Shown: positions 1 to 64,000 of the stretch, one piece after another
Position numbering within the stretch: position 1 is the stretch's first letter
Layout of the letters: every line of letters begins with the position of its first letter
DNA from: Allosediminivita pacifica
GTDB lineage: Bacteria > Pseudomonadota > Alphaproteobacteria > Rhodobacterales > Rhodobacteraceae
Direction of reading: 5' to 3'
DNA: 64,000 nucleotides
Assembly: GCF_003054175.1 (NCBI RefSeq)
Contig: NZ_QBKN01000012.1
Span: 62,001-126,000, forward strand
Notes under the pieces: model-generated
What the model was told of the DNA's origin: nothing
The model's input: the letters and a program-made list of their open reading frames with translations, nothing else
Databases searched by the model: none
Made by a program: the position numbers and the translations under genes

Positions 1-40
1 TGGTGAAATTCATTGGACAATCCTTTGGTTGAAAATGGTT

Positions 41-56
41 GGCGGCCGGGGCCGCC
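41..56 (-). terminator. Hairpin downstream of the P450 gene
   Basis: A 6-bp GC-only stem (GGCGGC / GCCGCC, four-base loop) lies 18 bases past the P450 stop codon. On the minus strand it is followed by a short T-rich stretch (AACCATTTTC). It fits an intrinsic terminator for the leftward P450 transcript, although the T tract is interrupted. Confidence 0.5.
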
Positions 57-73
57 GGTCGTGAAACGGGGTG

Positions 74-1297
74 TCAACCGATGCGGACCTGCATCGCGGT
101 GATCTGGCGGATGCCGCCGAAGCCGAGCATGCGCGGGGTGCGTTCGAGGGTGATCTGCGGCGCCGCGTCGAGCAGGGCGGCAAGGCCCTCTTCCATCTCG
201 ATGCGGGCGAGCATCTCGCCGATGCAGCGGTGCGCGCCCATGCCGAAGGCGAGGTGCAGCCGAGGGTGGTCGGTGCGGGTGATGTCGAAGCGGTCGGGGT
301 CGGCGTACATGGCGGGATCGCGCATGGCCGAGAGCAGGCTGAGACGCAGCACCGAGCCCGCGGGCAGGTCATGGCCCGAGACCTGCAGGTCCTCGGTGGC
401 GAGCAGCGTGAGGTTGCCGGCCACCGGCTCGTAGCGCAGGGCCTCGGCGACGGCGCCGGGGATCAGGCCGCGGTCGGCGCGCACGGCCTCCCAGTTACCG
501 GGCGTCCTGAGCAGCAGCGCGACCAGCATCGAGAAGCTCGCACGGGTGGTGTCGCTGCCGGCGATGACGAGCCCGACGACCTGATGGACCAGAACTTCGA
601 AGGTGACGGTGGGGTCCTGCTTCCAGTTGGTGACGAGTTCCGAGAGCATGTCGTCCTGCGGGCGCGACAGGCGGGCGCGCAGGTGGGCCTCGACGTAGGC
701 GCAGAGGGCGCTGCAGGCGCGTTCGATGTCGGCGTGGTCCTCGACCGGGTAGACCGGCGAGACGGCGCGCGAGACCTGGTAGACCCACTGGGTGAAGACC
801 GGCGCCTCGGAGGGCGGCAGACCCAGGAGCGCGGCGATCATGTGGGCGGGGACGCGGGCGGACATCAGGTCGGTGAAGTCGAAGCCTGCGCCGCGGGGCA
901 GGTCGCCGACGATGCGGTTGGCGACGGCGCGGATGCGCGGGCGCTCGGCGGCGATGCGGCGGTGGGCGAAGCTGCGTGCGAAGAGCCCGCGCTTGGTGCG
1001 GTGGCCGCGGTCGTTGGCGAAAAGCATGAAGTCGGTGAGAAGCCGCGCGGTGACGCCCTCGGGGACGCCCGAGATACGAACGTATTCGTGCCCCTCGGCC
1101 TGGCGCGTGCCGCGGCCCTGGCGGGCCAGCAGGTCGAGCACGTCGCCCGCGCGCAGCGCCATGTAGACGTTCGGGCCCATGGCGATCACCCCGTGGTCGC
1201 GACGGAGCGCGGCGAGGGGCGCGAGGGGATCCTCGCGCAGGAGCGCGGGGTCGACGTGGGGCGGTCGGGGCGTAACGGTAGTGGCAGGGGTGGTCAT
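74..1297 (-). CDS. Cytochrome P450
   Basis: A 407-residue soluble bacterial-type P450, a haem monooxygenase that would need a separate ferredoxin/reductase pair; none is seen nearby. The family marks are all present: the I-helix oxygen-binding motif AGSDTT (about residues 246-251), the K-helix ExxR (E285, R288) and the haem-ligand loop FGMGAHRCIG with Cys358. The open frame extends 79 codons upstream, but that part is arginine/histidine-rich and unlike a P450 N terminus. The ATG at 1297 is preceded by GGAGA at good spacing, so I start there. It diverges from the regulator-hydrolase fusion at 1617, which may control it. The substrate is unknown. Confidence 0.93.
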   Translation of the reverse strand: MTTPATTVTPRPPHVDPALLREDPLAPLAALRRDHGVIAMGPNVYMALRAGDVLDLLARQGRGTRQAEGHEYVRISGVPEGVTARLLTDFMLFANDRGHRTKRGLFARSFAHRRIAAERPRIRAVANRIVGDLPRGAGFDFTDLMSARVPAHMIAALLGLPPSEAPVFTQWVYQVSRAVSPVYPVEDHADIERACSALCAYVEAHLRARLSRPQDDMLSELVTNWKQDPTVTFEVLVHQVVGLVIAGSDTTRASFSMLVALLLRTPGNWEAVRADRGLIPGAVAEALRYEPVAGNLTLLATEDLQVSGHDLPAGSVLRLSLLSAMRDPAMYADPDRFDITRTDHPRLHLAFGMGAHRCIGEMLARIEMEEGLAALLDAAPQITLERTPRMLGFGGIRQITAMQVRIG

Positions 1298-1616
1298 GGC
1301 GGTCTCCGGTCGGGAATGGCGATGCGCCCATGCTGCCTGCCGCCGTCGGGGCGGGAGGGCGTGCCGGATCATCGCCGTGGCTGTCGCCGGAGCGTTTCGC
1401 GCCTCGGCGTTGTCGCCAGCGTTGTCATGGCGGTGGTAAAAGGATCTGAGGGCCGTTGTTTCGCCGTGGAGGGGGCGGTGCGGCTTGCGACGTTCCGGGG
1501 GCGTCGCTAGGGGAACGCAATTCGCCTGCCCCAAGGGAATGGCGGTTCGGTTATTAAGCTATAGGTTGCGGGGCCGGCCTGTCGGCGCCTGTGAGCTCAT
1601 TCGGGAGGGAAGTGCA
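1298..1616. promoter_or_regulatory. Divergent intergenic region, P450 / regulator-hydrolase
   Basis: These 319 bases separate two divergent genes and must hold both promoters. The only A/T-rich stretch is TTATTAAGCTATAGG at 1551-1565, a plausible -10 area for the rightward gene. I see no convincing -35 and no inverted repeat. The open frames crossing this region are extensions of the flanking genes. Confidence 0.4.
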
Positions 1617-3143
1617 TTGGCCGAACTCGAGATCTCTCTGATGGGGGAATTGCGCGTCTTCTCGGAGGGCGAGGAGATGCCGCTGCCGGCCTCGCGCAAG
1701 GCGCGGGCCCTGCTGGGATTCCTCGTGGCGACGGGCCGGCCGCACCGGCGGGAGAGGCTGTGCGAGCTGTTCTGGGACCTGCCCGACGATCCCAAGGCGG
1801 CGCTGCGCTGGTCGCTGTCGAAACTGCGCAAGGTGGTGGATGCGCCGGACCGGGTCTGCATCGTGTCGGATCGCGAGCGTGTGTCCTTCGCGCAGAACCG
1901 GGCGCGGGTGGACATCCACGAGATCCAGGCGGCTTTGCGGGATCGCGAGGGGCATTGCGGTTTCGAGGAGCTGGAGGAGATGGCGCGGTCGCTCGACGGG
2001 GTGATGCTCGACGGGCTGGACGGCGCCGGGGGCGAGGGGTTCTCGGCCTGGCTTACGGCAGAGCGCGAGGATGCGCAGGCCGCCTGGCTGACCGTGGTTC
2101 GGCTGCTGGCGACGCACCCGGAGGCCACGCCCGTGTCGGTCCGCAAGTGGAAGCGCATCTGGCAGGAGGCCGATCCCGAGGCCGCCGAGGCCCACGAGGA
2201 GGAGGCGGCGCGCCCGCTGCCGCCGCAGGTGCCGCGCCTGCCGGTGTCGCGTGCCCATGCGCAGCGCCCCGGCGGCGTGCGGGGTGCGCGCGGACTGCGG
2301 ACACAGCGGATCGGCTTCTGCGAGGGGCCGGACCGCACCAAGATCGCCTATGCCACGGTGGGCGAGGGGCCGCCGCTGCTCAAGGCGGCGAACTGGCTGA
2401 CGCATCTGGAGTTCGACTGGGCGGCGCCGATCTGGGGGCGCTGCTTTGCCGAGATCGCGCGGGCGCGGACGCTGATCCGCTACGACGAGCGCGGCTGCGG
2501 GCTGTCCGACTGGGACGTGGACGACCTGAGCTTCGACGCCTTCGTGGAGGATCTCGAGCTTGTGGCCGACAAGCTGGGGCTGGAGCGGTTCCCGCTGCTG
2601 GGCATTTCGCAGGGGGCGGCGGTGTCGGTGGAATACGCCGTGCGCCATCCCGAGCGGGTGTCGGGGCTGATCCTCGTGGGGGGCTACGCGGCGGGCTGGC
2701 GCCACCTTGCGAGTCCCGAGAAACAGGCGCGCCGCGAGGCGGTGCGCAACCTGACCGAGGTGGGCTGGGGCACGGACAACCCGGCCTATCGGCACATTTT
2801 CTCGCAGACCTTCATGCCGGAGGCGAGCGCCGAGGATCTCGACTGGTTCGACAATTTCCAGCGGCAGACGACCTCGGCCCGCAACGCGGCACGCTTCCAG
2901 GATGCCTTCGGCGATATCGACGTGCGGGACCGGCTGGGGCAGGTGCGGGCGCCGACCATCGTGCTGCATTCGCGCCACGACCAGCGCATCCCGGTCGAGA
3001 TGGGGCGCGACATGGCGCGGGGCATCCCGGGGGCCGAGTTCGTGCCGCTGGAAAGCCGCAACCATGTTCTGGTGGACTACGAGCCCGCCTGGCAGGTCTG
3101 TCTTCAGACGGTGGCCGATTTCCTGTCCGAGCACGGGATCTGA
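1617..3143 (+). CDS. Winged-helix regulator fused to alpha/beta hydrolase
   Basis: A two-domain protein of about 508 residues. Residues 1-100 resemble the OmpR/SARP-type winged-helix DNA-binding domain (LGELRVF-like start, RERLCELFW, then a WSLSKLRKV recognition helix). Residues 230-508 form an alpha/beta hydrolase with nucleophile elbow GISQG (Ser331), acid Asp455 in HSRHD and base His483 in ESRNH, so all three catalytic residues are kept. I chose the TTG at 1617 because GGGAGGGAAG lies just upstream; in-frame starts at 1485 and 1539 lack a good ribosome site. Such fusions are seen among SARP-like regulators, and the hydrolase may sense or process a ligand. The divergent P450 is the obvious candidate target. 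Confidence 0.82.
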   Translation: MAELEISLMGELRVFSEGEEMPLPASRKARALLGFLVATGRPHRRERLCELFWDLPDDPKAALRWSLSKLRKVVDAPDRVCIVSDRERVSFAQNRARVDIHEIQAALRDREGHCGFEELEEMARSLDGVMLDGLDGAGGEGFSAWLTAEREDAQAAWLTVVRLLATHPEATPVSVRKWKRIWQEADPEAAEAHEEEAARPLPPQVPRLPVSRAHAQRPGGVRGARGLRTQRIGFCEGPDRTKIAYATVGEGPPLLKAANWLTHLEFDWAAPIWGRCFAEIARARTLIRYDERGCGLSDWDVDDLSFDAFVEDLELVADKLGLERFPLLGISQGAAVSVEYAVRHPERVSGLILVGGYAAGWRHLASPEKQARREAVRNLTEVGWGTDNPAYRHIFSQTFMPEASAEDLDWFDNFQRQTTSARNAARFQDAFGDIDVRDRLGQVRAPTIVLHSRHDQRIPVEMGRDMARGIPGAEFVPLESRNHVLVDYEPAWQVCLQTVADFLSEHGI

Positions 3144-3252
3144 GACGACATCCCCGGCGGTTGTTTCGGCCAAGGCCCGCTCATGCGGACAGGGGCCAGT
3201 GCCCCCGTCACGGTTTCGTGGTTTCAAGCTGTCCGGTACGGTTTGAAGCGGA

Positions 3253-3825
3253 GTGGCGGTTTTGGAACTTGTCCTGGGGATCGTTATCGGTGCGGTTGTC
3301 GTCTGGGTGCGCGGGATGGTGCAGCGGACGCAAGCCCGGGTCCGGGCGCGCCAGTGGGACACGACCGATGCCGGGAACCAGCTGCGGTTCCTGGAGGATG
3401 CCGAGCTCTACCCGCGCAAGCCGATCAACAAGGAGGCCTTCCGGACGGTCTTTTCTGTGGCCGAGCGGACCCTGTCGTCGCTGCCCGGCAAGACGCGGTA
3501 CCGCCTTCTGGCCGAGGTCGCGATGGGCAGCTTCGTGGGGACCTCGGGCGGGATCGGCTCGCAGAAGGCGCAGGACCGGGCCTTTGCCTCGTTCAACAGC
3601 AAGCGGGTGGATTTCCTTGTCATCGACGCCTACGGCGAGCCGCGGCTGGTGATCGAGTACCAGGGCAGCGGCCATTACCAGAGCGACGCGGTGGCGCGCG
3701 ATGCGGTGAAGCGGCTGGCGCTGGAGCAGGCGGGCATTCCGCTGCTGGAGATCCACGAGGGGGCGACGCCCGCCGAGGTCGCGAACAAGGTGCGCTATTG
3801 GCTGGGGGAGAGCCGGAGCGGGTGA
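3253..3825 (+). CDS. DUF2726 protein, membrane-anchored, nuclease-like fold
   Basis: A 190-residue protein with one N-terminal hydrophobic segment (about residues 3-20), then a soluble domain matching DUF2726. The core pattern VDFLVID...LVIEYQG..H (about residues 117-140) resembles a PD-(D/E)xK nuclease core, followed by RDAVKRLALEQAGIPLLEI, typical of the family. The start is uncertain: GTG at 3253 opens the frame, but TTG at 3262 sits 8 bases from GGAG and may be the real start. It lies between the P450/regulator pair and the rhamnose operon and converges on rhaK. Biological role unknown. Confidence 0.75.
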   Translation: MAVLELVLGIVIGAVVVWVRGMVQRTQARVRARQWDTTDAGNQLRFLEDAELYPRKPINKEAFRTVFSVAERTLSSLPGKTRYRLLAEVAMGSFVGTSGGIGSQKAQDRAFASFNSKRVDFLVIDAYGEPRLVIEYQGSGHYQSDAVARDAVKRLALEQAGIPLLEIHEGATPAEVANKVRYWLGESRSG

Positions 3826-3862
3826 GGCGCTGGTGTTTTCGCGCTTCGACCCGCCCGGCGGT

Positions 3863-5239
3863 TCAGGATGCCTGCGGAACCGCCTCCAGTGCCGCTTTCC
3901 AGCCTTCGGCGTAGCGGCGCAGGGCCTCTGGGTCTTGCGGCTTGGCCCGGGTGCCGGGGGTTTCGCGGTGGTCGGGGACGAAGAGCAGGGCGCTGCCGAT
4001 GGCGGTGCCCGTGGCCGAGGTGGCGGATTCCACGCCGCCCGGGCGCAGGGCCGCGAGCATCTGCAGGAAGTCCGGGTTGCGGCCGAAGGGGCCCTCGACG
4101 ATCACCGGGCCCTCGGCGGCGATGAGGTCTAGGCAGGTGTCGGTCATCATGGCGAGATACCACGAGAGGGCGAGCATGCGCTGGCCCTCGGTCCGGGGCT
4201 CGGAGGTGAAGCCTCCGGGGCGGCCCGGGAAGGGGCCGGAGTTCCGCTCGATGGCGGGCAGCAGGTAGAGCCCGTCGAGCACGGCGGCGCGGTCGGCCTC
4301 GGTGGGGGTGGCCTCGCGGCCCTCGCGGATCATCTCGTATTCGCGGCCGCCCATGAAGCGCGACGAGGGCACCGGATCGCCGTGGGCGTTCACGTTGACC
4401 AGCGTGTCGCGCTTCGGGTCGAGCGTGACCGAGGCGCCGCCGACCGCCATGCAGACCACCCAGGTGCCGGTCGAGACCACCGAGAAGGGCGCGGGGCGCC
4501 CGGCGAGGTGGGGGTAGAGCGAGGCGTTGCTGTCGTGGATGCCGCAGGCGACGGGGGTGTCGGGCGAAAGCCCGGTGCGGGCGGCGATCTCGGGGTGGAC
4601 CGTGCCGAGGATGTCGGAGGAATGGCGCGCCGGGGCGAGCTTGTCGGCAAGGCCGAGCTTTTCGACCAGCGACGAGGGTTCACCCGTCCAGGGGTTCCAG
4701 AGGTCCGTGTGGCAGCCGAGCGAGGTCACGTCGCTGGCCCAGTTGCCGGTGAGCCGGTAGCCCCAGTATTGCGGGTAGGTCACCACGTGGGCGGTGCGGT
4801 CGCGCAGGGCGGGGTCGACCTCGAGCATCCAGTGAAGCTGCGCGCCGAGGTTGAGGCCCATGGGCAGGCGGGGCGTGCCGGTTTCCGCGAAGGGCGGGCG
4901 CAGGGCGTCGTAGGCCCCGGCCATGTCGTCGGGGCCGGTGTGCTCGTAATCGAGCATGGGGGCGGCCAGCGCGCCGTCCTCGTCCAGCAGCACGGCGGCG
5001 GCGCCGTGGGTGGTGACGGAGATGGCGTCGATGCCGTGGTCGGCCTGCATGTGCGTGAGCGCGCCCAGCAGGAAATCCCAGTGGCCGTCGAGATCGAAAT
5101 GCGGCCAGGGCGGGCCGGGGCGCACCGTGTTGGGGCGCGTCTCGACGGCGATTTCCTCCATCCGGGTGGCGTCGACCAGCGCCAGCTTGGCGTTGGTCTT
5201 GCCGATGTCGATGACGGCGATGTGCTTGGGAGAGGTCAT
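3863..5239 (-). CDS. rhaK: FGGY-family L-rhamnulose kinase
   Basis: Phosphorylates L-rhamnulose to L-rhamnulose 1-phosphate in the cytoplasm, the second step of rhamnose use. The 458-residue protein opens with the FGGY nucleotide-binding strand [16 protein letters not shown] and carries [12 protein letters not shown] and VVSTGTWVV blocks typical of the family. Its ATG overlaps the rhaU stop by ATGA, so it is translationally coupled as the last gene of rhaRSTPQUK. It is related to the rhizobial RhaK rather than the E. coli RhaB arrangement. Substrate assignment rests on operon context, since FGGY sequences alone do not define the sugar. Confidence 0.88.
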
Positions 5240-5553
5240 GGCAGGTGGAAGACCGTTTCCAGGGCGCGTTCGTAGGGCGAGGCGTCGGGCATCGTGACCA
5301 TGATGTCGGCCATGTGGTCCCACCAACGTTTCATCACGGGGTGGGAGGGCAGGTCGGCCATCGTGTGCCCCTCGGCGCGCCAGAGCACGGCGAAAAGCGT
5401 CGATGTCTCGCGATCGAGGTGGATCGAGTAGTCGCTGACGCCGGCCTCGTTCAGGAGGGCGACGAGTTCGGGCCAGATCTCGTCGTGGCGGCGCTCGTAC
5501 TCGGCCTCCTGCCCGGGGATCAGCTTCATGATAAAGGCGTGTTTCTCGCTCAT
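5236..5553 (-). CDS. rhaM: L-rhamnose mutarotase
   Basis: Interconverts alpha and beta anomers of L-rhamnose so that the isomerase receives its preferred form. At 105 residues it has the exact size of the YiiL/RhaM/RhaU family. It shows family features: [22 protein letters not shown], the YSIHLDRET strand and the C-terminal WWDHMADIM segment. It overlaps rhaQ and rhaK by ATGA at both ends, so it is fully embedded in the operon. In rhizobia the same gene at the same position is called rhaU. Confidence 0.95.
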
Positions 5554-6557
5554 GACGCGCGGCCCGTGCGGATCAGGGTGAAGAGACGCGGCAGGGCGAT
5601 GACGGCGATCAGCAGGCCGCCGATGAAGATCGACATGACGATGCCGGGCACGTTCAGAAGGCCGAGGCCGAAGGTCACCATGCCCATGATGAGGGCGGCG
5701 ATGACCACGCCGAGGATACTGCCCGCGCCGCCGAGGATCGACACGCCGCCGAGCACCACCATGGTGACCACCTCGAGTTCCCACGCGAAGGCGATGGAGG
5801 GGCGGGTGGAGCCGAGCCGCGAGGTCAGGCAGATGGCGGCGATGCCGGACATGACGCCGGTGAGCAGGAAGAGGATCATCTTCACGCGCTGCATGCGGAT
5901 GCCCGAGAAGGTGGCCGCCGTGGGGTTGTTGCCGATGGCATAGACCTGCCGGCCGAAGTTGGTGGCGTGCAGGACGACGCCGTAGATCAGGGCGAAGATG
6001 AGGAAGAGCACCAGCTCGAACGAGATCACCCAGAAGACGTAGCCGCGCCCGAAGAAGGCGAAGTCGCTGGGGTAGCCGTTGAAGGCCTGGTCGCCGAGGA
6101 CCACGTAGCTGAGGCCGCGGAAGAGGCTCATGGTGCCGATGGTCACGACGATGGAGGGCAGGCCGAGGCGCGTCACCAGCACGCCGTTGAAAGCGCCGCA
6201 GATCAGCCCCACGGCGAGGCCGATGGCCACCAGCCCCGGCGTGCCGACGCCGAACTGGAGCGCCCAGCCCATGGCGGTGGAGGCCAGGGCGATGATGCCC
6301 GCGACGCTCAGGTCGATTTCGCCCGAGATGATGAGCAGCGCCATGGCGAAGCCGATCATCGCCTTCTCGGTGAAGTTGAAGGTCGCGTCCGAGAGGTTCC
6401 AGGGGTCGAGGAAGTAGGGGCTGGCCTGCGTGTTGGCGATGAAGATCAGCACCGCGATGGCGGCCAGCAGCATTTCCCAGCTGCGCAGGACGCGCGTGCC
6501 CCGGTTGGTGAGACGGTCGGGCAGGTTGCGCGGGCGGGTTCCTTCGGCAAGGCTCAT
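5550..6557 (-). CDS. rhaQ: Rhamnose ABC transporter permease 2
   Basis: A 335-residue inner-membrane permease of the BPD_transp_2 (RbsC-like) family, with many hydrophobic segments and the conserved [12 protein letters not shown] motif of carbohydrate importers. It pairs with RhaP to form the rhamnose channel energised by RhaT. Start ATG 6557 overlaps the rhaP stop by ATGA, and its stop overlaps the rhaU start the same way. The coding track extends further upstream in this frame but that part is antisense-like low-complexity sequence inside rhaP. Confidence 0.92.
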
Positions 6558-7537
6558 GAGTGTGCCTCCGCTTTCTTGAGAATGATGCGGCCCTTGCCGT
6601 GTTCGGAGCGGGCATTGAAGGCGACGGCGATGATGATCGCGGCGCCCGAGATGGCGAGCTGCCAGAAGGGCGAGATGCCGACCACGGGGAGCGCGTTCTT
6701 GATCGTGCCGAGGAAGAGCGCGCCCAGCACGGCGCCGGTCACGGTACCGAGGCCGCCGGCGATGGAGATGCCGCCGATCACGCAGGCCGCGACCACGTCG
6801 AGTTCGAACCCGCCGGCCACGTCGGTGTAGGCCACGGCGTAGCGCGAGACCCAGAGATAGCCGCAGAGGCCGGCGAGGCCGCCCGCGATGACGAAGGCCC
6901 AGAAGCGGGTCTTGCCCACGTTGATGCCGGTGTAGACCGCGGCCGAGGGGTTGCCGCCCACGGCGTAGAAGGCGCGGCCGAGCGCGGTGCGGTTCACGCC
7001 CACGGCGAAGGCCGCGATGACGGCGATGGCGATCCAGCTGAGCACCGGGAGCGAGAGGATCTCGAACCTCGGGATGGCCTTGTAGGCCTCGCTCATCTCG
7101 TGGCTGTTCACCCATGCGCCGCCGGAGACGACGAAGATGATGCCGCGGTAGATGGTGAGCGTCCCGAGCGTGACTACGATGGGCGGGATGTCGAGCTTCC
7201 ACACGAGGATGCCGTTGAAGGCCCCCATGAGCAGGCCGAGCGCCACGGCGATGGCGATGAGCGCCACCACGGGTACTCCGGGCATGGCGCTGTTGATCAT
7301 GGCGGTGACCATGCCGGTGAGCGCGAGGTTCGACGCGAGCGACAGGTCGATGCACCGGGTGAGGATCACCAGCGTCTGGCCGAGGGCCAGCATGATGAGG
7401 ATCGAGGTGTCGTTGAAGACCCCGGCGAGGTTGCCGGGGGCGGCGAAGCCGGAGAAGCGGCTTTCCACGACGATGATCAGGAGGATCAGCGCGCCGGCGA
7501 GGATCGCCTCGCGCGATTTCAGGGCTTGGCCAATCAT
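6554..7537 (-). CDS. rhaP: Rhamnose ABC transporter permease 1
   Basis: A 327-residue RbsC-like membrane permease. It carries [16 protein letters not shown] near residue 60, the motif position shared by sugar permeases of this class, and [19 protein letters not shown] in the centre. ATG 7537 overlaps the rhaT stop (ATGA). With RhaQ it makes a heterodimeric channel, the usual state for rhamnose systems of this type. Confidence 0.92.
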
Positions 7538-9069
7538 GCGGCACTCTCCTCGTAGCCGGCGGCGGCGCGCACCAGCGCTTCGGGGGTCAGCCCCTCGCCG
7601 TCGAAGCGCGCGGCGATGAGCCCGTCGCGCATGACGATGACGCGGTCGGACATGCCGAGGATCTCGGGGATCTCGGAGCTGACCATGATGACGGAAAGGC
7701 CCTCGGCGGCGAGTTCGGCCATGAACTCGTGCACGGCGGCCTTGGAACCCACGTCGATACCCTTGGTGGGCTCGTCGAGGATGATGACCTTGGGTTTCGT
7801 GGCCAGCCACTTGGCGATGACCACCTTCTGCTGGTTGCCGCCCGAGAGGTTGCCGACGTTCTGGTCGAGCGAGGCGGCGCGCAGGTCGAGCCGTTCGGTG
7901 TACTTGCGAGCCAGCGCGAATTCCTCGGCCATGCGGACGAAGCCACGGTTCGAGGTCTGGGCGAGCGAGGGCAGGGTGACGTTCTGGAAGATCGGCATGG
8001 CGGTGATGGCGCCCTGCTTGCCGCGGTCCTCTGGGACGTAGACGATGCCCTTCTCGATCGCCTCGGCGGGCGAGCGGATGGAGATTTCCTGTCCGTCGAT
8101 GGTGACGCTGCCGCCCGAGGGCTTGGTGACGCCGAAGAGCGCCTGCATGAACTCGGACCGGCCCGCGCCGACGAGGCCATAGAACCCGAGGATCTCGCCC
8201 TGGCGGAGATCGAAGGAGATGTCCTCGAACTCGGTCGGGTGGCTGTAGCCGTCGACGGAAAGCACGGTGTCGCCGGGGGTGTGGTCGCGCTGCGGGAAGA
8301 TGGCGTCCATGGAACGGCCGACCATCTTTTCCACGAGCTGGTCCTCGGTGACCTCGGCGATGAGGCCGGCATCCACCATCTCGCCGTCGCGGAAGACGGT
8401 GTAGCGGTCCGCGATGCGGAAGATCTCGTCGAACTTGTGGCTGATGAAGAGGATCGCCTTGCCCTCGGACTTCAGGCGCTCGACGAGCTCGTAGAGCTCT
8501 TCGATCTCGGCCTGGCTGAGGGCGGCGGTGGGTTCGTCCATGACGACCACGCGGGCATCGACGCTGAGCGCGCGGGCAATGGCGACGAGGTGCTTGGAGG
8601 CGATGCCGAGTTCGCGCAGGGGCGTGCGCGGGTCGATCTTGGCGCCGATCCGGTCGAGGATCTCGGTCGCGTCGGCGCGCATCTTGGCCCAGTCGACAAG
8701 GCCGAAGCGGCCGCGCGGGGCGTGGCCGAGGTAGATGTTCTCGGCTACCGAAAGCTCGTCGAAGAGGACGGTTTCCTGGTGGATGGCGGTGATGCCGGCG
8801 TCGGAGGCGTCGGTTGCGGTGGTGAAGCGGGTGGGCTGTTCGTCCACGAGGATCTGGCCCTCGTTGGGCACGTAGATGCCGGTGAGGATCTTCACGAGGG
8901 TCGATTTGCCTGCGCCGTTCTCGCCGACAAGGGCGGTGACCTGGCCGGGGTAGAGCGCGAGTTCGACCCCCGAGAGCGCGGTCACGCCTGGGAATGTCTT
9001 GGTAATGCCGCTGAGGCGGAGCACGGGGTCCGCGCTTGTGAGGGTCTCGATATCTGTCATGCGGTTCAT
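7534..9069 (-). CDS. rhaT: Rhamnose ABC transporter ATPase (double-domain)
   Basis: A 511-residue ATPase with two fused nucleotide-binding domains, as usual for monosaccharide importers (RbsA/AraG type). The first domain has an intact Walker A (GENGAGKST, residues 49-57). The second has the family's degenerate P-loop GLVGAGRSE and a complete signature LSGGNQQKV. ATG 9069 is preceded by GGAGG. A hairpin separates it from rhaS, while its stop overlaps rhaP. Confidence 0.93.
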   Translation of the reverse strand: MNRMTDIETLTSADPVLRLSGITKTFPGVTALSGVELALYPGQVTALVGENGAGKSTLVKILTGIYVPNEGQILVDEQPTRFTTATDASDAGITAIHQETVLFDELSVAENIYLGHAPRGRFGLVDWAKMRADATEILDRIGAKIDPRTPLRELGIASKHLVAIARALSVDARVVVMDEPTAALSQAEIEELYELVERLKSEGKAILFISHKFDEIFRIADRYTVFRDGEMVDAGLIAEVTEDQLVEKMVGRSMDAIFPQRDHTPGDTVLSVDGYSHPTEFEDISFDLRQGEILGFYGLVGAGRSEFMQALFGVTKPSGGSVTIDGQEISIRSPAEAIEKGIVYVPEDRGKQGAITAMPIFQNVTLPSLAQTSNRGFVRMAEEFALARKYTERLDLRAASLDQNVGNLSGGNQQKVVIAKWLATKPKVIILDEPTKGIDVGSKAAVHEFMAELAAEGLSVIMVSSEIPEILGMSDRVIVMRDGLIAARFDGEGLTPEALVRAAAGYEESAA

Positions 9070-9091
9070 CTTGTCCTCCGTCGGGCAGGGA

Positions 9092-9121
9092 GGGGCCCGG
9101 CAGGTCGCGCCGCCGGGCCCC
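9092..9121 (-). promoter_or_regulatory. Strong hairpin between rhaS and rhaT
   Basis: A perfect 10-bp stem, GGGGCCCGGC / GCCGGGCCCC with a 10-base loop, fills most of the 69-base gap after the binding-protein gene. There is no T tract, so it is unlikely to be a full terminator. It more probably protects the upstream mRNA from 3' decay or causes partial termination, giving more RhaS than RhaT. Confidence 0.6.
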
Positions 9122-9138
9122 GGGTCACGGAGTGACGA

Positions 9139-10146
9139 TCAGAAGATGTCCTTGAACTCGTCGATGTTGGACGAGTCGTAGGTGAAGGGTTCGCTCATCG
9201 CGGCGGTGTTGGTGTCGTCCAGCGTGGCGGTGCCCATGCGGCCCATGGAGATCTCGGCGCCCGGCTCGGCCTCGGCCTGGTCGGTGGCGAGGTTGTAGGC
9301 GAGCATGGCGGTGGAGTAGCCCAGATCGACCGGGTTCCAGATCGCGAAGGACTTGGACGCGCCGGATTCGACGGCACCGGCCATCTCGGACGGCAGGCCG
9401 AGGCCGGTCACGTTGACTTCACCCACCTTGCCGGCGTCCTGCACCGCCTGCGCGGCGGCCACGATGCCCACCGAGGTCGGCGCGATGATCGCGTCGAGGT
9501 CGGGGTAGGTCTGCAGGAGACCCTGCGTTTCGCGGTAGGACTTGTCGGCGAGGTCGTCGCCGTAGACCGTCGCGACCAGCTCGATGTCGGGATACTGGTC
9601 CATCACCGACTTCATTTCCTCGATCCAGGTGTTCTGGTTGGTCGAGGTGGAGGTGGCCGAGAGCACGGCGACCTTGCCGCCATCGGGCAGTTGGTCGGCG
9701 GCGAGCTTGATGATCGTCTGGCCGATCAGCTCGTCCGACGACGGCGCGAGGTGCATTTCGCGGCCCTCGGGGGCGACACCCGAATCCCAGGAAATCACGG
9801 TGATGCCGCGCTGCATGGCCTTCTGCAGGGCAGGGACCACGGCGTCGGGGTCGTTGGCCGAGATCGCGATGGCGTCGACGCGCTGGGCGATCAGGCTGTT
9901 GATGACCTCGATCTGGCCCTCGGCGGTGGTGCTGGTGGGGCCGGTATAGATGATCTCGGCGTTGCCGACTTCCTCGGCGGCTTCCTCTGCGCCGCGGGCT
10001 GCGGCCTCGAAGAAGCCGTTGCCGAGCGACTTGGCGACCAGAGCGATGCGCACGTTGTCCTGTGCGAGCGCGGTGCTGCCCATGAGGCTTGCCGCCATGC
10101 CGGCGGCGACGCCGGTTGCGATTGCGAAACGTCTCGTGAAGCTCAT
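9139..10146 (-). CDS. rhaS: Rhamnose-binding periplasmic protein
   Basis: A 335-residue substrate-binding protein of the RbsB-like Peripla_BP_4 family. A signal peptide is evident (RRFAIATGVAAGMAASLMG, likely cleavage near ALAQ-DN), followed by IALVAKSLGNGFFEAAARGA, the standard first strand. It delivers L-rhamnose to RhaPQ. GGGAGGACATC precedes the ATG. It lies 27 bases downstream of rhaR. The name follows rhizobial usage and is not the E. coli RhaS activator. Confidence 0.93.
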   Translation of the reverse strand: MSFTRRFAIATGVAAGMAASLMGSTALAQDNVRIALVAKSLGNGFFEAAARGAEEAAEEVGNAEIIYTGPTSTTAEGQIEVINSLIAQRVDAIAISANDPDAVVPALQKAMQRGITVISWDSGVAPEGREMHLAPSSDELIGQTIIKLAADQLPDGGKVAVLSATSTSTNQNTWIEEMKSVMDQYPDIELVATVYGDDLADKSYRETQGLLQTYPDLDAIIAPTSVGIVAAAQAVQDAGKVGEVNVTGLGLPSEMAGAVESGASKSFAIWNPVDLGYSTAMLAYNLATDQAEAEPGAEISMGRMGTATLDDTNTAAMSEPFTYDSSNIDEFKDIF

Positions 10147-10173
10147 GATGTCCTCCCTTTGAGCTTTAGAAGT

Positions 10174-10980
10174 CTACTCCGCCGCCGGCTGCGCCTCTTC
10201 GGTCTTGCCGGGGCTCGCGACGATCAGGTTGAGGCCACGGGCCTCGATCATCGCGGCATCCTTGTCCTCGATCCCGTCGTCGGTGATGAGGGTGTCGATC
10301 CGTTCCAGCGGGCAGAGCACCAGGCTGGAGCGGTTCCGGAATTTGGTGCTGTCGACCATCAGGACGACCTCGTCGGCCTGTCCGATGAGCTTGGTCTCGG
10401 CCTGGATGATGAGCGGATCCTGCTCCATCACGCCGAGTTTGCTGATGCCCGAGGCGCCGAGGAACATGCGGCGGGCCGCGAAGTTGCGGGTGCCGTCGTT
10501 GTCGAAGGGCGAAAGCACGATGTTCTGTTCGCGGTAGATGGTGCCGCCCGAGAGCATCACCGTGTTCTTCGACTGCTTGAGCAGGTGCTCGGCGATCGGG
10601 AAGGAATTGGTGAAGACGAGGCAGCGCCGGTTGGCGAGCGGGTGCACCATCTGGAACGTGGTGGTGCCACCGTTGATGATGATCGGTTCGCCGTCCTCGC
10701 AGAGATCCACCGCGGCCTGGGCGATGGCGCGTTTCTGCGCGATCTGGCGGGTGGCGTTCATCTCGAAGGGGCGGCCCGAGAGGCCGACGAACTGCGGCGG
10801 TGCGAGGCTTTCGACCCCGCCGCGCACCCGGCGGACCTTTTTCTTCATGTGCAGGGTGGCGATGTCGCGTCGGACCGTCGCCTCGGAGGCGTCCGTGAGT
10901 TCGACCAGCTCGGCCACGGTCACCACTGGCCGCGCCTGCACGGCGGACAGGATAACTCTGTGGCGTTCGCTCTCGATCAT
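10174..10980 (-). CDS. rhaR: DeoR-family rhamnose regulator
   Basis: A 268-residue DeoR-type repressor. The N-terminal helix-turn-helix (about residues 20-56, VTVAELVELTDASEATVRRDI) is followed by the sugar-phosphate sensor domain with INGGTTTFQMV and VDSTKF-like blocks. DeoR proteins normally release DNA on binding a phosphorylated pathway intermediate, here probably rhamnulose 1-phosphate (inference). It is first in the leftward operon and divergent from rhaD, so it can control both directions from the repeats at 11029-11100. GGGAGG precedes the ATG. Confidence 0.92.
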   Translation of the reverse strand: MIESERHRVILSAVQARPVVTVAELVELTDASEATVRRDIATLHMKKKVRRVRGGVESLAPPQFVGLSGRPFEMNATRQIAQKRAIAQAAVDLCEDGEPIIINGGTTTFQMVHPLANRRCLVFTNSFPIAEHLLKQSKNTVMLSGGTIYREQNIVLSPFDNDGTRNFAARRMFLGASGISKLGVMEQDPLIIQAETKLIGQADEVVLMVDSTKFRNRSSLVLCPLERIDTLITDDGIEDKDAAMIEARGLNLIVASPGKTEEAQPAAE

Positions 10981-11028
10981 GGTGGTCCTCCCTCGGTGCC
11001 GCGAGGGTTTCGTTGAATCCGCGCAATG

Positions 11029-11100
11029 TCAATCATAATTTGTCATACTTGATCGTTTCTGCGGTGCAGAATGATTGAAGCTGATCGAAATCGATTGACA
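11029..11100. promoter_or_regulatory. Candidate RhaR operator and rhaD -35 element
   Basis: Three heptamers of the form YGATYGA start at 11072 (TGATTGA), 11082 (TGATCGA) and 11092 (CGATTGA), exactly one helical turn apart. An 8-bp inverted pair, TCAATCAT (11029-11036) and ATGATTGA (11071-11078), spans the region. A consensus -35 hexamer TTGACA at 11095-11100 overlaps the last heptamer, so protein bound here would block rhaD transcription. I see no good -10 at 17 bases. Confidence 0.6.
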
Positions 11101-11162
11101 ACAGGTGGTCTCGCGGCGAGGTTGCGCGCAAGCCAAGCGAATTTGCCTTGCGGGAGGACACC

Positions 11163-13262
11163 ATGCTCAAGGACATCAGCAGCCGGATCGCCGACAAGTG
11201 GGACGACGGCACAGCCTCGGGAATGAGCGAGCCGGAAAAGCTGCTCTATCGCTCGAATCTTCTGGGATCGGATATGCGCGTCACCAACTACGGCGGGGGC
11301 AATACCTCGGCCAAGGTGATGATGCCGGACCCGCTGACCGGCGAAGAGGTCGAGGTGCTTTGGGTCAAGGGCTCGGGCGGTGACATCGGCTCGATCAAGA
11401 TGGACGGCTTCTCGACGCTCTACATGGACAAGCTGCAGGCGCTGAAGGACAAGTACCGCGGCGTCGAGTTCGAGGACGAGATGGTCGGCTACCTGCCGCA
11501 CTGCACGTTCAACCTGAACCCGCGGGCGGCCTCGATCGACACGCCGCTGCACGCCTATGTCCCCAAGAAGCACGTGGATCACGTTCACCCGGATTCGGTC
11601 ATCGCCATCGCGGCGTCGGTGAATTCCAAGGAGCTGACGCAGGAGATCTACGGCGACGAGATCGGCTGGCTGCCGTGGAAGAAGCCGGGCTACGAGCTGG
11701 GCCTGTGGCTCGAGGACTTCTGCAAGAAGAACCCCGATGCCAAGGGCGTCGTGCTGGAAAGCCACGGGCTGTTCACCTGGGCGGACGACGCCAAGGAGTG
11801 CTACGAGCTGACGCTGCGGATCATCAACCGCGCCATCGAGTGGTTCGAGGAGAAGACCGAGGGCGTCGCGGCCTTTGGCGGTGAAGTGCACCCGACGCTG
11901 CCCGAGGCCGAGCGCCGCAAGGTGGCCGCGGCCCTGATGCCGGCGATCCGGGGCATGATCTCGGAAGGCAGCCACAAGGTCGGCCACTTCGACGACCAGG
12001 ACGCGGTGCTGCAGTTCGTGGGCGCCAAGGACATGCCGGGCCTTGCCGCGCTGGGCACCTCCTGCCCGGACCACTTCCTGCGCACCAAGATCCGTCCGCT
12101 GGTGGTGGATTTCGACCCGTCGAACCCGGACATCGAGGGCACGCTCGACAAGCTCAAGGGCATGGTCGAGGACTACCGTGCCGATTACGCGGCCTACTAC
12201 GACCGCTGCAAGCATGACGACAGCCCGGCGATGCGCGACCCCAACGCGGTGGTCTATCTCGTCCCCGGCGTCGGCATGATCACCTTCGCCAAGGACAAGG
12301 CGACGGCGCGGATCTCGGGCGAGTTCTACGTGAACGCCATCAACGTGATGCGCAACTCCGACGCGGTCAGCACCTACCAGGGCCTGCCCGAGCAGGAGGC
12401 TTTCGACATCGAGTACTGGCTGCTCGAGGAAGCCAAGCTGCAGCGGATGCCGAAGCCCAAGTCGCTGGCGGGGCGCATCGCCATCGTGACCGGCGGCGCG
12501 GGCGGTATCGGCGCAGCGACGGCCGAGAAGTACCTGTCCGAGGGCGCCTGCGTGGTGCTGGCCGACATCGATGCCGATGCGCTGGCCGCCACCAAGGACA
12601 ACCTCGCGGGGCGCTATTCCAAGGACGTGGTGCGCACGGTCGAGATGAACGTGACCTCGGAAGAGGCGGTGATCGCGGCTTATGCCGAGATGGCGGTCGA
12701 GTTCGGCGGCGTCGACATCGTGGTGTCGAACGCGGGCATCGCGTCGTCGGCCAAGGTCGAGGACACGACGCTGGACCTGTGGAACAAGAACATGTCGATC
12801 CTGTCGACGGGCTACTTCCTCGTCTCTCGCGAGGCGTTCAAGCTGCTCAAGATGCAGGGCATCGGCGGGTCCATGGTCTTCGTCGCCTCGAAGAACGGTC
12901 TTGCGGCCAGCCCCGGCGCATCGGCCTACTGCACGGCCAAGGCCTCGGAAATCCATCTCGCGCGCTGCCTTGCGCTGGAAGGGGCGCCCGAGGGCATCCG
13001 CGTGAACGTGGTGAACCCCGACGCGGTGCTGCGCGGGTCGAAGATCTGGTCGGGCGAATGGCTGGACCAGCGCGCCTCGACCTACGGCACCGACAAGGAG
13101 GGCCTCGAGGAGATGTACCGCGAGCGCAGCCTGCTCAAGCGCAGCGTGCTGCCCGAGGACATCGCCGCCGGCTGCTACTTCTTCGCCTCGGAGCAGAGCG
13201 CCAAGTCGACCGGCAACATCCTGAACGTGGATGCCGGCAACGTGCAGGCCTTCACCCGCTGA
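11163..13262 (+). CDS. rhaD: Rhamnulose-1-phosphate aldolase / alcohol dehydrogenase fusion
   Basis: A 699-residue bifunctional enzyme. The N-terminal half is a class II (zinc) aldolase with GGGNTSAK and the metal histidines in HVDHVHPDS. It splits L-rhamnulose 1-phosphate to dihydroxyacetone phosphate and L-lactaldehyde. From about residue 437 it is a short-chain dehydrogenase with TGGAGGIG and the active-site YxxxK in AYCTAKA near residue 588, which likely oxidises lactaldehyde to lactate. This fusion is the known rhizobial/Bacteroides-type RhaD. I start at ATG 11163 because GGGAGG lies just upstream; a TTG at 11148 is less likely. rhaI follows 91 bases later. Confidence 0.95.
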   Translation: MLKDISSRIADKWDDGTASGMSEPEKLLYRSNLLGSDMRVTNYGGGNTSAKVMMPDPLTGEEVEVLWVKGSGGDIGSIKMDGFSTLYMDKLQALKDKYRGVEFEDEMVGYLPHCTFNLNPRAASIDTPLHAYVPKKHVDHVHPDSVIAIAASVNSKELTQEIYGDEIGWLPWKKPGYELGLWLEDFCKKNPDAKGVVLESHGLFTWADDAKECYELTLRIINRAIEWFEEKTEGVAAFGGEVHPTLPEAERRKVAAALMPAIRGMISEGSHKVGHFDDQDAVLQFVGAKDMPGLAALGTSCPDHFLRTKIRPLVVDFDPSNPDIEGTLDKLKGMVEDYRADYAAYYDRCKHDDSPAMRDPNAVVYLVPGVGMITFAKDKATARISGEFYVNAINVMRNSDAVSTYQGLPEQEAFDIEYWLLEEAKLQRMPKPKSLAGRIAIVTGGAGGIGAATAEKYLSEGACVVLADIDADALAATKDNLAGRYSKDVVRTVEMNVTSEEAVIAAYAEMAVEFGGVDIVVSNAGIASSAKVEDTTLDLWNKNMSILSTGYFLVSREAFKLLKMQGIGGSMVFVASKNGLAASPGASAYCTAKASEIHLARCLALEGAPEGIRVNVVNPDAVLRGSKIWSGEWLDQRASTYGTDKEGLEEMYRERSLLKRSVLPEDIAAGCYFFASEQSAKSTGNILNVDAGNVQAFTR

Positions 13263-13353
13263 CCCGGGTTTCGGCCAAGCCATAGAGCGACATTGAGCGG
13301 GGTGCGCGACCGCGTGCGAGTGTGCGCGCGCCCCGGGACCAGGGAGGAATTCC

Positions 13354-14628
13354 ATGATCGACAAGGACATGATCGGCAGCGCCAACCAGGCCGCCGAGGC
13401 CGATCTGCGCGCCGAATACGACGCGCTGGGCGAGACGCTCTCGCGCCGGGGCGTGGACATCGAGGCCATCAAGGGCAAGGTCGCCGATTACGGCGTGGCG
13501 GTCCCGTCCTGGGGCGTCGGCACCGGCGGCACGCGCTTCGCGCGCTTCCCCGGGCAGGGCGAACCGGCGGGCATCTTCGACAAGCTCGACGATTGCGGCG
13601 TGATCCACCAGCTGACGGGCGCGACGCCGCGCGTGTCGCTGCACATCCCGTGGGACGATGCCGACCCCGCGGACCTGAACGCCAAGGCCAGGGAGCTGGG
13701 GCTGGGGTTCGACGCGATGAACTCCAACACCTTCCAGGACCAGGAAGGGCAGGCGCTGAGCTACAAGTACGGCTCGCTCAGCCACACCGACAAGGCGGTG
13801 CGCGAGCAGGCGGTGGAGCACAACCTCTACTGCGTGGAGCTGGGCAAGAAGATCGGCAGCACCGCGCTGACCGTCTGGATCGGCGACGGGTCGAACTTTC
13901 CGGGCCAGAGCCACTTCACCCGCCAGTTCGAGCGTTACCTCGACAGCGCCAAGGCGATCTATGCCGGGCTGCCCGACGACTGGCGCCTGCTGACCGAGCA
14001 CAAGATCTTCGAGCCTGCGTTCTACTCCACCGTCGTGCAGGACTGGGGCACCAACTACATGATCGCCAAGGAGCTGGGCGACAAGGCGCAGTGCCTTGTC
14101 GACCTCGGCCACCACGCGCCGACGGTGAACATCGAGATGATCGTGGCGCGGCTGATCCAGTTCGGCAAGCTGGGCGGCTTCCACTTCAACGACAGCAAGT
14201 ACGGCGACGACGATCTCGATACCGCGTCGATCGATCCCTACCGGCTGTTCCTCGTCTTCAACGAGCTTGTCGACGCGGGCGACACGCCCGGGTTCGACCC
14301 GGCGCATATGCTGGACCAGAGCCACAACGTGACCGACCCGATCGAGAGCCTGATGAACTCGGCCATGGAGGTGCAGCGCGCGTATGCGCAGGCGCTGATC
14401 GTGGATCGCGCGGCGCTGTCGGGCTACCAGGACGGCAACGACGCGCTGATGGCCTCGGAGACGCTGAAGGCGGCCTTCCGGACCGACGTGACGCCGATCC
14501 TGCAGATGGCGCGACTGGAAAAGGGCTGTGCCATCGACCCGATCGCGGCCTACCGCAAGGCGGGTTACCGCGCCAAGGTGGCTGCGGAACGCCCAGAAAG
14601 CGGCGCGGGCGGCGGCGGCATCGTCTGA
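13354..14628 (+). CDS. rhaI: L-rhamnose isomerase, rhizobial type
   Basis: Converts L-rhamnose to L-rhamnulose. The 424-residue protein matches the rhizobial L-rhamnose isomerase group, with the TIM-barrel metal-site segments DLGHHAPTVNIEMI and GFHFNDSKYGDDDLD. GGGAGGAATTCC precedes the ATG. It forms a two-gene operon with rhaD and ends at a strong terminator-like hairpin. The C terminus is a glycine-rich tail with no predicted role. Confidence 0.94.
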   Translation: MIDKDMIGSANQAAEADLRAEYDALGETLSRRGVDIEAIKGKVADYGVAVPSWGVGTGGTRFARFPGQGEPAGIFDKLDDCGVIHQLTGATPRVSLHIPWDDADPADLNAKARELGLGFDAMNSNTFQDQEGQALSYKYGSLSHTDKAVREQAVEHNLYCVELGKKIGSTALTVWIGDGSNFPGQSHFTRQFERYLDSAKAIYAGLPDDWRLLTEHKIFEPAFYSTVVQDWGTNYMIAKELGDKAQCLVDLGHHAPTVNIEMIVARLIQFGKLGGFHFNDSKYGDDDLDTASIDPYRLFLVFNELVDAGDTPGFDPAHMLDQSHNVTDPIESLMNSAMEVQRAYAQALIVDRAALSGYQDGNDALMASETLKAAFRTDVTPILQMARLEKGCAIDPIAAYRKAGYRAKVAAERPESGAGGGGIV

Positions 14629-14652
14629 ACCTCTCGCCAGGCAGAAGGCATG

Positions 14653-14678
14653 ACGGGCGCGGAGAGATCCGCGCCCGT
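14653..14678. terminator. Hairpin between convergent rhaI and bicupin genes
   Basis: A perfect 11-bp stem, ACGGGCGCGGA / TCCGCGCCCGT, is closed by a GAGA tetraloop and followed on the plus strand by TGTCGTTC. It lies 25 bases after the rhaI stop and 7 bases beyond the stop of the leftward bicupin gene, so it could end both transcripts. Confidence 0.7.
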
Positions 14679-14684
14679 TGTCGT

Positions 14685-15806
14685 TCAGTCGTTCACGATC
14701 AGGACGTTGAGATCAAGCTCGTCCATGTGCGCCGTCACCCGGTCGAAGGAGAAGGGCGCGGGATCGGTCGGGAAGACATGCGCCTCGGTCGGTTGGCCGA
14801 GGTAGTGGAAGAAGGGTTCGAACACGCCGGGGACCAGCCAGCCGAAGAAGCGGGTGTAGGGGCTGTCCATCCGGTAGCTGTGGACCGTGTTCGGCGGCAC
14901 CATGCAGTAGTCGCCGGGGTGCAGGGTGACTTCCTGACCGTTCAACCACATCGTCATGATCCCTTCGAGGCAGAAGAAGTTCTCGGTGTGGTGCTGGTGG
15001 TAGTGCCAGGGGACCGGGGCCCCGGTCGGCCCCTCGGTCAGCACGGAAAAGAACGTGTCGTCGTTCGATGCGGTGGTCTGGGTGAACGAGAAAAGCTGAT
15101 CGGCGGCGAGAAGGCGTTCGCCCTCGCCATCCTGCAGGACATAGGGCTGGCGGCTGTCGGGAATGCCCCGCGCGGTGACGAGCGTCGCCTGTCCCTCGGG
15201 CAGGTCGCCGAGGAACGTCACGTCGCTGGCGGCGCTTGCCTTCTGCAGCTGCGCCTCGGTCAGGATGGTGTCGGCCCCGTCGGGCTGAACCGCTCGGGAA
15301 TAGGGCGTGCCGAGCGCGGGGTAGAAGCCCGCCAGACCGCTGCCGATGGACCATGTCAGCACGCGGGTGCGCCAGCCCTGCATACGGTATCCGTGCGGGG
15401 TGCCGGCAGGGATGTAGGCATAATCGCCCTCGGTCAGCATGTGGACGGCGCCGTCCATGTGCAGCTCGAGCCGCCCGGAGAGGAGGAAGAAGACCTCGTC
15501 GGTCTCCGCGTGGCGGTGCAGCGGCAGGCCCGCGCCCTTGCCGCCGGTCAGGATCGCGGCGGTGTACTCGCCGCCGGTTTCGGAGGTACGCGCGATCAGC
15601 GTGGCGACATGCCCGCCCACAAGGTGATGTTCGCCTTCGCCGTTGCGCAGCGCGTAGAGGTCGGGTTTGCCGGGCAGCGTGCCGCCGGTTCCGAGGGGCG
15701 GAAGCTGGCCCAGCGGCGTCGCGGCCATCACCGTATCGGCGGCCACTGCGGCGGCCACGCCGCCCACCGCGACGCGACCGAAGAAATCTCTGCGGGAAAG
15801 TCCCAT
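14685..15806 (-). CDS. Tat-exported bicupin, quercetin-dioxygenase-like
   Basis: About 373 residues with a twin-arginine signal at the N terminus (LSRRDFFGR, then a hydrophobic Ala/Val run), so probably exported folded. Two cupin barrels follow. The first has LPLHRHAETDEVFFLLSG and the second WHYHQHHTENFFCLEG, both with the His/His/Glu pattern of metal-binding cupins, plus later IPAGTPHGY and VPPNTVHSY strands supplying the fourth ligand. The layout is that of quercetin 2,3-dioxygenase or pirin-like bicupins, but the substrate is unknown. I start at ATG 15806 (AGGTG upstream); ATG 15821 is also possible. It diverges from the LysR gene at 15905. Confidence 0.8.
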   Translation of the reverse strand: MGLSRRDFFGRVAVGGVAAAVAADTVMAATPLGQLPPLGTGGTLPGKPDLYALRNGEGEHHLVGGHVATLIARTSETGGEYTAAILTGGKGAGLPLHRHAETDEVFFLLSGRLELHMDGAVHMLTEGDYAYIPAGTPHGYRMQGWRTRVLTWSIGSGLAGFYPALGTPYSRAVQPDGADTILTEAQLQKASAASDVTFLGDLPEGQATLVTARGIPDSRQPYVLQDGEGERLLAADQLFSFTQTTASNDDTFFSVLTEGPTGAPVPWHYHQHHTENFFCLEGIMTMWLNGQEVTLHPGDYCMVPPNTVHSYRMDSPYTRFFGWLVPGVFEPFFHYLGQPTEAHVFPTDPAPFSFDRVTAHMDELDLNVLIVND

Positions 15807-15904
15807 GGTGCACCTGTTCATTGCTCGGGTGCGAAACCGTCTAGCGAGGGTCTATGATAATGTTTAATAGGGTTTTCTGACCAATCAATCAGGAATGATG
15901 ATCA

Positions 15905-16771
15905 ATGGAACTGCGCCACCTGCGCTATTTCGTGACCTTGGCCGAGCAGCTTCATTTCGGCCGCGCGGCGGAGCTTCTGAACATCGTTCAGCCCGCGCTC
16001 AGCATGCAGATCAAGGCGCTGGAAGAGGAACTGGGCGTGGCCCTTTTCGAGCGGGCGCACCGGCGGGTCAGCCTGACAGACGCCGGGCGGCTTTTCCTGC
16101 CCGAGGCCGAGCGGACGCTGGCGCAGGCGGCGCAGGCCCGGCACGTGGCGCGGCTGGCGGCGCTGGGCACGGTGGGGCGGGTGAGGCTGGGCTTCACGTC
16201 GGGTGCGGCGCATTCGGGCGAACTGGCGGCGCTGGCGCGGGACCTGCGCGAGAAGGCGCCGGAGCTTCTGATCGAGCCCCTGGAATGCCATCCGGCCGAA
16301 CTGCTCGATCTGCTGGGGCGCGACGATCTCGATCTCGGGATCGGGCTGATCTGGCGCGAGACGGTGCCCGAGGGCGTGGCGCTGAGGGCGCTCTCGTCGC
16401 GCCCCGCGCAGGTCGCCCTCCCGGAAGGCGATCCGCTGGCGGCGAGGGCGACGGTCTCCGTGGCGGACCTCGAAGGGCGGCCCTTCATCGGCTACCGGGG
16501 GCCGGGCGACGTCGAGGGCGTTGCGCTGACGCGCGGCGTGCTGGGGTTTTCGCCCGAGATTTCCTGCGTCGCGGAGAACCCCGCCACCGCGGTCTGCCTT
16601 GCCGGAGCGGGCTTCGGCGTCGCCATCGTGCACGGGGCCTTGGGCGCCGGGGCACCCGGCGTGGTCCTACGCGAGATCGCCGACGGCGCCATGGCGCTCG
16701 AGATCAACCTGCTGTGGCGGGCGGGCTCGGAGCGGGGGCGCCGGCTGGCGGCGCTGCACGGCCCGTCCTAG
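15905..16771 (+). CDS. LysR-family transcriptional regulator
   Basis: A 288-residue LysR protein. The helix-turn-helix occupies about residues 3-60 (FGRAAELLNIVQPALSMQIKALEEELG), and the rest is the periplasmic-binding-protein-like effector domain. AGGAA lies 9 bases before the ATG. It is divergent from the bicupin gene across a 98-base A/T-rich gap and convergent with galD. Its last three bases and the galD stop share the palindrome CTAG (16768-16771). The likely targets are the bicupin gene and itself, with the gal operon a second possibility. Confidence 0.88.
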   Translation: MELRHLRYFVTLAEQLHFGRAAELLNIVQPALSMQIKALEEELGVALFERAHRRVSLTDAGRLFLPEAERTLAQAAQARHVARLAALGTVGRVRLGFTSGAAHSGELAALARDLREKAPELLIEPLECHPAELLDLLGRDDLDLGIGLIWRETVPEGVALRALSSRPAQVALPEGDPLAARATVSVADLEGRPFIGYRGPGDVEGVALTRGVLGFSPEISCVAENPATAVCLAGAGFGVAIVHGALGAGAPGVVLREIADGAMALEINLLWRAGSERGRRLAALHGPS

Positions 16772-17838
16772 GAGGGCGGGCGCGGGAAGACGCGCCCGTC
16801 GAAAAGCTTGCGCGCGGTGCGCAGGGTGCCGGCGGCGGTGACGTGGCCGGCATTGTCGCGTCTGAGCAGGACCTCCGCCGCGCCGCCGGGGTGTTCCACG
16901 GCGAAGGTCTTGCCCCCGGGCAGGGTGGCCAGCCGGGCCGCGGGGGTGTCGGGCATGGTGCAGGCCGTAGCCACGCTGACGGCGGCAAAGACGCCCACGG
17001 TGGCGTGCACGCGGTGCGGGATGAAGCTGCGGGTCATGATGACGCCGCCCGACTGCGGCGGCGAGACGAGGAACATCTTGGGCACGCTCTTGTCGGTGAC
17101 ATCGCCGAGGGTCATCATCGGGCCTGCCGCCAGTCGGATGGCCTCGATCCTTTGGCGCAGGGCGTCGTTGCCCTCCAGCGCCTCGCGGCTCTCTGTGCCC
17201 TCGATGCCAAGGTCCGCCGCGGCCATGACCACGCAGGGCATGCCCATGTCGATGAGCGTGCAGGCGACACCCTCCACCTCGTCCACCGGGCTGCCCGTGG
17301 GAAGCAGCGCCCCGCACATGCTGCCGGCCAGCCCCTCGAACAGGAGCGGCACGGGCGCGTGATGCCCCGGCACGCCGTCGATGCGGGCAGAGCCCTCGTA
17401 GCTGACGCGGCTCTCCGGGGTGGCGACGGTGGCCTGCGCCACCTCGCCGGTGTTGAGCATGTGGATGCGCACGTGCGTCTCGCCCGCCTGCGCCGCGACC
17501 AGCCCGCGCTCGATGGCGGCGGGGCCGACACCGGCCAGGATGTTGCCGCAGGCCTGGGCGTCCGTCACCACGGGCCTGTCGGGCATGACCTGCAGGAACA
17601 GGTAATCCACGTCGGCATCCGTGCGCGAGGGCGGCGACAGCACCGCCACCTTCGAGGTCAGCGGATCGGCGCCGCCGATGCCGTCGATCTGCGCGGGATC
17701 GGGAGAGCCCATGACACGCAGCAGCAACGCGTCGCGCGCCGCCTCGTCATCCGGCAGGTCGGAGGCGAGGAAATAGGCCCCCTTCGACGTGCCGCCCCGC
17801 ATCCAGAGGCAGGGAATACCGTCCCGCTCGACACTCAT
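16768..17838 (-). CDS. galD: 4-oxalomesaconate tautomerase (PrpF family)
   Basis: A 356-residue PrpF/GalD-type isomerase that moves 4-oxalomesaconate between its keto and enol forms in gallate and protocatechuate 4,5-cleavage pathways. The N-terminal [12 protein letters not shown] motif is the family hallmark, with [15 protein letters not shown] and [12 protein letters not shown] further on. Its start overlaps the galC stop (ATGA). Joint occurrence with galB and galC makes the GalD assignment stronger than that of a generic PrpF. Confidence 0.88.
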
Positions 17839-18515
17839 AAGGAACGCACATAGCGCAGGCCCTTGGCGTCGAGCCGCCCGCGCATGTCGTAGATGTCGAG
17901 CCCCAGCTCGCCCGCGGCGAGGCGCTTGCGCTTTTCTTCCTCGCGGGCGAGCCGCGCATCGGCATTGTCGGCGGTGGCCCCCGCCTCGGACCGCGGCACC
18001 ACGCAGACACCGTCGTCATCGGCCACGATCACGTCGCCCGGCATCACCTGCGCGCCCGCGCAGACCACCGGCACGTTCACCGATCCCAGGGTCTCCTTCA
18101 CCGTGCCCTGCGCCGAGATGGCCGTCGACCAGACGGCGAACCCCATGGACCGCAGGTCGCGCGTGTCGCGCACGCCCGCGTCGATCACCAACGCCCGGCA
18201 GCCGCGCGACATGGCCGAGGTGGCCAGAAGGTCGCCGAAATAGCCCATGTCGCAGGGCGCGGTCGGGGCGAGCACGAGGATGTCGCCCTCCTCCAGCTGC
18301 TCGATGGCCACGTGGATCATCCAGTTGTCGCCCGGCGCCGCGCTGATCGTGACCGCCGACCCGGCAATGCCGAAATCCTGCTGGATCGGCCGCATCTTCG
18401 CGGACATGAGCCCGGTGCGGCCCTGCGCCTCGTGCACGGTGGCGACCCCGGCCCTTCCCAGCCGGGCGATCACCTCGTCCGAGGCGCGGGGGATGGACTG
18501 GACGACGACGGGCAT
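17835..18515 (-). CDS. galC: 4-carboxy-4-hydroxy-2-oxoadipate aldolase
   Basis: Splits 4-carboxy-4-hydroxy-2-oxoadipate to pyruvate and oxaloacetate, the last step of the pathway. The 226-residue protein is RraA/HMG-aldolase-like, with [20 protein letters not shown], the [10 protein letters not shown] metal/substrate loop and [15 protein letters not shown], all typical of LigK/GalC. I start at ATG 18515 with AAGGAT eight bases upstream; an in-frame TTG lies at 18521. It follows the dioxygenase gene across a hairpin-rich 74-base gap and overlaps galD. Confidence 0.92.
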
Positions 18516-18532
18516 GGGCAAGATCCTTTTGT

Positions 18533-18590
18533 GCTTCTTCTTGGCTCAAATATTCCGGGGGAGTCCCGAAGGGACGGGGGCAGAGCCCCC
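18533..18590 (-). repeat. Dispersed intergenic element with two hairpins
   Basis: Between the dioxygenase stop and galC lie two compact hairpins on the minus strand: GGGGGC/GCCCCC touching the stop codon, and GTCCC/GGGAC. They are followed by TATTTGAGCCAAGAAGAAGC (18533-18552). The last 20 bases match 19 of 20 positions of the element at 55189-55208. The hairpins may weaken read-through into galC and galD. Confidence 0.6.
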
Positions 18591-19558
18591 TAGTCCCCCA
18601 CCGGCGGCGTGCCGTGGGTGTGGAAGGTCTCGATGGTCTTGAGACCCCAGGCCTGCCCCTTTTTGCGGTCGGCCTCGGTCCAGCAGACCGGTTCCCAGTC
18701 GGGGGCGAGGATCAGCCGCGCGCCGGCATTGGCGAGTTCCACCCGGTTGCCCGCCGGTTCCCACACATAGAGGAAGAAGGTGCCCTGGATGGCGTGCTTG
18801 TGGGGGCCGGTCTCAATGTGCACGCCGTTCTCGAGGAATATGTCGGCGGCGCGCAGGATGTCCTCGCGCTGGTCGGTGGCATAGGTCACGTGGTGCAGGC
18901 GGCCCTCGCCGCCGCCGTGTTCCTCGGTGCAGGCAAGGTCGTAGGTCTTGTTGTTGATGGTGAACCAGCAGCCGCCGATGCGGCCGTTGTCGAGCTGGAT
19001 GTACTCGGTCACGCGGCTGCCCAGAACGGTTTCCATGAAGCGGCGGAACTCGCCCACATCCTCGGCCAGCAGGTTGAGGTGGTCGATCCGGCGGGGGCAG
19101 ACGCCCTGCGCGTGGAACTTCGAGGCCATGTTCTTGAGCGCGGGCCGATCCTCGGGGGCGAGCACCGGGCGGTTGGTGTCGTAGTAGAGCTCGAAGACAT
19201 GGCCGAAGGGATCCTCGACGCGGTAGGCGGGCCCGTGGCCGAGATCGCCCTCGACCCAGCCGAGGGCCTTGTAGTCCGAGGCCTCGATCACCGCGATGCG
19301 CCGTTCCAGCGCCTCGGGGCTGGCGCAGCGGTAGCCGATGTGGCCGACACCGGTGGTGTGGTGCTTCGTGAGCTTCAGCGAGTGGAACTCGTAATCCTCC
19401 CACGCCCGCAGGTAGGCGCTGGTTTCATCCTGCGCCGAGAGCTTCAGCCCGTAGACCCGGGTGAAGAAGTCGAGGCTTTCCTCGAACTTGTCGGTGTAGA
19501 CCTCCACATGCCCGAGGTGGGCCACGTCGAAGGCGGGGTTCGTCGGTGTGGTCGTCAT
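18590..19558 (-). CDS. Type I extradiol ring-cleavage dioxygenase (VOC fold)
   Basis: A 322-residue catechol 2,3-dioxygenase-like enzyme with two vicinal-oxygen-chelate modules. The iron ligands are visible in the C-terminal module: His in RRIDHLNLL, His in GRLHHVTYA and Glu in GNRVELA. GGGAGGACAA precedes ATG 19558. It sits between galB and galC, so the expected product is a compound leading to 4-oxalomesaconate. Known gallate and protocatechuate 4,5-dioxygenases in such operons are LigAB-type (type II), so a type I enzyme here is unusual. The ring substrate cannot be read from sequence; gallate, protocatechuate or a methoxylated relative are candidates. Confidence 0.87.
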   Translation of the reverse strand: MTTTPTNPAFDVAHLGHVEVYTDKFEESLDFFTRVYGLKLSAQDETSAYLRAWEDYEFHSLKLTKHHTTGVGHIGYRCASPEALERRIAVIEASDYKALGWVEGDLGHGPAYRVEDPFGHVFELYYDTNRPVLAPEDRPALKNMASKFHAQGVCPRRIDHLNLLAEDVGEFRRFMETVLGSRVTEYIQLDNGRIGGCWFTINNKTYDLACTEEHGGGEGRLHHVTYATDQREDILRAADIFLENGVHIETGPHKHAIQGTFFLYVWEPAGNRVELANAGARLILAPDWEPVCWTEADRKKGQAWGLKTIETFHTHGTPPVGD

Positions 19559-19633
19559 ATGTCTTGTCCTCCCCGGGGCGCGCATGGCCCCTCGTCGCGG
19601 GCCTGTCGCCCGCCGTCGTTTCGTGGCCGTGGC

Positions 19634-20368
19634 TCAGAGTTCATCCACCGTGCGCGGGAAGATCGACTGGAAGCCCTCGGCATACTTGCAGTCGCGCCCC
19701 CCGGACTGGCCGCCGGAGTTGCGCTTGAAGTGGTTCGCGCGCTGTTGGGCGACGCGGGTGTAATACTCCCACAGGTGTTCCTGTCCCTGCATGCACTCGA
19801 TGGCGGCACGCTTCTTTTCCCAGACGGGCGTGATGTCGAGGAAGGTGTCGGGCTTCCAGCCCATCTGCTCGGTCTGGTGCGGTTCGAAGAGGTAGAGTTG
19901 CGGGGCGCCGAGCACCTTTTCGCCGGGGTTGTGGCCCCAGGCCTGCGCGATCATCCGGCATTCCAGCGCGACCTGCGTCGTGTTCATGTGGTCGGTGTTG
20001 TAGGGGTCGTATTGCGAGTGCGAGAGCATGAAGACGGGCTGCACCTTCCGGATCACGTCGACGATCCGCATCTTGTTCTCGCGACTGAAATCGAGCGGGT
20101 AGTCGCCCATGTCGAGGCAGACGAGGTCATGCACGCCGAGTGCCTCCGCCGCGTTCTGCGCCTCCTCGTGCCGGACCTGCTTCACCCGGTCGAGGGTCAT
20201 GCCCTCCTGCTTCCAGAGCTTGGCGCTTTCGCCGCGTTCGCCGAAGGAGAGGCAGAGCACGGTGACGTCGTAGCCCTTCTCGGCATGCAGCGCGATGGCG
20301 CCGCCGCAGCGCCAGACGAAATCGGCGGCATGGGCCGAGATCACGAGGGCCGTCTTGCTGTCTGACAT
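19634..20368 (-). CDS. galB: 4-oxalomesaconate hydratase (PIG-L family)
   Basis: A 244-residue PIG-L/LmbE-fold protein. In Pseudomonas putida the GalB hydratase belongs to this fold and converts 4-oxalomesaconate to 4-carboxy-4-hydroxy-2-oxoadipate. The usual zinc motif AHPDD is replaced by AHAAD (near residue 12), followed by FVWRCGG, with a second histidine in DHMNTT. That variant fits a hydratase rather than a deacetylase. GGAAG lies just before the ATG. It is the first gene of the leftward operon and diverges from the DUF1932 gene. Confidence 0.85.
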   Translation of the reverse strand: MSDSKTALVISAHAADFVWRCGGAIALHAEKGYDVTVLCLSFGERGESAKLWKQEGMTLDRVKQVRHEEAQNAAEALGVHDLVCLDMGDYPLDFSRENKMRIVDVIRKVQPVFMLSHSQYDPYNTDHMNTTQVALECRMIAQAWGHNPGEKVLGAPQLYLFEPHQTEQMGWKPDTFLDITPVWEKKRAAIECMQGQEHLWEYYTRVAQQRANHFKRNSGGQSGGRDCKYAEGFQSIFPRTVDEL

Positions 20369-20426
20369 GGGTCTTCCTTCTCCTCCACCTCGGGGTGCAG
20401 GGTTTCGCAAGCGGGGCGGTTTGGCA

Positions 20427-20436
20427 ATTTCGAAAT
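20427..20436. promoter_or_regulatory. Palindrome in the galB / DUF1932 divergent region
   Basis: The 157-base gap between the two divergent genes contains a perfect 10-bp palindrome ATTTCGAAAT, flanked by TTGGCA (20421) and TATAAG (20448). LysR regulators bind short A/T-rich inverted repeats, so this is a candidate site for either LysR protein of the cluster. The promoter hexamers are not well spaced. Confidence 0.35.
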
Positions 20437-20525
20437 GGGTGCGTGGGTATAAGTTTCGGCTATAGAGGCTGGAGCCGCGCGGTGCGCTGTGCCAGCCTTG
20501 GGCCGTTTTCAGGGAGGAGCTTGCC

Positions 20526-21410
20526 ATGTCCGATGTGCAGCAGACGGCCGGTGCGATAGCCTTCGTGGGCTTCGGCGAGGCGGCGCGGGCCTTCGTGTCG
20601 GGCTGGGGGCCGGGGGCGCCTGCGGGGCTGCGCGCCTTCGACGTGAAGATGCGCGACCCGGCGGCGCGTGAGGCGATGCTGGAGGCCTGCGCGGCGCATG
20701 GCGTGCACGGGGAGGCCGAGGTGCGTGGCGCGCTGGAAGGCGCCCCCGCCGTGTTCTGTCTTGTCACCGCGGACCGCGCGCTGGAGGCGGCGGAGGCCTG
20801 CGAAGGGCTTGCGCCGGGGGCGCTCTGGCTCGACGGGAATTCCTGCGCGCCCGAGACCAAGCGGCAGGCGGAGGAGGTGATCGCGGCCAAGGGCGGGCGC
20901 TACGTGGACGTGGCGATCATGGCGCCCGTGCACCCGAAGAAGCATCGCGTGCCGCTGCTGCTGTCGGGGCCGCATGCGGAGGCTGCGGCAGAGGTGCTGT
21001 CGGCGCTGGGGATGTCGCCGCGCGTGGCGGGGGAGGAGGTCGGCGCGGCCTCGACCATCAAGATGCTGCGGTCGGTGATGATAAAGGGAATGGAGGCGCT
21101 GAGCGCGGAATGCCTGCTTGCGGCGCGCCGGGCGGGCGTGGACGACGCGGTGCTGGGATCTCTCGCTGCGTCGAACCCGGAGGTCGACTGGGAGGGGCGC
21201 GGGACCTATCACCTTGGCCGGATGATCGAGCACGGCGAGAGACGCGCCGCCGAGATGCGGGAGGTTGTGCGCACGGTCGAGGGGCTTGGCCTGCCCGCCG
21301 ACATGGCGCGGGCGGTGGTGCTTTGGCAGGCGCGGGTCGCCGGGGCCGGGGCCGAGCTGGGGGAGGAGGCCTTTGGGCCGCGCGCCGACCGGCTGCTGGA
21401 CCGGCTGTGA
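20526..21410 (+). CDS. NAD(P)-binding dehydrogenase with DUF1932 domain
   Basis: A 294-residue protein of the 6-phosphogluconate/3-hydroxyisobutyrate dehydrogenase fold. A Rossmann start AIAFVGFGEAAR (about residues 10-21) and the ASTIKMLRSVMIKG segment with its likely catalytic lysine are seen, followed by the C-terminal DUF1932 helical domain. GGGAGGAGC precedes the ATG. It faces galB and is coupled to the LysR gene by a GTGA overlap. An oxidoreductase beside a ring-cleavage operon might oxidise a semialdehyde or hydroxy acid intermediate, but no substrate is established. Confidence 0.8.
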   Translation: MSDVQQTAGAIAFVGFGEAARAFVSGWGPGAPAGLRAFDVKMRDPAAREAMLEACAAHGVHGEAEVRGALEGAPAVFCLVTADRALEAAEACEGLAPGALWLDGNSCAPETKRQAEEVIAAKGGRYVDVAIMAPVHPKKHRVPLLLSGPHAEAAAEVLSALGMSPRVAGEEVGAASTIKMLRSVMIKGMEALSAECLLAARRAGVDDAVLGSLAASNPEVDWEGRGTYHLGRMIEHGERRAAEMREVVRTVEGLGLPADMARAVVLWQARVAGAGAELGEEAFGPRADRLLDRL

Positions 21411-22573
21411 TCCCGCGCAACCTGCGCCATTTGCGGGCCTTTCACGCCGCCGTCACCCGCGGATCGCTGAGCGGCGCAGCGCAGGTCGCGGGCGTGTCGC
21501 AGCCTGCCGTGACCCAGAGCCTGCGCAAGCTGGAAGAGGCCGCGGGCGGGGCGCTGTTGTCGCGGACGGGGCAGGGGGTTCTGCCGACCGAGCGGGGCGA
21601 GGTGCTGGCGGCGCGCGTCGCGCGGGCCTTCGCGCGGCTGGACCCGGCGCTGGCGGAGATCGCGCCGAAGCTGCCGGGGCGGGTGACGCTGGCGCAGTTG
21701 CGGGCGCTGATGGCGCTGGGCGAGACGGAGAACTTCACGCTGGCGGCGGGGCAGCTGGGGCTGTCGCAGCCCTCGGTGCACCGGGCGGTGACGCGGCTCG
21801 AGCAGGAGGCGGGGCAGGCGCTGCTGGAACGGCGCAGCCACGGGATCGTCCTGCGTCGTCCGGCGCGGGCGCTGGTGCAGGCGGCGCGGCTGGCGCTGGC
21901 GGAGCTCGACCAGGCGGAGGCGGATTTGGCGGCGCTGGACGGTCGCGCGGCGGGACAGATCGTGGTGGGCGCGCTGCCGCTGGCGCGATCGGCGCTGCTG
22001 CCCACGGCGTTGGCCCGGTTCCGCGAGGAACACCCGGGGCAGAGCCTGAAGGTGATCGACGGACCTTACGACACGCTTCTGGCGGGGCTGAGGCGGGGCG
22101 ACATCGACCTGATCCTGGGGGCGCTGCGCGACCCGGCGCCCATCGGCGACGTGGTGCAGGAGCGGTTGTTCGACGACCGGCTGTGCATGCTGGCGGGGCG
22201 GGAGCATGCGCTGGTCGGGCAGGCGGGGCTGACGGCGGAGGGGCTGCGGGACCATCCCTGGATCGTGCCGCGCGCGGGCACCCCGGCGCGGGACCAGTTC
22301 AATGCCTTCTTCGCCGGGGTCGGCGCGCCGGAGCGGATCATCGAATCCGGCTCCGTCCTGCTCATGCGCGAGCTGCTGCGGGGCAGTGGGCACCTGGGGT
22401 GCATCTCGGCGATGCAGGCCGAGGCCGAGGTGCAGCACGGGCTGTTGGTGACGCTCGACGTGGCGGTCGACTGGCCCGCGCGGCCCATCGGGTTGAGTTG
22501 TCGCGCCGACTGGGTGCCGACGCGGGCGCAGGCGCTGCTTCTGACGATTCTTCGCGAAACCGCTGCCGGCTGA
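21407..22573 (+). CDS. LysR regulator with two N-terminal HTH domains
   Basis: A 388-residue protein with two successive LysR-type helix-turn-helix blocks. The first is at about residues 20-53 (SLSGAAQVAGVSQPAVTQSL) and the second at about 110-142 (FTLAAGQLGLSQPSVHRAV); a normal effector domain follows from about residue 180. Ordinary LysR proteins are about 300 residues with one HTH, so the extra length is the duplicated domain. The start is a GTG whose last two bases belong to the upstream TGA (21407-21410), so translation is coupled. It is the probable regulator of the gal genes (context). Confidence 0.85.
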   Translation: MIPRNLRHLRAFHAAVTRGSLSGAAQVAGVSQPAVTQSLRKLEEAAGGALLSRTGQGVLPTERGEVLAARVARAFARLDPALAEIAPKLPGRVTLAQLRALMALGETENFTLAAGQLGLSQPSVHRAVTRLEQEAGQALLERRSHGIVLRRPARALVQAARLALAELDQAEADLAALDGRAAGQIVVGALPLARSALLPTALARFREEHPGQSLKVIDGPYDTLLAGLRRGDIDLILGALRDPAPIGDVVQERLFDDRLCMLAGREHALVGQAGLTAEGLRDHPWIVPRAGTPARDQFNAFFAGVGAPERIIESGSVLLMRELLRGSGHLGCISAMQAEAEVQHGLLVTLDVAVDWPARPIGLSCRADWVPTRAQALLLTILRETAAG

Positions 22574-22740
22574 GCGGGCGAAGGGCTGTCTGGTGCATCG
22601 AATGCCGCTTCAAGCGTCGCCATGGCGGCGGGAATAGGAGACTTGACAGGTGGATTCGTGCAATTTCCGAAACAAATTTTTGGGCGAACGGCCGAACTGG
22701 GTTAAGGTTTACCATACGTCATTCGACTCGGTGCTTTTCC

Positions 22741-23283
22741 ATGAAACTCATTTCAGCCTCTTTCCTGGCGATTCTGATTGCTCTTCCCCTCACGGGTGCC
22801 GCACGGGCCCAGGTCATCGATCCCGAAGTCATGGTTGAAAAGGTTGCGCAGGAGCGCAACGGGCCGCTTGTCACGGCGCTGAAGGAACAGGGCGCTCTGA
22901 CCATGACGCCCGACCAGCGCCTGCCGCCCTCGTTCGATTTCGCCTCCATGGACGTGGGCGTCGCCTTCGATGGTGACAGCCATCTTCTGACCACGCAGGG
23001 GATGAAGGCGCTGCGCTCGGTCGCGGCCGCGCTGGGGGATGCGCGGCTGTCGCGTCAGAACTTCCAGGTGGCGGCACACATGGCCGCAAACGGGCGGGCC
23101 GACACGGCCCGGGTTTCGGCCAAGCGGGCGCAGGCCGTGGTCGATCACCTCGTCTACTTCTACGGCATCCCGCGTGACCGGCTGGTGCCGGTCGGCTACG
23201 GGGACAGCGCGCCGCGCAATGCCGGCAATCCTGCCTTCCTGGAGAACACCCGCATCGCCTTTGTCAACGTCACCGGGCTCTGA
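22741..23283 (+). CDS. OmpA-like envelope protein
   Basis: A 180-residue exported protein. Its signal peptide is clear (MKLISASFLAILIALPLTGAARA-QV), and the C-terminal two thirds resemble an OmpA/MotB peptidoglycan-binding domain: RADTARVSAKRAQAVVDHL with its conserved Asp and Arg, then YGIPRDRLVPVGYGDSAPRN. No Shine-Dalgarno sequence is seen before ATG 22741. A TTGACA at 22643 is a possible -35. The caspase gene begins 38 bases downstream on the same strand, so the two are probably co-transcribed. Confidence 0.8.
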   Translation: MKLISASFLAILIALPLTGAARAQVIDPEVMVEKVAQERNGPLVTALKEQGALTMTPDQRLPPSFDFASMDVGVAFDGDSHLLTTQGMKALRSVAAALGDARLSRQNFQVAAHMAANGRADTARVSAKRAQAVVDHLVYFYGIPRDRLVPVGYGDSAPRNAGNPAFLENTRIAFVNVTGL

Positions 23284-23321
23284 GCCCGCGCCTCTTCCAC
23301 GCTGCCAGCGAGGTACAAGAC

Positions 23322-24923
23322 ATGCTCAAGAGACTCATCATCCTGACGTTCGCCACCGTCTTCGGCCTTGCCGGGGCCGCGCAGGCCGAGAAACGGGTGG
23401 CCCTGGTGATCGGCAACAGCCAGTACCAGGCGACCGCACCGCTCAAGAACCCCGAGAACGACGCCAAGGCGGTGGCCGCCAAGCTGGGCGGGCTCGGGTT
23501 CGACGTGGTCGAGGGCTACAACCTGTCCTACGATGCCATGCGCGACAAGGTGCGCGACTTTGCTCGCGAGGCGAGTGACGCGGACCTGACGATCTTCTAC
23601 TACGCGGGCCACGGCATCGCGGTGGACAGCACCAACTACATGGTGCCGATCGACGCACGGATGGACGACCCCATCGACTGGGAGTTCGAGGTTTTTGCGC
23701 TCACCGACGTGCTGCGGCACTTCGAGCGGTCCTCCGGGCCGAGCCTGGTGTTCCTCGATGCCTGCCGCGACAATCCCATGGCGCAGCAGCTGGCCGCGCT
23801 GAACGGGCTTGGGACGCGGTCGTTGTCGACGCGGGGGCTGAGTCCGATTTCGACGCAGCACCTGGGCACCCGGGGGTCGGTTATCGCCTACGCGACCGAG
23901 CCGGGGCAGGTGGCGCAAGATGGCACAGGGCGCAATTCGCCCTTCACCACGGCGCTGCTCGAGCACATCGGGACGACCAACACGGATTTCGCCTCGCTGA
24001 CCTCGCGGATCACGCGGGACGTGCTGGCCGCGACCGACAACCAGCAGCGGCCGCGTTTCGACGTGTCGCTGACCGGGCCGCTGATCCTGAACGCGGTGCA
24101 TACGCCCGAGGCCGCGGCGGAGCCGCAATTGGCCCTGGCCGCGGCTGTCACGCCACTCTCGCCCGGCGGCGTGAGCTCCGGGGGCGGGAAACAGGCGGGC
24201 GGCAGCGGTGGCGGTTCGGCCTTCGAGATCGAGAAGATCGTCTTCGAGACCGCCAAGGAGAGCGGCGACGCGGCGGACTACCAGGCCTATCTCGACGCCT
24301 ATCCGAACGGGGTTTTCGCGACGCTGGCGCGCAACGCGATCTCGCGGCTCGAGGAGGACCTTGAGGAGCCCGCGGTGGTGGCCTCGGCCACGGGGGCGGC
24401 GCCGGCTATCCCGGTATCGACCACGCGGGTGATCGACGCGCCGCTGCGGCTGCGTCCGACGCCCGAAGGCCTGGCGCAGCCCGCCTCGCAGGTCAGCGAG
24501 GCCTGGCTGGGCCTGACGCGGGACCAGCGGCGCGAGGTGCAGGGCCGGCTGAACGTCGCGGGCCACAATGTCGGCGGGGTCGACGGGATCTTCGGCAACG
24601 GCACGCGCCGGGGTGTCAGCTCGTGGCAGGCGGCCAACGGTTTCCCGGCGACCGGGTATCTCAACACCATCCAGCACCAGATGCTGGTGGCCAATACCGA
24701 GGCCGACTACAGGGTCTACCTGGCGACACGGCCTGCACCGGCGCCCAAGGCCTCGGGCGGGTCGGGGCGCAGCTCCTCGGCCAGCACGCGGTCGCGCACG
24801 AGCAGCGTGTCGACCAGCAGCCGACGGGCCCCTGCGGCGCAGCGCAGCAACTCGGCTGCGGCGGATGCGGCGGCGGCGGCGATCTTCGGAGCAGCAGTCG
24901 GAGCGATCCTGAGCCGGCGCTGA
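23322..24923 (+). CDS. Secreted caspase-fold protease with peptidoglycan-binding domain
   Basis: A 533-residue exported protein. A signal peptide (cleavage near AQA-EK) is followed by a peptidase C14 (orthocaspase) p20 domain with catalytic His97 in YYAGHGI and Cys148 in FLDACRDNP, both intact. A Gly/Ser-rich linker leads to a short repeat-like segment (about 305-345), then a PG_binding_1-like domain (about 395-460, GLTRDQRREVQGRLNVAGH, GIFGNGTRRG). An Ala-rich hydrophobic C terminus could be a membrane anchor. The design places a caspase-like enzyme in the periplasm attached to the wall. It follows the OmpA-like gene and ends at a hairpin. Confidence 0.86.
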   Translation: MLKRLIILTFATVFGLAGAAQAEKRVALVIGNSQYQATAPLKNPENDAKAVAAKLGGLGFDVVEGYNLSYDAMRDKVRDFAREASDADLTIFYYAGHGIAVDSTNYMVPIDARMDDPIDWEFEVFALTDVLRHFERSSGPSLVFLDACRDNPMAQQLAALNGLGTRSLSTRGLSPISTQHLGTRGSVIAYATEPGQVAQDGTGRNSPFTTALLEHIGTTNTDFASLTSRITRDVLAATDNQQRPRFDVSLTGPLILNAVHTPEAAAEPQLALAAAVTPLSPGGVSSGGGKQAGGSGGGSAFEIEKIVFETAKESGDAADYQAYLDAYPNGVFATLARNAISRLEEDLEEPAVVASATGAAPAIPVSTTRVIDAPLRLRPTPEGLAQPASQVSEAWLGLTRDQRREVQGRLNVAGHNVGGVDGIFGNGTRRGVSSWQAANGFPATGYLNTIQHQMLVANTEADYRVYLATRPAPAPKASGGSGRSSSASTRSRTSSVSTSSRRAPAAQRSNSAAADAAAAAIFGAAVGAILSRR

Positions 24924-24952
24924 TCGCACCCGACCCTGATGATCTGATGCAA

Positions 24953-24972
24953 GGCGGCGCCCCGGCGCCGCC
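24953..24972 (+). terminator. Hairpin after the caspase gene
   Basis: The stem GGCGGCGC / GCGCCGCC with a CCCG loop lies 30 bases past the caspase stop and is followed by CTTGTCAT. The stem is strong but the T tract is weak. The remaining 24973-25259 contains no supported gene; a 111-codon minus-strand frame at 24977-25312 overlaps the next gene and looks random. Confidence 0.55.
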
Positions 24973-25192
24973 CTTGTCATGCCGGGCCCATGCGGGCGGC
25001 GGTGGTGAAGTCATGGAGTGGAAAAAACGAAACGGCGCGGTCCGTTGCCTTCGCCGCGAGGCCGTCGGTGTGAGGGCAACATGGATGATGACGAGAAGCG
25101 TCAATCCGCCGAAATGCGGGTTTGCCGGGCTCCGCTGGCACACGAGCGAAAATCCGCTGCCACATTTCCTTCGTTGGCTGGTGCTCCACGGG

Positions 25193-25208
25193 CGTGATAG
25201 CTATCACG
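25193..25208. promoter_or_regulatory. 16-bp perfect palindrome upstream of a receiver gene
   Basis: CGTGATAG followed directly by CTATCACG forms a perfect 16-bp palindrome, and a second palindrome GGATATCC (25210-25217) begins one base later. It is 52 bases before the TTG start of the receiver gene at 25260 and in an otherwise gene-free 336-base gap, so it is a good operator candidate for a dimeric regulator. Confidence 0.55.
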
Positions 25209-25259
25209 TGGATATCCGTAAAAGGTTCATCAGAGAGTTCGATTTGCCGGAGGTCAGCT

Positions 25260-25676
25260 TTGCCGAAAGGTAAGACCACAACCTCGCCCAAGACGCTCAT
25301 CGTGGAAGACAACGCGCTGCTTGCGGCCGAGCTTCACGAGGTTCTGACCGACGCCGGGCTGGCGCCTTTCGAGCCGTGCTCGAACTACCGCGATGCGATG
25401 AGCCTGCTGGCGCAGGACTTTCCGGAATACTGCGTTCTTGATCTCGATCTCAGCGGGAACCGGGCCTGGCACGAGCCGCTCGGCACCGAGGGGCGGCGGC
25501 TGCTTTCGGTGCTGGCCAACCACGGAAGCCGGACGGTGATCTACAGCGGGCTGCGAGTGCCGGTGCACGACCTTCTGGCGCTCGACACGGATGTCGAGGT
25601 CGTCAGCAAGAGCGATCCCGTCGAAGCGGTCGTGGCCGCACTCAGGCGCAGAGCCGACGACACGGCCAGCCTATAA
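25260..25676 (+). CDS. Single-domain response regulator
   Basis: A 138-residue receiver-domain protein without an output domain. It has the acidic pair in LIVEDN, the phospho-acceptor Asp in YCVLDLDLSG, a hydroxyl residue in VIYSG and the conserved Lys in VVSKSD. TTG 25260 is chosen because CCGGAGG is ideally placed upstream; the open frame before it is not receiver-like. Its 3' end overlaps the convergent receiver gene by six bases. It is probably a phosphate shuttle or sink for the large kinase next door. Confidence 0.82.
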   Translation: MPKGKTTTSPKTLIVEDNALLAAELHEVLTDAGLAPFEPCSNYRDAMSLLAQDFPEYCVLDLDLSGNRAWHEPLGTEGRRLLSVLANHGSRTVIYSGLRVPVHDLLALDTDVEVVSKSDPVEAVVAALRRRADDTASL

Positions 25677-26072
25677 GATCTTCGAAATGGCGCTCTGGAG
25701 CTGTTTGAAGTCCACCGGCTTGCCGAGGCGCGGGACGTCGGGGCGCTTGTGTTCGGCGAGCGCGCGGTCGGGATTGTACCCGGTCAGGAAGACATAGGGT
25801 ACGTCGAGGGCATCCAGCGCATCGGCCACGGGGACGCTGGTCTGGTCGTTGCCGAGGTTCAGGTCGAGAATGGCCATGTCGGGGGGCGACAGCCGGATGG
25901 CGTCGAGCGCGGCATCGCGAGACACGTGCGGCCCGTCGGGATCGAAACCCGTTTCCTCGAGGTACATGACGAGATCGAGGCCGACGATTGCCTCGTCTTC
26001 GACCACGAGGATTCTCGGCTTGTGATCTGCAGTCCGTTCGCGCGTTTCCTGGGGCGCCGTGTCATCGTTCAT
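25671..26072 (-). CDS. Single-domain response regulator of the HWE kinase
   Basis: A 133-residue receiver with ILVVEDEAIVGLDL, phospho-acceptor Asp in MAILDLNLG, Thr in VFLTGYN and Lys in RLGKPVD. No output domain. Its start overlaps the end of the kinase gene by 11 bases (26062-26072), so the two are co-translated and form a cognate pair. FTGYNPD-type receivers like this are common partners of HWE/HisKA_2 kinases. Confidence 0.88.
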   Translation of the reverse strand: MNDDTAPQETRERTADHKPRILVVEDEAIVGLDLVMYLEETGFDPDGPHVSRDAALDAIRLSPPDMAILDLNLGNDQTSVPVADALDALDVPYVFLTGYNPDRALAEHKRPDVPRLGKPVDFKQLQSAISKIL

Positions 26073-29000
26073 CTTCTTGGGTCTTGCCTTTCATTTCGAT
26101 CGTGCAGAGGAGCCCTTCTGGACGGAAGTCCATGGTGACCGCTGCGTGCAATTGGCGTTCGAGCAGCGTTCCGATCAGGAACGAGCCGAAGCCGGTGTGA
26201 TCCGGCGTCTCGACACGAGGACCGTCGCATTCGGTCCAGACCATCTTGTCGATTTTTCCGTCCCGCTCGGTCACGTCGAGAATGACCCGGCCCTCGTCCG
26301 AGGAGAAGGCGCCGTGCTTGGCGGCGTTCGTCGAGAGCTCGTGCAGGGCGAGGCCGAGGGACATGGCCTCGGAGGGCGAGAGCTCGATCCCGGGGCCGCG
26401 GTAGGTGAAGCGGCCCTGGTCCTGACCGACGAAGGGAGAGGTCTCGGCGATGGCAAGATCACGCAGGTCGTAGCCGACCCAGTCGCCCGCCGTGAGGACC
26501 TCGTGGGTGCGTGCGATGGCCGAGAGGCGGCTCATCAGCCGGGTGACCATCTCCTTCTTGTCGGGCGCGGTGCGGCCGGTGAAGCGGGTGATCGACTGCA
26601 CCACTGCGAGCGTGTTCTTCACGCGGTGCTCGAGTTCGGCCAGGAGCACGTCCTTGCGTTCCTCGGCCATGGCGCGTTCGGTGACGTCGACGGCCGAGGC
26701 GACGATTTCGGTCACGCGGCCGGTTTCGTCCACGGCCGGCGTCAGCTGGAAGTCGATGAGGATACGGGTGTCCCCCTCGGTGCGCACACTCACGTCGTAG
26801 CGCAATGTCTCGCCCACGGCGGCGCGGCGGACAGCGTCCCTGAGGCGGTCCTGTGACCCCGTGTTGAACGACCACCAGTAGGTGTCCCAGAATTTCCGCC
26901 CGACCACGTCTTCGCGGGTCACCCCGCCGCGGCGCAGGGCCGTTGCATTGGCTTCGAGCAGCGTGCCGTCCGGCGATACGAGCCCGACGAAGGCAAAGAG
27001 ACCGTCTAGCAGTTTCTGCAGTCGGCGGGCGGCGGCGCGGGCTTCCTTGCGGGCCTCGACCTGGGGGGTGATGTCGAGGTTGAAGGTCATGGTGCCTGCG
27101 ACTGTGCCGGCGGTATTGTACCAGGGCTGGATGATCTGCTGGTAGTAGCGGGTGGTGATGCCTTCCTGCGCGCCACGGTAGACGGAGGCCTGGAGTTCTT
27201 CGGAGACATAGGGCTGCCCCGTCGCGAAGACCTGGTCGAACCTCTCGAAGATGCCCTGGCCTTCGATCTCGGGGATGGCCTCGCGCAGGGGCAGACCGAG
27301 CAGTTCGCGGTGGCCGAGAACCGCGTCGTGGCGCGGGTTGGAGTAGATGAAGCGCTGTTCGGGGCCCTCGAAGATCGCGATGGCAGCGGGGGCCTGGTCG
27401 AAGAGACGGCGCAGCCGCTCCTCGCTTTCGCGCAGGTCTTCGGCGAGGGCGGTTTCGCGCGAGATATCCCGCACTGCAGCGCCGACGGCGAAGACATTGC
27501 CCTCGGTGACGACTGGGAAGAAGTCGCAGATGTAGTTGCTGCGCTCTCCGGTCGTCGCGCCGCCGGGGCCGCGCACTTCGATCCCGTAGCTTGGCTCGCC
27601 CGTCTCGAAGACCCGGCGGATGTGCGGGCGGACTTCGGCGGCCATTTCAGGCATGACCTGCTGGAGAGTCCGGCCGGCGTGCTGGTCGGCGGGCAGATCG
27701 TTGATGTCCGCGAGCTTGGGGTTCGTGCGGATCCAGCGTTCCTCGCGGTCGACGAGCGCGAGACCGATGGGGATGCCGTCGTAGATGGCCTGGATCTCGT
27801 TGCGGTTGCGAACGAGGTTGGTGATGTCGAAGGCAAAGCTCATGACACCGCCGACCGACCCGGTGGCCGTGAACCATGGCTGAAGCTCGATGTGGCGGTA
27901 TTCGAACGGCGCCTCCGGCCGGCGGTTGATGTCGTTGCGGATCTCGGGGAGCACCACCGGTTTCGCGGTGGTGTAGACCTCTTCGAAGCCCTTGTAGATA
28001 TCGCCCTCGGTGATGCCGGGATAGGCCTCGGCCAGGGGGCGGCCCGTGAGCACGCGTTCGCCCGTGACGGCCTTGGCGGCGGCGTTCAGGTAGGTGTTGC
28101 GATGCTCGGGGCCTTCGAAGACGCCGATCTGCGCAGGCACGGCGTCGAAGAGGCGCTGGAGCTGCGCCTGGCTTTCCAGTGCCTCACTTTCGAGGCGGTA
28201 TTCGCGGGTGACATCGCGCACGCTGATACCGACCGCGAAGATGCTGCCCTCTGCCTTGAGGGGGAAGAAGTCGCAGAGATGGTTGCGGGGCGTGCCGGGT
28301 TCGACGGCGCTTTCGGCGGAGATGCGGATGCTGGTGCGCGCCGTACCGTCGTCGAGGACGTCGCGGACGTGCGGGACCAGGCTGGCCCCGAAGTCGGGCA
28401 TCAGTTCTTCGGCGGGGCGGCCGATATGGGCCTCGGGTGCGTGGCCGGAAAACTCGGCCATGGCGTGGTTGACGCGAATCCAGCGCATGTCGGGATCGAT
28501 CAGGCTGAGCCCGATGGGGATACCGTCGTAGACTGCGCCGAGCTCGATGTTCTGGGTTTCGAGCTGGCCGGCGTAGACCTTCAGTTCGCGCTCGCTGCGC
28601 TTGCGCTCGGTTACGTCGACGAAGGCGATGACGACGCCGTCGATGCGGTTGTCGATGGTCCGGTAGGGACGGACGTAGGCCTGGAAGGTCTCGTCGGTGT
28701 CCTTGATGTGCAACTCGCGCTCGAGCGGCTGGAGCGTCCGGCGTACCTGCTCGGCGTCCTGTGCGAGCTGGGGATAGTCCACGTGGGCGGCGAGTTCGTG
28801 GATCGGGCGGCCGATGTCGCGTTCCTGGATGCCGAAGAGCCGCGACAGCGCCGGGGTGAAGAGCCGGACGCAATCGACGGTATCGAGGAACAGGGTCGCG
28901 ATCTCGGTCGCTTCGAGCAGGTTCTTGAGGTCGCTGTTGGCGCGGACGAGTTGGCGATTGTTCTCGGAGAGCTCCGCGTTGATGGTCTCGAGCTCTTCGT

Positions 29001-31080
29001 TGATCGACTGGAGTTCCTCGCGCGAGGTTTCGAGTTCCTCGTTTGAGCTTTGCAGTTCCTCGTTCATCGAGAGGAGTTCTTCGTTGGTGCTGCGCAGTTC
29101 CTGTTCTGCGCCCTCGAATTCGCGCTGGACGGCATCGAGCCGCTTGCGGGTGAGCGCCAGTTCCCTCTCGCTGCGTTCCGCGCGGCCGTCGCCGGGATCT
29201 GTTTCGCCGAGTTCGCCGGACCGGACCTCGGCGAGCGACAGAAGGATAAGCTCCTGGTCGGTGTCGAAGGGGATCGCTGAGACGTCGAAGAGATGCCGCG
29301 TGCCGTCCAGTTCGACAACGATATCCGTGGCGTGGGCGGAGGCGCCCGTTTCGCGCGCTTCGGCGAGGACGGAATGGGCGGGCAGGCGCAGTTCGGGGGT
29401 CAGCAGGTCGTCGACGCTTGTGCCCACTGCCCCGCGCGAGGGCCGCACGAAGCGGGTCATCGACTCCGAAAGGTAGAGCACACTGTTGTCGCGGTTGATG
29501 GTGGCGAAGGGGGGCGCGAGCCGCTGCAGGAAGAGTTGCTCGGTCTGTGTCTCGAGCGTGTCGACCCTGGAGGGGCCGGCCGGCGCGACCTGTCCGGGGG
29601 CGATCGGCGTCGCCGGCGGTGGGCGCCGGGCCGAGCCGCTGACCGCGGAATAGCTGGCGCTGCGGGTGTCGTCGCGCTGGAAGAGGCGTGCCGAGCGGTC
29701 GAGGGTCCGGAAGAGGTTCTCGTTCTTGCCGAGGGTCTCGGAGGGGCCGAGAAAGAGGAAGCCGCCGGGATTGAGCGCGTAGTGGAAGCGGGGCACGAGC
29801 TGTCCCTGGCTGCCCGCGTCAAGGTAGATCATCACGTTGCGGCAGGAGATCAGGTCGAGCCGGGAGAAGGGCGGGTCCTGCAGGAGGTTCTGCGGGGCGA
29901 AGACGCACATCTCCCGCAGGCGGGACACGATTTGCCAGTGATCGTTCTCGTGCACGAAGAAGCGGTCGAGCCTTTCCTGGCTGACGCCTTCGATGGAGGT
30001 GGCAGAGAAGCGTCCACTGCGGGCGCTGCGGAGCGCGTCGAGGTCGATGTCGGTGCCGAAGAGCTTCCAGGGCCTGCGGTCGTCGCGTTCCTCCATCAAC
30101 TCGGCCACCAGGATGGCGAGGCTGTAGACCTCTTCCCCGGTCGCGCAGCCCGGGACCCAGATCCTGAAGCTCTCCTGGTCCTTGTCAAAGAGCTTGGTGA
30201 GCGCCCGGGTCTGCAGCGTGGCAAAGGCCTCGGGGTCGCGGAAGAACTCGGTGACGCTGATCAGGAAGTCGTTGGCCAGAAGGTCGCGTTCGTCGGGATG
30301 ATGTTCGAGGTGAATCAGGTAGTCCTCGACTGAAGACTTGCGCAGCAGAGCCATGCGTCGGGCGATGCGCCGGACGAGGGTGCCGGGCTTGTATCCGGAA
30401 AAGGAGGCGCGGTTGCCGTCCTCGAGCTTGCCCAGGACGCTGTCGAGATGGGCCGAGACGGTGTCGAGCAGGCCCTGACGGCTTTCGCTTTCGAGGGACA
30501 TTCGATGGTCGAGGATCTCGAGGATGCGCCGGGGCATGTCGGAAGGACGCAGGACCATGTCGACAAGACCGGTGGCCGAGGCATTCTCGGGCATGGCCGC
30601 GAACCGGGCGCTGGTGCTTTCCTGCACGATGGCAAAGCCGCCGTGGGACTTGATCGAGCGGACGCCGGTCGTGCCGTCGGACCCCGTTCCCGAGAGAACC
30701 ACGGCGAAGGCGTTGCGCCCGTACTGTTCGGCAAGCGAGGTGAAGAAGCGGTCGATTGGCGTCCTGACGCCAAGTTCGGGGGCGTGATCGACCAGGCGGA
30801 AGCGCCCCTGCGAGATCTCGAGAAAGCTGCCGGGTGGAATGACGAAGATGTGGTCGGCGGCGACCTGATCCCCGTCTTCGATCCGGCGCACCGGCAGGGC
30901 GGCATGGGCGCCGAGAAGCTTCGCCATGAGAGAGGGCTGATCCGCGGCGAGGTGCTGCACGATGACGTAGCAAAGGCCCGAGTCGGCGGGGATCGCCTGC
31001 ACGAAGCCTTGCAGCGCCTCCAGCCCGCCGGCTGAAGCTCCGATGCCGACAACAGCTGGACCGTCCGTCATGTTCAACAT
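26062..31080 (-). CDS. CheB-CheR-PAS-HWE hybrid histidine kinase
   Basis: About 1672 residues. Domains in order: CheB methylesterase (residues 1-190, catalytic Ser16, His43 and Asp135 all present); CheR methyltransferase (about 200-480, with WVPGCATGEEVYSL and SCRNVMIYLD); a coiled coil of repeated NEEL units (about 640-740); four to five PAS domains; and a C-terminal HWE kinase with the phospho-acceptor in LEHRVKNTLA, the N box LALHELSTNAAKHG and the WTE motif. No membrane segment is seen, so it is cytoplasmic. The start is at the first of two nearby ATGs (31080, 31071), and neither has an ideal ribosome site. The input signal is unknown. Confidence 0.88.
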   Translation of the reverse strand: MLNMTDGPAVVGIGASAGGLEALQGFVQAIPADSGLCYVIVQHLAADQPSLMAKLLGAHAALPVRRIEDGDQVAADHIFVIPPGSFLEISQGRFRLVDHAPELGVRTPIDRFFTSLAEQYGRNAFAVVLSGTGSDGTTGVRSIKSHGGFAIVQESTSARFAAMPENASATGLVDMVLRPSDMPRRILEILDHRMSLESESRQGLLDTVSAHLDSVLGKLEDGNRASFSGYKPGTLVRRIARRMALLRKSSVEDYLIHLEHHPDERDLLANDFLISVTEFFRDPEAFATLQTRALTKLFDKDQESFRIWVPGCATGEEVYSLAILVAELMEERDDRRPWKLFGTDIDLDALRSARSGRFSATSIEGVSQERLDRFFVHENDHWQIVSRLREMCVFAPQNLLQDPPFSRLDLISCRNVMIYLDAGSQGQLVPRFHYALNPGGFLFLGPSETLGKNENLFRTLDRSARLFQRDDTRSASYSAVSGSARRPPPATPIAPGQVAPAGPSRVDTLETQTEQLFLQRLAPPFATINRDNSVLYLSESMTRFVRPSRGAVGTSVDDLLTPELRLPAHSVLAEARETGASAHATDIVVELDGTRHLFDVSAIPFDTDQELILLSLAEVRSGELGETDPGDGRAERSERELALTRKRLDAVQREFEGAEQELRSTNEELLSMNEELQSSNEELETSREELQSINEELETINAELSENNRQLVRANSDLKNLLEATEIATLFLDTVDCVRLFTPALSRLFGIQERDIGRPIHELAAHVDYPQLAQDAEQVRRTLQPLERELHIKDTDETFQAYVRPYRTIDNRIDGVVIAFVDVTERKRSERELKVYAGQLETQNIELGAVYDGIPIGLSLIDPDMRWIRVNHAMAEFSGHAPEAHIGRPAEELMPDFGASLVPHVRDVLDDGTARTSIRISAESAVEPGTPRNHLCDFFPLKAEGSIFAVGISVRDVTREYRLESEALESQAQLQRLFDAVPAQIGVFEGPEHRNTYLNAAAKAVTGERVLTGRPLAEAYPGITEGDIYKGFEEVYTTAKPVVLPEIRNDINRRPEAPFEYRHIELQPWFTATGSVGGVMSFAFDITNLVRNRNEIQAIYDGIPIGLALVDREERWIRTNPKLADINDLPADQHAGRTLQQVMPEMAAEVRPHIRRVFETGEPSYGIEVRGPGGATTGERSNYICDFFPVVTEGNVFAVGAAVRDISRETALAEDLRESEERLRRLFDQAPAAIAIFEGPEQRFIYSNPRHDAVLGHRELLGLPLREAIPEIEGQGIFERFDQVFATGQPYVSEELQASVYRGAQEGITTRYYQQIIQPWYNTAGTVAGTMTFNLDITPQVEARKEARAAARRLQKLLDGLFAFVGLVSPDGTLLEANATALRRGGVTREDVVGRKFWDTYWWSFNTGSQDRLRDAVRRAAVGETLRYDVSVRTEGDTRILIDFQLTPAVDETGRVTEIVASAVDVTERAMAEERKDVLLAELEHRVKNTLAVVQSITRFTGRTAPDKKEMVTRLMSRLSAIARTHEVLTAGDWVGYDLRDLAIAETSPFVGQDQGRFTYRGPGIELSPSEAMSLGLALHELSTNAAKHGAFSSDEGRVILDVTERDGKIDKMVWTECDGPRVETPDHTGFGSFLIGTLLERQLHAAVTMDFRPEGLLCTIEMKGKTQEDER

Positions 31081-31347
31081 GCCCCCCAGGATCAAACAGA
31101 CATTGCATCTTTCGCGGCGTCTCACAACAGCGCGCTGAGGTGTCGTGTGCCGGCCGCGGACCGGGCGGCCGGGCGGTACGTGGGGCAATGCGGCGGAAAC
31201 GGGCAGCTGACGTAATGTCGCCTTGCGCGTCGATCGGTGGCGGCGCGCGACGAACGCTCGCAGCTTGAAAATCCCCCTCGGCGGCCTAGGATCATAGTTC
31301 ATGATGCATAGTGCCGAACTCGCCGGCGTATCGAGGAAATCCGGAAG

Positions 31348-32487
31348 TTGAACAGCGGGGGTCAGCCCATCAAAGTTTCGCCATCACGTCCATCCGCGCG
31401 CCCCTATGGCAGGCTCGCCGTCCTCGGGGCGGGCGCCTGGGGCACAGCCCTTGCCATCGTGCTGGCCCGCAACGGGCGCGAAGTGGCGCTCTGGGCCCGG
31501 CGCGAGGCGCTTGCGCAGCAGATCAACGAGACGCGCGAAAACCACGACTATCTTCCCGGCATCGCCATACCCGACAGGCTGACGGCCTCGGCGGATCTCG
31601 AGACGGTTCTTTCCGGGGTGGAGGCACTTCTGATCGTCACGCCGTCGTCGTCCCTGCGAGAAATGTGCGCCGCCATCGCGCCGCATGTGCCGGCGGGCAT
31701 TCCCATCGCGCTGGGCTGCAAGGGCGTCGAGCGCACCACGGGGCTGCTGCTTTCCGAGGTGGTGGCCGAGGAGCTGAAGGGCCACCAGGTGGGCGCCGTG
31801 TCGGGGCCGACCTTCGCGCGCGAGACGGCGTTGGAGCACCCGACGGCGGCGACCGTGGCCTTTCCCTTTAGCTACAAGGACCGGCTCGAACCCGAAAAGA
31901 GCCCCGCCGCGCGGCTGGCGGTCTCGCTTTCGGGCGGCGGCTTCCGGCCCTACGTCTCGGACGACATCGTGGGGGTCGAGGTCGGCGGCGCGGTCAAGAA
32001 CGTGATCGCCATCGCCTGCGGGATGATGTCGGGCGCGGGCTTTGCCGAGAACACGCGCGCGGCGCTGATCACGCGCGGCATCGACGAGATGAAGCGGCTG
32101 GCGCAGGCGCTGGGCGGACGGCGCGAAACCGTGACGGGCCTTTCGGGCGCGGGCGACCTGACGCTGACCTGTTCGTCGACCACCTCGCGCAACATGTCGC
32201 TGGGCTACCAGCTGGGGCAGGGGATCGCGCGCGACGACTGCTTCGACGGCAAGCCTGTCGTGGTCGAGGGCGAAGTCAACGCCGTGTCGGTCTGCGACCT
32301 GGCCCACCGCATCCGTGTTCCCATGCCGATCTGCGAGACGGTGAATGCCGTCCTGCACCATGGCGCCGACCTGCAGGAGAGCTTTTCTGCTCTCTGGGCG
32401 CGCCCGCTCGAGTCCGAGCCGCAGACGCTCGATCTGTCGCTCGAGCATCCCTCACCTGACCTGCCGCTGCCATTCGGAGCTGACTGA
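31348..32487 (+). CDS. gpsA: Glycerol-3-phosphate dehydrogenase (NAD(P)+)
   Basis: Reduces dihydroxyacetone phosphate to sn-glycerol 3-phosphate. The 379-residue protein has the dinucleotide motif LGAGAWGTALA near residue 25, the SGPTFARE block, the catalytic lysine in GGAVKNVIAIACG and the GLSGAGDLTLTC motif, all standard for GpsA. It is slightly longer than usual at both ends. TTG 31348 is preceded by GAGGAAA at eight bases. It is followed three bases later by ggpP, so its product probably supplies the acceptor for glucosylglycerol synthesis and may be a dedicated copy. Confidence 0.9.
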   Translation: MNSGGQPIKVSPSRPSARPYGRLAVLGAGAWGTALAIVLARNGREVALWARREALAQQINETRENHDYLPGIAIPDRLTASADLETVLSGVEALLIVTPSSSLREMCAAIAPHVPAGIPIALGCKGVERTTGLLLSEVVAEELKGHQVGAVSGPTFARETALEHPTAATVAFPFSYKDRLEPEKSPAARLAVSLSGGGFRPYVSDDIVGVEVGGAVKNVIAIACGMMSGAGFAENTRAALITRGIDEMKRLAQALGGRRETVTGLSGAGDLTLTCSSTTSRNMSLGYQLGQGIARDDCFDGKPVVVEGEVNAVSVCDLAHRIRVPMPICETVNAVLHHGADLQESFSALWARPLESEPQTLDLSLEHPSPDLPLPFGAD

Positions 32488-32489
32488 GA

Positions 32490-33272
32490 ATGAACGTTCA
32501 CGCATCCCCCCGCCCGGCCATGGCCGAGCGGCGCATGACGCTTGCCACCGACCTGGACGGAACCTTCCTCGGAGGGACCGACGCCGACAGGAAGCGTCTT
32601 TACGACTGGATCGAGGAGAACCGCGACAGCGTGGGCCTCGTCTTCGTCACCGGGCGTGATCCCGAATTCATCATGCAGATGTGCCGGGACCGGCATCTGC
32701 CTTGGCCGGAATACGTGGTGGGCGACGTGGGCACGACCATCGCCGAGGTTGAGCCGGACGGCTCCATCGCGCCGATCGAGCCGCTGGAAGAGGACATCTC
32801 GCATCGCTGGAGCGGCAAGGGCGGCGTCGTGCGTGCGGCGCTCGAGGGGCACCCGGGTCTGAAACTGCAGCCGACGGAGTTCCGCTACCGGGTGAGCTAT
32901 GACCTGTTCCCCGACGATTTCGATCCCTCTGCCAAGGAAAAGGTGGACGAGCTGGGCCTCGACTGGCTGATCTCGGACAACAAGTATTTCGACGTGCTGC
33001 CGAAGGGGGTGTCCAAGGGGCCCTCGCTGAAGCGGCTGATCGCGCATCTGGGAATTCCGGAAAAGCGCGTGCTCGCCGCAGGCGACACGATGAACGATTT
33101 TTCCATGCTTGCCTCGGGGCTTCAGGCCGTCGCGGTGGGGAACTCGGAACAACCGCTTGTTTCAGCGCTTGAGGGTAAGGACTCCGTCTACCACGCGAGC
33201 GCCTTCGGCGCGGCCGGCATCCTCGAGGCGATCGACGCCTTTGACCTTCACGATATCCCGAAAGGAGACTGA
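32490..33272 (+). CDS. ggpP: HAD phosphatase, probable glucosylglycerol-phosphate phosphatase
   Basis: A 260-residue HAD hydrolase of the sucrose-phosphatase (S6PP/Cof) type. Motif I is TDLDGTFLGG (nucleophile Asp21, acid Asp23), motif II VTGRDP, motif III lysine in KGPSLKRL and motif IV AGDTMNDFSM. Lying between gpsA and ggpS, it should remove phosphate from glucosylglycerol 3-phosphate. In Pseudomonas-type GgpPS this activity is the N-terminal half of a fused protein; here it is separate. An internal ATG at 32520 is an alternative start. Confidence 0.82.
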   Translation: MNVHASPRPAMAERRMTLATDLDGTFLGGTDADRKRLYDWIEENRDSVGLVFVTGRDPEFIMQMCRDRHLPWPEYVVGDVGTTIAEVEPDGSIAPIEPLEEDISHRWSGKGGVVRAALEGHPGLKLQPTEFRYRVSYDLFPDDFDPSAKEKVDELGLDWLISDNKYFDVLPKGVSKGPSLKRLIAHLGIPEKRVLAAGDTMNDFSMLASGLQAVAVGNSEQPLVSALEGKDSVYHASAFGAAGILEAIDAFDLHDIPKGD

Positions 33273-33273
33273 C

Positions 33274-34788
33274 ATGTCTTCAAACCTCGTCATCGTCTAT
33301 CACCGCCAGCCCTACGAAGAGGTCGAGGTCGACGGAAAGATCGAGTACCGGGAGAACAAGAGCCCCAACGGCATCGTCCCCACGCTCAAGAGCTTTTTCG
33401 GCCGTTTCGAGAAGGGCGCCTGGGTCGCCTGGAAAGAGGCCGAGGACCCCGCGAACCCCGAGTTCGAACGTGTCATCGAGATCGAGGACCAGTACGGGCG
33501 CTACAACGTCTCGCGCCTGCCGCTGACCAAGGAGCAGGTGAGCAGCTTCTACCACATCTCGTCGAAAGAAGCCTTCTGGCCGATCCTTCACGGCTTCAAG
33601 GAACGCTACAACTACGACCCCGTGGACTGGCCGACCTTCCGGGAAGTGAACTGGAACTTCGCCGAGGCGGCGGCGGCTGAGGCGGCGGAAGGCGCCGTGG
33701 TCTGGGTGCACGACTACAACCTGTGGCTTGTCCCGGGATACCTGCGCCGGCTGCGTCCGGACGTGAAGATCAGTTTCTTCCACCACACACCGTTCCCCAG
33801 CGCGGACATGTTCAACGTGCTGCCGTGGCGCAAGGAGATCCTCGAGAGCCTGCTGGCCTGCGACGTGGTGGGCTTCCACATCCCGCGCTACGTGAACAAC
33901 TTCGTGTCGGCGGCGCGGTCGCTGCTCGAGGTCGAGGTGGAGAAGCGCGAGAAGGTGAGCCCCGATCTCGCTTCGCAGATCTCGGCCCTGTCCGAGCAGA
34001 GCGTGGCGACGGAGCTGGCCTACGAGGGGCGCAAGATCTACCTTCAGGCGAGTCCGGTGGGCGTCGACGTGGACTATATCGAGAAGGTCGCGGCGACGGA
34101 GGAAACCGCCACGCGTGCCAAGGAGATCAAGGAGGAGCTGGGCGATGCGCAGCTTGTCCTGTCGGTTGGCCGGACGGACTACACCAAGGGCGGTGCGGCG
34201 CAGCTGCAGAGCTTCGAGCGGCTGCTGGAAAGCCATCCCAAGCTGGTGGGCAAGGTGCGGCTGCTGCACGTTTCGGTCGCGGCGAACCGCAACATGGTGG
34301 CCTACGAGGAAATCCAGAACGACCTTGAACAAGTGGCGGGCAAGATCAATGGGCGGTTTGGCAGTCTCGATTGGCAGCCCATCGCGCTCGTGTCCCGCGC
34401 GATCCCCTTTACCGAGCTGGTGGCCTATTACCACGCCGCCGACGTGGCGTGGATCACGCCGCTGGCCGACGGGATGAACCTTGTCTGCAAGGAATACTGC
34501 GCGGCGCGCACCGATGGCGACGGGGTGCTGGTCCTGTCCGAATTCGCGGGCGCGGTCGTAGAGCTGGAATCCGCGGTCATCACCAACCCCTTCTCGCACC
34601 GGTCCATGGACAGCGCGATCCTGCACGCGCTGGGCATGGAGGAAGAGGAGCGCCGCACCCGGATGGAGGCCATGCGCCGCATGGTGCGCAAGCATGACAT
34701 CCGCTTCTGGGCCGAAGACCAGATGAAGGCGCTGGGCGACTGGGAAAAGACCGGCGACGCCGCCAAGGAGCCGGCGACCGCCGATTGA
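33274..34788 (+). CDS. ggpS: Glucosylglycerol-phosphate synthase (GT20)
   Basis: Transfers glucose from ADP-glucose to glycerol 3-phosphate, making glucosylglycerol phosphate, the precursor of a compatible solute. The 504-residue GT20 protein has WVHDYNLWLVPGYLR, FFHHTPFPSADMFNVLPWR, LSVGRTDYTKG and TPLADGMNLVCKEY, the conserved blocks of the trehalose-phosphate/glucosylglycerol-phosphate synthase family. AAAGGAGA precedes the ATG, two bases after the ggpP stop. The upstream gpsA points to glycerol 3-phosphate rather than glucose 6-phosphate as acceptor. Confidence 0.87.
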   Translation: MSSNLVIVYHRQPYEEVEVDGKIEYRENKSPNGIVPTLKSFFGRFEKGAWVAWKEAEDPANPEFERVIEIEDQYGRYNVSRLPLTKEQVSSFYHISSKEAFWPILHGFKERYNYDPVDWPTFREVNWNFAEAAAAEAAEGAVVWVHDYNLWLVPGYLRRLRPDVKISFFHHTPFPSADMFNVLPWRKEILESLLACDVVGFHIPRYVNNFVSAARSLLEVEVEKREKVSPDLASQISALSEQSVATELAYEGRKIYLQASPVGVDVDYIEKVAATEETATRAKEIKEELGDAQLVLSVGRTDYTKGGAAQLQSFERLLESHPKLVGKVRLLHVSVAANRNMVAYEEIQNDLEQVAGKINGRFGSLDWQPIALVSRAIPFTELVAYYHAADVAWITPLADGMNLVCKEYCAARTDGDGVLVLSEFAGAVVELESAVITNPFSHRSMDSAILHALGMEEEERRTRMEAMRRMVRKHDIRFWAEDQMKALGDWEKTGDAAKEPATAD

Positions 34789-34794
34789 AGCTGT

Positions 34795-34822
34795 TCTGCC
34801 GGGCTACCAGAGCCCCGGCAGA
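34795..34822. terminator. Hairpin between convergent ggpS and TRAP permease genes
   Basis: The nine-base stem TCTGCCGGG / CCCGGCAGA brackets the last codons of the leftward TRAP permease gene, six bases after the ggpS stop. It can fold in either direction and probably ends one or both transcripts. There is no clear T tract. Confidence 0.5.
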
Positions 34823-36105
34823 GCCAGCACCAGAGAGGGCATCGCGATGATCAGAACGGTCACCGCGATGTCCGCCAGGAAGAAGGGCAGCACGCCCGCG
34901 AAGATCTGGGTCGTGCTCACGTAGTCTGTCGCCACGTTTCGTATGACGAAGACGTTCAGCCCGACCGGTGGCGTGATCATCCCGATCTCCAGCAACTTGA
35001 CCACGAGCACGCCGAACCAGACGAGGCTGATGCCTTCGGCGTTGAGTAGCGGCAGGAAGACGGGCAGCGTGACCAGCATGGCGCCGAAGGGCTCCATCAC
35101 CATGCCCAGCAGAAGGTAGACCACCACGATCATGAACATGAGCTGCACGTAGCTCACGTCGGCGCCGCCGATGGTGCGCGAGATGAAGCCCGATAGCCCG
35201 GTGATGCCCAGGAAGCGAGTGAACATCATGGCGCCGATGCCGATGATCAGCAGCGAGGCCGTGGTCTGGAGGGTTTCCAGCAGGGAGTCCTTCATGACCT
35301 TGCGGTTCAGCGTGCCCACGGCCGCGGCGCAGAGGATCGCGCCACCGGCGCCGACGGCGCCCGCCTCGGTGGCGGTGAAATAGCCCGAGAAAAGCCCGCC
35401 GAAGACCAGCAGGATCAGTACGAGCACCGGCCAGACCTTGCGCAGTGCCGTGCCGATGGAGAGCTGGTTGCCCTCGAGCCGGCCGCGCGGGATGAGGTCG
35501 GGGCGGGTCCAGGCGAGGATGAGCACGATGACCGCGTAGCTGAGGGCGGTGATGATGCCCACGGTGACACCGCCGAGGAAGACGTCGGTGATCGAGGTCT
35601 CGGAGAAGACGCCGTAGAGGATCATCAGGATCGAAGGCGGGATCAGCGCGCCGATGGTGCCGCCCGCGGCGATCGAGCCCGCCGAGATGGCGGGCGAATA
35701 GCCCGCACGGACCATTTCGGGGATGGCGATGCGGCCCATGGAGGCCGCGGTGGCAAGCGACGAGCCGCAGACCGCCGCGAAGCCGGAACAGGCGAAGATC
35801 GACGAGACGGCCAGCGCCCCCGGCACCCGCCAGAGCAGGGCCTTGGCCGCGTCGAAGAGGCCTTCGGTCAGGCGGGCGTGGAAGGCGACGAAGCCCATCA
35901 GGAGGAACATGGGCACGGCGCTCATCGTCCAGCTGGCGACGAAGGAGTAGGGCGTGTTCGACAGGATGCCAAAGGCCGGTTTCAGCCCCAGCAGCGATAC
36001 GATCCCGCCGAAGGACACCGCGATCAGCGAGAGCGCGACGGGCACGCGCAGCAGCAGCAGCGCGAATAGGATGCCGACACCCCAGAAGCCGGTTTCGACG
36101 CTCAT
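34804..36105 (-). CDS. dctM: TRAP transporter large permease (DctM)
   Basis: A 433-residue, about 12-helix inner-membrane subunit of a sodium-driven TRAP uptake system. It shows DctM features such as AAGGTIGALIPPSILMILYG and ITPPVGLNVFVI. Its ATG is one base after the dctQ stop. It is the last gene of the operon that starts with the crotonase gene, so it likely imports the aromatic or organic acid processed by that operon. Confidence 0.93.
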   Translation of the reverse strand: MSVETGFWGVGILFALLLLRVPVALSLIAVSFGGIVSLLGLKPAFGILSNTPYSFVASWTMSAVPMFLLMGFVAFHARLTEGLFDAAKALLWRVPGALAVSSIFACSGFAAVCGSSLATAASMGRIAIPEMVRAGYSPAISAGSIAAGGTIGALIPPSILMILYGVFSETSITDVFLGGVTVGIITALSYAVIVLILAWTRPDLIPRGRLEGNQLSIGTALRKVWPVLVLILLVFGGLFSGYFTATEAGAVGAGGAILCAAAVGTLNRKVMKDSLLETLQTTASLLIIGIGAMMFTRFLGITGLSGFISRTIGGADVSYVQLMFMIVVVYLLLGMVMEPFGAMLVTLPVFLPLLNAEGISLVWFGVLVVKLLEIGMITPPVGLNVFVIRNVATDYVSTTQIFAGVLPFFLADIAVTVLIIAMPSLVLALPGLW

Positions 36106-36106
36106 C

Positions 36107-36595
36107 TCATGGTCTCCGTGCGATCTGGATGCCGCGCAGCGCCGTGACGAGGGCGGCGAGCAGGAAGCCCGCGGGCGGCAGGAAGTAGGTGGGCCAGACG
36201 GGCAGGGCGTGGCCCAGGACGTCGACGAAGGTGCCCGCGGCGTAGTTCTTTACCGCGTCGCCCCAGGTGACCCAGGCGATGGCGGCGTAGATCACGCAGG
36301 CGATCACCGCCACGAGGATGTCCGACAGGCGCAGTAGCGGCGAGGGGAGGAAGGAGTCGAGGATCTCGACCGAGATCATGGCGCGGCTTCTTTCAACCCA
36401 TGCCAGCGGCAGGAAGGCGATCAGCACCATGTAGTAGCGCGAGACGATCTCGTTGGTGGCCGGTATCGGTCGGTCCAGAAGGTTCCGGGCCAGCACCTCG
36501 GCGGCCACGTGCAGGAGAAGGGCCATGAGGCCAATGGCGCCGACCAGGGCGAGCCCCTGTGCCACGCGGTCGGCCGCGCGCTCGATGGAATTCAT
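36107..36595 (-). CDS. dctQ: TRAP transporter small permease (DctQ)
   Basis: A 162-residue four-helix TRAP small subunit with the family pattern ALLLHVAAEVLARNLLDRPIP and FLPLAWVERSRAMISVE. Start ATG 36595 is preceded by GGGGTG; the upstream continuation of the frame is arginine-rich and not membrane-like. It lies after a hairpin that separates it from the binding-protein gene. Confidence 0.92.
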   Translation of the reverse strand: MNSIERAADRVAQGLALVGAIGLMALLLHVAAEVLARNLLDRPIPATNEIVSRYYMVLIAFLPLAWVERSRAMISVEILDSFLPSPLLRLSDILVAVIACVIYAAIAWVTWGDAVKNYAAGTFVDVLGHALPVWPTYFLPPAGFLLAALVTALRGIQIARRP

Positions 36596-36630
36596 CGTCA
36601 CACCCCGTTTGCCTGTATCGGAAGGGCTGA

Positions 36631-36649
36631 GGCGGCCCGGAGGGCCGCC
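36631..36649 (-). promoter_or_regulatory. Hairpin between dctP and dctQ
   Basis: A perfect eight-base stem GGCGGCCC / GGGCCGCC with a GGA loop lies nine bases past the dctP stop. There is no T tract on the minus strand. The position matches the hairpins after rhaS and smoE and suggests mRNA stabilisation or partial termination after the binding-protein gene. Confidence 0.6.
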
Positions 36650-36657
36650 CCGGTCTT

Positions 36658-37782
36658 TCAGAGCCCGTAGGACGAGACGTCGACCTTGGACCAGATTTCT
36701 TCCCACATGCGGTCGATCATGGCGTCGCGGTCGTGGTCGACTTCTTCGGAGATGCCTTCCCACTTCTCGAAGAGGGAGACGAACTCATCGACCCGCGAGG
36801 GCGCGTCATCCATTCCGAAGCGTTCGGCCGAGACCTCGGCGGCCGTCTCGCGGTCGTCGAGGGCGAACTGGCGTGCGGCCTCGGTGAAGGCCTCGTCGGC
36901 GTCGAGGAACTCGATGCCGGCTTCCTCGGCCGCCTCGCGGGCGATGGCGGCGAAGTCGTAGCCCCAGCGCTGCGAGAAGTCGGCGTTGGCGCGGTTGGCG
37001 GCGCGCATGAGTGCGGCGCGCTCGTCCTCGGACATCGACTGCCAGGTGGTGGCGGCAGTGGTGAAGTTCGAGGTCGAGAAGTAGGTGCCGAGTGGCACGG
37101 GGGTCGCGTACTCGACAAGTTCGACAAGGCGGAAGGCGAGCAGGTCGCCGATCGAGGCCATGGAGCCGTCGATCGTGCCCTGGCTCATCGCCTCGAAGGT
37201 TTCGAGCACGCTGATGGAAACCGGGACCGCGCCGAAGTTCTCGGCCCAGCGGGAGTAGGGCGCGCCGCCCGAGCGCAGGCGCAGGCCCTGAAGGTCCTCG
37301 GCGGTCTCGACCGGCTCCTTGGTCAGGAGCATGTAGGGATCGGACGAGCCGGAGCCGAGGAAGACCATGCCGGCGTCGGATAGCTCCTGCTGGCACTCGG
37401 CGCAGTTGACCGTGTACTCGGTGAGGGCGGCGGCCATCGCGTAGGGATCGCGCCCCGAGAGCGAGAGTTCACCGGCGAGCGCGAAGTTCGGCAGGTCAGC
37501 GGGGAAGTAGAGCGGCAGCAGGTTGCCGACATCGACGAGTCCGGTCTGAAGCGCGTCCTTCATGCCGCCGAGGCCCACGACCTCGGGGCCGAGAGGGATG
37601 GCCCCCATCTCGCCGTCGGATTCCTCGGGAAGGTATTCGGCCAGCTTCTCGTAGAGGTGGCTGGTCGAGGGGTGGGCCGGGGGCGCACCCGACGCGATGC
37701 GCAGGTCCCGCGCATCCGCGGTGGCCGGCAGCGCCAGCATCAGGGCCGCGGTGGCGGCGGTCGTCCATCTAGCAAGTGTCAT
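36658..37782 (-). CDS. dctP: TRAP transporter substrate-binding protein (DctP)
   Basis: A 374-residue periplasmic protein with a signal peptide (TAALMLALPATADA-RD) and the DctP pattern LRIASGAPPAHPSTSHLYEKLAE near the start and YMLLTKEPVETAEDLQGLRLRSGG in the middle. The conserved arginine in GLRLRSGG normally salt-bridges a carboxylate, so the ligand is probably an organic acid, here perhaps a hydroxycinnamate or a derivative (context only). GGGAGGAGAC precedes the ATG. Confidence 0.92.
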   Translation of the reverse strand: MTLARWTTAATAALMLALPATADARDLRIASGAPPAHPSTSHLYEKLAEYLPEESDGEMGAIPLGPEVVGLGGMKDALQTGLVDVGNLLPLYFPADLPNFALAGELSLSGRDPYAMAAALTEYTVNCAECQQELSDAGMVFLGSGSSDPYMLLTKEPVETAEDLQGLRLRSGGAPYSRWAENFGAVPVSISVLETFEAMSQGTIDGSMASIGDLLAFRLVELVEYATPVPLGTYFSTSNFTTAATTWQSMSEDERAALMRAANRANADFSQRWGYDFAAIAREAAEEAGIEFLDADEAFTEAARQFALDDRETAAEVSAERFGMDDAPSRVDEFVSLFEKWEGISEEVDHDRDAMIDRMWEEIWSKVDVSSYGL

Positions 37783-37809
37783 GAGTCTCCTCCCTGAATT
37801 GTCATGACG

Positions 37810-38685
37810 TCACATTTTCAGAAGCCGCCTCGCATTCTCCTTAAGTATCAGCGGCTTCACCTCCTCCTTGAGATCGAGCCCGTCGAAATCGGACAACCAG
37901 CGGTCCGGCGTGATCGCCGGCCAGTCGGAGCCGAACAGCATCTTCTTCTTCAGGATCGAATTCGCGTAGTGCACGAAGATCGGCGGGAAGTACTTCGGCG
38001 ACCATCCGGACATGTCGATGTAGACGTTGGGTTTGTGCTGGGCGACCATCAGGCCCTCTTCCGTCCAGGGGAAGGAGGGGTGGGCCAGCACGATGGGCGT
38101 GTCGGGAAAATCGACGGCGACATCGTCGATGTGCACCGGATTGGAATACTTCAGCCGCATCCCCATGCCGCCGCGCATCCCTGAGCCGACGCCGGTCTGG
38201 CCGGTGTGGAAGAGCATGATGGCGCCTTCATCGGCGATGGCCTCGTAGAGCGGGTAGGCCATGCGATCGTTGGGCCAGAAGCCCTGCAGCGTGGGGTGGA
38301 ACTTGAAACCTTTCACGCCGAACTCGCGCACGAGGCGACGCGCCTCGCGGGCGCCGGCCTTGCCCTTGGCCGGGTCGATGCTGGCGAAAGGGATCAGGAT
38401 GTCGTCGTTCTCGGCGGCGATCTGCGCGACTTCCTCGTTGGAATAGCGGCGGAAGCCGGTTTCGCGCTCGGAATCGACGGGGAAGATCACGGCGCCGATG
38501 CGTCGTTCGCGGAAGTATTCGGCCGTCTGCTGGACCGATGGCAGCATGCCCTGCGCGCCCGCCGGATTTTTGAAATACTTCGCCATGGCGGCCTGGAAGT
38601 CGTCGTAGCCGTCGTCGCGTGGGCCGCAGCAGGGCTCTTCCGCGTGGGTGTGGAAGTCGATGGCGATCAGGTCGTCGATGTTCAT
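37810..38685 (-). CDS. Amidohydrolase-2 family metal-dependent hydrolase
   Basis: A 291-residue TIM-barrel enzyme of the ACMSD/LigW/LigJ superfamily. Metal-site elements are AIDFHTHAEE at the N terminus, GFKFHPTLQGF, VLAHPSFPWTEE and FGSDWP near residue 255. Members include decarboxylases, hydratases and hydrolases acting on aromatic or ring-cleaved acids. ATG 38685 overlaps the MarR stop (ATGA), and the binding-protein gene follows 27 bases on. A role in removing or hydrolysing the ring-acid side group is plausible, but the reaction is not assigned. Confidence 0.85.
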   Translation of the reverse strand: MNIDDLIAIDFHTHAEEPCCGPRDDGYDDFQAAMAKYFKNPAGAQGMLPSVQQTAEYFRERRIGAVIFPVDSERETGFRRYSNEEVAQIAAENDDILIPFASIDPAKGKAGAREARRLVREFGVKGFKFHPTLQGFWPNDRMAYPLYEAIADEGAIMLFHTGQTGVGSGMRGGMGMRLKYSNPVHIDDVAVDFPDTPIVLAHPSFPWTEEGLMVAQHKPNVYIDMSGWSPKYFPPIFVHYANSILKKKMLFGSDWPAITPDRWLSDFDGLDLKEEVKPLILKENARRLLKM

Positions 38686-39164
38686 GCGATACGGCCCCCG
38701 TCCTCGATCCTGAGATACTTGCGCAGAAGGGTGCGCAGTTGTTCTGCCTCGGCCGGTGTCAGCCCGCTGACATCGCTCGCCTCGTGGCGGTCGAAGGCGG
38801 GACGGAGTTCGGCGAGGTGCGCCTCGCCCTTCTCGGTCAGACGCAGCTCCATCGCCCGCTTGTCGTCTTCCGGCACGCTGCGGGCGATGAGCCCCGCATC
38901 CTCGAGCGTGCGGGCCATCTTGGCCATGTGGGCGCGCTTGATGTCGAGCGCGCGTGCGACGACGCCCTGCCGGATGCCGGGGTTGTCATGGATGACGAGC
39001 ATGACCGACATCTCGCCCGGGCGGACGTCCTTGTCAGAGAGATTCGCGAAGAAGTCCTCGAAGCTGCGCAACTGGGCGAGGCGCAGCAGGAAACCGAGCG
39101 ATTCCGCCAGCGGGCCGAGTCGGATCGACTGTCCCTCCCGGGTGGTTTCGAGCGCCTCACCCAT
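38682..39164 (-). CDS. MarR-family regulator
   Basis: A 160-residue MarR protein with the winged-helix core (IRQGVVARALDIKRAHMAKMARTLEDAG, about residues 58-85) followed by the wing and LTEKGEAHLAELRPAFDRHE. It overlaps both neighbours (8 bases with the crotonase gene, 4 with the amidohydrolase). MarR-type CouR/FerC regulators of hydroxycinnamate pathways respond to the CoA thioester made by the ligase, and the same role is likely here by context. The palindrome at 40002-40011 is a candidate site. Confidence 0.9.
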   Translation of the reverse strand: MGEALETTREGQSIRLGPLAESLGFLLRLAQLRSFEDFFANLSDKDVRPGEMSVMLVIHDNPGIRQGVVARALDIKRAHMAKMARTLEDAGLIARSVPEDDKRAMELRLTEKGEAHLAELRPAFDRHEASDVSGLTPAEAEQLRTLLRKYLRIEDGGRIA

Positions 39165-39957
39165 TGCCGGGCGCCTGTACCTTGGCGGCGCGCTTTTCGA
39201 GGAAGTCGCGCAGGCGCTGCTTGGCCTCGGGCGTCATGGTGGCCAGCGAGGCGACCATCGATTCCGTGAACAGACCGTCCTCGGAAGACATGTCCGCGAT
39301 GCGGGGCAGGGCGTTGAGGATGGCGTAGTTGGTGAACTCGGCGTTGGTGGCGGTGCGGGCGGCGATCTCGACCGCGCGGGTCAGCGCCTCACCCTCGGGG
39401 ACGACGTAGCTGACGCCGCCCCAGCGTTCCATTTCCTCGGCCCCGAGCGTGCGCCCGGTCAGCATCATGTCCCCCATTCGGGGCGCGCCGATCAGGCGGG
39501 CGACGCGGACCGATCCGCCGCCGCCGACGAAGATGCCGCGCTGGCCTTCGGGGAGGGCGAAGAAGGCGCTGGTGTCGGCCACGCGCAGTTGTGTCGAGGC
39601 GGCGAGTTCGAAGCCGCCGCCGACCACGGCACCGCTGAGGGCCGAGACGAAGGGGATCAGGCCGCGTTCGATCATGTCGAAGATGCGGTGCCACTGGCGG
39701 GAGCCCTTCACGGCTTCGAACAGTGGCTTTTCCGAGTGTTCGGAGAGATCCAGCCCGGCGCAGAAGTGCGGGCCGTGGCCGTGGATGACTCCGGCCTTGG
39801 CCTCGTCCGTGGCCCGCGTGACGGCGGCGCCGATGGCCTGCACGAACCTGTCGGAGATGGCGTTGCGCTTGTCGGGGCGGTTCAGCCCGATGAGGGCGAC
39901 GTCGCCGCGCAATTCGTAGGTGACAAGGCCTTCGGCCCCGCTCGATCCATCGGTCAA
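39157..39957 (-). CDS. Crotonase-family enoyl-CoA hydratase/isomerase
   Basis: A 266-residue crotonase. Oxyanion-hole elements are HFCAGLDLSEH (about residue 65) and GAVVGGGFELA (about 110), with the catalytic-position glutamate in ALPEGQRG. The start is TTG 39957 with GGGAGGAAGG at ideal distance. First gene of the leftward operon and divergent from the acyl-CoA ligase, so it should act on the aromatic acyl-CoA made by that ligase: either hydration/retro-aldol (Ech-like) or a beta-oxidation hydration. Confidence 0.88.
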   Translation of the reverse strand: MTDGSSGAEGLVTYELRGDVALIGLNRPDKRNAISDRFVQAIGAAVTRATDEAKAGVIHGHGPHFCAGLDLSEHSEKPLFEAVKGSRQWHRIFDMIERGLIPFVSALSGAVVGGGFELAASTQLRVADTSAFFALPEGQRGIFVGGGGSVRVARLIGAPRMGDMMLTGRTLGAEEMERWGGVSYVVPEGEALTRAVEIAARTATNAEFTNYAILNALPRIADMSSEDGLFTESMVASLATMTPEAKQRLRDFLEKRAAKVQAPGNG

Positions 39958-40000
39958 GTGCCTTCCTCCCGGCGCCTCTCCGGACGCTCAATTCTGTTTC

Positions 40001-40030
40001 CTTGTAGACAAAACGGATGATTCGAGTCAA
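40001..40030 (-). promoter_or_regulatory. Candidate crotonase-operon promoter with MarR-type palindrome
   Basis: On the minus strand TTGACT (40025-40030) and TACAAG (40001-40006) are separated by 18 bases, an acceptable sigma-70 promoter. TTGT-AG-ACAA (40002-40011) is an inverted repeat of the kind bound by MarR proteins, and it covers the -10. Binding there would repress the operon that encodes the regulator. Confidence 0.45.
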
Positions 40031-40093
40031 CGTTATCTTAACCGTGGGCGGGAAGAGGAGCCTGCCCCGCGGCCAAGGCATGCAGGAGGAGAC

Positions 40094-41929
40094 ATGACCG
40101 AAGCGAAGGTCGAAGTCCCGCTTTGGGACTCGAAAGTGCGATCCGGGACACGTCCCGACGGAAGCATCCTGGTCTGGCAGGAAGACCCCCTGGAGCCCTA
40201 TCCCGACCGGATTACCGAGCCGCTTTTCGACTGGGCTGAAACCGACCCCGACCGGACATGGATGGCCGAGCGCGGTCCCGGTCGCGAATGGATCAGGCTG
40301 AGCTACGGCGAGGCTGCGACATGCATCCGTGCGATCGCGAGCGCGCTGGTGGCGCGTGGGCTGTCGCAGGATCGCCCGGTCCTGATCCTCTCGGGCAATT
40401 CCATCGCGCATGCCCTCATGGCGCTGGCAGCACAGCACGTCGGCGTGCCATCGGCGGCGCTGGCGCCGGCCTACGCGCTGGCGGGCGGCGACTTTGCCAA
40501 GCTGCGCGACATCGCCGAGCAGCTTTCCCCGGGGCTGATCTTTGCCGAGGATGTCACGAAATTCGTGTCCGGCATCGACGCGGTCTTTGGCAAGGAGGTG
40601 CCGGTTGTTTGCCGAGAGGGCGAGGTGCCGGGGCGCGAGACGATTTCGTTGGAAAGCCTGCTGGCCACCCCGCCCAGCGACGAGATGCAGGCCGCACATG
40701 AGGCGGTCACCTCCGATACGGTCGCCAAGTTCCTGTTCACCTCGGGGACGACGGGCACCCCCAAGGCGGTGATCCAGACCAACGGGATGCTCTGCTCGAA
40801 CCAGCAGATCATCCGGCAGTGCTTTACCTTCATGCAGGAGACCCCGCCCGTCGTTGTCGACTGGGCGCCCTGGAACCACACGGCCAGCGGCAACAAGGTC
40901 TTCAACATGATCTTCTACAACGGCGGGACCTACTACATCGATGACGGGCGCCCGACGCCGGAGGGGATCGACCGGACGATCGAGAACCTGCGCGATATCT
41001 CGCCCACCTGGTATTTCAACGTCCCGCTGGGCTTTCAGATGTTGCTGGATGCGTTCGAGACGGATCACGCCCTGCGCGAGACCTTCTTCAAGCGGTTGCA
41101 GATGCTGTTCTACGCGGGTGCGGGCATGAGCCAGCCGGTCTGGGACCGCATCACGCGTGTCGCCAACGACATGGTGCCGGGTGGCGTATTGCTGACGACC
41201 GGGTTCGGGGCCACCGAGACGGGGCCCTTCTCGCTGATCTGTACCGAGCGGCAGGAGCATGCGGGCAACCTCGGCGTGCCGGCGCACGGGGTGGTGCTGA
41301 AACTGGTGCCGCAGGGCGACAAGCTGGAGGGGCGGGTGAAGAGCCCCTCGGTCACGCCGGGCTACTGGGGTAACGCCGAACTGACGGCAGAGGCCTTCGA
41401 CGAGGAGGGTTTCTACAGCTTCGGAGACGCTTTCAGGTTTGCGGTGCCCGGGGACCCCTCGAAAGGGTTCGTCTTCGACGGACGGCTGGCCGAGAACTTC
41501 AAGCTGGCCTCCGGCACCTGGGTGGCGGTCGGTCCGTTGCGGGCGCAGCTGACCAACCAGCTTGGCGGGCTTGCATCGGACGTGGTGATCGCGGGCGAGG
41601 GGCATATCGAGCTGGGCGCGCTGGTGGTGCCGAACTGGGACGCGCTGCGGGATCTGACTGGGACGAGCCTGCGCGGCGAGGCGCTTCTGAACCATCCCAA
41701 GGTGCGCCACGAGGCGGCGCAGCGGCTTGCGGCGCATGCCGCGGCGGCCACGGGATCGTCCAGTCGGGTGACCCGCATGATGTTCTTGTCGGTGCCGCTC
41801 GACTTCGACAAGGGCGAGGTGACCGACAAGGGATCGATCAATCAGCGCGCAGTGCTGCGGCACCGCTCGGACCTTGTCGATGCGCTTTGGAGCGAAGATC
41901 CGCGGGTGATCGCGCTGGAGCACGCATGA
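40094..41929 (+). CDS. fcs: Feruloyl-CoA synthase-like acyl-CoA ligase
   Basis: A 611-residue ANL-superfamily ligase that activates an aromatic acid with ATP and CoA. The AMP-binding P-loop is FTSGTTGTPKAV; YAGAGMSQPVWDRI, TTGFGATETGP and the late FDGRLAENFKLASGTWV motif match feruloyl-CoA synthases rather than fatty-acid ligases. The usual C-terminal lysine region is replaced by DFDKGEVTDKGSINQ, also typical of Fcs. AGGAGGAGAC precedes the ATG. It is coupled to the acyl-CoA dehydrogenase by ATGA and divergent from the crotonase. Ferulate, coumarate or a dihydro form are candidate substrates. Confidence 0.86.
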   Translation: MTEAKVEVPLWDSKVRSGTRPDGSILVWQEDPLEPYPDRITEPLFDWAETDPDRTWMAERGPGREWIRLSYGEAATCIRAIASALVARGLSQDRPVLILSGNSIAHALMALAAQHVGVPSAALAPAYALAGGDFAKLRDIAEQLSPGLIFAEDVTKFVSGIDAVFGKEVPVVCREGEVPGRETISLESLLATPPSDEMQAAHEAVTSDTVAKFLFTSGTTGTPKAVIQTNGMLCSNQQIIRQCFTFMQETPPVVVDWAPWNHTASGNKVFNMIFYNGGTYYIDDGRPTPEGIDRTIENLRDISPTWYFNVPLGFQMLLDAFETDHALRETFFKRLQMLFYAGAGMSQPVWDRITRVANDMVPGGVLLTTGFGATETGPFSLICTERQEHAGNLGVPAHGVVLKLVPQGDKLEGRVKSPSVTPGYWGNAELTAEAFDEEGFYSFGDAFRFAVPGDPSKGFVFDGRLAENFKLASGTWVAVGPLRAQLTNQLGGLASDVVIAGEGHIELGALVVPNWDALRDLTGTSLRGEALLNHPKVRHEAAQRLAAHAAAATGSSSRVTRMMFLSVPLDFDKGEVTDKGSINQRAVLRHRSDLVDALWSEDPRVIALEHA

Positions 41930-43548
41930 GCGCAGGACTGATTGCAGCGGTGCTGGCCCGGACACCGGGCTGGGCGGAGCAGGCCGAGGCGGCTGGGCTC
42001 GATGATGTCGCGCTGTCCCAGATCCTCGAGGCGGCAGAGGTGCGGGCGCGCAACGATCTTGCGCCGCTTGCCGCACGGGCCGATGCCGCGGGGTGCCGCC
42101 TCGAGGGCGGGCGCGTGATCGTGCCCGGGGGCTACAAGGCGGCCTACAGGGCACTGGCATACGATGGCTGGATCGGCACTGACCTGTCGCCCGATCTTGG
42201 CGGAATGGGCTTGCCATTGCCGGTGCACGTTGCCGCGACCCTGCCGATGGAAGGTGCCGCGCTTCCGTTCATGATGGCGCTCGGATCCTCGCGGGCCGGG
42301 GCGCACCTGCTGGCCGGCGCCGCACCGGAACTGGCCGCCGAGTGGGCTCCCCGGATCGCATCCGGAGAGTGGACGGCGACGATCTGCATCTCGGAGCCCG
42401 ACGCGGGGTCCGACGTCGGGCGGATCCGGACGCGGGCCCGCCGCGAGGGGGAGCGCTGGGTCATCGAGGGCACCAAGTGCTGGATCAGCTTCGGCGACCA
42501 CGACATGGCCGACCGGATCGGACATCTGCTGCTCGCGCGGACCGGGACGCCTGAGGAAGGATCACGCGGCCTGTCGCTTTTTCTCGTCCCGGACCTGCAC
42601 GAGAACGGGGCGCGTAACGGGATTTCCGTCGAGCGGATCGAGGAAAAGCTGGGTCTGCATGGCTCGCCCACCTGCGTTCTGCGGTTCGACGGCGCCGAGG
42701 CCACGCTGATCGGTGCGCCGGGGCGGGGGCTGTCACAGCTTTTCGGGATGATCGAGCTGATGCGGCTTCAGGTGGGCACGCAAGGCGCCGGGATCGCGAT
42801 GGAATGCGCGCGGCTTGCCCGGGACTATGCCTCGGAACGCCGACAGGGCGGGGACCCGTCCGGGCCGCCGACGCCGATCGAGGCCCACCCGGACGTGCAG
42901 CGACAGCTTGCCGTGCTCGATGCCCACGCGGTGCTGCTGACGGCGCTGGTACTGGAAACCGCCGTGACGCTGGAGCAGGCGCACCGGGGTGATGACGGCG
43001 CCACGGCCCGGGCGGCGTTTCTTCTGCCTCTGGTCAAGACCTTTGGCGGAGAGCTGGGGACGGCCAGCACGAGCGGCGCGATACAGGTCTTCGCGGGTGC
43101 GGGGTATACACGGGAATGGCCGGTGGAGCGGCACTACCGCGATGCGCGCATCATGACGATCTACGAGGGCACGACAGGCATGCAGGCCCAGGATTTCCTG
43201 TTGCGGCGGCTGATCAAGGAAGAGGGCCGCGGACTGGAGGGTTTTGCCGCAAGGGCAGCCGCGGAGTTGTCGCGGGATGCCCTGACGAAGGAGATGATGG
43301 AGCGGCTGCGCGCCGTGGCGGCGCGCTTGCGCGATGCATCGCCAGAGGCAAGGCTGCACGCGGCAGACGGGGCGCTGCGAGCCGGGTGGTGTGCCGTAAG
43401 CGCCACGCTCGCCGCCCGGATGACGGGGCACGATGTCCGCACGGACCGCGCCATGGCGCAGTGGCGGGCCCTGCTTCCCGCGCGCATGGCCGAGGCGGAG
43501 GCGCGGATCGCCTTCGGGCTGGGCTTGGCGGATGTTAAACAATCCTAA
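41926..43548 (+). CDS. Acyl-CoA dehydrogenase
   Basis: A 540-residue flavoprotein of the long (ACAD/AidB-like) branch. Seen features: ICISEPDAGSDVGRIRTRA (flavin/substrate loop), GTKCWISFGDHD, LGLHGSPTCVL and the C-terminal YEGTTGMQAQDFLLRRL. It overlaps fcs by ATGA, so the two are co-translated. In this setting it could desaturate a phenylpropanoyl-CoA to the cinnamoyl-CoA, allowing dihydro-hydroxycinnamates to enter the pathway. Confidence 0.88.
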   Translation: MSAGLIAAVLARTPGWAEQAEAAGLDDVALSQILEAAEVRARNDLAPLAARADAAGCRLEGGRVIVPGGYKAAYRALAYDGWIGTDLSPDLGGMGLPLPVHVAATLPMEGAALPFMMALGSSRAGAHLLAGAAPELAAEWAPRIASGEWTATICISEPDAGSDVGRIRTRARREGERWVIEGTKCWISFGDHDMADRIGHLLLARTGTPEEGSRGLSLFLVPDLHENGARNGISVERIEEKLGLHGSPTCVLRFDGAEATLIGAPGRGLSQLFGMIELMRLQVGTQGAGIAMECARLARDYASERRQGGDPSGPPTPIEAHPDVQRQLAVLDAHAVLLTALVLETAVTLEQAHRGDDGATARAAFLLPLVKTFGGELGTASTSGAIQVFAGAGYTREWPVERHYRDARIMTIYEGTTGMQAQDFLLRRLIKEEGRGLEGFAARAAAELSRDALTKEMMERLRAVAARLRDASPEARLHAADGALRAGWCAVSATLAARMTGHDVRTDRAMAQWRALLPARMAEAEARIAFGLGLADVKQS

Positions 43549-43604
43549 ACGGGGGGCGTGCGATAGAAGTGCGGGAACCTTACGTCTTTCAGGATCTGGA
43601 ACGC

Positions 43605-43994
43605 ATGAACACCGATGCCGAACGCTGCCTGATCGTCGAGGATACAGAAACGGATCGCGCGATGATGCGCCGCGTCGTCACCCGGCAATGCGAGGGGCAG
43701 AACTTCATCTTTGCCAAGTCGCTCCGCGAGGCGCGCGAGATACTGAAAACGCGCGCCATCTTTTTCGTCTTCCTGGACAATACGCTTCCCGACGGGCGCG
43801 GGGCCGATTTCGTGGCCGAACTCGCGGCGCATCCCGAGTGGAAGCGGCTGCCGGTTGTCATCGTCAGCGACTGGCCTTCGCCCTTTCTCTACGCCAAGGC
43901 AAAGGCTTGCAACGTGCTGGAGATCTGGACCAAGAACGATTTCAAGGGACCCGAGATCCTGCGCGTCCTCGGGGCGAAATCAAGAGCCTTCTGA
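43605..43994 (+). CDS. Single-domain response regulator
   Basis: A 129-residue receiver with CLIVEDTETDRAMM, phospho-acceptor Asp in VFLDNTLPDG, Ser in VIVSDWP and Lys in IWTKNDF. No output domain. The frame opens at a GTG (43569), but ATG 43605 with GGA upstream gives the normal receiver start. It is convergent with the kinase at 44011 and resembles the receiver at 48893 (shared LDNxLPDG). Confidence 0.82.
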   Translation: MNTDAERCLIVEDTETDRAMMRRVVTRQCEGQNFIFAKSLREAREILKTRAIFFVFLDNTLPDGRGADFVAELAAHPEWKRLPVVIVSDWPSPFLYAKAKACNVLEIWTKNDFKGPEILRVLGAKSRAF

Positions 43995-44010
43995 ACGCGC
44001 GGGGCCTTCT

Positions 44011-46338
44011 TCAGGCCGCTGCGGGCCGGGCCGCGTCTTCGGCCAGCGGCAGGATGATCACGAAGCAGGTTCCCCTCTCGCCCGCCACCGAGCGCACCGT
44101 GATCTCGCCCCCGGCGAGCTTGACGTGCTTGCGTGCGATGGCGAGCCCCATGCCGCTGCCCTCGATCTCGTCGCGGGCGCGAAGCGTCTGGAACATGCCA
44201 AAGATCCGGTCGTGGTAGGCCGGGTCGATGCCGGGACCGTCGTCCGTCACGCGGACCTCGGCCATGGTGCCGGAAACACGCGCTTCCACGCGGACGCAGC
44301 CCTGATCGAGATCGTGATGCTTGAGGGCGTTCGAAATGACGTTCAGCAGAACGAGCTGGAGCGGAAGCCGGCAAATGCGGAGCCCGCGGAAACCCTCATC
44401 GAATGTCAGCTCGAAACCGTCCGGCACGGTGAGAAGCGTGCGAAGTTCCTCTTCGAGATCGGCGCCGGTCACAAGTTCGGAGGGCGTGTCCCCACGCTTG
44501 CGGCCGATGCGGGCGTGCTCGAACAGGGCATCCAGAAGCTTTTGCATACGGTCCGCGCGACTGCGCAGGATCTCGAGGTTCTCGAGCATTTCCTCATTCG
44601 GAGTGCCGTCGAGATCCTCCTCGATCCAGTCCGCGGCGTTGTGGATCACCCGCAGCGGTGCCTTGAGGTCGTGAGAGGCGACGTAGGCAAAGGTGTCGAG
44701 TTCGCTGTTCGAGGCCTGGAGGTCGGCGATCAGCTTCGCGCGTTCGGCTTCCTCGGCCTTGCGGTCCGTGATGTCGCGCATGATGCAGATGCGGCGCTTG
44801 CGGCCGCCGGTCTCGATCGTGCTGGCCGAGATCTCCATCGGGAAGTGCTCGCCGTTCCGCCGGATGGCCTCGAGTTCGAAGAAGCTGCTGTTCCGATGCG
44901 CCCCGTCGATGGTCCCCTGGCAGGGCCCGAAGCGTCCGGCGCATGACTCGCATGCAGCCGGGGGGCGACCCGTATTCACCAGGAGCGTGCAGAAGCTGGT
45001 GCCCACCAGATCGTCCCGAGGGCGGCCGAAGAGCCGTGTCGCCGCCTGGTTCGCGTCTTCGATCGTGTTGTCCGCGCCGATCACCAGCACGCTGTCGCGG
45101 ACTTCGTCGAAGACGGTGCGCGCAGGTTGGTTCTGCTCGGAGATGCGGGCCAGGAGGCGGCCGAAGCTTCGGGCAAGCTGCCCGATTTCGTCCGCGCGGT
45201 CCCTGGGCAGGTCCGGTCGGCGCATCGCGGCCTCGGCGGCCCGTATCTCGGAATTCAAGGCAAGCAGGGGGCGCAGTTGCCGGTTGGTGACGAGATGCGC
45301 CAGACCGGCGGCCACCAGCGTCGTGGCGATACCCGCGAGCAGGATGATGGTGGAGGTACGGCGCGCGCCGATGGCAAATTCACGGGCGTCCGTCATGAGG
45401 GCGAGGTGCAGCGTGGAGCCGCCGGGCCGCACCCGGTCAAGGGTGGTTGCGGCGAGAATCTTGCCGTCGGCATGCCTGATCTGGGGCGTGGCGCTTGCGT
45501 GCTCGATCGCCTCGAGGATGGACGGGCTGAATGGAGGTAGCCTGTCGATCAGAATCTGTGTGCCACGGCCACCCGGTTCCTGGATGAAGCCGCCTCCGTT
45601 CCCGTCGAGTAGCAGCACCGTGCGCCCCGGCGGCACGGACCGCGTGATCTTCTGGATCATGTGACCGGCCGAGACATTGATGACGACCATGCCGAAGCGC
45701 TTTCCGTCGGCGTCGAAGACCGGCAGCACGTAGCGGATCACCGCGATCCGCGGATCCGTGACTCGGCCGTTTTCGCGGTTCCATTCGACTGACGTGACAT
45801 GGATCTCGCCGGGGGCCAGTCGGGCGCCGACACGGACGTAGTCCCGGCCTGCCTTCTGCTGAAGCTCGGCCTCAGGGATCCTGACGATCGTACTGCCGCG
45901 CTTGTCGACCCGCACGAGCTCGCGCCCGCCATCGGTCAGGCCGATGAGCCGGAGCTGGACATACTCAGGGCGTACCTCGTGGACCGACGTGAAGATCGCG
46001 GCGAGGCGCGACTTCCAGTCCGCGGCGGTGGAGCTTCCGTCCGCCGGATCGACCGGATCGCCGGAGAGCGTGCGGGCAAGTCCCTGAACCGGTGGAACGT
46101 TCGCAAGAAGGATCATCTCTTGCAGAATCCTCGTCATCTCCGCGTCGAACTGGGCGCGGATCCGGTCGAGCCGCCGCTCCAGTTCAAGCTCGAGGTGACG
46201 TTGTTCCACGTCGCGCGTCATCAGATAGCTCGCTGCACCGAGACAGATGACCGACAGAGCCGAGATCAGTACGGCAAGAGCCACCATGCGGGCCCGAAGC
46301 GAGGCGGTGCCGAGACGATTGGATCTGATCTTTGTCAT
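44011..46338 (-). CDS. Membrane sensor histidine kinase with Cys-bearing PAS
   Basis: About 775 residues. Order: membrane helix (about 18-40), large extracytoplasmic sensor (41-325, Cache-like), second helix (about 329-350), HAMP-like linker, one PAS domain (about 403-525), then a phytochrome-type HisKA (phospho-acceptor His556 in VASHDLKAPL) and an HATPase with ISNALKHHD, DDGPGID and GSGMGLAIARK. The PAS domain contains four cysteines (C450, C463, C466, C473), suggesting a metal or redox site. I use ATG 46338; GTG 46350 is possible. It lies within an array of receivers and has none of its own. Confidence 0.87.
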   Translation of the reverse strand: MTKIRSNRLGTASLRARMVALAVLISALSVICLGAASYLMTRDVEQRHLELELERRLDRIRAQFDAEMTRILQEMILLANVPPVQGLARTLSGDPVDPADGSSTAADWKSRLAAIFTSVHEVRPEYVQLRLIGLTDGGRELVRVDKRGSTIVRIPEAELQQKAGRDYVRVGARLAPGEIHVTSVEWNRENGRVTDPRIAVIRYVLPVFDADGKRFGMVVINVSAGHMIQKITRSVPPGRTVLLLDGNGGGFIQEPGGRGTQILIDRLPPFSPSILEAIEHASATPQIRHADGKILAATTLDRVRPGGSTLHLALMTDAREFAIGARRTSTIILLAGIATTLVAAGLAHLVTNRQLRPLLALNSEIRAAEAAMRRPDLPRDRADEIGQLARSFGRLLARISEQNQPARTVFDEVRDSVLVIGADNTIEDANQAATRLFGRPRDDLVGTSFCTLLVNTGRPPAACESCAGRFGPCQGTIDGAHRNSSFFELEAIRRNGEHFPMEISASTIETGGRKRRICIMRDITDRKAEEAERAKLIADLQASNSELDTFAYVASHDLKAPLRVIHNAADWIEEDLDGTPNEEMLENLEILRSRADRMQKLLDALFEHARIGRKRGDTPSELVTGADLEEELRTLLTVPDGFELTFDEGFRGLRICRLPLQLVLLNVISNALKHHDLDQGCVRVEARVSGTMAEVRVTDDGPGIDPAYHDRIFGMFQTLRARDEIEGSGMGLAIARKHVKLAGGEITVRSVAGERGTCFVIILPLAEDAARPAAA

Positions 46339-46445
46339 CGGGGGAAACACTCCGCTCGGGCCGGCAGTATAGCCGCTCGCGCGGTTTGCGGAGATGCAAA
46401 AATACGACGCATTCTAAGGGTTTGGCTCCTCTCCGTAGGTCGTCC

Positions 46446-46459
46446 TAAGCGTCCGCTTA
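46446..46459. promoter_or_regulatory. Inverted repeat in the kinase / receiver divergent region
   Basis: TAAGCG-TC-CGCTTA is a perfect 6-2-6 inverted repeat in the 189-base gap between the leftward kinase and the rightward receiver operon. It is a candidate operator. No clear promoter hexamers accompany it. Confidence 0.4.
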
Positions 46460-46527
46460 ACCCCTTCGGGCTAGCACTGGGAGCGTAGTGGACAAGACGG
46501 GCCCCGTTCTCAGGGGACGGGGGTGAC

Positions 46528-47220
46528 ATGAGCGACGAAGGGCGTAGATCAGCGGAGCTGACCCCGGATATCCCGGGGACTGCCCTCGTCGTGCTGGTGC
46601 TCGAAGACGACGAGACCGACCGGCGGAGGCTGATCAAGTTTATCAATCGGGCCGGGCTGCAAGCGGATTTCCACGAGGCGCAGGATCTGGAGGGCCTTGC
46701 CGCCAACCTGTCGGCAAGGCGGTTCGATCTGATCTATGTGGACTATCACCTTGGCCTTGCCACGGGCCGGGAAGCTCTGGACCTCATCTTCGCCCGCCCC
46801 GACCAGGAGGGGGCCATTGCGATCATGGTCACCAGCGTCGAGACGCCCGAGATAATGGCGGCCACGATCCGGGCGGGGTGCGCGGACTATCTGGTCAAGG
46901 ATCGGATTCGCCCTGAAAGCCTCGGACAGTCACTGATCAATTCACTGGAACGGCAGCTGCTCCTCTCGAGCCTCGATTGCGGGGAGCGGCGCCGCGACAG
47001 GCTCCGCCAGCTTGTCAGGCGCCTTGATACCGCCATGAGCCCGCCGCTCCGGCTGATGACCTGTGCCATGCTGCGCCGTACGCTGAAGCTTTGCTCCGAT
47101 CCGGAGGTCGCTGTGACCGGGGCGCGGGCCGTACTCGAAAGTTTCTGCCTGGAACTCGTGGCCTTTTTCGAGAGGGCGTCGGTTGTCACCGGGCTCCAAA
47201 ACGAGGAGGGCGCGATATGA
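46528..47220 (+). CDS. Receiver-domain protein with unassigned C-terminal helices
   Basis: A 230-residue protein. Residues 18-145 form a receiver (VLVLEDDETDRRRL, phospho-acceptor Asp in IYVDYHLG, Thr in IMVTSVE, Lys in YLVKDRI). The last 85 residues are alpha-helical and arginine-rich, with no domain I recognise. They might be a degenerate histidine-phosphotransfer or dimerisation segment. It overlaps the next receiver gene by ATGA. Confidence 0.8.
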   Translation: MSDEGRRSAELTPDIPGTALVVLVLEDDETDRRRLIKFINRAGLQADFHEAQDLEGLAANLSARRFDLIYVDYHLGLATGREALDLIFARPDQEGAIAIMVTSVETPEIMAATIRAGCADYLVKDRIRPESLGQSLINSLERQLLLSSLDCGERRRDRLRQLVRRLDTAMSPPLRLMTCAMLRRTLKLCSDPEVAVTGARAVLESFCLELVAFFERASVVTGLQNEEGAI

Positions 47221-47708
47221 GCTCTCGCGAATTCGGGCTGATCTTCAATCAGGATAATACGGAGGCCCTCATGCAGCCTCGCCCAGAGCTGTTGCTGATC
47301 GAGGACGACGATGGCGATGCCAGGGCGTTGCGACGGGCGCTCGGCAAGGCAGACATCGGCGCGCCGCTGGTACGCGTGAAGGACGGGGTGCAGGCGCTGG
47401 ATTTTCTGCGTAGCACGGAAGCCCGGGACCGGCGATTCCTGCTCCTGCTCGACGTGAACATGCCGCGTATGAACGGGCACGAGTTCCTTGCCGAGCTCCG
47501 ATCCGATCCGCGGATCCGGCGGACTGTCGTCTTCGTGCTGACGACCTCGGGGAACCAGTTCGACGTGAATTGCGCCTATGACAGGAACGTCGCCGGGTAT
47601 ATTCGCAAGGATGCCGTCGGACGCGGGTTCCACAAGCTGATCGAGGCGCTCGAGCGCTATTCCGAGATCGTGGTCCTGCCAAAGGTCGTGGGCGGGACCG
47701 GGGGGTGA
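47217..47708 (+). CDS. Rcp1-like response regulator
   Basis: A 163-residue receiver of the phytochrome-associated Rcp1 type, with LLLIEDDDGDARALRRAL, phospho-acceptor Asp in LLLDVNMPRMNGHEFL, Thr in VLTTSGN and Lys in YIRKDAVG. GGAGGGCGCG precedes the ATG at 47217, which overlaps the upstream stop; its own stop overlaps the possible GTG start of the next gene. Rcp1 proteins take phosphate from phytochrome-type kinases, like the two in this island. Confidence 0.87.
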   Translation: MSSREFGLIFNQDNTEALMQPRPELLLIEDDDGDARALRRALGKADIGAPLVRVKDGVQALDFLRSTEARDRRFLLLLDVNMPRMNGHEFLAELRSDPRIRRTVVFVLTTSGNQFDVNCAYDRNVAGYIRKDAVGRGFHKLIEALERYSEIVVLPKVVGGTGG

Positions 47709-47710
47709 CC

Positions 47711-48874
47711 ATGGCGGAGGCATGCATCCTTGTCCTTGACGACGATCTGGGAGACCGCAAGTTCGTGCGGCGGCTCCTGGGAAGGGTGCTGCCACAAGTC
47801 TCGGTGCGCGAAGCGGCGGATGCATCCGAGCTGCTCGGCTGGGAAGGGAAGCCGCCGGATATCGTGATGGTTGATTATATGCTGCCCACGAGCAATGGGT
47901 TGGAGCTTCTGCCCCGTCTCAGAGACAGCTGGCCGGACGCGGGCATCATCATGCTCACCGGGAAGGGGGACGAGGAGATCGCGAAAAGTGCGATCCAGGG
48001 CGGCGCCGCCGACTACATCCCCAAGCAGTCACTGAGCGTCGCGTCGCTGCATCGGATCGTGTGGCGCACGCTGGAGAAGGTGCGGTTGCAGGCACGTATT
48101 CGAGCGCAGCGCGAAGAACTGGAGGTCTTCGCAAGCGTGCTCGTACACGATCTCAAGGCGCCGATCCGGGCCGTCAATTTCCTGTCGGGCGAACTTGCCG
48201 AGGATATCGCGTCGGGCGAAATGGCGGAGGTCGGGGAAACGCTTCGGTTGCTTCAGAAGTCCGCCGAAAAGATGCGGAACATGGTGGATTCTCTTGCGGC
48301 GCACATCCAGATTGATCGGGGCGTGGAACTCGAAAAAACGGATATTTCCGATGTTGTCGATACCGCGCTGCTGGCCCTGCGGGAAGAGATAGCTCAAAGC
48401 GGCTGCGTGATTTCGCAGGAGCTGCGCGGGCACCGAGTCGAAGGAAGCGCACCGCAGCTTGCGCAACTGCTGCAGAACCTCGTTTCGAACGCGATCAAGT
48501 ACGCTGGGGATGCCCCGCCGGATGTGGCGATCTCGGCGCAAGCCGATGGCGAGGCGCATGTCCTGATTTCCGTGAGCGACCATGGCATCGGCATCCCGCC
48601 GGACTTCGTCGACCGGGTCTTCGAACCCTTCCGCCGGGCTCCGACGACCCAGGGGGTCGAGGGGACGGGGTTGGGCCTCGCGACCTGCCGCAAGATCGTC
48701 GAGCGCCACCACGGGCGGATCTGGTGCGAGTCCGAGCCTGGTGCCGGAACGACGATCCGGATCCGGCTTCCGCTGGCGCAGCCCGAAGCCGATCCGCTGG
48801 GCTTTGCCCTCGCGGGGTCGAGCCCCACCGAGCGACCGACGACCGTGTCCCAGGTCGACGCCAGACCGAGTTGA
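47711..48874 (+). CDS. Hybrid histidine kinase with N-terminal receiver
   Basis: About 387 residues. A receiver domain (residues 1-125: LVLDDDLGDR, Asp in IVMVDYMLP, Thr in IMLTGKG, Lys in YIPKQSL) is followed by a HisKA domain (His in VLVHDLKAPIR) and an HATPase (LVSNAIKYAG, SDHGIGIP, GTGLGLATC). No membrane segment or PAS is seen, so the kinase is controlled by phosphorylation of its own receiver. ATG 47711 follows GGGGTG; GTG 47705 is the alternative. It belongs to the same rightward operon as the two receivers upstream. Confidence 0.87.
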   Translation: MAEACILVLDDDLGDRKFVRRLLGRVLPQVSVREAADASELLGWEGKPPDIVMVDYMLPTSNGLELLPRLRDSWPDAGIIMLTGKGDEEIAKSAIQGGAADYIPKQSLSVASLHRIVWRTLEKVRLQARIRAQREELEVFASVLVHDLKAPIRAVNFLSGELAEDIASGEMAEVGETLRLLQKSAEKMRNMVDSLAAHIQIDRGVELEKTDISDVVDTALLALREEIAQSGCVISQELRGHRVEGSAPQLAQLLQNLVSNAIKYAGDAPPDVAISAQADGEAHVLISVSDHGIGIPPDFVDRVFEPFRRAPTTQGVEGTGLGLATCRKIVERHHGRIWCESEPGAGTTIRIRLPLAQPEADPLGFALAGSSPTERPTTVSQVDARPS

Positions 48875-48892
48875 TCCGCACGAGGTGTCCAG

Positions 48893-49426
48893 ATGGAAGT
48901 GCCCAGCAAGAAAATCCGCATCCTGATCGTCGAGGACGACATGATCGACAGGCTTCAGGTGAGCCGCGCCATCGAGAAGACGCGCCTTGATGTCGAACTG
49001 GACGAGGCGCTGACCCTGCTCCAGGCGCGCGAGGCACTGCGCATGAAGGATTTTGACGTGGTGATCCTCGACAATCATTTGCCGGACGGCTACGGCGCGC
49101 AGCTGGCTGACGAGATGATGACGACCGGGCTTGGCCAGGGGGCCCGGATCGTGATGCTGACCGGAGACCCGACGGTCATTGAGCGTTTGTCGGCGGAGCC
49201 GCTGGAGGGACGCAGCGTCCTCGACAAAGATGAATTCTCGGCACGGCGCCTGCGCGAGATCCTTCAGGGTGACGGGGCAGAGAATACAAGGCACCCTCAT
49301 GCCAGCTCGGAAGAATGCACCAAGCTCTTCATGATGCTGGCGGAAGAGAACCTGCCTGAGGCGCTGGATACGCTGGAGACCGTCTACCAGGATGTCTGGA
49401 GCCGGGTCAGCGGTGCCGGCACCTGA
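48893..49426 (+). CDS. Receiver-domain protein with C-terminal helix
   Basis: A 177-residue protein. Receiver features: ILIVEDDMIDRLQV, phospho-acceptor Asp in VVILDNHLPDG, Thr in VMLTGDP and Lys in SVLDKDEF. The last 50 residues form a short extra helical region (EECTKLFMMLAEENLPEAL) without a known domain. GAGGTG precedes the ATG. It ends the phosphorelay operon and is convergent with the FGGY kinase gene. Confidence 0.83.
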   Translation: MEVPSKKIRILIVEDDMIDRLQVSRAIEKTRLDVELDEALTLLQAREALRMKDFDVVILDNHLPDGYGAQLADEMMTTGLGQGARIVMLTGDPTVIERLSAEPLEGRSVLDKDEFSARRLREILQGDGAENTRHPHASSEECTKLFMMLAEENLPEALDTLETVYQDVWSRVSGAGT

Positions 49427-49433
49427 GGCGCAC

Positions 49434-50987
49434 TCATGCCTGTTCGACAAGTTGCACGATCTCGGACCGTTGGGCCTGCATCAGCTGGAAGATCCGGAAA
49501 TCGCGGGCGTACTGCCGGTCGGCGGCCCGATCGGGCGTGAAGCTGACCGTCGTCCCCGTCATCCGGCGGACGGTTTCTTCCAGAGAGGTGCCCGGCTGCA
49601 TCGCGCAGAAGGCCGCGCTGGCGGTGCCAAGAAGCACCGGATCGCGGTCCGCATGGCAGAGCACGCGTCGGCCCGTCACGTCCGCGAAAAGCTGCGTCAG
49701 CAGGGTGCTACGCGCGAAGCCTCCCGTCATGGCGATGGGATCTTCGGGGGTGCTGCATCCCATGTGGCCGAGGATCTGCCGCACGCCGAGCGCAAGGGAA
49801 ACGGCTGCCCGCCAGTAGAGCGTGCAGAGCGCGTCGAAGCCGCGATCAAGTGTCAGACCGCTGATGACCCCACGGGCGAGCGGGTCCGAGCGCGGGGCAC
49901 GGTTTCCCGCGAGGTCGGGAAGGATGTGGATCTCTTCGCCGAGTCGGGGACCGTGGCGTGCCAGCAGCGTTTCGAGATGGTCGAGAACGGGCGCATGTTC
50001 GTGGTCTCCGCCGGGCCAGGTGGCGAGGATGTGGTCGAGCAACGCGCCAGCCGCCGACTGGCCGCCCTCGCTGACCCTCAGGTCGGGCAGGATGGCGCCG
50101 GGATAGGGGCCCCAGATGCCGGCTCGCGACTCGGGGCCGGCGCCGAGTGCCATGAGACAGCTCGACGTGCCGGTGACAAGCGTGCACTGGCCCGCAGCTG
50201 CTTCGCGATCGAAAAGCCCGACAGCGCCAAGCCCGCCCGCGAAGGCGTCGATGAGCCCGACGGCCACGGGGATGCCTGCTGCCAGGCCCGTCTCGGAGGC
50301 GGCCTGCGCGGTAAGCTGACCGGCCGAGGTGCCGACCGCGGAAGGCGTGCACAGGCCCGCGCGCCCGGGCATGTCCTGCAGGTCGAGCTGTGCGAGGAAA
50401 CCCTTCTGCCAGCCGCTGTCGGACCGCCATGGCCACTTGGCCGATGCGGCGCAAAGCGAGCGGGTCGCCTGGCCGGTGGCGCGAAGGGCAAGCCAGTCGC
50501 ACAGATCTCCGGCATATGCGAGGTCGCGCCAGAGGTCGGGGCGGTGGCGCTTGAGCCAGAGCAGTTTCGGCGTCTGCATTTCGGGCGACATGGCGCCGCC
50601 CTGGATTTCGATCACCCGGCCGCCTGCGGCGGTGCAGGCCGCGGCTTCCTCGATTGCGCGATGGTCGAACCAAGCGATGGTGTCGCTTCCCTCGGGACCA
50701 AGCGGCAAGGGACTGCCGTCGGCGCGCCGGAGCACGAGGCTGCAGGTCGCGTCGAAGGCCAGGGCGCCGATGGCATCGGGGGCGAGGTCAGCGGTCTTCC
50801 AAGCCGCCCGGATCGCGGTGCAGATTGCCTCCCAGATCTGGGAGGCGCTGTATTCCCCACGCTGTCTCGGACCCTCGTGCAGCGACAATGGCGCTATTTC
50901 GCGCGCGTGCATCGTGCCGTCGCTTGCGAAGATCCCGGCGCGCGCGCTGCGCGTGCCGACATCGACGGCGCAGACAAATTCGGCCAT
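49434..50987 (-). CDS. FGGY-family pentulose kinase, D-ribulokinase-like
   Basis: A 517-residue sugar kinase. It opens with CAVDVGTRSARAGIF and has IAWFDHRAIEEA, AMSPEMQTPKLLWLK, GLIDAFAGGLGAVG, VTGTSSCLM and MTGGFARSTLL, a pattern closer to D-ribulokinases than to xylulokinase or rhamnulokinase. It is the last gene of the polyol operon, four bases after the HAD gene. It would phosphorylate the ketose made by the dehydrogenase, probably ribulose from ribitol or arabitol (inference). Confidence 0.86.
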   Translation of the reverse strand: MAEFVCAVDVGTRSARAGIFASDGTMHAREIAPLSLHEGPRQRGEYSASQIWEAICTAIRAAWKTADLAPDAIGALAFDATCSLVLRRADGSPLPLGPEGSDTIAWFDHRAIEEAAACTAAGGRVIEIQGGAMSPEMQTPKLLWLKRHRPDLWRDLAYAGDLCDWLALRATGQATRSLCAASAKWPWRSDSGWQKGFLAQLDLQDMPGRAGLCTPSAVGTSAGQLTAQAASETGLAAGIPVAVGLIDAFAGGLGAVGLFDREAAAGQCTLVTGTSSCLMALGAGPESRAGIWGPYPGAILPDLRVSEGGQSAAGALLDHILATWPGGDHEHAPVLDHLETLLARHGPRLGEEIHILPDLAGNRAPRSDPLARGVISGLTLDRGFDALCTLYWRAAVSLALGVRQILGHMGCSTPEDPIAMTGGFARSTLLTQLFADVTGRRVLCHADRDPVLLGTASAAFCAMQPGTSLEETVRRMTGTTVSFTPDRAADRQYARDFRIFQLMQAQRSEIVQLVEQA

Positions 50988-50991
50988 TGGC

Positions 50992-51681
50992 TTACCCCGT
51001 TCCGGCCGAGGCCCGACGCAGAAGCGCGGGTAACTCCTCCATGTCCGCGATCATGGCCATGGGGCCGAGATTTGCAACCGCCTCTCTCAGGCCGGCGGGG
51101 CCGGCGTGCGCCCCACCGAGAAAGCCGACGACACGCATCCCCGCGGCCCTGGCCGCCTTGATTCCGGCGGGGCTGTCTTCAATGACGACGCAGTCCTCGG
51201 GCGGGACGCCCATTTTGCGGGCGGCGTGAAGGAAGAGATCTGGCGCGGGTTTGCCGCGGGGCACCATGGTCGCACTGAAGAGATGCGGGGCGAAGAGCGG
51301 AAGCAGACCCGTCACCTCGAGCGAGCGGGCGATGCGTTCGGGCTGGCTTGAAGAGGCGACGCAGACGGGCCAGGGAAGGGCGGAGACCGTGTCGGCCACA
51401 TGTGGGATCGGGGCGAGCTCCGTACCAAAGCGCGCCAGCAGGCGTTCCCGCATCGAAAAGAGATCCTGCTCGGTCAGTTCGACCTGCCGCTCGTCGCGCA
51501 GCCAGGCGGCGATCGTGCCAAGCGACCGGCCGAGAAGGTGGGCGTAACCCTCCTTCTCGGTCAAGCGGCAGCCGCGTTCGCTCAGGACTTCGCGTGTCAC
51601 GGCAAGCGAGATCGGTTCGCTGTCGACCAGCACGCCGTCGCAATCGAAGATCACGAGGCCGATGGGCCGCGCGCCGGTCAT
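50992..51681 (-). CDS. HAD-IA phosphatase, beta-phosphoglucomutase-like
   Basis: A 229-residue HAD hydrolase. Motif I is IFDCDGVLVDSEP (nucleophile and acid aspartates), motif II the serine run in VCVASSSQ, motif III lysine in RGKPAPDLFL and motif IV VIEDSPAGIKAA. This subgroup includes sugar-phosphate phosphatases and beta-phosphoglucomutase. It lies four bases after mtlK, so a role in hydrolysing a sugar or polyol phosphate by-product is likely. Confidence 0.87.
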   Translation of the reverse strand: MTGARPIGLVIFDCDGVLVDSEPISLAVTREVLSERGCRLTEKEGYAHLLGRSLGTIAAWLRDERQVELTEQDLFSMRERLLARFGTELAPIPHVADTVSALPWPVCVASSSQPERIARSLEVTGLLPLFAPHLFSATMVPRGKPAPDLFLHAARKMGVPPEDCVVIEDSPAGIKAARAAGMRVVGFLGGAHAGPAGLREAVANLGPMAMIADMEELPALLRRASAGTG

Positions 51682-51685
51682 CGCC

Positions 51686-53158
51686 TCAGTCCTGCTCCAA
51701 GTAGTCTGTCAGAGTCCTGGCGGTGCCGTCGGACCAGAGCTTGCCCAGCCATTTGGCGAAGGGTTCGGCGAAGCGCGGTTCCTGGCCGAGGGCTCCGTAG
51801 ATGGCCTTCTGGTCGAGCCAGGCTTGCGGGTTGTCTTTCGCCGTCAGCGCGACCTCTTGCAGGGCGTCCCAGTTGGGGTCGTTGGGCGCGATCTCGGCAC
51901 CGCTGTCGCTTTTGCCGGCGCAGTAGCGGCACCAGAGCGCGCTTTCGAGGGCAAGCCCCGAGACGGGTTTGTCGGCCTTCAGCGCGTCGCGGATGACCGG
52001 GACGATGAACTTGGGCTGCCGGTTGGAGCCGTCGAGGCAGAGACGTCGGACTGTATCGCCGATCTTGGGGTTCGAGAAGCGGCGTTCGATCAGGTCGAAA
52101 TACTCGGAGGTGTCGGTGTCGGGGACAGGCGGCACCGTGGGGATAATCTCGGTCTCTTCCAGCTTGCGCAGGAAGGCGCGGATCAGCGGGTGTTCCATGG
52201 CCTCGTGCACGAAGTGGATGTCGAGCAGGCCGCCGGGGTAGGCGATGGTGGCGTGCCCGCCGTTGAGGATGCGTAGCTTCATGATCTCGAAGGGGGTCAC
52301 GTCGTTGACGAACTGGGCGCCGGCCTCTTCGAGCGGCGGGCGGCCGAGGGGGAAATTGTCTTCGAGCACCCACTGGGTGAAGTCTTCGCAGAAGACGGGC
52401 CAGCCGTCCTCGACGCCGAACTCGTCGCGCAGCATGGCGCGTTCGCGGTCGCTGGTCGCGGGCGTGATGCGGTCGACCATGGCGTTGGGGAAGGCGACGT
52501 TCTCGGTGATCCAGTCGGCGAAGTCCGGGTCGGAAAGGCGGGCAAGGCCAGTCAGGGTGCGGCGGGTCACGTCGCCGTTGTGGGGGACGTTGTCGCAGCA
52601 CATGACGGTGAAGGGCGCGAGGCCCGCCTCGCGCCGTGCCTGAAGGCCGAGGAGGATCATGCCGAAGACGGTTTCAGGGGTCTCGGGCTCCTGCGCGTCG
52701 GCCACGATCATCGGGTGGGTCGGGTCGAAGTTGTCGTCGGAGTCGAGGAAGTAGCCACCCTCGGTGATGGTGAGCGAGACGATGCGGATGTCGGGCTGCA
52801 CCATGCGCGCGACGATGGCCCGGGCGTCGGCGGGTTCGACGTAGTCGACCATGCTGCCGAGGACGCGCGCGGTGCTGCTGTCGGCCTCCTGCTCGACAAG
52901 TGTGGTCAGCCAGTCCTGCTTCTGCAGGACCTCGCGGCCCTTGCGCTCACCCTCGAAGACACCGGCGCCGATGAGGGCCCAATCGTAGGCGCGGCCCGCG
53001 TTCATGAGGCGGTCGAGGTACATGGCCTGGTGGGCGCGGTGGAAGTTGCCGACGCCGAAATGCAGGATTCCCGGGCTCAGGTCGCTGCGCTGGTAGAGCG
53101 GGCGCGCGACCCGGTCGGGAAGCTGGTCGAGGGTGTCGAGTGAAAGCTTGATGGCCAT
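51686..53158 (-). CDS. mtlK: Mannitol 2-dehydrogenase (polyol dehydrogenase)
   Basis: Oxidises D-mannitol to D-fructose with NAD, and related enzymes also take D-arabitol. At 490 residues it has the length of the long-chain polyol dehydrogenases and their motifs: ILHFGVGNFHRAHQAMY (dinucleotide fold), TITEGGYF, CCDNVPHNG and the active-site segment MKLRILNGGHATIAY with its catalytic lysine. ATG 53158 is preceded by AGAAGG. A hairpin-bearing gap separates it from smoK. The same gene follows the smo transport genes in Rhodobacter sphaeroides. Confidence 0.92.
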   Translation of the reverse strand: MAIKLSLDTLDQLPDRVARPLYQRSDLSPGILHFGVGNFHRAHQAMYLDRLMNAGRAYDWALIGAGVFEGERKGREVLQKQDWLTTLVEQEADSSTARVLGSMVDYVEPADARAIVARMVQPDIRIVSLTITEGGYFLDSDDNFDPTHPMIVADAQEPETPETVFGMILLGLQARREAGLAPFTVMCCDNVPHNGDVTRRTLTGLARLSDPDFADWITENVAFPNAMVDRITPATSDRERAMLRDEFGVEDGWPVFCEDFTQWVLEDNFPLGRPPLEEAGAQFVNDVTPFEIMKLRILNGGHATIAYPGGLLDIHFVHEAMEHPLIRAFLRKLEETEIIPTVPPVPDTDTSEYFDLIERRFSNPKIGDTVRRLCLDGSNRQPKFIVPVIRDALKADKPVSGLALESALWCRYCAGKSDSGAEIAPNDPNWDALQEVALTAKDNPQAWLDQKAIYGALGQEPRFAEPFAKWLGKLWSDGTARTLTDYLEQD

Positions 53159-53199
53159 CGGTCGTGCCTTCTGTTCGGTGAACGTCCCCCTCACCCCGG

Positions 53200-53222
53200 C
53201 CCTCTCCCCCGCGGGGAGAGGG
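53200..53222. repeat. GC-rich hairpin between smoK and mtlK
   Basis: A perfect 10-bp stem CCCTCTCCCC / GGGGAGAGGG with a CGC loop, preceded by CCCCTCACCCCGG, lies in the 120-base gap. It resembles the short extragenic palindromes scattered through many proteobacterial genomes. With no T tract, it is more likely an mRNA-processing or dispersed element than a terminator. Confidence 0.55.
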
Positions 53223-53278
53223 AGTCGCCGGTTGCCGGCGGGGCGAGGGATTGCCTCAGCGGTGCCTGTGTCCGGGGC

Positions 53279-54280
<1,002 letters not shown>

Positions 54281-54292
54281 GTGTCGTGTTCC

Positions 54293-55123
54293 TTACTTCA
54301 CCGCGCCGAAGGTCAGGCCGCGGACGAGTTGTTTCTGGCTGAACCAGCCCATGATGAGGATCGGCGCGATGGCCATGGTGCTGGCGGCCGAGAGCTTGGC
54401 GTAGAAGAGCCCTTCGGGGCTGGAGTAGCTGGCGATGAAGGCCGTGAGCGGCGCCGAGTTGGCGGCGGTCAGGTTCAGCGTCCAGAAAGCCTCGTTCCAG
54501 GCGAGGATGATGTTGAGCAGCAGCGTCGAGGCGATGCCGGGCACGGCCATGGGCAGCAGCACGAAGAGCACCTCTTCCTTCAGGGCCGCGCCGTCCATGC
54601 GCGCGGCCTCGAGGATATCGCCGGGGATCTCTCGGAAGTAGGTGTAGAGCATCCAGATGATGATGGGCAGGTTGATCATCATGAGGATCAGCGTGAGCGC
54701 GATGCGCGTGTCGAGCAGGCCGAGGCTCTGGCAGATCAGGTAGATCGGCATCAGCACGCCCACCGGCGGCAGCATCTTGGTCGAGAGCATCCACATCAGA
54801 ACGTTCTTGGTCTGCTTGCCCGGCACGAAGGCCATGGCCCAGGCGGAGGGCACCGCGATGACAAGGCCGAGCACGGTAGATCCCACGGAGAGGATCACCG
54901 AGTTCCAGAAGTGGTGGAAATAGTCGGAGCGTTCCTGCACGACGCTGTAGCTGTCGAAAGTCCAGCCTGAGGTGAGCACGCCCAGCGGCGTGCGGATCGC
55001 GTCCCCCTCGGTCTTGAAGGAGAGGATCACGATCCAGAGGATCGGGAAGAAGATCAGCAGGCCGATGATCCAGGCAACGGCGGTGTTGAGCATCTTGCGG
55101 CGGGGGGTGACGGCGCGGGCCAT
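54293..55123 (-). CDS. smoG: Polyol ABC transporter permease 2
   Basis: A 276-residue inner-membrane permease of the MalG type. The cytoplasmic ATPase-contact loop is EAARMDGAALKEEVLFVLLP (about 170-190). Six helices are evident. The ribosome site before the ATG is weak. It is separated from smoF by 96 bases that hold a dispersed repeat. Confidence 0.92.
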   Translation of the reverse strand: MARAVTPRRKMLNTAVAWIIGLLIFFPILWIVILSFKTEGDAIRTPLGVLTSGWTFDSYSVVQERSDYFHHFWNSVILSVGSTVLGLVIAVPSAWAMAFVPGKQTKNVLMWMLSTKMLPPVGVLMPIYLICQSLGLLDTRIALTLILMMINLPIIIWMLYTYFREIPGDILEAARMDGAALKEEVLFVLLPMAVPGIASTLLLNIILAWNEAFWTLNLTAANSAPLTAFIASYSSPEGLFYAKLSAASTMAIAPILIMGWFSQKQLVRGLTFGAVK

Positions 55124-55176
55124 GGTCAGATGTCTCGCTTTGCTGGGAGGGCGCGGGCCTTGCGGGCCGCGGGGGC

Positions 55177-55208
55177 CTCCGGCGGGAGTATTTGGGCCAA
55201 GAAGAAGC
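55177..55208 (+). repeat. Dispersed intergenic element, second copy
   Basis: CTCCGGCGGGAG followed by TATTTGGGCCAAGAAGAAGC lies 12 bases from the smoF stop. The final 20 bases match the copy at 18533-18552 (opposite strand) at 19 of 20 positions. From experience such elements are frequent in Rhodobacteraceae intergenic DNA; within this window only the two copies are shown. Confidence 0.6.
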
Positions 55209-55219
55209 TGCGAATGGGA

Positions 55220-56092
55220 TCAGGCATCGAGGTTCTTCCCGATCATGCGCATCAGGAAGATGGCGACGATGTTGGCGAGGATGATAGCGATCACGCCGCC
55301 GGCGCTGCCGGTGCCCACGTCGAAGCTGAGCAGGCTTTCCTGGTAGATGAGGTAGGTCAGGTTGGTCGAGGCATCGCCCGGGCCGCCGCTGGTGGTCACG
55401 AAGATCTCGGCAAAGATCGAGAGCAGGAAGATGGTCTGGATCAGGATCACCACGGTGATGGCGCGCGCGAGGTGCGGCAGCATGATGAAGACGAAGCGAT
55501 TGACCGGGTCCGCGCCGTCCATCTCGGCGGCCTCGAGCTGTTCGCTGTCGAGCGACTGCAGCGCGGTCAGCAGGATGAGCGTCGCGAAGGGCAGCCATTG
55601 CCAGCTCACGATGCCGATGATCGAGGCGAGCGGCGCCTGGCTGAGGAAGTCGAAGGGGGTGAGGCCGAGGGCCTTGGCGATGTGCCCGAAGAGGCCGTTC
55701 ACCGGGTTGAAGAACATGTTCTTCCAGACCAGCGCCGAGACGGTGGGCATGACGAAGAAGGGCGCGATGACCATGATGCGCACGACGCCCTGGCCCCACA
55801 TGGGCATGTCGAGAAGCAGCGCCAGGAGGATGCCGCCCACCACGGTGATGAGCAGCACGCCCCCCACGAGCAGCAGCGTGTTCCAGATCGCCGTCGCGAA
55901 GGCGGGGTCGGTGACGAAGTAGGTGTAATTCTCCCATCCCACGAAGGGATTGTTGCCCGGCATCAGCAGGTTGTAGCGGAGCGTGGAGAAGTAGATCGTC
56001 ATCAGCAGGGGAATGAGCATCCATCCCAGCAGCAGGATCACGGAAGGTGAGATCATCGCCCGCGCGGCGGCGCGGGAGGCCTTGGTTGCCAT
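55220..56092 (-). CDS. smoF: Polyol ABC transporter permease 1
   Basis: A 290-residue MalF-type permease with six or more helices and the EAA loop LEAAEMDGADPVNRFVFIMLP (about 190-210). It forms the channel with SmoG. ATG 56092. It follows the binding-protein gene across a gap with two hairpins. Confidence 0.92.
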   Translation of the reverse strand: MATKASRAAARAMISPSVILLLGWMLIPLLMTIYFSTLRYNLLMPGNNPFVGWENYTYFVTDPAFATAIWNTLLLVGGVLLITVVGGILLALLLDMPMWGQGVVRIMVIAPFFVMPTVSALVWKNMFFNPVNGLFGHIAKALGLTPFDFLSQAPLASIIGIVSWQWLPFATLILLTALQSLDSEQLEAAEMDGADPVNRFVFIMLPHLARAITVVILIQTIFLLSIFAEIFVTTSGGPGDASTNLTYLIYQESLLSFDVGTGSAGGVIAIILANIVAIFLMRMIGKNLDA

Positions 56093-56130
56093 GGGATGGC
56101 CCCTTGTCTGGTCGTCGGGTCGGAAATGGC

Positions 56131-56187
56131 GGGCGCGTTGGAGCGCGCCCCCGCGCTGGTTGGACGGGACGGACGTGCCGTCCCGTC
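56131..56187 (-). promoter_or_regulatory. Two hairpins between smoE and smoF
   Basis: GACGGGACGG / CCGTCCCGTC (10-bp stem, 56163-56187) lies nine bases past the smoE stop, and GGGCGCG / CGCGCCC (7-bp stem, 56131-56150) follows. No T tract accompanies them. They match the hairpins after rhaS and dctP and probably raise binding-protein mRNA relative to the permease mRNA. Confidence 0.6.
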
Positions 56188-56196
56188 GTCTGGCGA

Positions 56197-57513
56197 TCAG
56201 TCGGTGTAGCCGGCCCGATCGATTTCACGCTGGGTCGCGCGCTGCGCGTTCGAGAGCGCGGTTTCCGCGTCGGTCTGGCCCGCGAGAGCTGCCGAGAACT
56301 GCTGGCCGACGGCGGTGCCGATGCCCTGGAACTCGGGGATCGCGACGAACTGGGCGCCGGTGTAGGGGATTTCCTGCACCGAGGGCTTCTTCGTGTCGAC
56401 GGCGTTGATCTGGTTCAGCGTCATCTCGGCGAAGGGCGCGGCCTCCTGGTACTCCGCGTTCTCGTAGAGCGAGGTGCGCGTTCCCGGAGGTGCGGCGGCC
56501 CAGCCTTCTTCCTCGGCCACGAGCTCGGTGTAGCCCTTGGATGTCGCCCAGGCGACGAAGGTCTTGGCGGCTTCGGTCGCGTCGCTCGAGGCGGGGATGG
56601 CGAGGTTCCAGGACCAGAGCCAGTTGCCGCGGTTGTCGACGCCTTCCTTGTTTGGGAACTGCGCAAAGCCGACGCTGTCGGCGACGGTGGACTCGTCTTC
56701 GTCGGTCACGAAGGAGGCCGCCACGGTGGCGTCGATCCACATGCCGCACTTGCCCTGTTGGAAGAGCGAGAGGTTCTCGTTGAAGCCGTTGGAGGAGGCG
56801 CCCGGAGGACCGTAGTTGGTCATCAGGTCGAGGTAGTCGGTAAGGGTGGCTTCCCACTCGGGGCTGTCGAACTGCGCCTGCCAGTCCATGTCAAACCAGC
56901 GTGCGCCGTAGGAGTTCGACATGGCGGTGATGAGGGCCATGTTCTCGCCCCAGCCGGCCTTGCCGCGCAGGCAGATGCCGTAGATCTCGTTCTCCTCGTC
57001 CGTCATCGCCTCGGCGGCGGTCTTGATGTCGGCCCAGGTCGGCTGGTCCGGGATCTCGACGCCCGCTTCCTCGGCGAGGTCCGTGCGGTACATGACCATC
57101 GCCGATTCACCGTAGAAGGGCGCGGCGTAGAGCGTGCCGTCGACGGAGAGGCCGCCCGCGATGGCGGGCAGTATGTCGTTGGCATCGTAGCCCTCGGGCA
57201 TGTTCTCGAGCGGCGTGAGCCAGCCCTGGTTGGCCCAGATCGGCACTTCGTAGTTGCCAATGGTCATGACGTCGAACTGGCCGCCGCCGGTGGCGATGTC
57301 CTGCGTCACGCGCTGGCGCAGCACGTTCTCTTCCAGCGTGACCCACTCGAGGTCGATGTCGGGGTGCTGCTCGGTGAAGTCCTGCGTCAGGCCCTGCATG
57401 CGGATCATGTCGCCGTTGTTCACGGTGGCGATGGTCACGGTCTGCGCCTGCGCGGCGGCGGCAACGGCCGTCAGCGCGGTAGCACCCAGAAGGGCGCGGA
57501 AAGTCGGTTGCAT
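56197..57513 (-). CDS. smoE: Polyol-binding periplasmic protein
   Basis: A 438-residue extracellular solute-binding protein of family 1 (MalE-like). A signal peptide (ALLGATALTAVAAAAQAQ) is followed by TVTIATVNNGDMIRMQGL and the family's VMYRTDLAEEAG and FVAWATSKGY motifs. The size and neighbours match the sorbitol/mannitol-binding SmoE. GGGAGGAC precedes the ATG, and a good promoter lies upstream. Confidence 0.9.
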   Translation of the reverse strand: MQPTFRALLGATALTAVAAAAQAQTVTIATVNNGDMIRMQGLTQDFTEQHPDIDLEWVTLEENVLRQRVTQDIATGGGQFDVMTIGNYEVPIWANQGWLTPLENMPEGYDANDILPAIAGGLSVDGTLYAAPFYGESAMVMYRTDLAEEAGVEIPDQPTWADIKTAAEAMTDEENEIYGICLRGKAGWGENMALITAMSNSYGARWFDMDWQAQFDSPEWEATLTDYLDLMTNYGPPGASSNGFNENLSLFQQGKCGMWIDATVAASFVTDEDESTVADSVGFAQFPNKEGVDNRGNWLWSWNLAIPASSDATEAAKTFVAWATSKGYTELVAEEEGWAAAPPGTRTSLYENAEYQEAAPFAEMTLNQINAVDTKKPSVQEIPYTGAQFVAIPEFQGIGTAVGQQFSAALAGQTDAETALSNAQRATQREIDRAGYTD

Positions 57514-57528
57514 TGTAGTCCTCCCGTT

Positions 57529-57586
57529 TGAGCAAATGCCAAGCTCATGCGCAATTACTCATATCCGGTAAGGCTTGGTCAACCAA
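57529..57586 (-). promoter_or_regulatory. smoE promoter and candidate SmoC operators
   Basis: On the minus strand TTGACC (57577-57582) and AGTAAT (57554-57559) are 17 bases apart, a good sigma-70 promoter. TTGGT-CA-ACCAA (57575-57586) overlaps the -35, and TGAGC-N9-GCTCA (57529-57547) covers the expected transcription start. Both are candidate binding sites for the upstream SorC-type regulator. Confidence 0.55.
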
Positions 57587-57658
57587 ATTCGTCTCTGCCC
57601 TGCAGCATTGGCCGCGGAGAGTCCGATACCTTTTTGATTCCGAAGCGACTTCAGGGGA

Positions 57659-58594
57659 TCAGACGAGAAGCGCCTCGGCCGTCCGTTCGTCGGTGATGAG
57701 GCCGGTGATCCTGCGGCCGCGGAGGGCCCCCTGAATCGCCGCGATCTTGGCGGGGCCGTTGGCGGCGGCGATGGTCTGGGCGGGTGGATCGCTTGGCATC
57801 TCGACGCTGCTGACGCGGGTGTTGATCTCGTCGTCGAGGAGGGCGCCGTGGGCATCGAAGACGTGGCCGACGATCTCGCCCACGGCGCCCTTGCTCTGGA
57901 GGCGGTCCAGATCGTCCTGGGTGATGAAGCCGTCGACGAGCAGGGGGGCGGCGTCGCCCATGGGGCCGATGCCGACGAAGCGGACGTCGGTCCGCAGCGA
58001 GAGGGCGCGGGTGGTGGCGAGGGTCTTCTGGTTCAGCAGGGCATCGCGTTCGGCGGCGCTGGCGGCGATGACCGGCAGGGGCATGGGATAGGTGGCGGCG
58101 CGGACCTTGTCGGCGATCGTGAAAAGGACGTTGAAGAAGGCCGTGGAGCCGTCGGGGGAGATGTTGCCCGTGAGGGAGACGATCTTGCACTGGCCGCCGT
58201 CGAGGTGGGGCATGTGCTCGACCGCCGCGCGGAGGGTCCGGCCGGTGCCGAGGCCGATGATGAGGGGTTCGTCGCGCGAGAGGTGGGCCTCGATCAGGTC
58301 GCCGGTGGCGTGGGAGACGGCGAGGCCCGAGGCTTCGGGCGACTGCAGCGAGGGGACGACGCGGCAGAGGGAGAGGCCGAAGCGGGCCTCGATCCGGGCG
58401 GCGAGATCCATGCAGCGGGCGACGGGGTGGTCGATGCGGACCTTGACCAGCCCGGCCGCCATGGCCTGCGAGACGAGGCGCTGGGCGGACTGGCGGGAGA
58501 TGCCCATGATCCGGGCGATCTCGTCCTGCTTGAGCCCGCCGATATAGGCCAGCCAAGCGGCGCGGGCCGCGTCGTCCAGTCTGCTTTCGGTCAT
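57659..58594 (-). CDS. smoC: SorC/DeoR-type sugar-responsive regulator
   Basis: A 311-residue SorC-family protein. An N-terminal helix-turn-helix (about residues 20-41, LKQDEIARIMGISRQSAQRLV) is followed by the sugar-binding domain with IIGLGTGRTLRAAVEHM, VSLTGNISPDG and GIGPMGDAAPLL. Such regulators respond to a sugar or sugar phosphate. It is the first gene of the leftward polyol cluster, 145 bases before smoE, as in Rhodobacter smo operons. Confidence 0.87.
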   Translation of the reverse strand: MTESRLDDAARAAWLAYIGGLKQDEIARIMGISRQSAQRLVSQAMAAGLVKVRIDHPVARCMDLAARIEARFGLSLCRVVPSLQSPEASGLAVSHATGDLIEAHLSRDEPLIIGLGTGRTLRAAVEHMPHLDGGQCKIVSLTGNISPDGSTAFFNVLFTIADKVRAATYPMPLPVIAASAAERDALLNQKTLATTRALSLRTDVRFVGIGPMGDAAPLLVDGFITQDDLDRLQSKGAVGEIVGHVFDAHGALLDDEINTRVSSVEMPSDPPAQTIAAANGPAKIAAIQGALRGRRITGLITDERTAEALLV

Positions 58595-58674
58595 GGGATC
58601 TCCGAGCGCCTCCTGCCGCCAGCTTTATCGGCTGGGGGACCGGTTGCAAGCGATCTCGGGGACGGAAGGCCGCC

Positions 58675-58709
58675 GGGGCACTTCAGGTGTCCCGGGCCGG
58701 GACATTTTT
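58675..58709 (+). terminator. Orphan terminator/attenuator-like structure
   Basis: TGTCCC-GGGCC-GGGACA followed by TTTTT (58688-58709) is an intrinsic-terminator shape on the plus strand, yet no rightward gene ends here. An overlapping alternative hairpin, GGGGCAC / GTGTCCC (58675-58693), would exclude it. It may end antisense RNA arising upstream of smoC or an unannotated short RNA. The remaining bases up to 58889 hold no supported gene. Confidence 0.4.
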
Positions 58710-58889
58710 CGATCCCTTTTCTTTCAAGAGGTTAGCTTCCAAGGTTTACCGAAAATTAGGAATGCCCCGCGCGGGACGGCTTGGGAAGGGGGCATTTGAA
58801 AGGTGGCGTTTGGGCTGGGGAGGTGGCAGGTGTTCGGCGTGGCGTTCGGCCCGGGTGAGGGGAGCGAAGGGGTGCCAGGCGGTGGCAAT

Positions 58890-59591
58890 TTAGGGCGATA
58901 GGTGACTCCATCGCCTGATGAAATCAGCAGAATCCGTTTCAACGCCCCTCAGTTCTAGTTCTAGAGTTACGAGGGGCCCGCTCAAACGGCGAAGCATCTG
59001 ACGCCGGCTTTCACCCGTTTCAGCATCTTCATTCGAGACCTGACGAACCGTGGCCACGGCCGATATCCAGCTCTCCAGCGCCGCCTCGAAGCTACCAAAT
59101 GCGGGGCGACGCCCTTGAGTATCGTACACGTTTTCCGTCAAACGCGTTTCGATTATCTGCTTCCTAGTTTCTTCAGCGACATGCGAGAAGGACTCCAGTT
59201 CTCCGTCGACTAGCTCTTCGTCTCGGTTCACTGTAGAATCCAGTAGCTGTACGACATTCCCGTGTGCGACACTTGCTGCACTCTGCACTTGCTGAGCTTG
59301 GACCAAGGCACCGTGTACCTGAAATTTCATCATTTCTAGGTGCTGGTCTGAGGCTGTTGAGATTTGACGGGATATCATCGAGACCGAGATTACGGCAGCA
59401 GCGAGCGCTGCCAGCGCACCCGCGTATCCACCAAACGCTGAAAGCCATTCTCTCAGGTCCCGCGATATTCCAGGTGCCGCTAAGGCAACTTTCGGATCAA
59501 CCAGAAGCTTGAGAGAAAGGAGGTAGATCATCAAAAAGGCGACGATCAAAATCAGGCAGGTGCAAATCCAGAATACCGACGCGTTGGACAA
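58890..59591 (-). CDS. Hypothetical membrane protein, AT-richer
   Basis: I do not recognise this 233-residue protein. Two hydrophobic helices lie at about residues 7-30 and 48-72, followed by a mostly helical soluble part rich in Gln, Glu and Ser that may form a coiled coil. The start is TTG 59591 with GGGAGGAAAAT at good spacing, so the gene looks genuinely translated. Its codons and DNA are clearly less GC-rich than the surroundings, which hints at horizontal acquisition. It stands alone between the polyol cluster and a repeat. Two inverted repeats lie upstream (59627-59663). Confidence 0.65.
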   Translation of the reverse strand: MSNASVFWICTCLILIVAFLMIYLLSLKLLVDPKVALAAPGISRDLREWLSAFGGYAGALAALAAAVISVSMISRQISTASDQHLEMMKFQVHGALVQAQQVQSAASVAHGNVVQLLDSTVNRDEELVDGELESFSHVAEETRKQIIETRLTENVYDTQGRRPAFGSFEAALESWISAVATVRQVSNEDAETGESRRQMLRRLSGPLVTLELELRGVETDSADFIRRWSHLSP

Positions 59592-59925
59592 ATTTTCCTC
59601 CCGCTTTTAATTCGCAATTTAATGATGTGACCACCCAGAGGTCACGCAGAGTAACCTTACTCTTTGGGCATCACCACGAGAAACTCGCCTTGAAGTGAGC
59701 GCGTTGCCCCAGTTGCGCGATGCGTTCGGGCGGGCATCCGAAGGGCGGAGGCAAGCTGGGACCAGCCAAGTCATGCGCCGGGTCCACATGTCCGCATAAG
59801 GCCGGGATCGGGCATGCCTCGTACCAAGCTTGAGCGTCGACTAAGGCCCGTCGTAGGTCATCTGTCGAGTCTGAGACGAAGGTCTGCACCGGATTCCAAG
59901 CGATCGGTTAAACGCGAAGCCCCGG
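59592..59925. other. Gene-poor AT-richer gap with two inverted repeats
   Basis: GTGACC-N7-GGTCAC (59627-59645) and AGAGTAA-CC-TTACTCT (59648-59663) lie 36-72 bases upstream of the membrane-protein start and look like operators for it. A 72-codon minus-strand frame starting with GTG at 59889 has no recognisable domain and could be a gene remnant; I do not call it. Confidence 0.4.
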
Positions 59926-60095
59926 CGCGGAATCAAGGCACGCAGTGCCGCCGCGCATCGCAGCCGCGCCCCCAAGCGGCGGCGATTTGGTGACGCTGAG
60001 TGCCTCGTGTCGAAGTCGTCCTGACCTTGCGAGCATAAACCAAGAGGATCCGCTGTCCGGATCGCCACCGCGCGCGGCCGCCATGCGCGGCTCTG
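59926..60095 (+). repeat. Direct repeat, left copy, flanking the amidase pair
   Basis: This 170-base block shares ordered segments with 62422-62614 in the same orientation: CGCGGAATCAAGGC / CGCGGGATCAAGGC, GCGGCGGCGATTTGGT (identical), CTCGTGTCGAAGTC / CGTCGTGTCGAGGTC, ATCGCCACC (identical) and ATGCGCGGCTCTG (identical). The right copy carries about 23 extra bases. No coding function is evident. The 168 bases from here to the next gene hold no other feature apart from its ribosome site. Confidence 0.7.
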
Positions 60096-60263
60096 AACCG
60101 GGATCCTTCCGTGAGCTTAGTCCGCAGTGCTGACTGGCTTCGGCAGCCGGTCAAAACCCGGGCGCATGGCCTCTCGCGACGTCGCCTGCGCTCCACCCCC
60201 TCTGGATTTCCTCGCCCGCCCCTCGCAGTATCCGTCCAAACACCGGACACGAAGGAGCCTGTC

Positions 60264-61427
60264 ATGCCTATCCGCAACCGTCTTGCCGAGATGCACGAGG
60301 AGATCACCGGGTGGCGCCGGGATCTGCATCGGATGCCGGAGCTGCTTTACGAGACGCACAGGACCGCCGCCTTCGTGGCCGAGAAGCTGCGGGAGTTCGG
60401 CTGTGACGAGGTGGTGGAAGGTATCGGGCGCACGGGGGTCGTGGGGCTCATCAAGGGCAGGGCCGAGGGCCGGACGGTGGGGCTTCGGGCGGACATGGAC
60501 GCGCTGCCGATCCACGAGGCGACCGGCAAGCCCTATGCCTCGGAAACGCCGGGTGTCATGCATGCCTGTGGCCACGACGGGCATACGGCGATGCTGCTGG
60601 GGGCTGCCAAGTACCTGGCGGAGAGCCGGAATTTCGCGGGCAGCGTCGCGGTGATCTTTCAGCCCGCCGAGGAGGGCGGTGGCGGTGGCGATGCCATGGT
60701 CAAGGACGGCATGATGGAGCGCTTCGACATCGCCGAGGTCTACGGGATGCACAACGCGCCGGGCAAGCCGGTGGGGAGTTTCTCGATCAACCCCGGGCCG
60801 ATGTACGCGGCGGTGGATACCTTCGACATCACGGTCAAGGGGCGTGGCGGGCACGCGGCGCGGCCGCACGAGTGCATCGACCCGACGCTGGCGGCCTCGG
60901 GCATCGTGATGAGCCTGCAGAGCATGGTGTCGCGCAGCGCCGATCCGCTGAAGTCGCTGGTGGTGTCGGTGTGCAGCTTTCGCACGGCGACGGATGCCTA
61001 CAACGTGATCCCCGAGACGGTGACGCTGCGCGGCACGGTGCGGAGTTTCGATCCGGAGCTGCGCAAGCTGACCGAGGGGCGGATCCGCGAGATCGTGTCG
61101 AACGGGGCGGCGGTCTACGGGGCGGAGGCGGTGATCGAGTATCACAACGGCTATCCGGCGACGGTGAACTACGCCGAGGAGGCGGGATTCGCGGCGGAGG
61201 CGGCCAAACGGATCACCCCTGAGGTGGAGACGGACAGCCCGCCGCTGATGGCGGGCGAGGATTTCGCCTACATGCTGCTGGCGCGGCGGGGGGCCTATAT
61301 CCAGGTCGGCAACGGCGGGGGCGCGAGCGTTCACCACCCGGAGTACGATTTCAACGACGAGGCGATCCCGGCGGGCTGTTCCTACTGGGTGGAACTGGTG
61401 GAGAGCCGGCTGCCGGTGGGGGCATGA
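60264..61427 (+). CDS. M20-family amidohydrolase (hippurate-hydrolase-like)
   Basis: A 387-residue cytoplasmic metallopeptidase that hydrolyses N-acyl or amide bonds of amino-acid conjugates. The M20 marks are RADMDALPI, HACGHDGHT (metal ligands near residue 100), PAEEGGGGG (catalytic glutamate near 135), GRGGHAARPHE in the lid domain and MAGEDFAYM near the end. AAGGAGCC precedes ATG 60264; the longer frame upstream runs through the repeat and is not used. It overlaps the acetamidase gene by ATGA, so the two enzymes are co-translated. Confidence 0.92.
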   Translation: MPIRNRLAEMHEEITGWRRDLHRMPELLYETHRTAAFVAEKLREFGCDEVVEGIGRTGVVGLIKGRAEGRTVGLRADMDALPIHEATGKPYASETPGVMHACGHDGHTAMLLGAAKYLAESRNFAGSVAVIFQPAEEGGGGGDAMVKDGMMERFDIAEVYGMHNAPGKPVGSFSINPGPMYAAVDTFDITVKGRGGHAARPHECIDPTLAASGIVMSLQSMVSRSADPLKSLVVSVCSFRTATDAYNVIPETVTLRGTVRSFDPELRKLTEGRIREIVSNGAAVYGAEAVIEYHNGYPATVNYAEEAGFAAEAAKRITPEVETDSPPLMAGEDFAYMLLARRGAYIQVGNGGGASVHHPEYDFNDEAIPAGCSYWVELVESRLPVGA

Positions 61428-62362
61428 GCGCGTACCTGGCGGCGGGCGCGGAGAGCTGCGCCTGGGGGTTCTTCGACGCGGCGCGGGCCCCGGTGCTGGA
61501 GGTGGGCAGCGGCGATGTCGTGGTGATCGACACGGTCTCGGGGGCGCCGGAGGTGCTGCCGCCCGCGGGGTTCCACGTGCCTCCGGAGCTTTACGATGTG
61601 CATGCGCGGGCCGAGCGGGCCATGGGCGGGCATATCGTGACGGGGCCGGTGGCGGTGCGCGGGGCGCGGCAGGGGGACGTGCTGCAGGTGGATATCCTCG
61701 ACGTGGCGCTGCGGCAGGACTGGGGGTACAATGTGATCCGCCCGCTGGCGGGGACGCTGCGCGAGGAGTTCGACGAGGGCCGCTGCGTGACCATTCCGCT
61801 GGATGCTGAGGCGGGTGTGGCGCGGCTGTCCTGGGGGCTGGAGCTGCCATTGCGGCCCTTCTTCGGGGTGATGGCCGTGGCGCCGCCTGCGAGCTGGGGG
61901 CGCGTGTCGACGATCCAGCCGCGACGGTTCGGCGGCAATCTCGACAACAAGGAGCTGGTGGCGGGCAGTACGCTGTTCCTGCCGGTGCAGGCGGAGGGCG
62001 CGCTGTTTTCCTGCGGTGACGGACACGGGGCGCAGGGCGATGGCGAGGTCTGCATCACCGCGATCGAGACGGCGCTGCGCGGGACCTTCCGCCTGACGGT
62101 GCGGAGCGATCTGCCTTGGGCGTATCCCAGGGCCGAGACGCCGGGGCACCTGATCACGATGGGGATGCATCCCTCGCTCGACATCTGCGCCGAGATGGCA
62201 CTGCGGGACATGATCGGCTGGATCGTGGATCTGACGGGGCTGAGCCGGGAGGACGCCTACATGCTCTGTTCTCTGGCGGGGGATCTGCGGGTGACGCAGA
62301 CGGTGAACGGCAACAAGGGCGTGCACATGATGATGGCCAAGGAGCTGGTGGGGCAGGCGTAG
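61424..62362 (+). CDS. Acetamidase/formamidase family protein
   Basis: A 312-residue FmdA/AmdA-type amidase that releases ammonia from short amides. It shows DILDVALRQDWGYNV, RRFGGNLDNKELVAGSTLFLPV, LFSCGDGHGAQGDGEVC and ITMGMHPSL, the conserved order in this family. The M20 enzyme followed by an amidase suggests stepwise breakdown of an N-acyl or amide nitrogen source. A gene-free 348-base stretch with a repeat and a terminator follows. Confidence 0.88.
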   Translation: MSAYLAAGAESCAWGFFDAARAPVLEVGSGDVVVIDTVSGAPEVLPPAGFHVPPELYDVHARAERAMGGHIVTGPVAVRGARQGDVLQVDILDVALRQDWGYNVIRPLAGTLREEFDEGRCVTIPLDAEAGVARLSWGLELPLRPFFGVMAVAPPASWGRVSTIQPRRFGGNLDNKELVAGSTLFLPVQAEGALFSCGDGHGAQGDGEVCITAIETALRGTFRLTVRSDLPWAYPRAETPGHLITMGMHPSLDICAEMALRDMIGWIVDLTGLSREDAYMLCSLAGDLRVTQTVNGNKGVHMMMAKELVGQA

Positions 62363-62421
62363 GCCGCTCGCCCGACGGGGCTGACGCCCCTCGTTCCGGG
62401 CGGGAGAGCGCGGAGTCCCTG

Positions 62422-62614
62422 CGCGGGATCAAGGCTGAAGGCCGCCGCGCAATGTCATGCTGGAAGCATGCCTCCGGAATGACCGCGTCCCCACGCGGCG
62501 GCGATTTGGTTAAGCTGGGTGCGTCGTGTCGAGGTCTTTTGGACTTGGCTGCCATGAAGCGAGATGATCATCGGTCGGGATCGCCACCACGCGCGGCTGC
62601 GATGCGCGGCTCTG
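62422..62614 (+). repeat. Direct repeat, right copy, flanking the amidase pair
   Basis: Second copy of the element at 59926-60095, same orientation, 193 bases including an internal insertion around 62450-62480 (GCATGCCTCCGGAATG). The longest exact shared runs are GCGGCGGCGATTTGGT and ATGCGCGGCTCTG. The two copies bracket the two-gene amidase operon, a pattern expected of a gene cassette moved or duplicated between repeats. Confidence 0.7.
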
Positions 62615-62655
62615 CGCTTTTCCCAGTATCATGTGCTTTTAGCCCGACATGAAAA

Positions 62656-62681
62656 CGCCCCCGCAGTGTCCTGCGGGGGCG
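62656..62681. terminator. Bidirectional terminator
   Basis: A perfect 11-bp stem CGCCCCCGCAG / CTGCGGGGGCG with a TGTC loop, followed by CGTTTGTTT on the plus strand and by TTTTC on the minus strand. It separates the rightward amidase operon from the leftward aldehyde dehydrogenase and can serve both. Confidence 0.85.
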
Positions 62682-62710
62682 CGTTTGTTTCAGCGGTGTG
62701 GCGAGAAGGC

Positions 62711-64000
62711 TCAGCCGCGGAGGTCTTCGGGCAGGAGCGCCTCGGGCATGTTCTGGTAGCAGACCGGCCGCAGGAAGCGGCGGATGGCCAGGGTGCCCAC
62801 GGAGGTTGCGCCGAAGTTGGTCGTGGCGGGGTAGGGGCCGCCGTGGACCATGCTGTCGGCCACCTCGACGCCCGTCGGGAAGCCGTTGACCAGCAGGCGG
62901 CCGGCCTTGCGCTCCAGCACGGGAACCAGCGGTTTCGCGGTGTCCACGTCGCTGTCGTCCATCTGCAGGGTGCAGGTGAGTTGGCCGTGGAGTTCTTTCG
63001 CGATCTGCATCACCTCGTCGGCGGAGGCGGCGCGGATGACGATGCCGGCGGGGCCGAACATTTCCTCGGAGAGCTCGGGGTGGGCAAGCCAGTCCTTGCC
63101 GGAGACCTCGAACATCGCGGGGGCGCCCTGACGGTCGGAGCAGTCCTTGCGCAGGTGCTCCTTGACCGCCGAGACGCTGGCGATGCCCTCGACGCCCTTG
63201 CGGTAGCCCGAGGCGACGCCATCGGTGAGCATGGGCTGCGGGCCGACCTCTTCGAGGGCTGCGCGGGCCGCGTCGACGAAGGCATCGGCGCCGTCACCGG
63301 GGTGCAGCACCACGATGCCGGGGTTGGTGCAGAACTGGCCCACGCCCATGGTGAGCGAGCCCGCCCATGCGGTGCCGATATCGCCGCCGCGGGCGCCTTG
63401 GGCCGCGGGCATGACGAAGACCGGGTTGATCGCGCCGAGTTCCCCGAAGAAGGGGATCGGCTCGGGGCGCGACATGGCCAGATCGAAGAGCGCCTTGCCG
63501 CCGCGGAACGAGCCGGTGAAGCCCACCGCGCGGGTCAGCGGATGGGTGACGAGCGCCTCGCCCGCCTCGGTCGTGTTGGACTGGACGAAGCCGAAGGTGC
63601 CCTTGGGCATGCCGGTCTTTTCGATGGCGGCGCGGATGGCGTCGGCCACGATCTCGCCCGTTGCCGGGTGGCCGGGGTGGCCCTTGTAGACCACGGGGCA
63701 GCCGGCTGCGAGCGCGGAGGCGGTGTCGCCGCCCGCGGTCGAGAAGGCCAGCGGGAAGTTCGAGGCGCCGAAGACGCCCACCGGGCCCATGGGGCGCTCG
63801 ATCATGCGCAGATCGGGGCGAGGCGCGGGCTGACGGTCGGGCAGGGCCTCGTCATGGCGACGGTCGAGATAGGCGCCGTCGCGGATGTGGCTTGCGAACA
63901 GCTTGAGCTGGCCGGTGGTGCGGCCGCGTTCGCCGTTGAGCCGCGCCTCGGGCAGGCCGGTCTCGGAGGTGCCGGCGGCGGTCAGGGCCTCGCCGCGTGC
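62711..64000 (-). CDS. Aldehyde dehydrogenase, ketoglutaric-semialdehyde type (partial)
   Basis: The C-terminal 429 residues of an NADP-dependent aldehyde dehydrogenase; the frame runs off the right edge, so the N terminus is missing. Seen: MGPVGVFGASNFPLAFS, VGFTGSFRGGKALFD, the general-base glutamate in FFGELGAINPVF and the catalytic cysteine in GVGQFCTNPG. This pattern is that of alpha-ketoglutaric semialdehyde (2,5-dioxovalerate) dehydrogenases, which finish the oxidative pathways for L-arabinose, D-glucarate and hydroxyproline. Its operon partners lie outside the window. Confidence 0.9.
   Translation of the reverse strand, partial: ARGEALTAAGTSETGLPEARLNGERGRTTGQLKLFASHIRDGAYLDRRHDEALPDRQPAPRPDLRMIERPMGPVGVFGASNFPLAFSTAGGDTASALAAGCPVVYKGHPGHPATGEIVADAIRAAIEKTGMPKGTFGFVQSNTTEAGEALVTHPLTRAVGFTGSFRGGKALFDLAMSRPEPIPFFGELGAINPVFVMPAAQGARGGDIGTAWAGSLTMGVGQFCTNPGIVVLHPGDGADAFVDAARAALEEVGPQPMLTDGVASGYRKGVEGIASVSAVKEHLRKDCSDRQGAPAMFEVSGKDWLAHPELSEEMFGPAGIVIRAASADEVMQIAKELHGQLTCTLQMDDSDVDTAKPLVPVLERKAGRLLVNGFPTGVEVADSMVHGGPYPATTNFGATSVGTLAIRRFLRPVCYQNMPEALLPEDLRG

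Follow-up and report, generated by a model that had tools for sequence, protein, structure and literature searches.

Two copies of a dispersed palindromic element, probably independent insertions, flank an amidase gene pair in Allosediminivita pacifica

In a 64,000-nucleotide stretch of the Allosediminivita pacifica genome (contig NZ_QBKN01000012.1, positions 62,001 to 126,000; hereafter, the window), two copies of a repeat lie in the same orientation on either side of a pair of amidase genes. The question raised by this locus is whether the repeats carried the pair there, as a first-pass annotation had proposed, or whether the pair was already resident when two copies of a mobile sequence settled beside it. 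The features to which the text refers are as follows, in window coordinates.

58890-59591, minus strand: orphan gene, 233 aa, AT-richer, no family match; neighbour of the repeats
59925-60094, plus strand: copy A, full-length; its subtype lacks the extra hairpin; upstream of the M20 gene, with the orphan gene on the other side
59925-59956, plus strand: H1, the 5' hairpin of copy A (GCGCGG...CCGCGC), together with GAATC
59957-59968, plus strand: left outer arm of copy A, partner of 60073-60084
59975-59986, plus strand: left inner arm of copy A, partner of 60061-60072 and, locally, also of 59957-59968
59987-60060, plus strand: 74-bp spacer (apical loop) of copy A, containing ATAAA (from alignment to the model)
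60061-60072, plus strand: right inner arm of copy A
60073-60084, plus strand: right outer arm of copy A
60264-61427, plus strand: M20 family amidohydrolase gene, 387 aa (Pfam PF01546, 5.8e-46; TIGR01891 above cut-off); host gene, outside the element
61424-62362, plus strand: acetamidase/formamidase family gene, 312 aa (Pfam PF03069, 2.7e-31), overlapping the M20 gene by ATGA; host gene
62421-62613, plus strand: copy B, of the subtype with an extra left-arm hairpin; the acetamidase and aldehyde dehydrogenase genes converge on it
62453-62482, plus strand: extra nested hairpin of copy B, CGTC-REP-like, reading TGTC, then ATGCTGGAAGCATGCCTCCGGAAT, then GA (compared with section 6 of PMC3733652)
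62711-64000, minus strand: aldehyde dehydrogenase family gene, truncated where the window ends; neighbour, convergent with the acetamidase gene

To describe the repeats, we compared the copies with each other and with a covariance model drawn from 27 genera, mostly non-host. Positions 59964-60095 and 62483-62614 align as direct repeats over 132 ungapped bases that are 80% identical. The model recovered copy A at full length (59925-60094, 170 bp, E 3.8e-24) and copy B at 62447-62613 (E 1.1e-14); we set the true start of copy B at 62421, because its extra hairpin is absent from the model. These results agree with the initial description of two diverged copies of 170-193 bp, A being 170 bp and B 193 bp long, and of an element that codes for nothing obvious. 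Coding content was rejected by inspection of the alignment, in which open frames across the copies share no frame. A segmental duplication of the flanks was also rejected, as similarity ends near the element boundaries.

The flanked genes were likewise much as first described: the ATGA overlap bears out a translationally coupled pair, and the gene to the left of copy A is AT-richer (53% GC, against 67% for the window). This orphan gene gave no Pfam or NCBIfam match, and its product has a hydrophobic N-terminus. What did not hold up was the proposal that the pair was gained or duplicated through the repeats. A cassette gained, or excisable, by recombination between copies A and B would be consistent with their direct orientation and close spacing, and with a single case in another species, described below, in which flanking modules were exchanged inside the element. 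However, A and B are of different subtypes, their 78% identity ranks 173rd among 210 pairs, and each is nearer to copies elsewhere than to the other, so they are not the near-identical flanking copies of common origin that define a composite transposon or cassette. The longest exact match between them is 16 bp, which is short for homologous recombination. Codon use and GC content of the pair match those of the host (GC3 of 0.89-0.90). A close acetamidase orthologue was found in 28 of 295 family genomes, A. pacifica included, and in two of the other 27, both from other genera (G250 and G063), it lies next to the M20 gene, at 64% identity; no element was found in the 16-17 kb around the amidase pair of these two genomes, and none within about 6 kb. 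Finally, the proximity of A and B is not unusual, because at least one pair fell within 2.6 kb in 18% of simulations that placed 20 uniformly random sites in 4.85 Mb. Altogether, we regard the cassette as very improbable; the simplest account is a resident host operon flanked by two separate insertions.

The suggestion that the repeat might belong to a dispersed family, and that further copies should be sought, proved correct. A profile search of the A. pacifica genome (4.85 Mb, 98 contigs) identified at least 24 distinct copies, while searches with copy A or copy B returned 67 and 59 rows, respectively, at E up to 10 with half-matches counted. Both subtypes, with and without the extra hairpin, occur among the copies of this genome, and there are two tandem arrays, one of four units about 247 bp apart (L354, contig C6, 7942-8865) and one of three units about 135 bp apart (L355, contig C24, 82242-82684). 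Seven more places in the genome (L339-L345, at C2:191613, C4:35491, C14:10603, C1:175897, C3:229349, C4:61020 and C4:80652) carry the spacer core AGGTCATTCGGACTTNGCNGGNATAAA with up to 3 mismatches. Several of them lie within some hundreds of bases of full-length copies, and it looks as though this core also serves a second, related element family.

We determined the distribution of the element with several searches of differing stringency. With one A. pacifica copy as query (E 1e-4) and two candidates scored per genome, it was detected in 62 of 295 Rhodobacteraceae genomes, each representing one genus. Profile matches were present in 14 of 16 chosen genomes, with counts that include 36 copies in G088, 85 in G072 and at least 142 in G126, for which 150 candidates were scored. 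A class-wide search with the structural model, under strict filters and with seven candidates scored per genome, matched two of 385 genomes, both Rhodobacteraceae, and no class genome outside that family. A core-pattern scan of named genomes yielded at least 118 stretches; among the matches listed are Salipiger, Mesobacterium, Roseivivax, Nioella and metagenome-assembled genomes assigned to Rhodobacter, Rhodobacteraceae or Paracoccaceae. Searches of 72,556 plasmid records gave 4 and 96 matching records, all from Rhodobacterales genera and confined to Salipiger, Pseudosulfitobacter, Sulfitobacter and Roseinatronobacter, and none of 50,697 phage records matched the element.

The copies follow one plan, seen in 28 aligned copies from 27 genera (alignment A3): the H1 hairpin, ATCGCC-v1, a short C-rich link, v2-GGCGAT, the spacer, ATCGCC-v3, v4-GGCGAT and GCGCGG, with v1 and v4, and v2 and v3, as long-range partners. 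The alignment leaves out L087, in which the script found no right arm, the partial L091, the type B copies L013, L093, L131, L132, L139 and L144, and second copies from a genome already represented (L134, L135, L138 and L148). All 28 copies keep a spacer of 71-75 nt, even though the spacer columns are just 55% alike, and the ATAAA within it is nearly invariant. GANTC occurs in H1 of about half of the copies (15 of 28 across genera and 13 of 21 in A. pacifica) and was dropped as a defining site. In G126 (L135, L145, L156 and L159-L195), the palindrome extends outward, with TTTTGGCCTGGAGCGGACGTT ends followed in many copies by CTAGAGCGCGATGCG.

The variable arm segments change in step. In the long-range arms, 91.5% of 839 cells are paired, and 64 cells carry double changes, compared to 21.1 in shuffled alignments (none of 500 shuffles as high). 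Since the shuffles do not keep relatedness, we give more weight to slid versions of the arms, which produced only 2-8 double-change cells, and to the range of base pairs seen: where v1 and v4 vary most, there are A-T 13, G-C 13 and C-G 1 at one position, C-G 19 and G-C 8 at another, and G-C 16 and C-G 12 at a third. G-T pairs occupy only five of the 839 arm cells. Local pairing of the left arms is supported as well (93.8% paired with H1 included, 22 double-change cells); columns 42-59 are persistently mismatched (17 of 28 unpaired). Because both the long-range and the local pairing are supported, the four strands can fold as two separate hairpins or as a single long one, as is expected of a head-to-head pair of palindromes.

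We also examined where the copies sit relative to genes, which were called with a simple codon-based script. Of the at least 142 copies in G126, 40 were fetched and 38 assigned (two loci were left out): 23 lie between convergent genes, 15 between co-directional genes and none between divergent genes. In A. pacifica, where seven of the 24 loci examined were left out as array members or contig ends, the corresponding numbers are 10, 5 and 2 among 17. The script's gene overlapping the element was set aside at locus L005; at L001 the script chose a doubtful minus-strand gene, but the orphan gene, which lies nearer, has the same strand. Baseline gene pairs in 60 kb of G126 comprised 12 convergent, 29 co-directional and 12 divergent of 53, and relative to an assumed 25% the convergent excess has P = 4e-6 in G126 and 0.003 in A. 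pacifica. Six plasmid sites with published annotation showed the same 3'-end bias (4 convergent, 2 co-directional, 0 divergent). Thus, copies of the element sit at the 3' ends of genes, mostly between convergent genes, and copy A, with its divergent neighbours, is an exception. The 15 co-directional sites of G126 show no preferred orientation (8 against 7); the five in A. pacifica all share one orientation, which, as a small count, runs against free orientation.

Paired arm changes and placement at gene 3' ends are both compatible with a dispersed structured RNA, such as a 3' UTR element or an sRNA family, whose fold is selected as RNA. Several observations speak against this reading, which we consider improbable, namely the scarcity of G-T pairs, the even orientation relative to co-directional genes in G126, an RNA fold of copy B that is no better than those of shuffled sequences (z 0.76), and the lack of any Rfam match at gathering score within the window. 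Two weak matches to Rfam families in the region were rejected as chance-level. Because G-T pairs are rare and orientation is free, we propose instead that the element acts as DNA.

Evidence on movement came from related genomes and plasmids. G126 and its congener G295 both carry many copies, and four elements lie in a 19.9-kb stretch of G126. At one of these (9532-9781, between two gene ends), G295 has about 80 bp in place of about 345 bp and the element is absent; no target-site duplication was visible there, and none could be read because the compared sequences are only about 82% alike. Synteny with G295 is lost at a second G126 element, between 15432 and 15814. Near 9500 (L206), the upstream gene seems to take its stop codon from the element. 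On plasmid P5 of Pseudosulfitobacter pseudonitzschiae SC33-17, one worked case of four plasmid sites searched, the left flank is shared with strain H46 (97.5% identity up to 3176 of L371) and the right flank with strain SM26-46 (92.7% from 3081 of L371); with the element at 3093-3323, the exchange point falls inside the element or at its edge. In H46, the junction retains a truncated element, with a second one beside it. On plasmid CP069022.1 (L365:2750-2941), the element is adjoined by an unannotated repeat of another kind, about 190 bp long, which recurs on many Pseudosulfitobacter plasmids with about 89% identity.

To find a mobiliser, we looked for the REP transposase domain PF01797 (Y1_Tnp) and for copies enclosing a gene. 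The A. pacifica genome has no such domain, and so does not qualify as carrying a REPtron; two of 14 genomes were positive and nine element-bearing ones negative. G126, the richest in copies, has one Y1_Tnp gene (L346, C54:28238-28594), and the other copy-rich genomes tested have none. A half-element search of the fetched loci, overlapping ones included, gave 399 left halves, with the right half at most 120 bp away in 365, farther away in 10 and missing in 24. Nine of the ten distant halves are 125-185 bp apart; the tenth pair, 1,034 bp apart, looks like two nearby elements. None of the 399 matches held a coding insert, and no autonomous parent element emerged from this search. As neither a transposase nor a copy with a coding insert was found, the spread of the element is something that we infer.

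These data bear on the alternative that the element is a classical MITE, i.e., a deletion derivative of a cut-and-paste transposon, whose terminal inverted repeats are recognised by a DDE transposase that leaves target-site duplications. Terminal inverted repeats, a conserved interior, high copy number and the one empty syntenic site are features that a MITE would share, and MITEs and the Tn3-derived TIMEs of Paracoccus and Pseudomonas, as far as the accounts consulted describe them, are similarly short, non-coding, dispersed sequences with inverted repeats. Nevertheless, no transposon with matching ends was found and no half-element match enclosed a coding insert; the ends vary between genera and between copies; and the arms covary between genera in place of a fixed terminal sequence, a pattern not expected of a fixed transposase site. 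The target-site duplication expected of a MITE was not visible, at a site too diverged to exclude one. A MITE origin is therefore possible but, in our judgement, rather unlikely.

The arrangement more closely resembles REP sequences. According to the text of PMC3733652, CGTC REPs predominate in alphaproteobacteria, covering all orders, and have no linked transposase; they form head-to-head dimers with AT-starting stems between convergent or co-directional genes, and in most GTAG and CGTC dimers (BIMEs) conserved spacers measure 20-100 bp. Like the dimers described there, our element is palindromic and intergenic, has a head-to-head layout, a conserved spacer and AT at the first stem positions, and lies between convergent or co-directional genes. 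Unlike them, it has a stem of 12 bp rather than 8-9 bp, an added 5' hairpin, hardly any G-T pairs and a spacer of 71-75 nt in every genus aligned; it bears neither a CGTC nor a GTAG tag, with GCGC, part of H1, in their place. In nearly all rows of alignment A3 it is GCGC, not CGTC (or TGTC or CCTC), that precedes ATCGCC, and the 12-bp arms enclose a local loop of about 5-7 nt and are followed by TTTGG, compared to a loop of 4-5 nt and a CCA tail in CGTC REPs. The extra hairpin of copy B does have a tag followed by an AT-starting stem (TGTCATGC in the window), and in most type B copies it is CGTC-tagged (CGTCATGC). Its stem of about 10 bp and its GAC tail differ from the 8-9 bp and CCA of that class, so we call it CGTC-like only; its sequence suggests a CGTC-type REP nested in the element, with a lengthened stem. 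The missing CGTC tag, longer stems and added hairpin keep us from filing the main element as a CGTC REP, while in the broader sense of a BIME it has two inverted palindromic units, a spacer within 20-100 bp and, copy A in its divergent setting excepted, convergent or co-directional placement. It is probably a Rhodobacteraceae head-to-head REP dimer, BIME-like, and an addition to this known class of repeats. The family was undescribed in the literature searched, and the main text of PMC3733652, figures aside, contains no Rhodobacter, Roseo- or Ruegeria; it may already be listed in the figures of that paper.

A further candidate relative is the CIR element of Caulobacter. Chen and Shapiro in 2003 reportedly described long intergenic repeats with an inverted-repeat layout and GANTC in one repeat. 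CIR elements are strictly intergenic in the account given by a review (PMC10969869). The likeness lies in the long alphaproteobacterial intergenic inverted-repeat layout, as described, and perhaps in GANTC. On the other side, only about half of our copies have GANTC in H1, and the class-wide search placed the element model in no genome outside Rhodobacteraceae.

Altogether, we consider it likely that copies A and B arose by separate insertions of one palindromic element dispersed across Rhodobacteraceae, built of head-to-head REP-like hairpins and acting as DNA. In this model, outer arms (ATCGCC-N6 and N6-GGCGAT) and inner arms (N6-GGCGAT and ATCGCC-N6) would form a REP-like pair around a spacer of fixed length, with H1 as a third hairpin on its 5' side. 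A trans-acting enzyme would copy or transpose the element, insertions that leave genes joined to their promoters would be tolerated, and the element may occasionally serve as a rearrangement junction; the amidase pair would simply happen to lie between two insertions. A bolder version, which we offer tentatively and think unlikely to hold in full, is that of a mobile palindrome selected as DNA, in which covarying double arms 71-75 bp apart (about seven helical turns) and the ATAAA core are read as one structure by a host or transposition protein, and which spreads without a REP transposase and marks the points where chromosomes and plasmids of Rhodobacteraceae preferentially exchange modules.

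The Rhodobacteraceae, i.e., the roseobacters and their relatives, are major marine bacteria, and a repeat that reaches more than 140 copies in one genome and occurs in no fewer than 62 of the 295 genera sampled affects genome assembly, the structure of gene 3' ends and rearrangement. The element is notable because it is widespread, occurs in many copies and keeps a fixed geometry, and because its enzyme is missing. That G-T pairs are nearly absent offers a handle on whether selection acts at the level of DNA or RNA, and with CGTC REPs the element shares the question of how palindromic repeats spread through genomes that contain no REP transposase.
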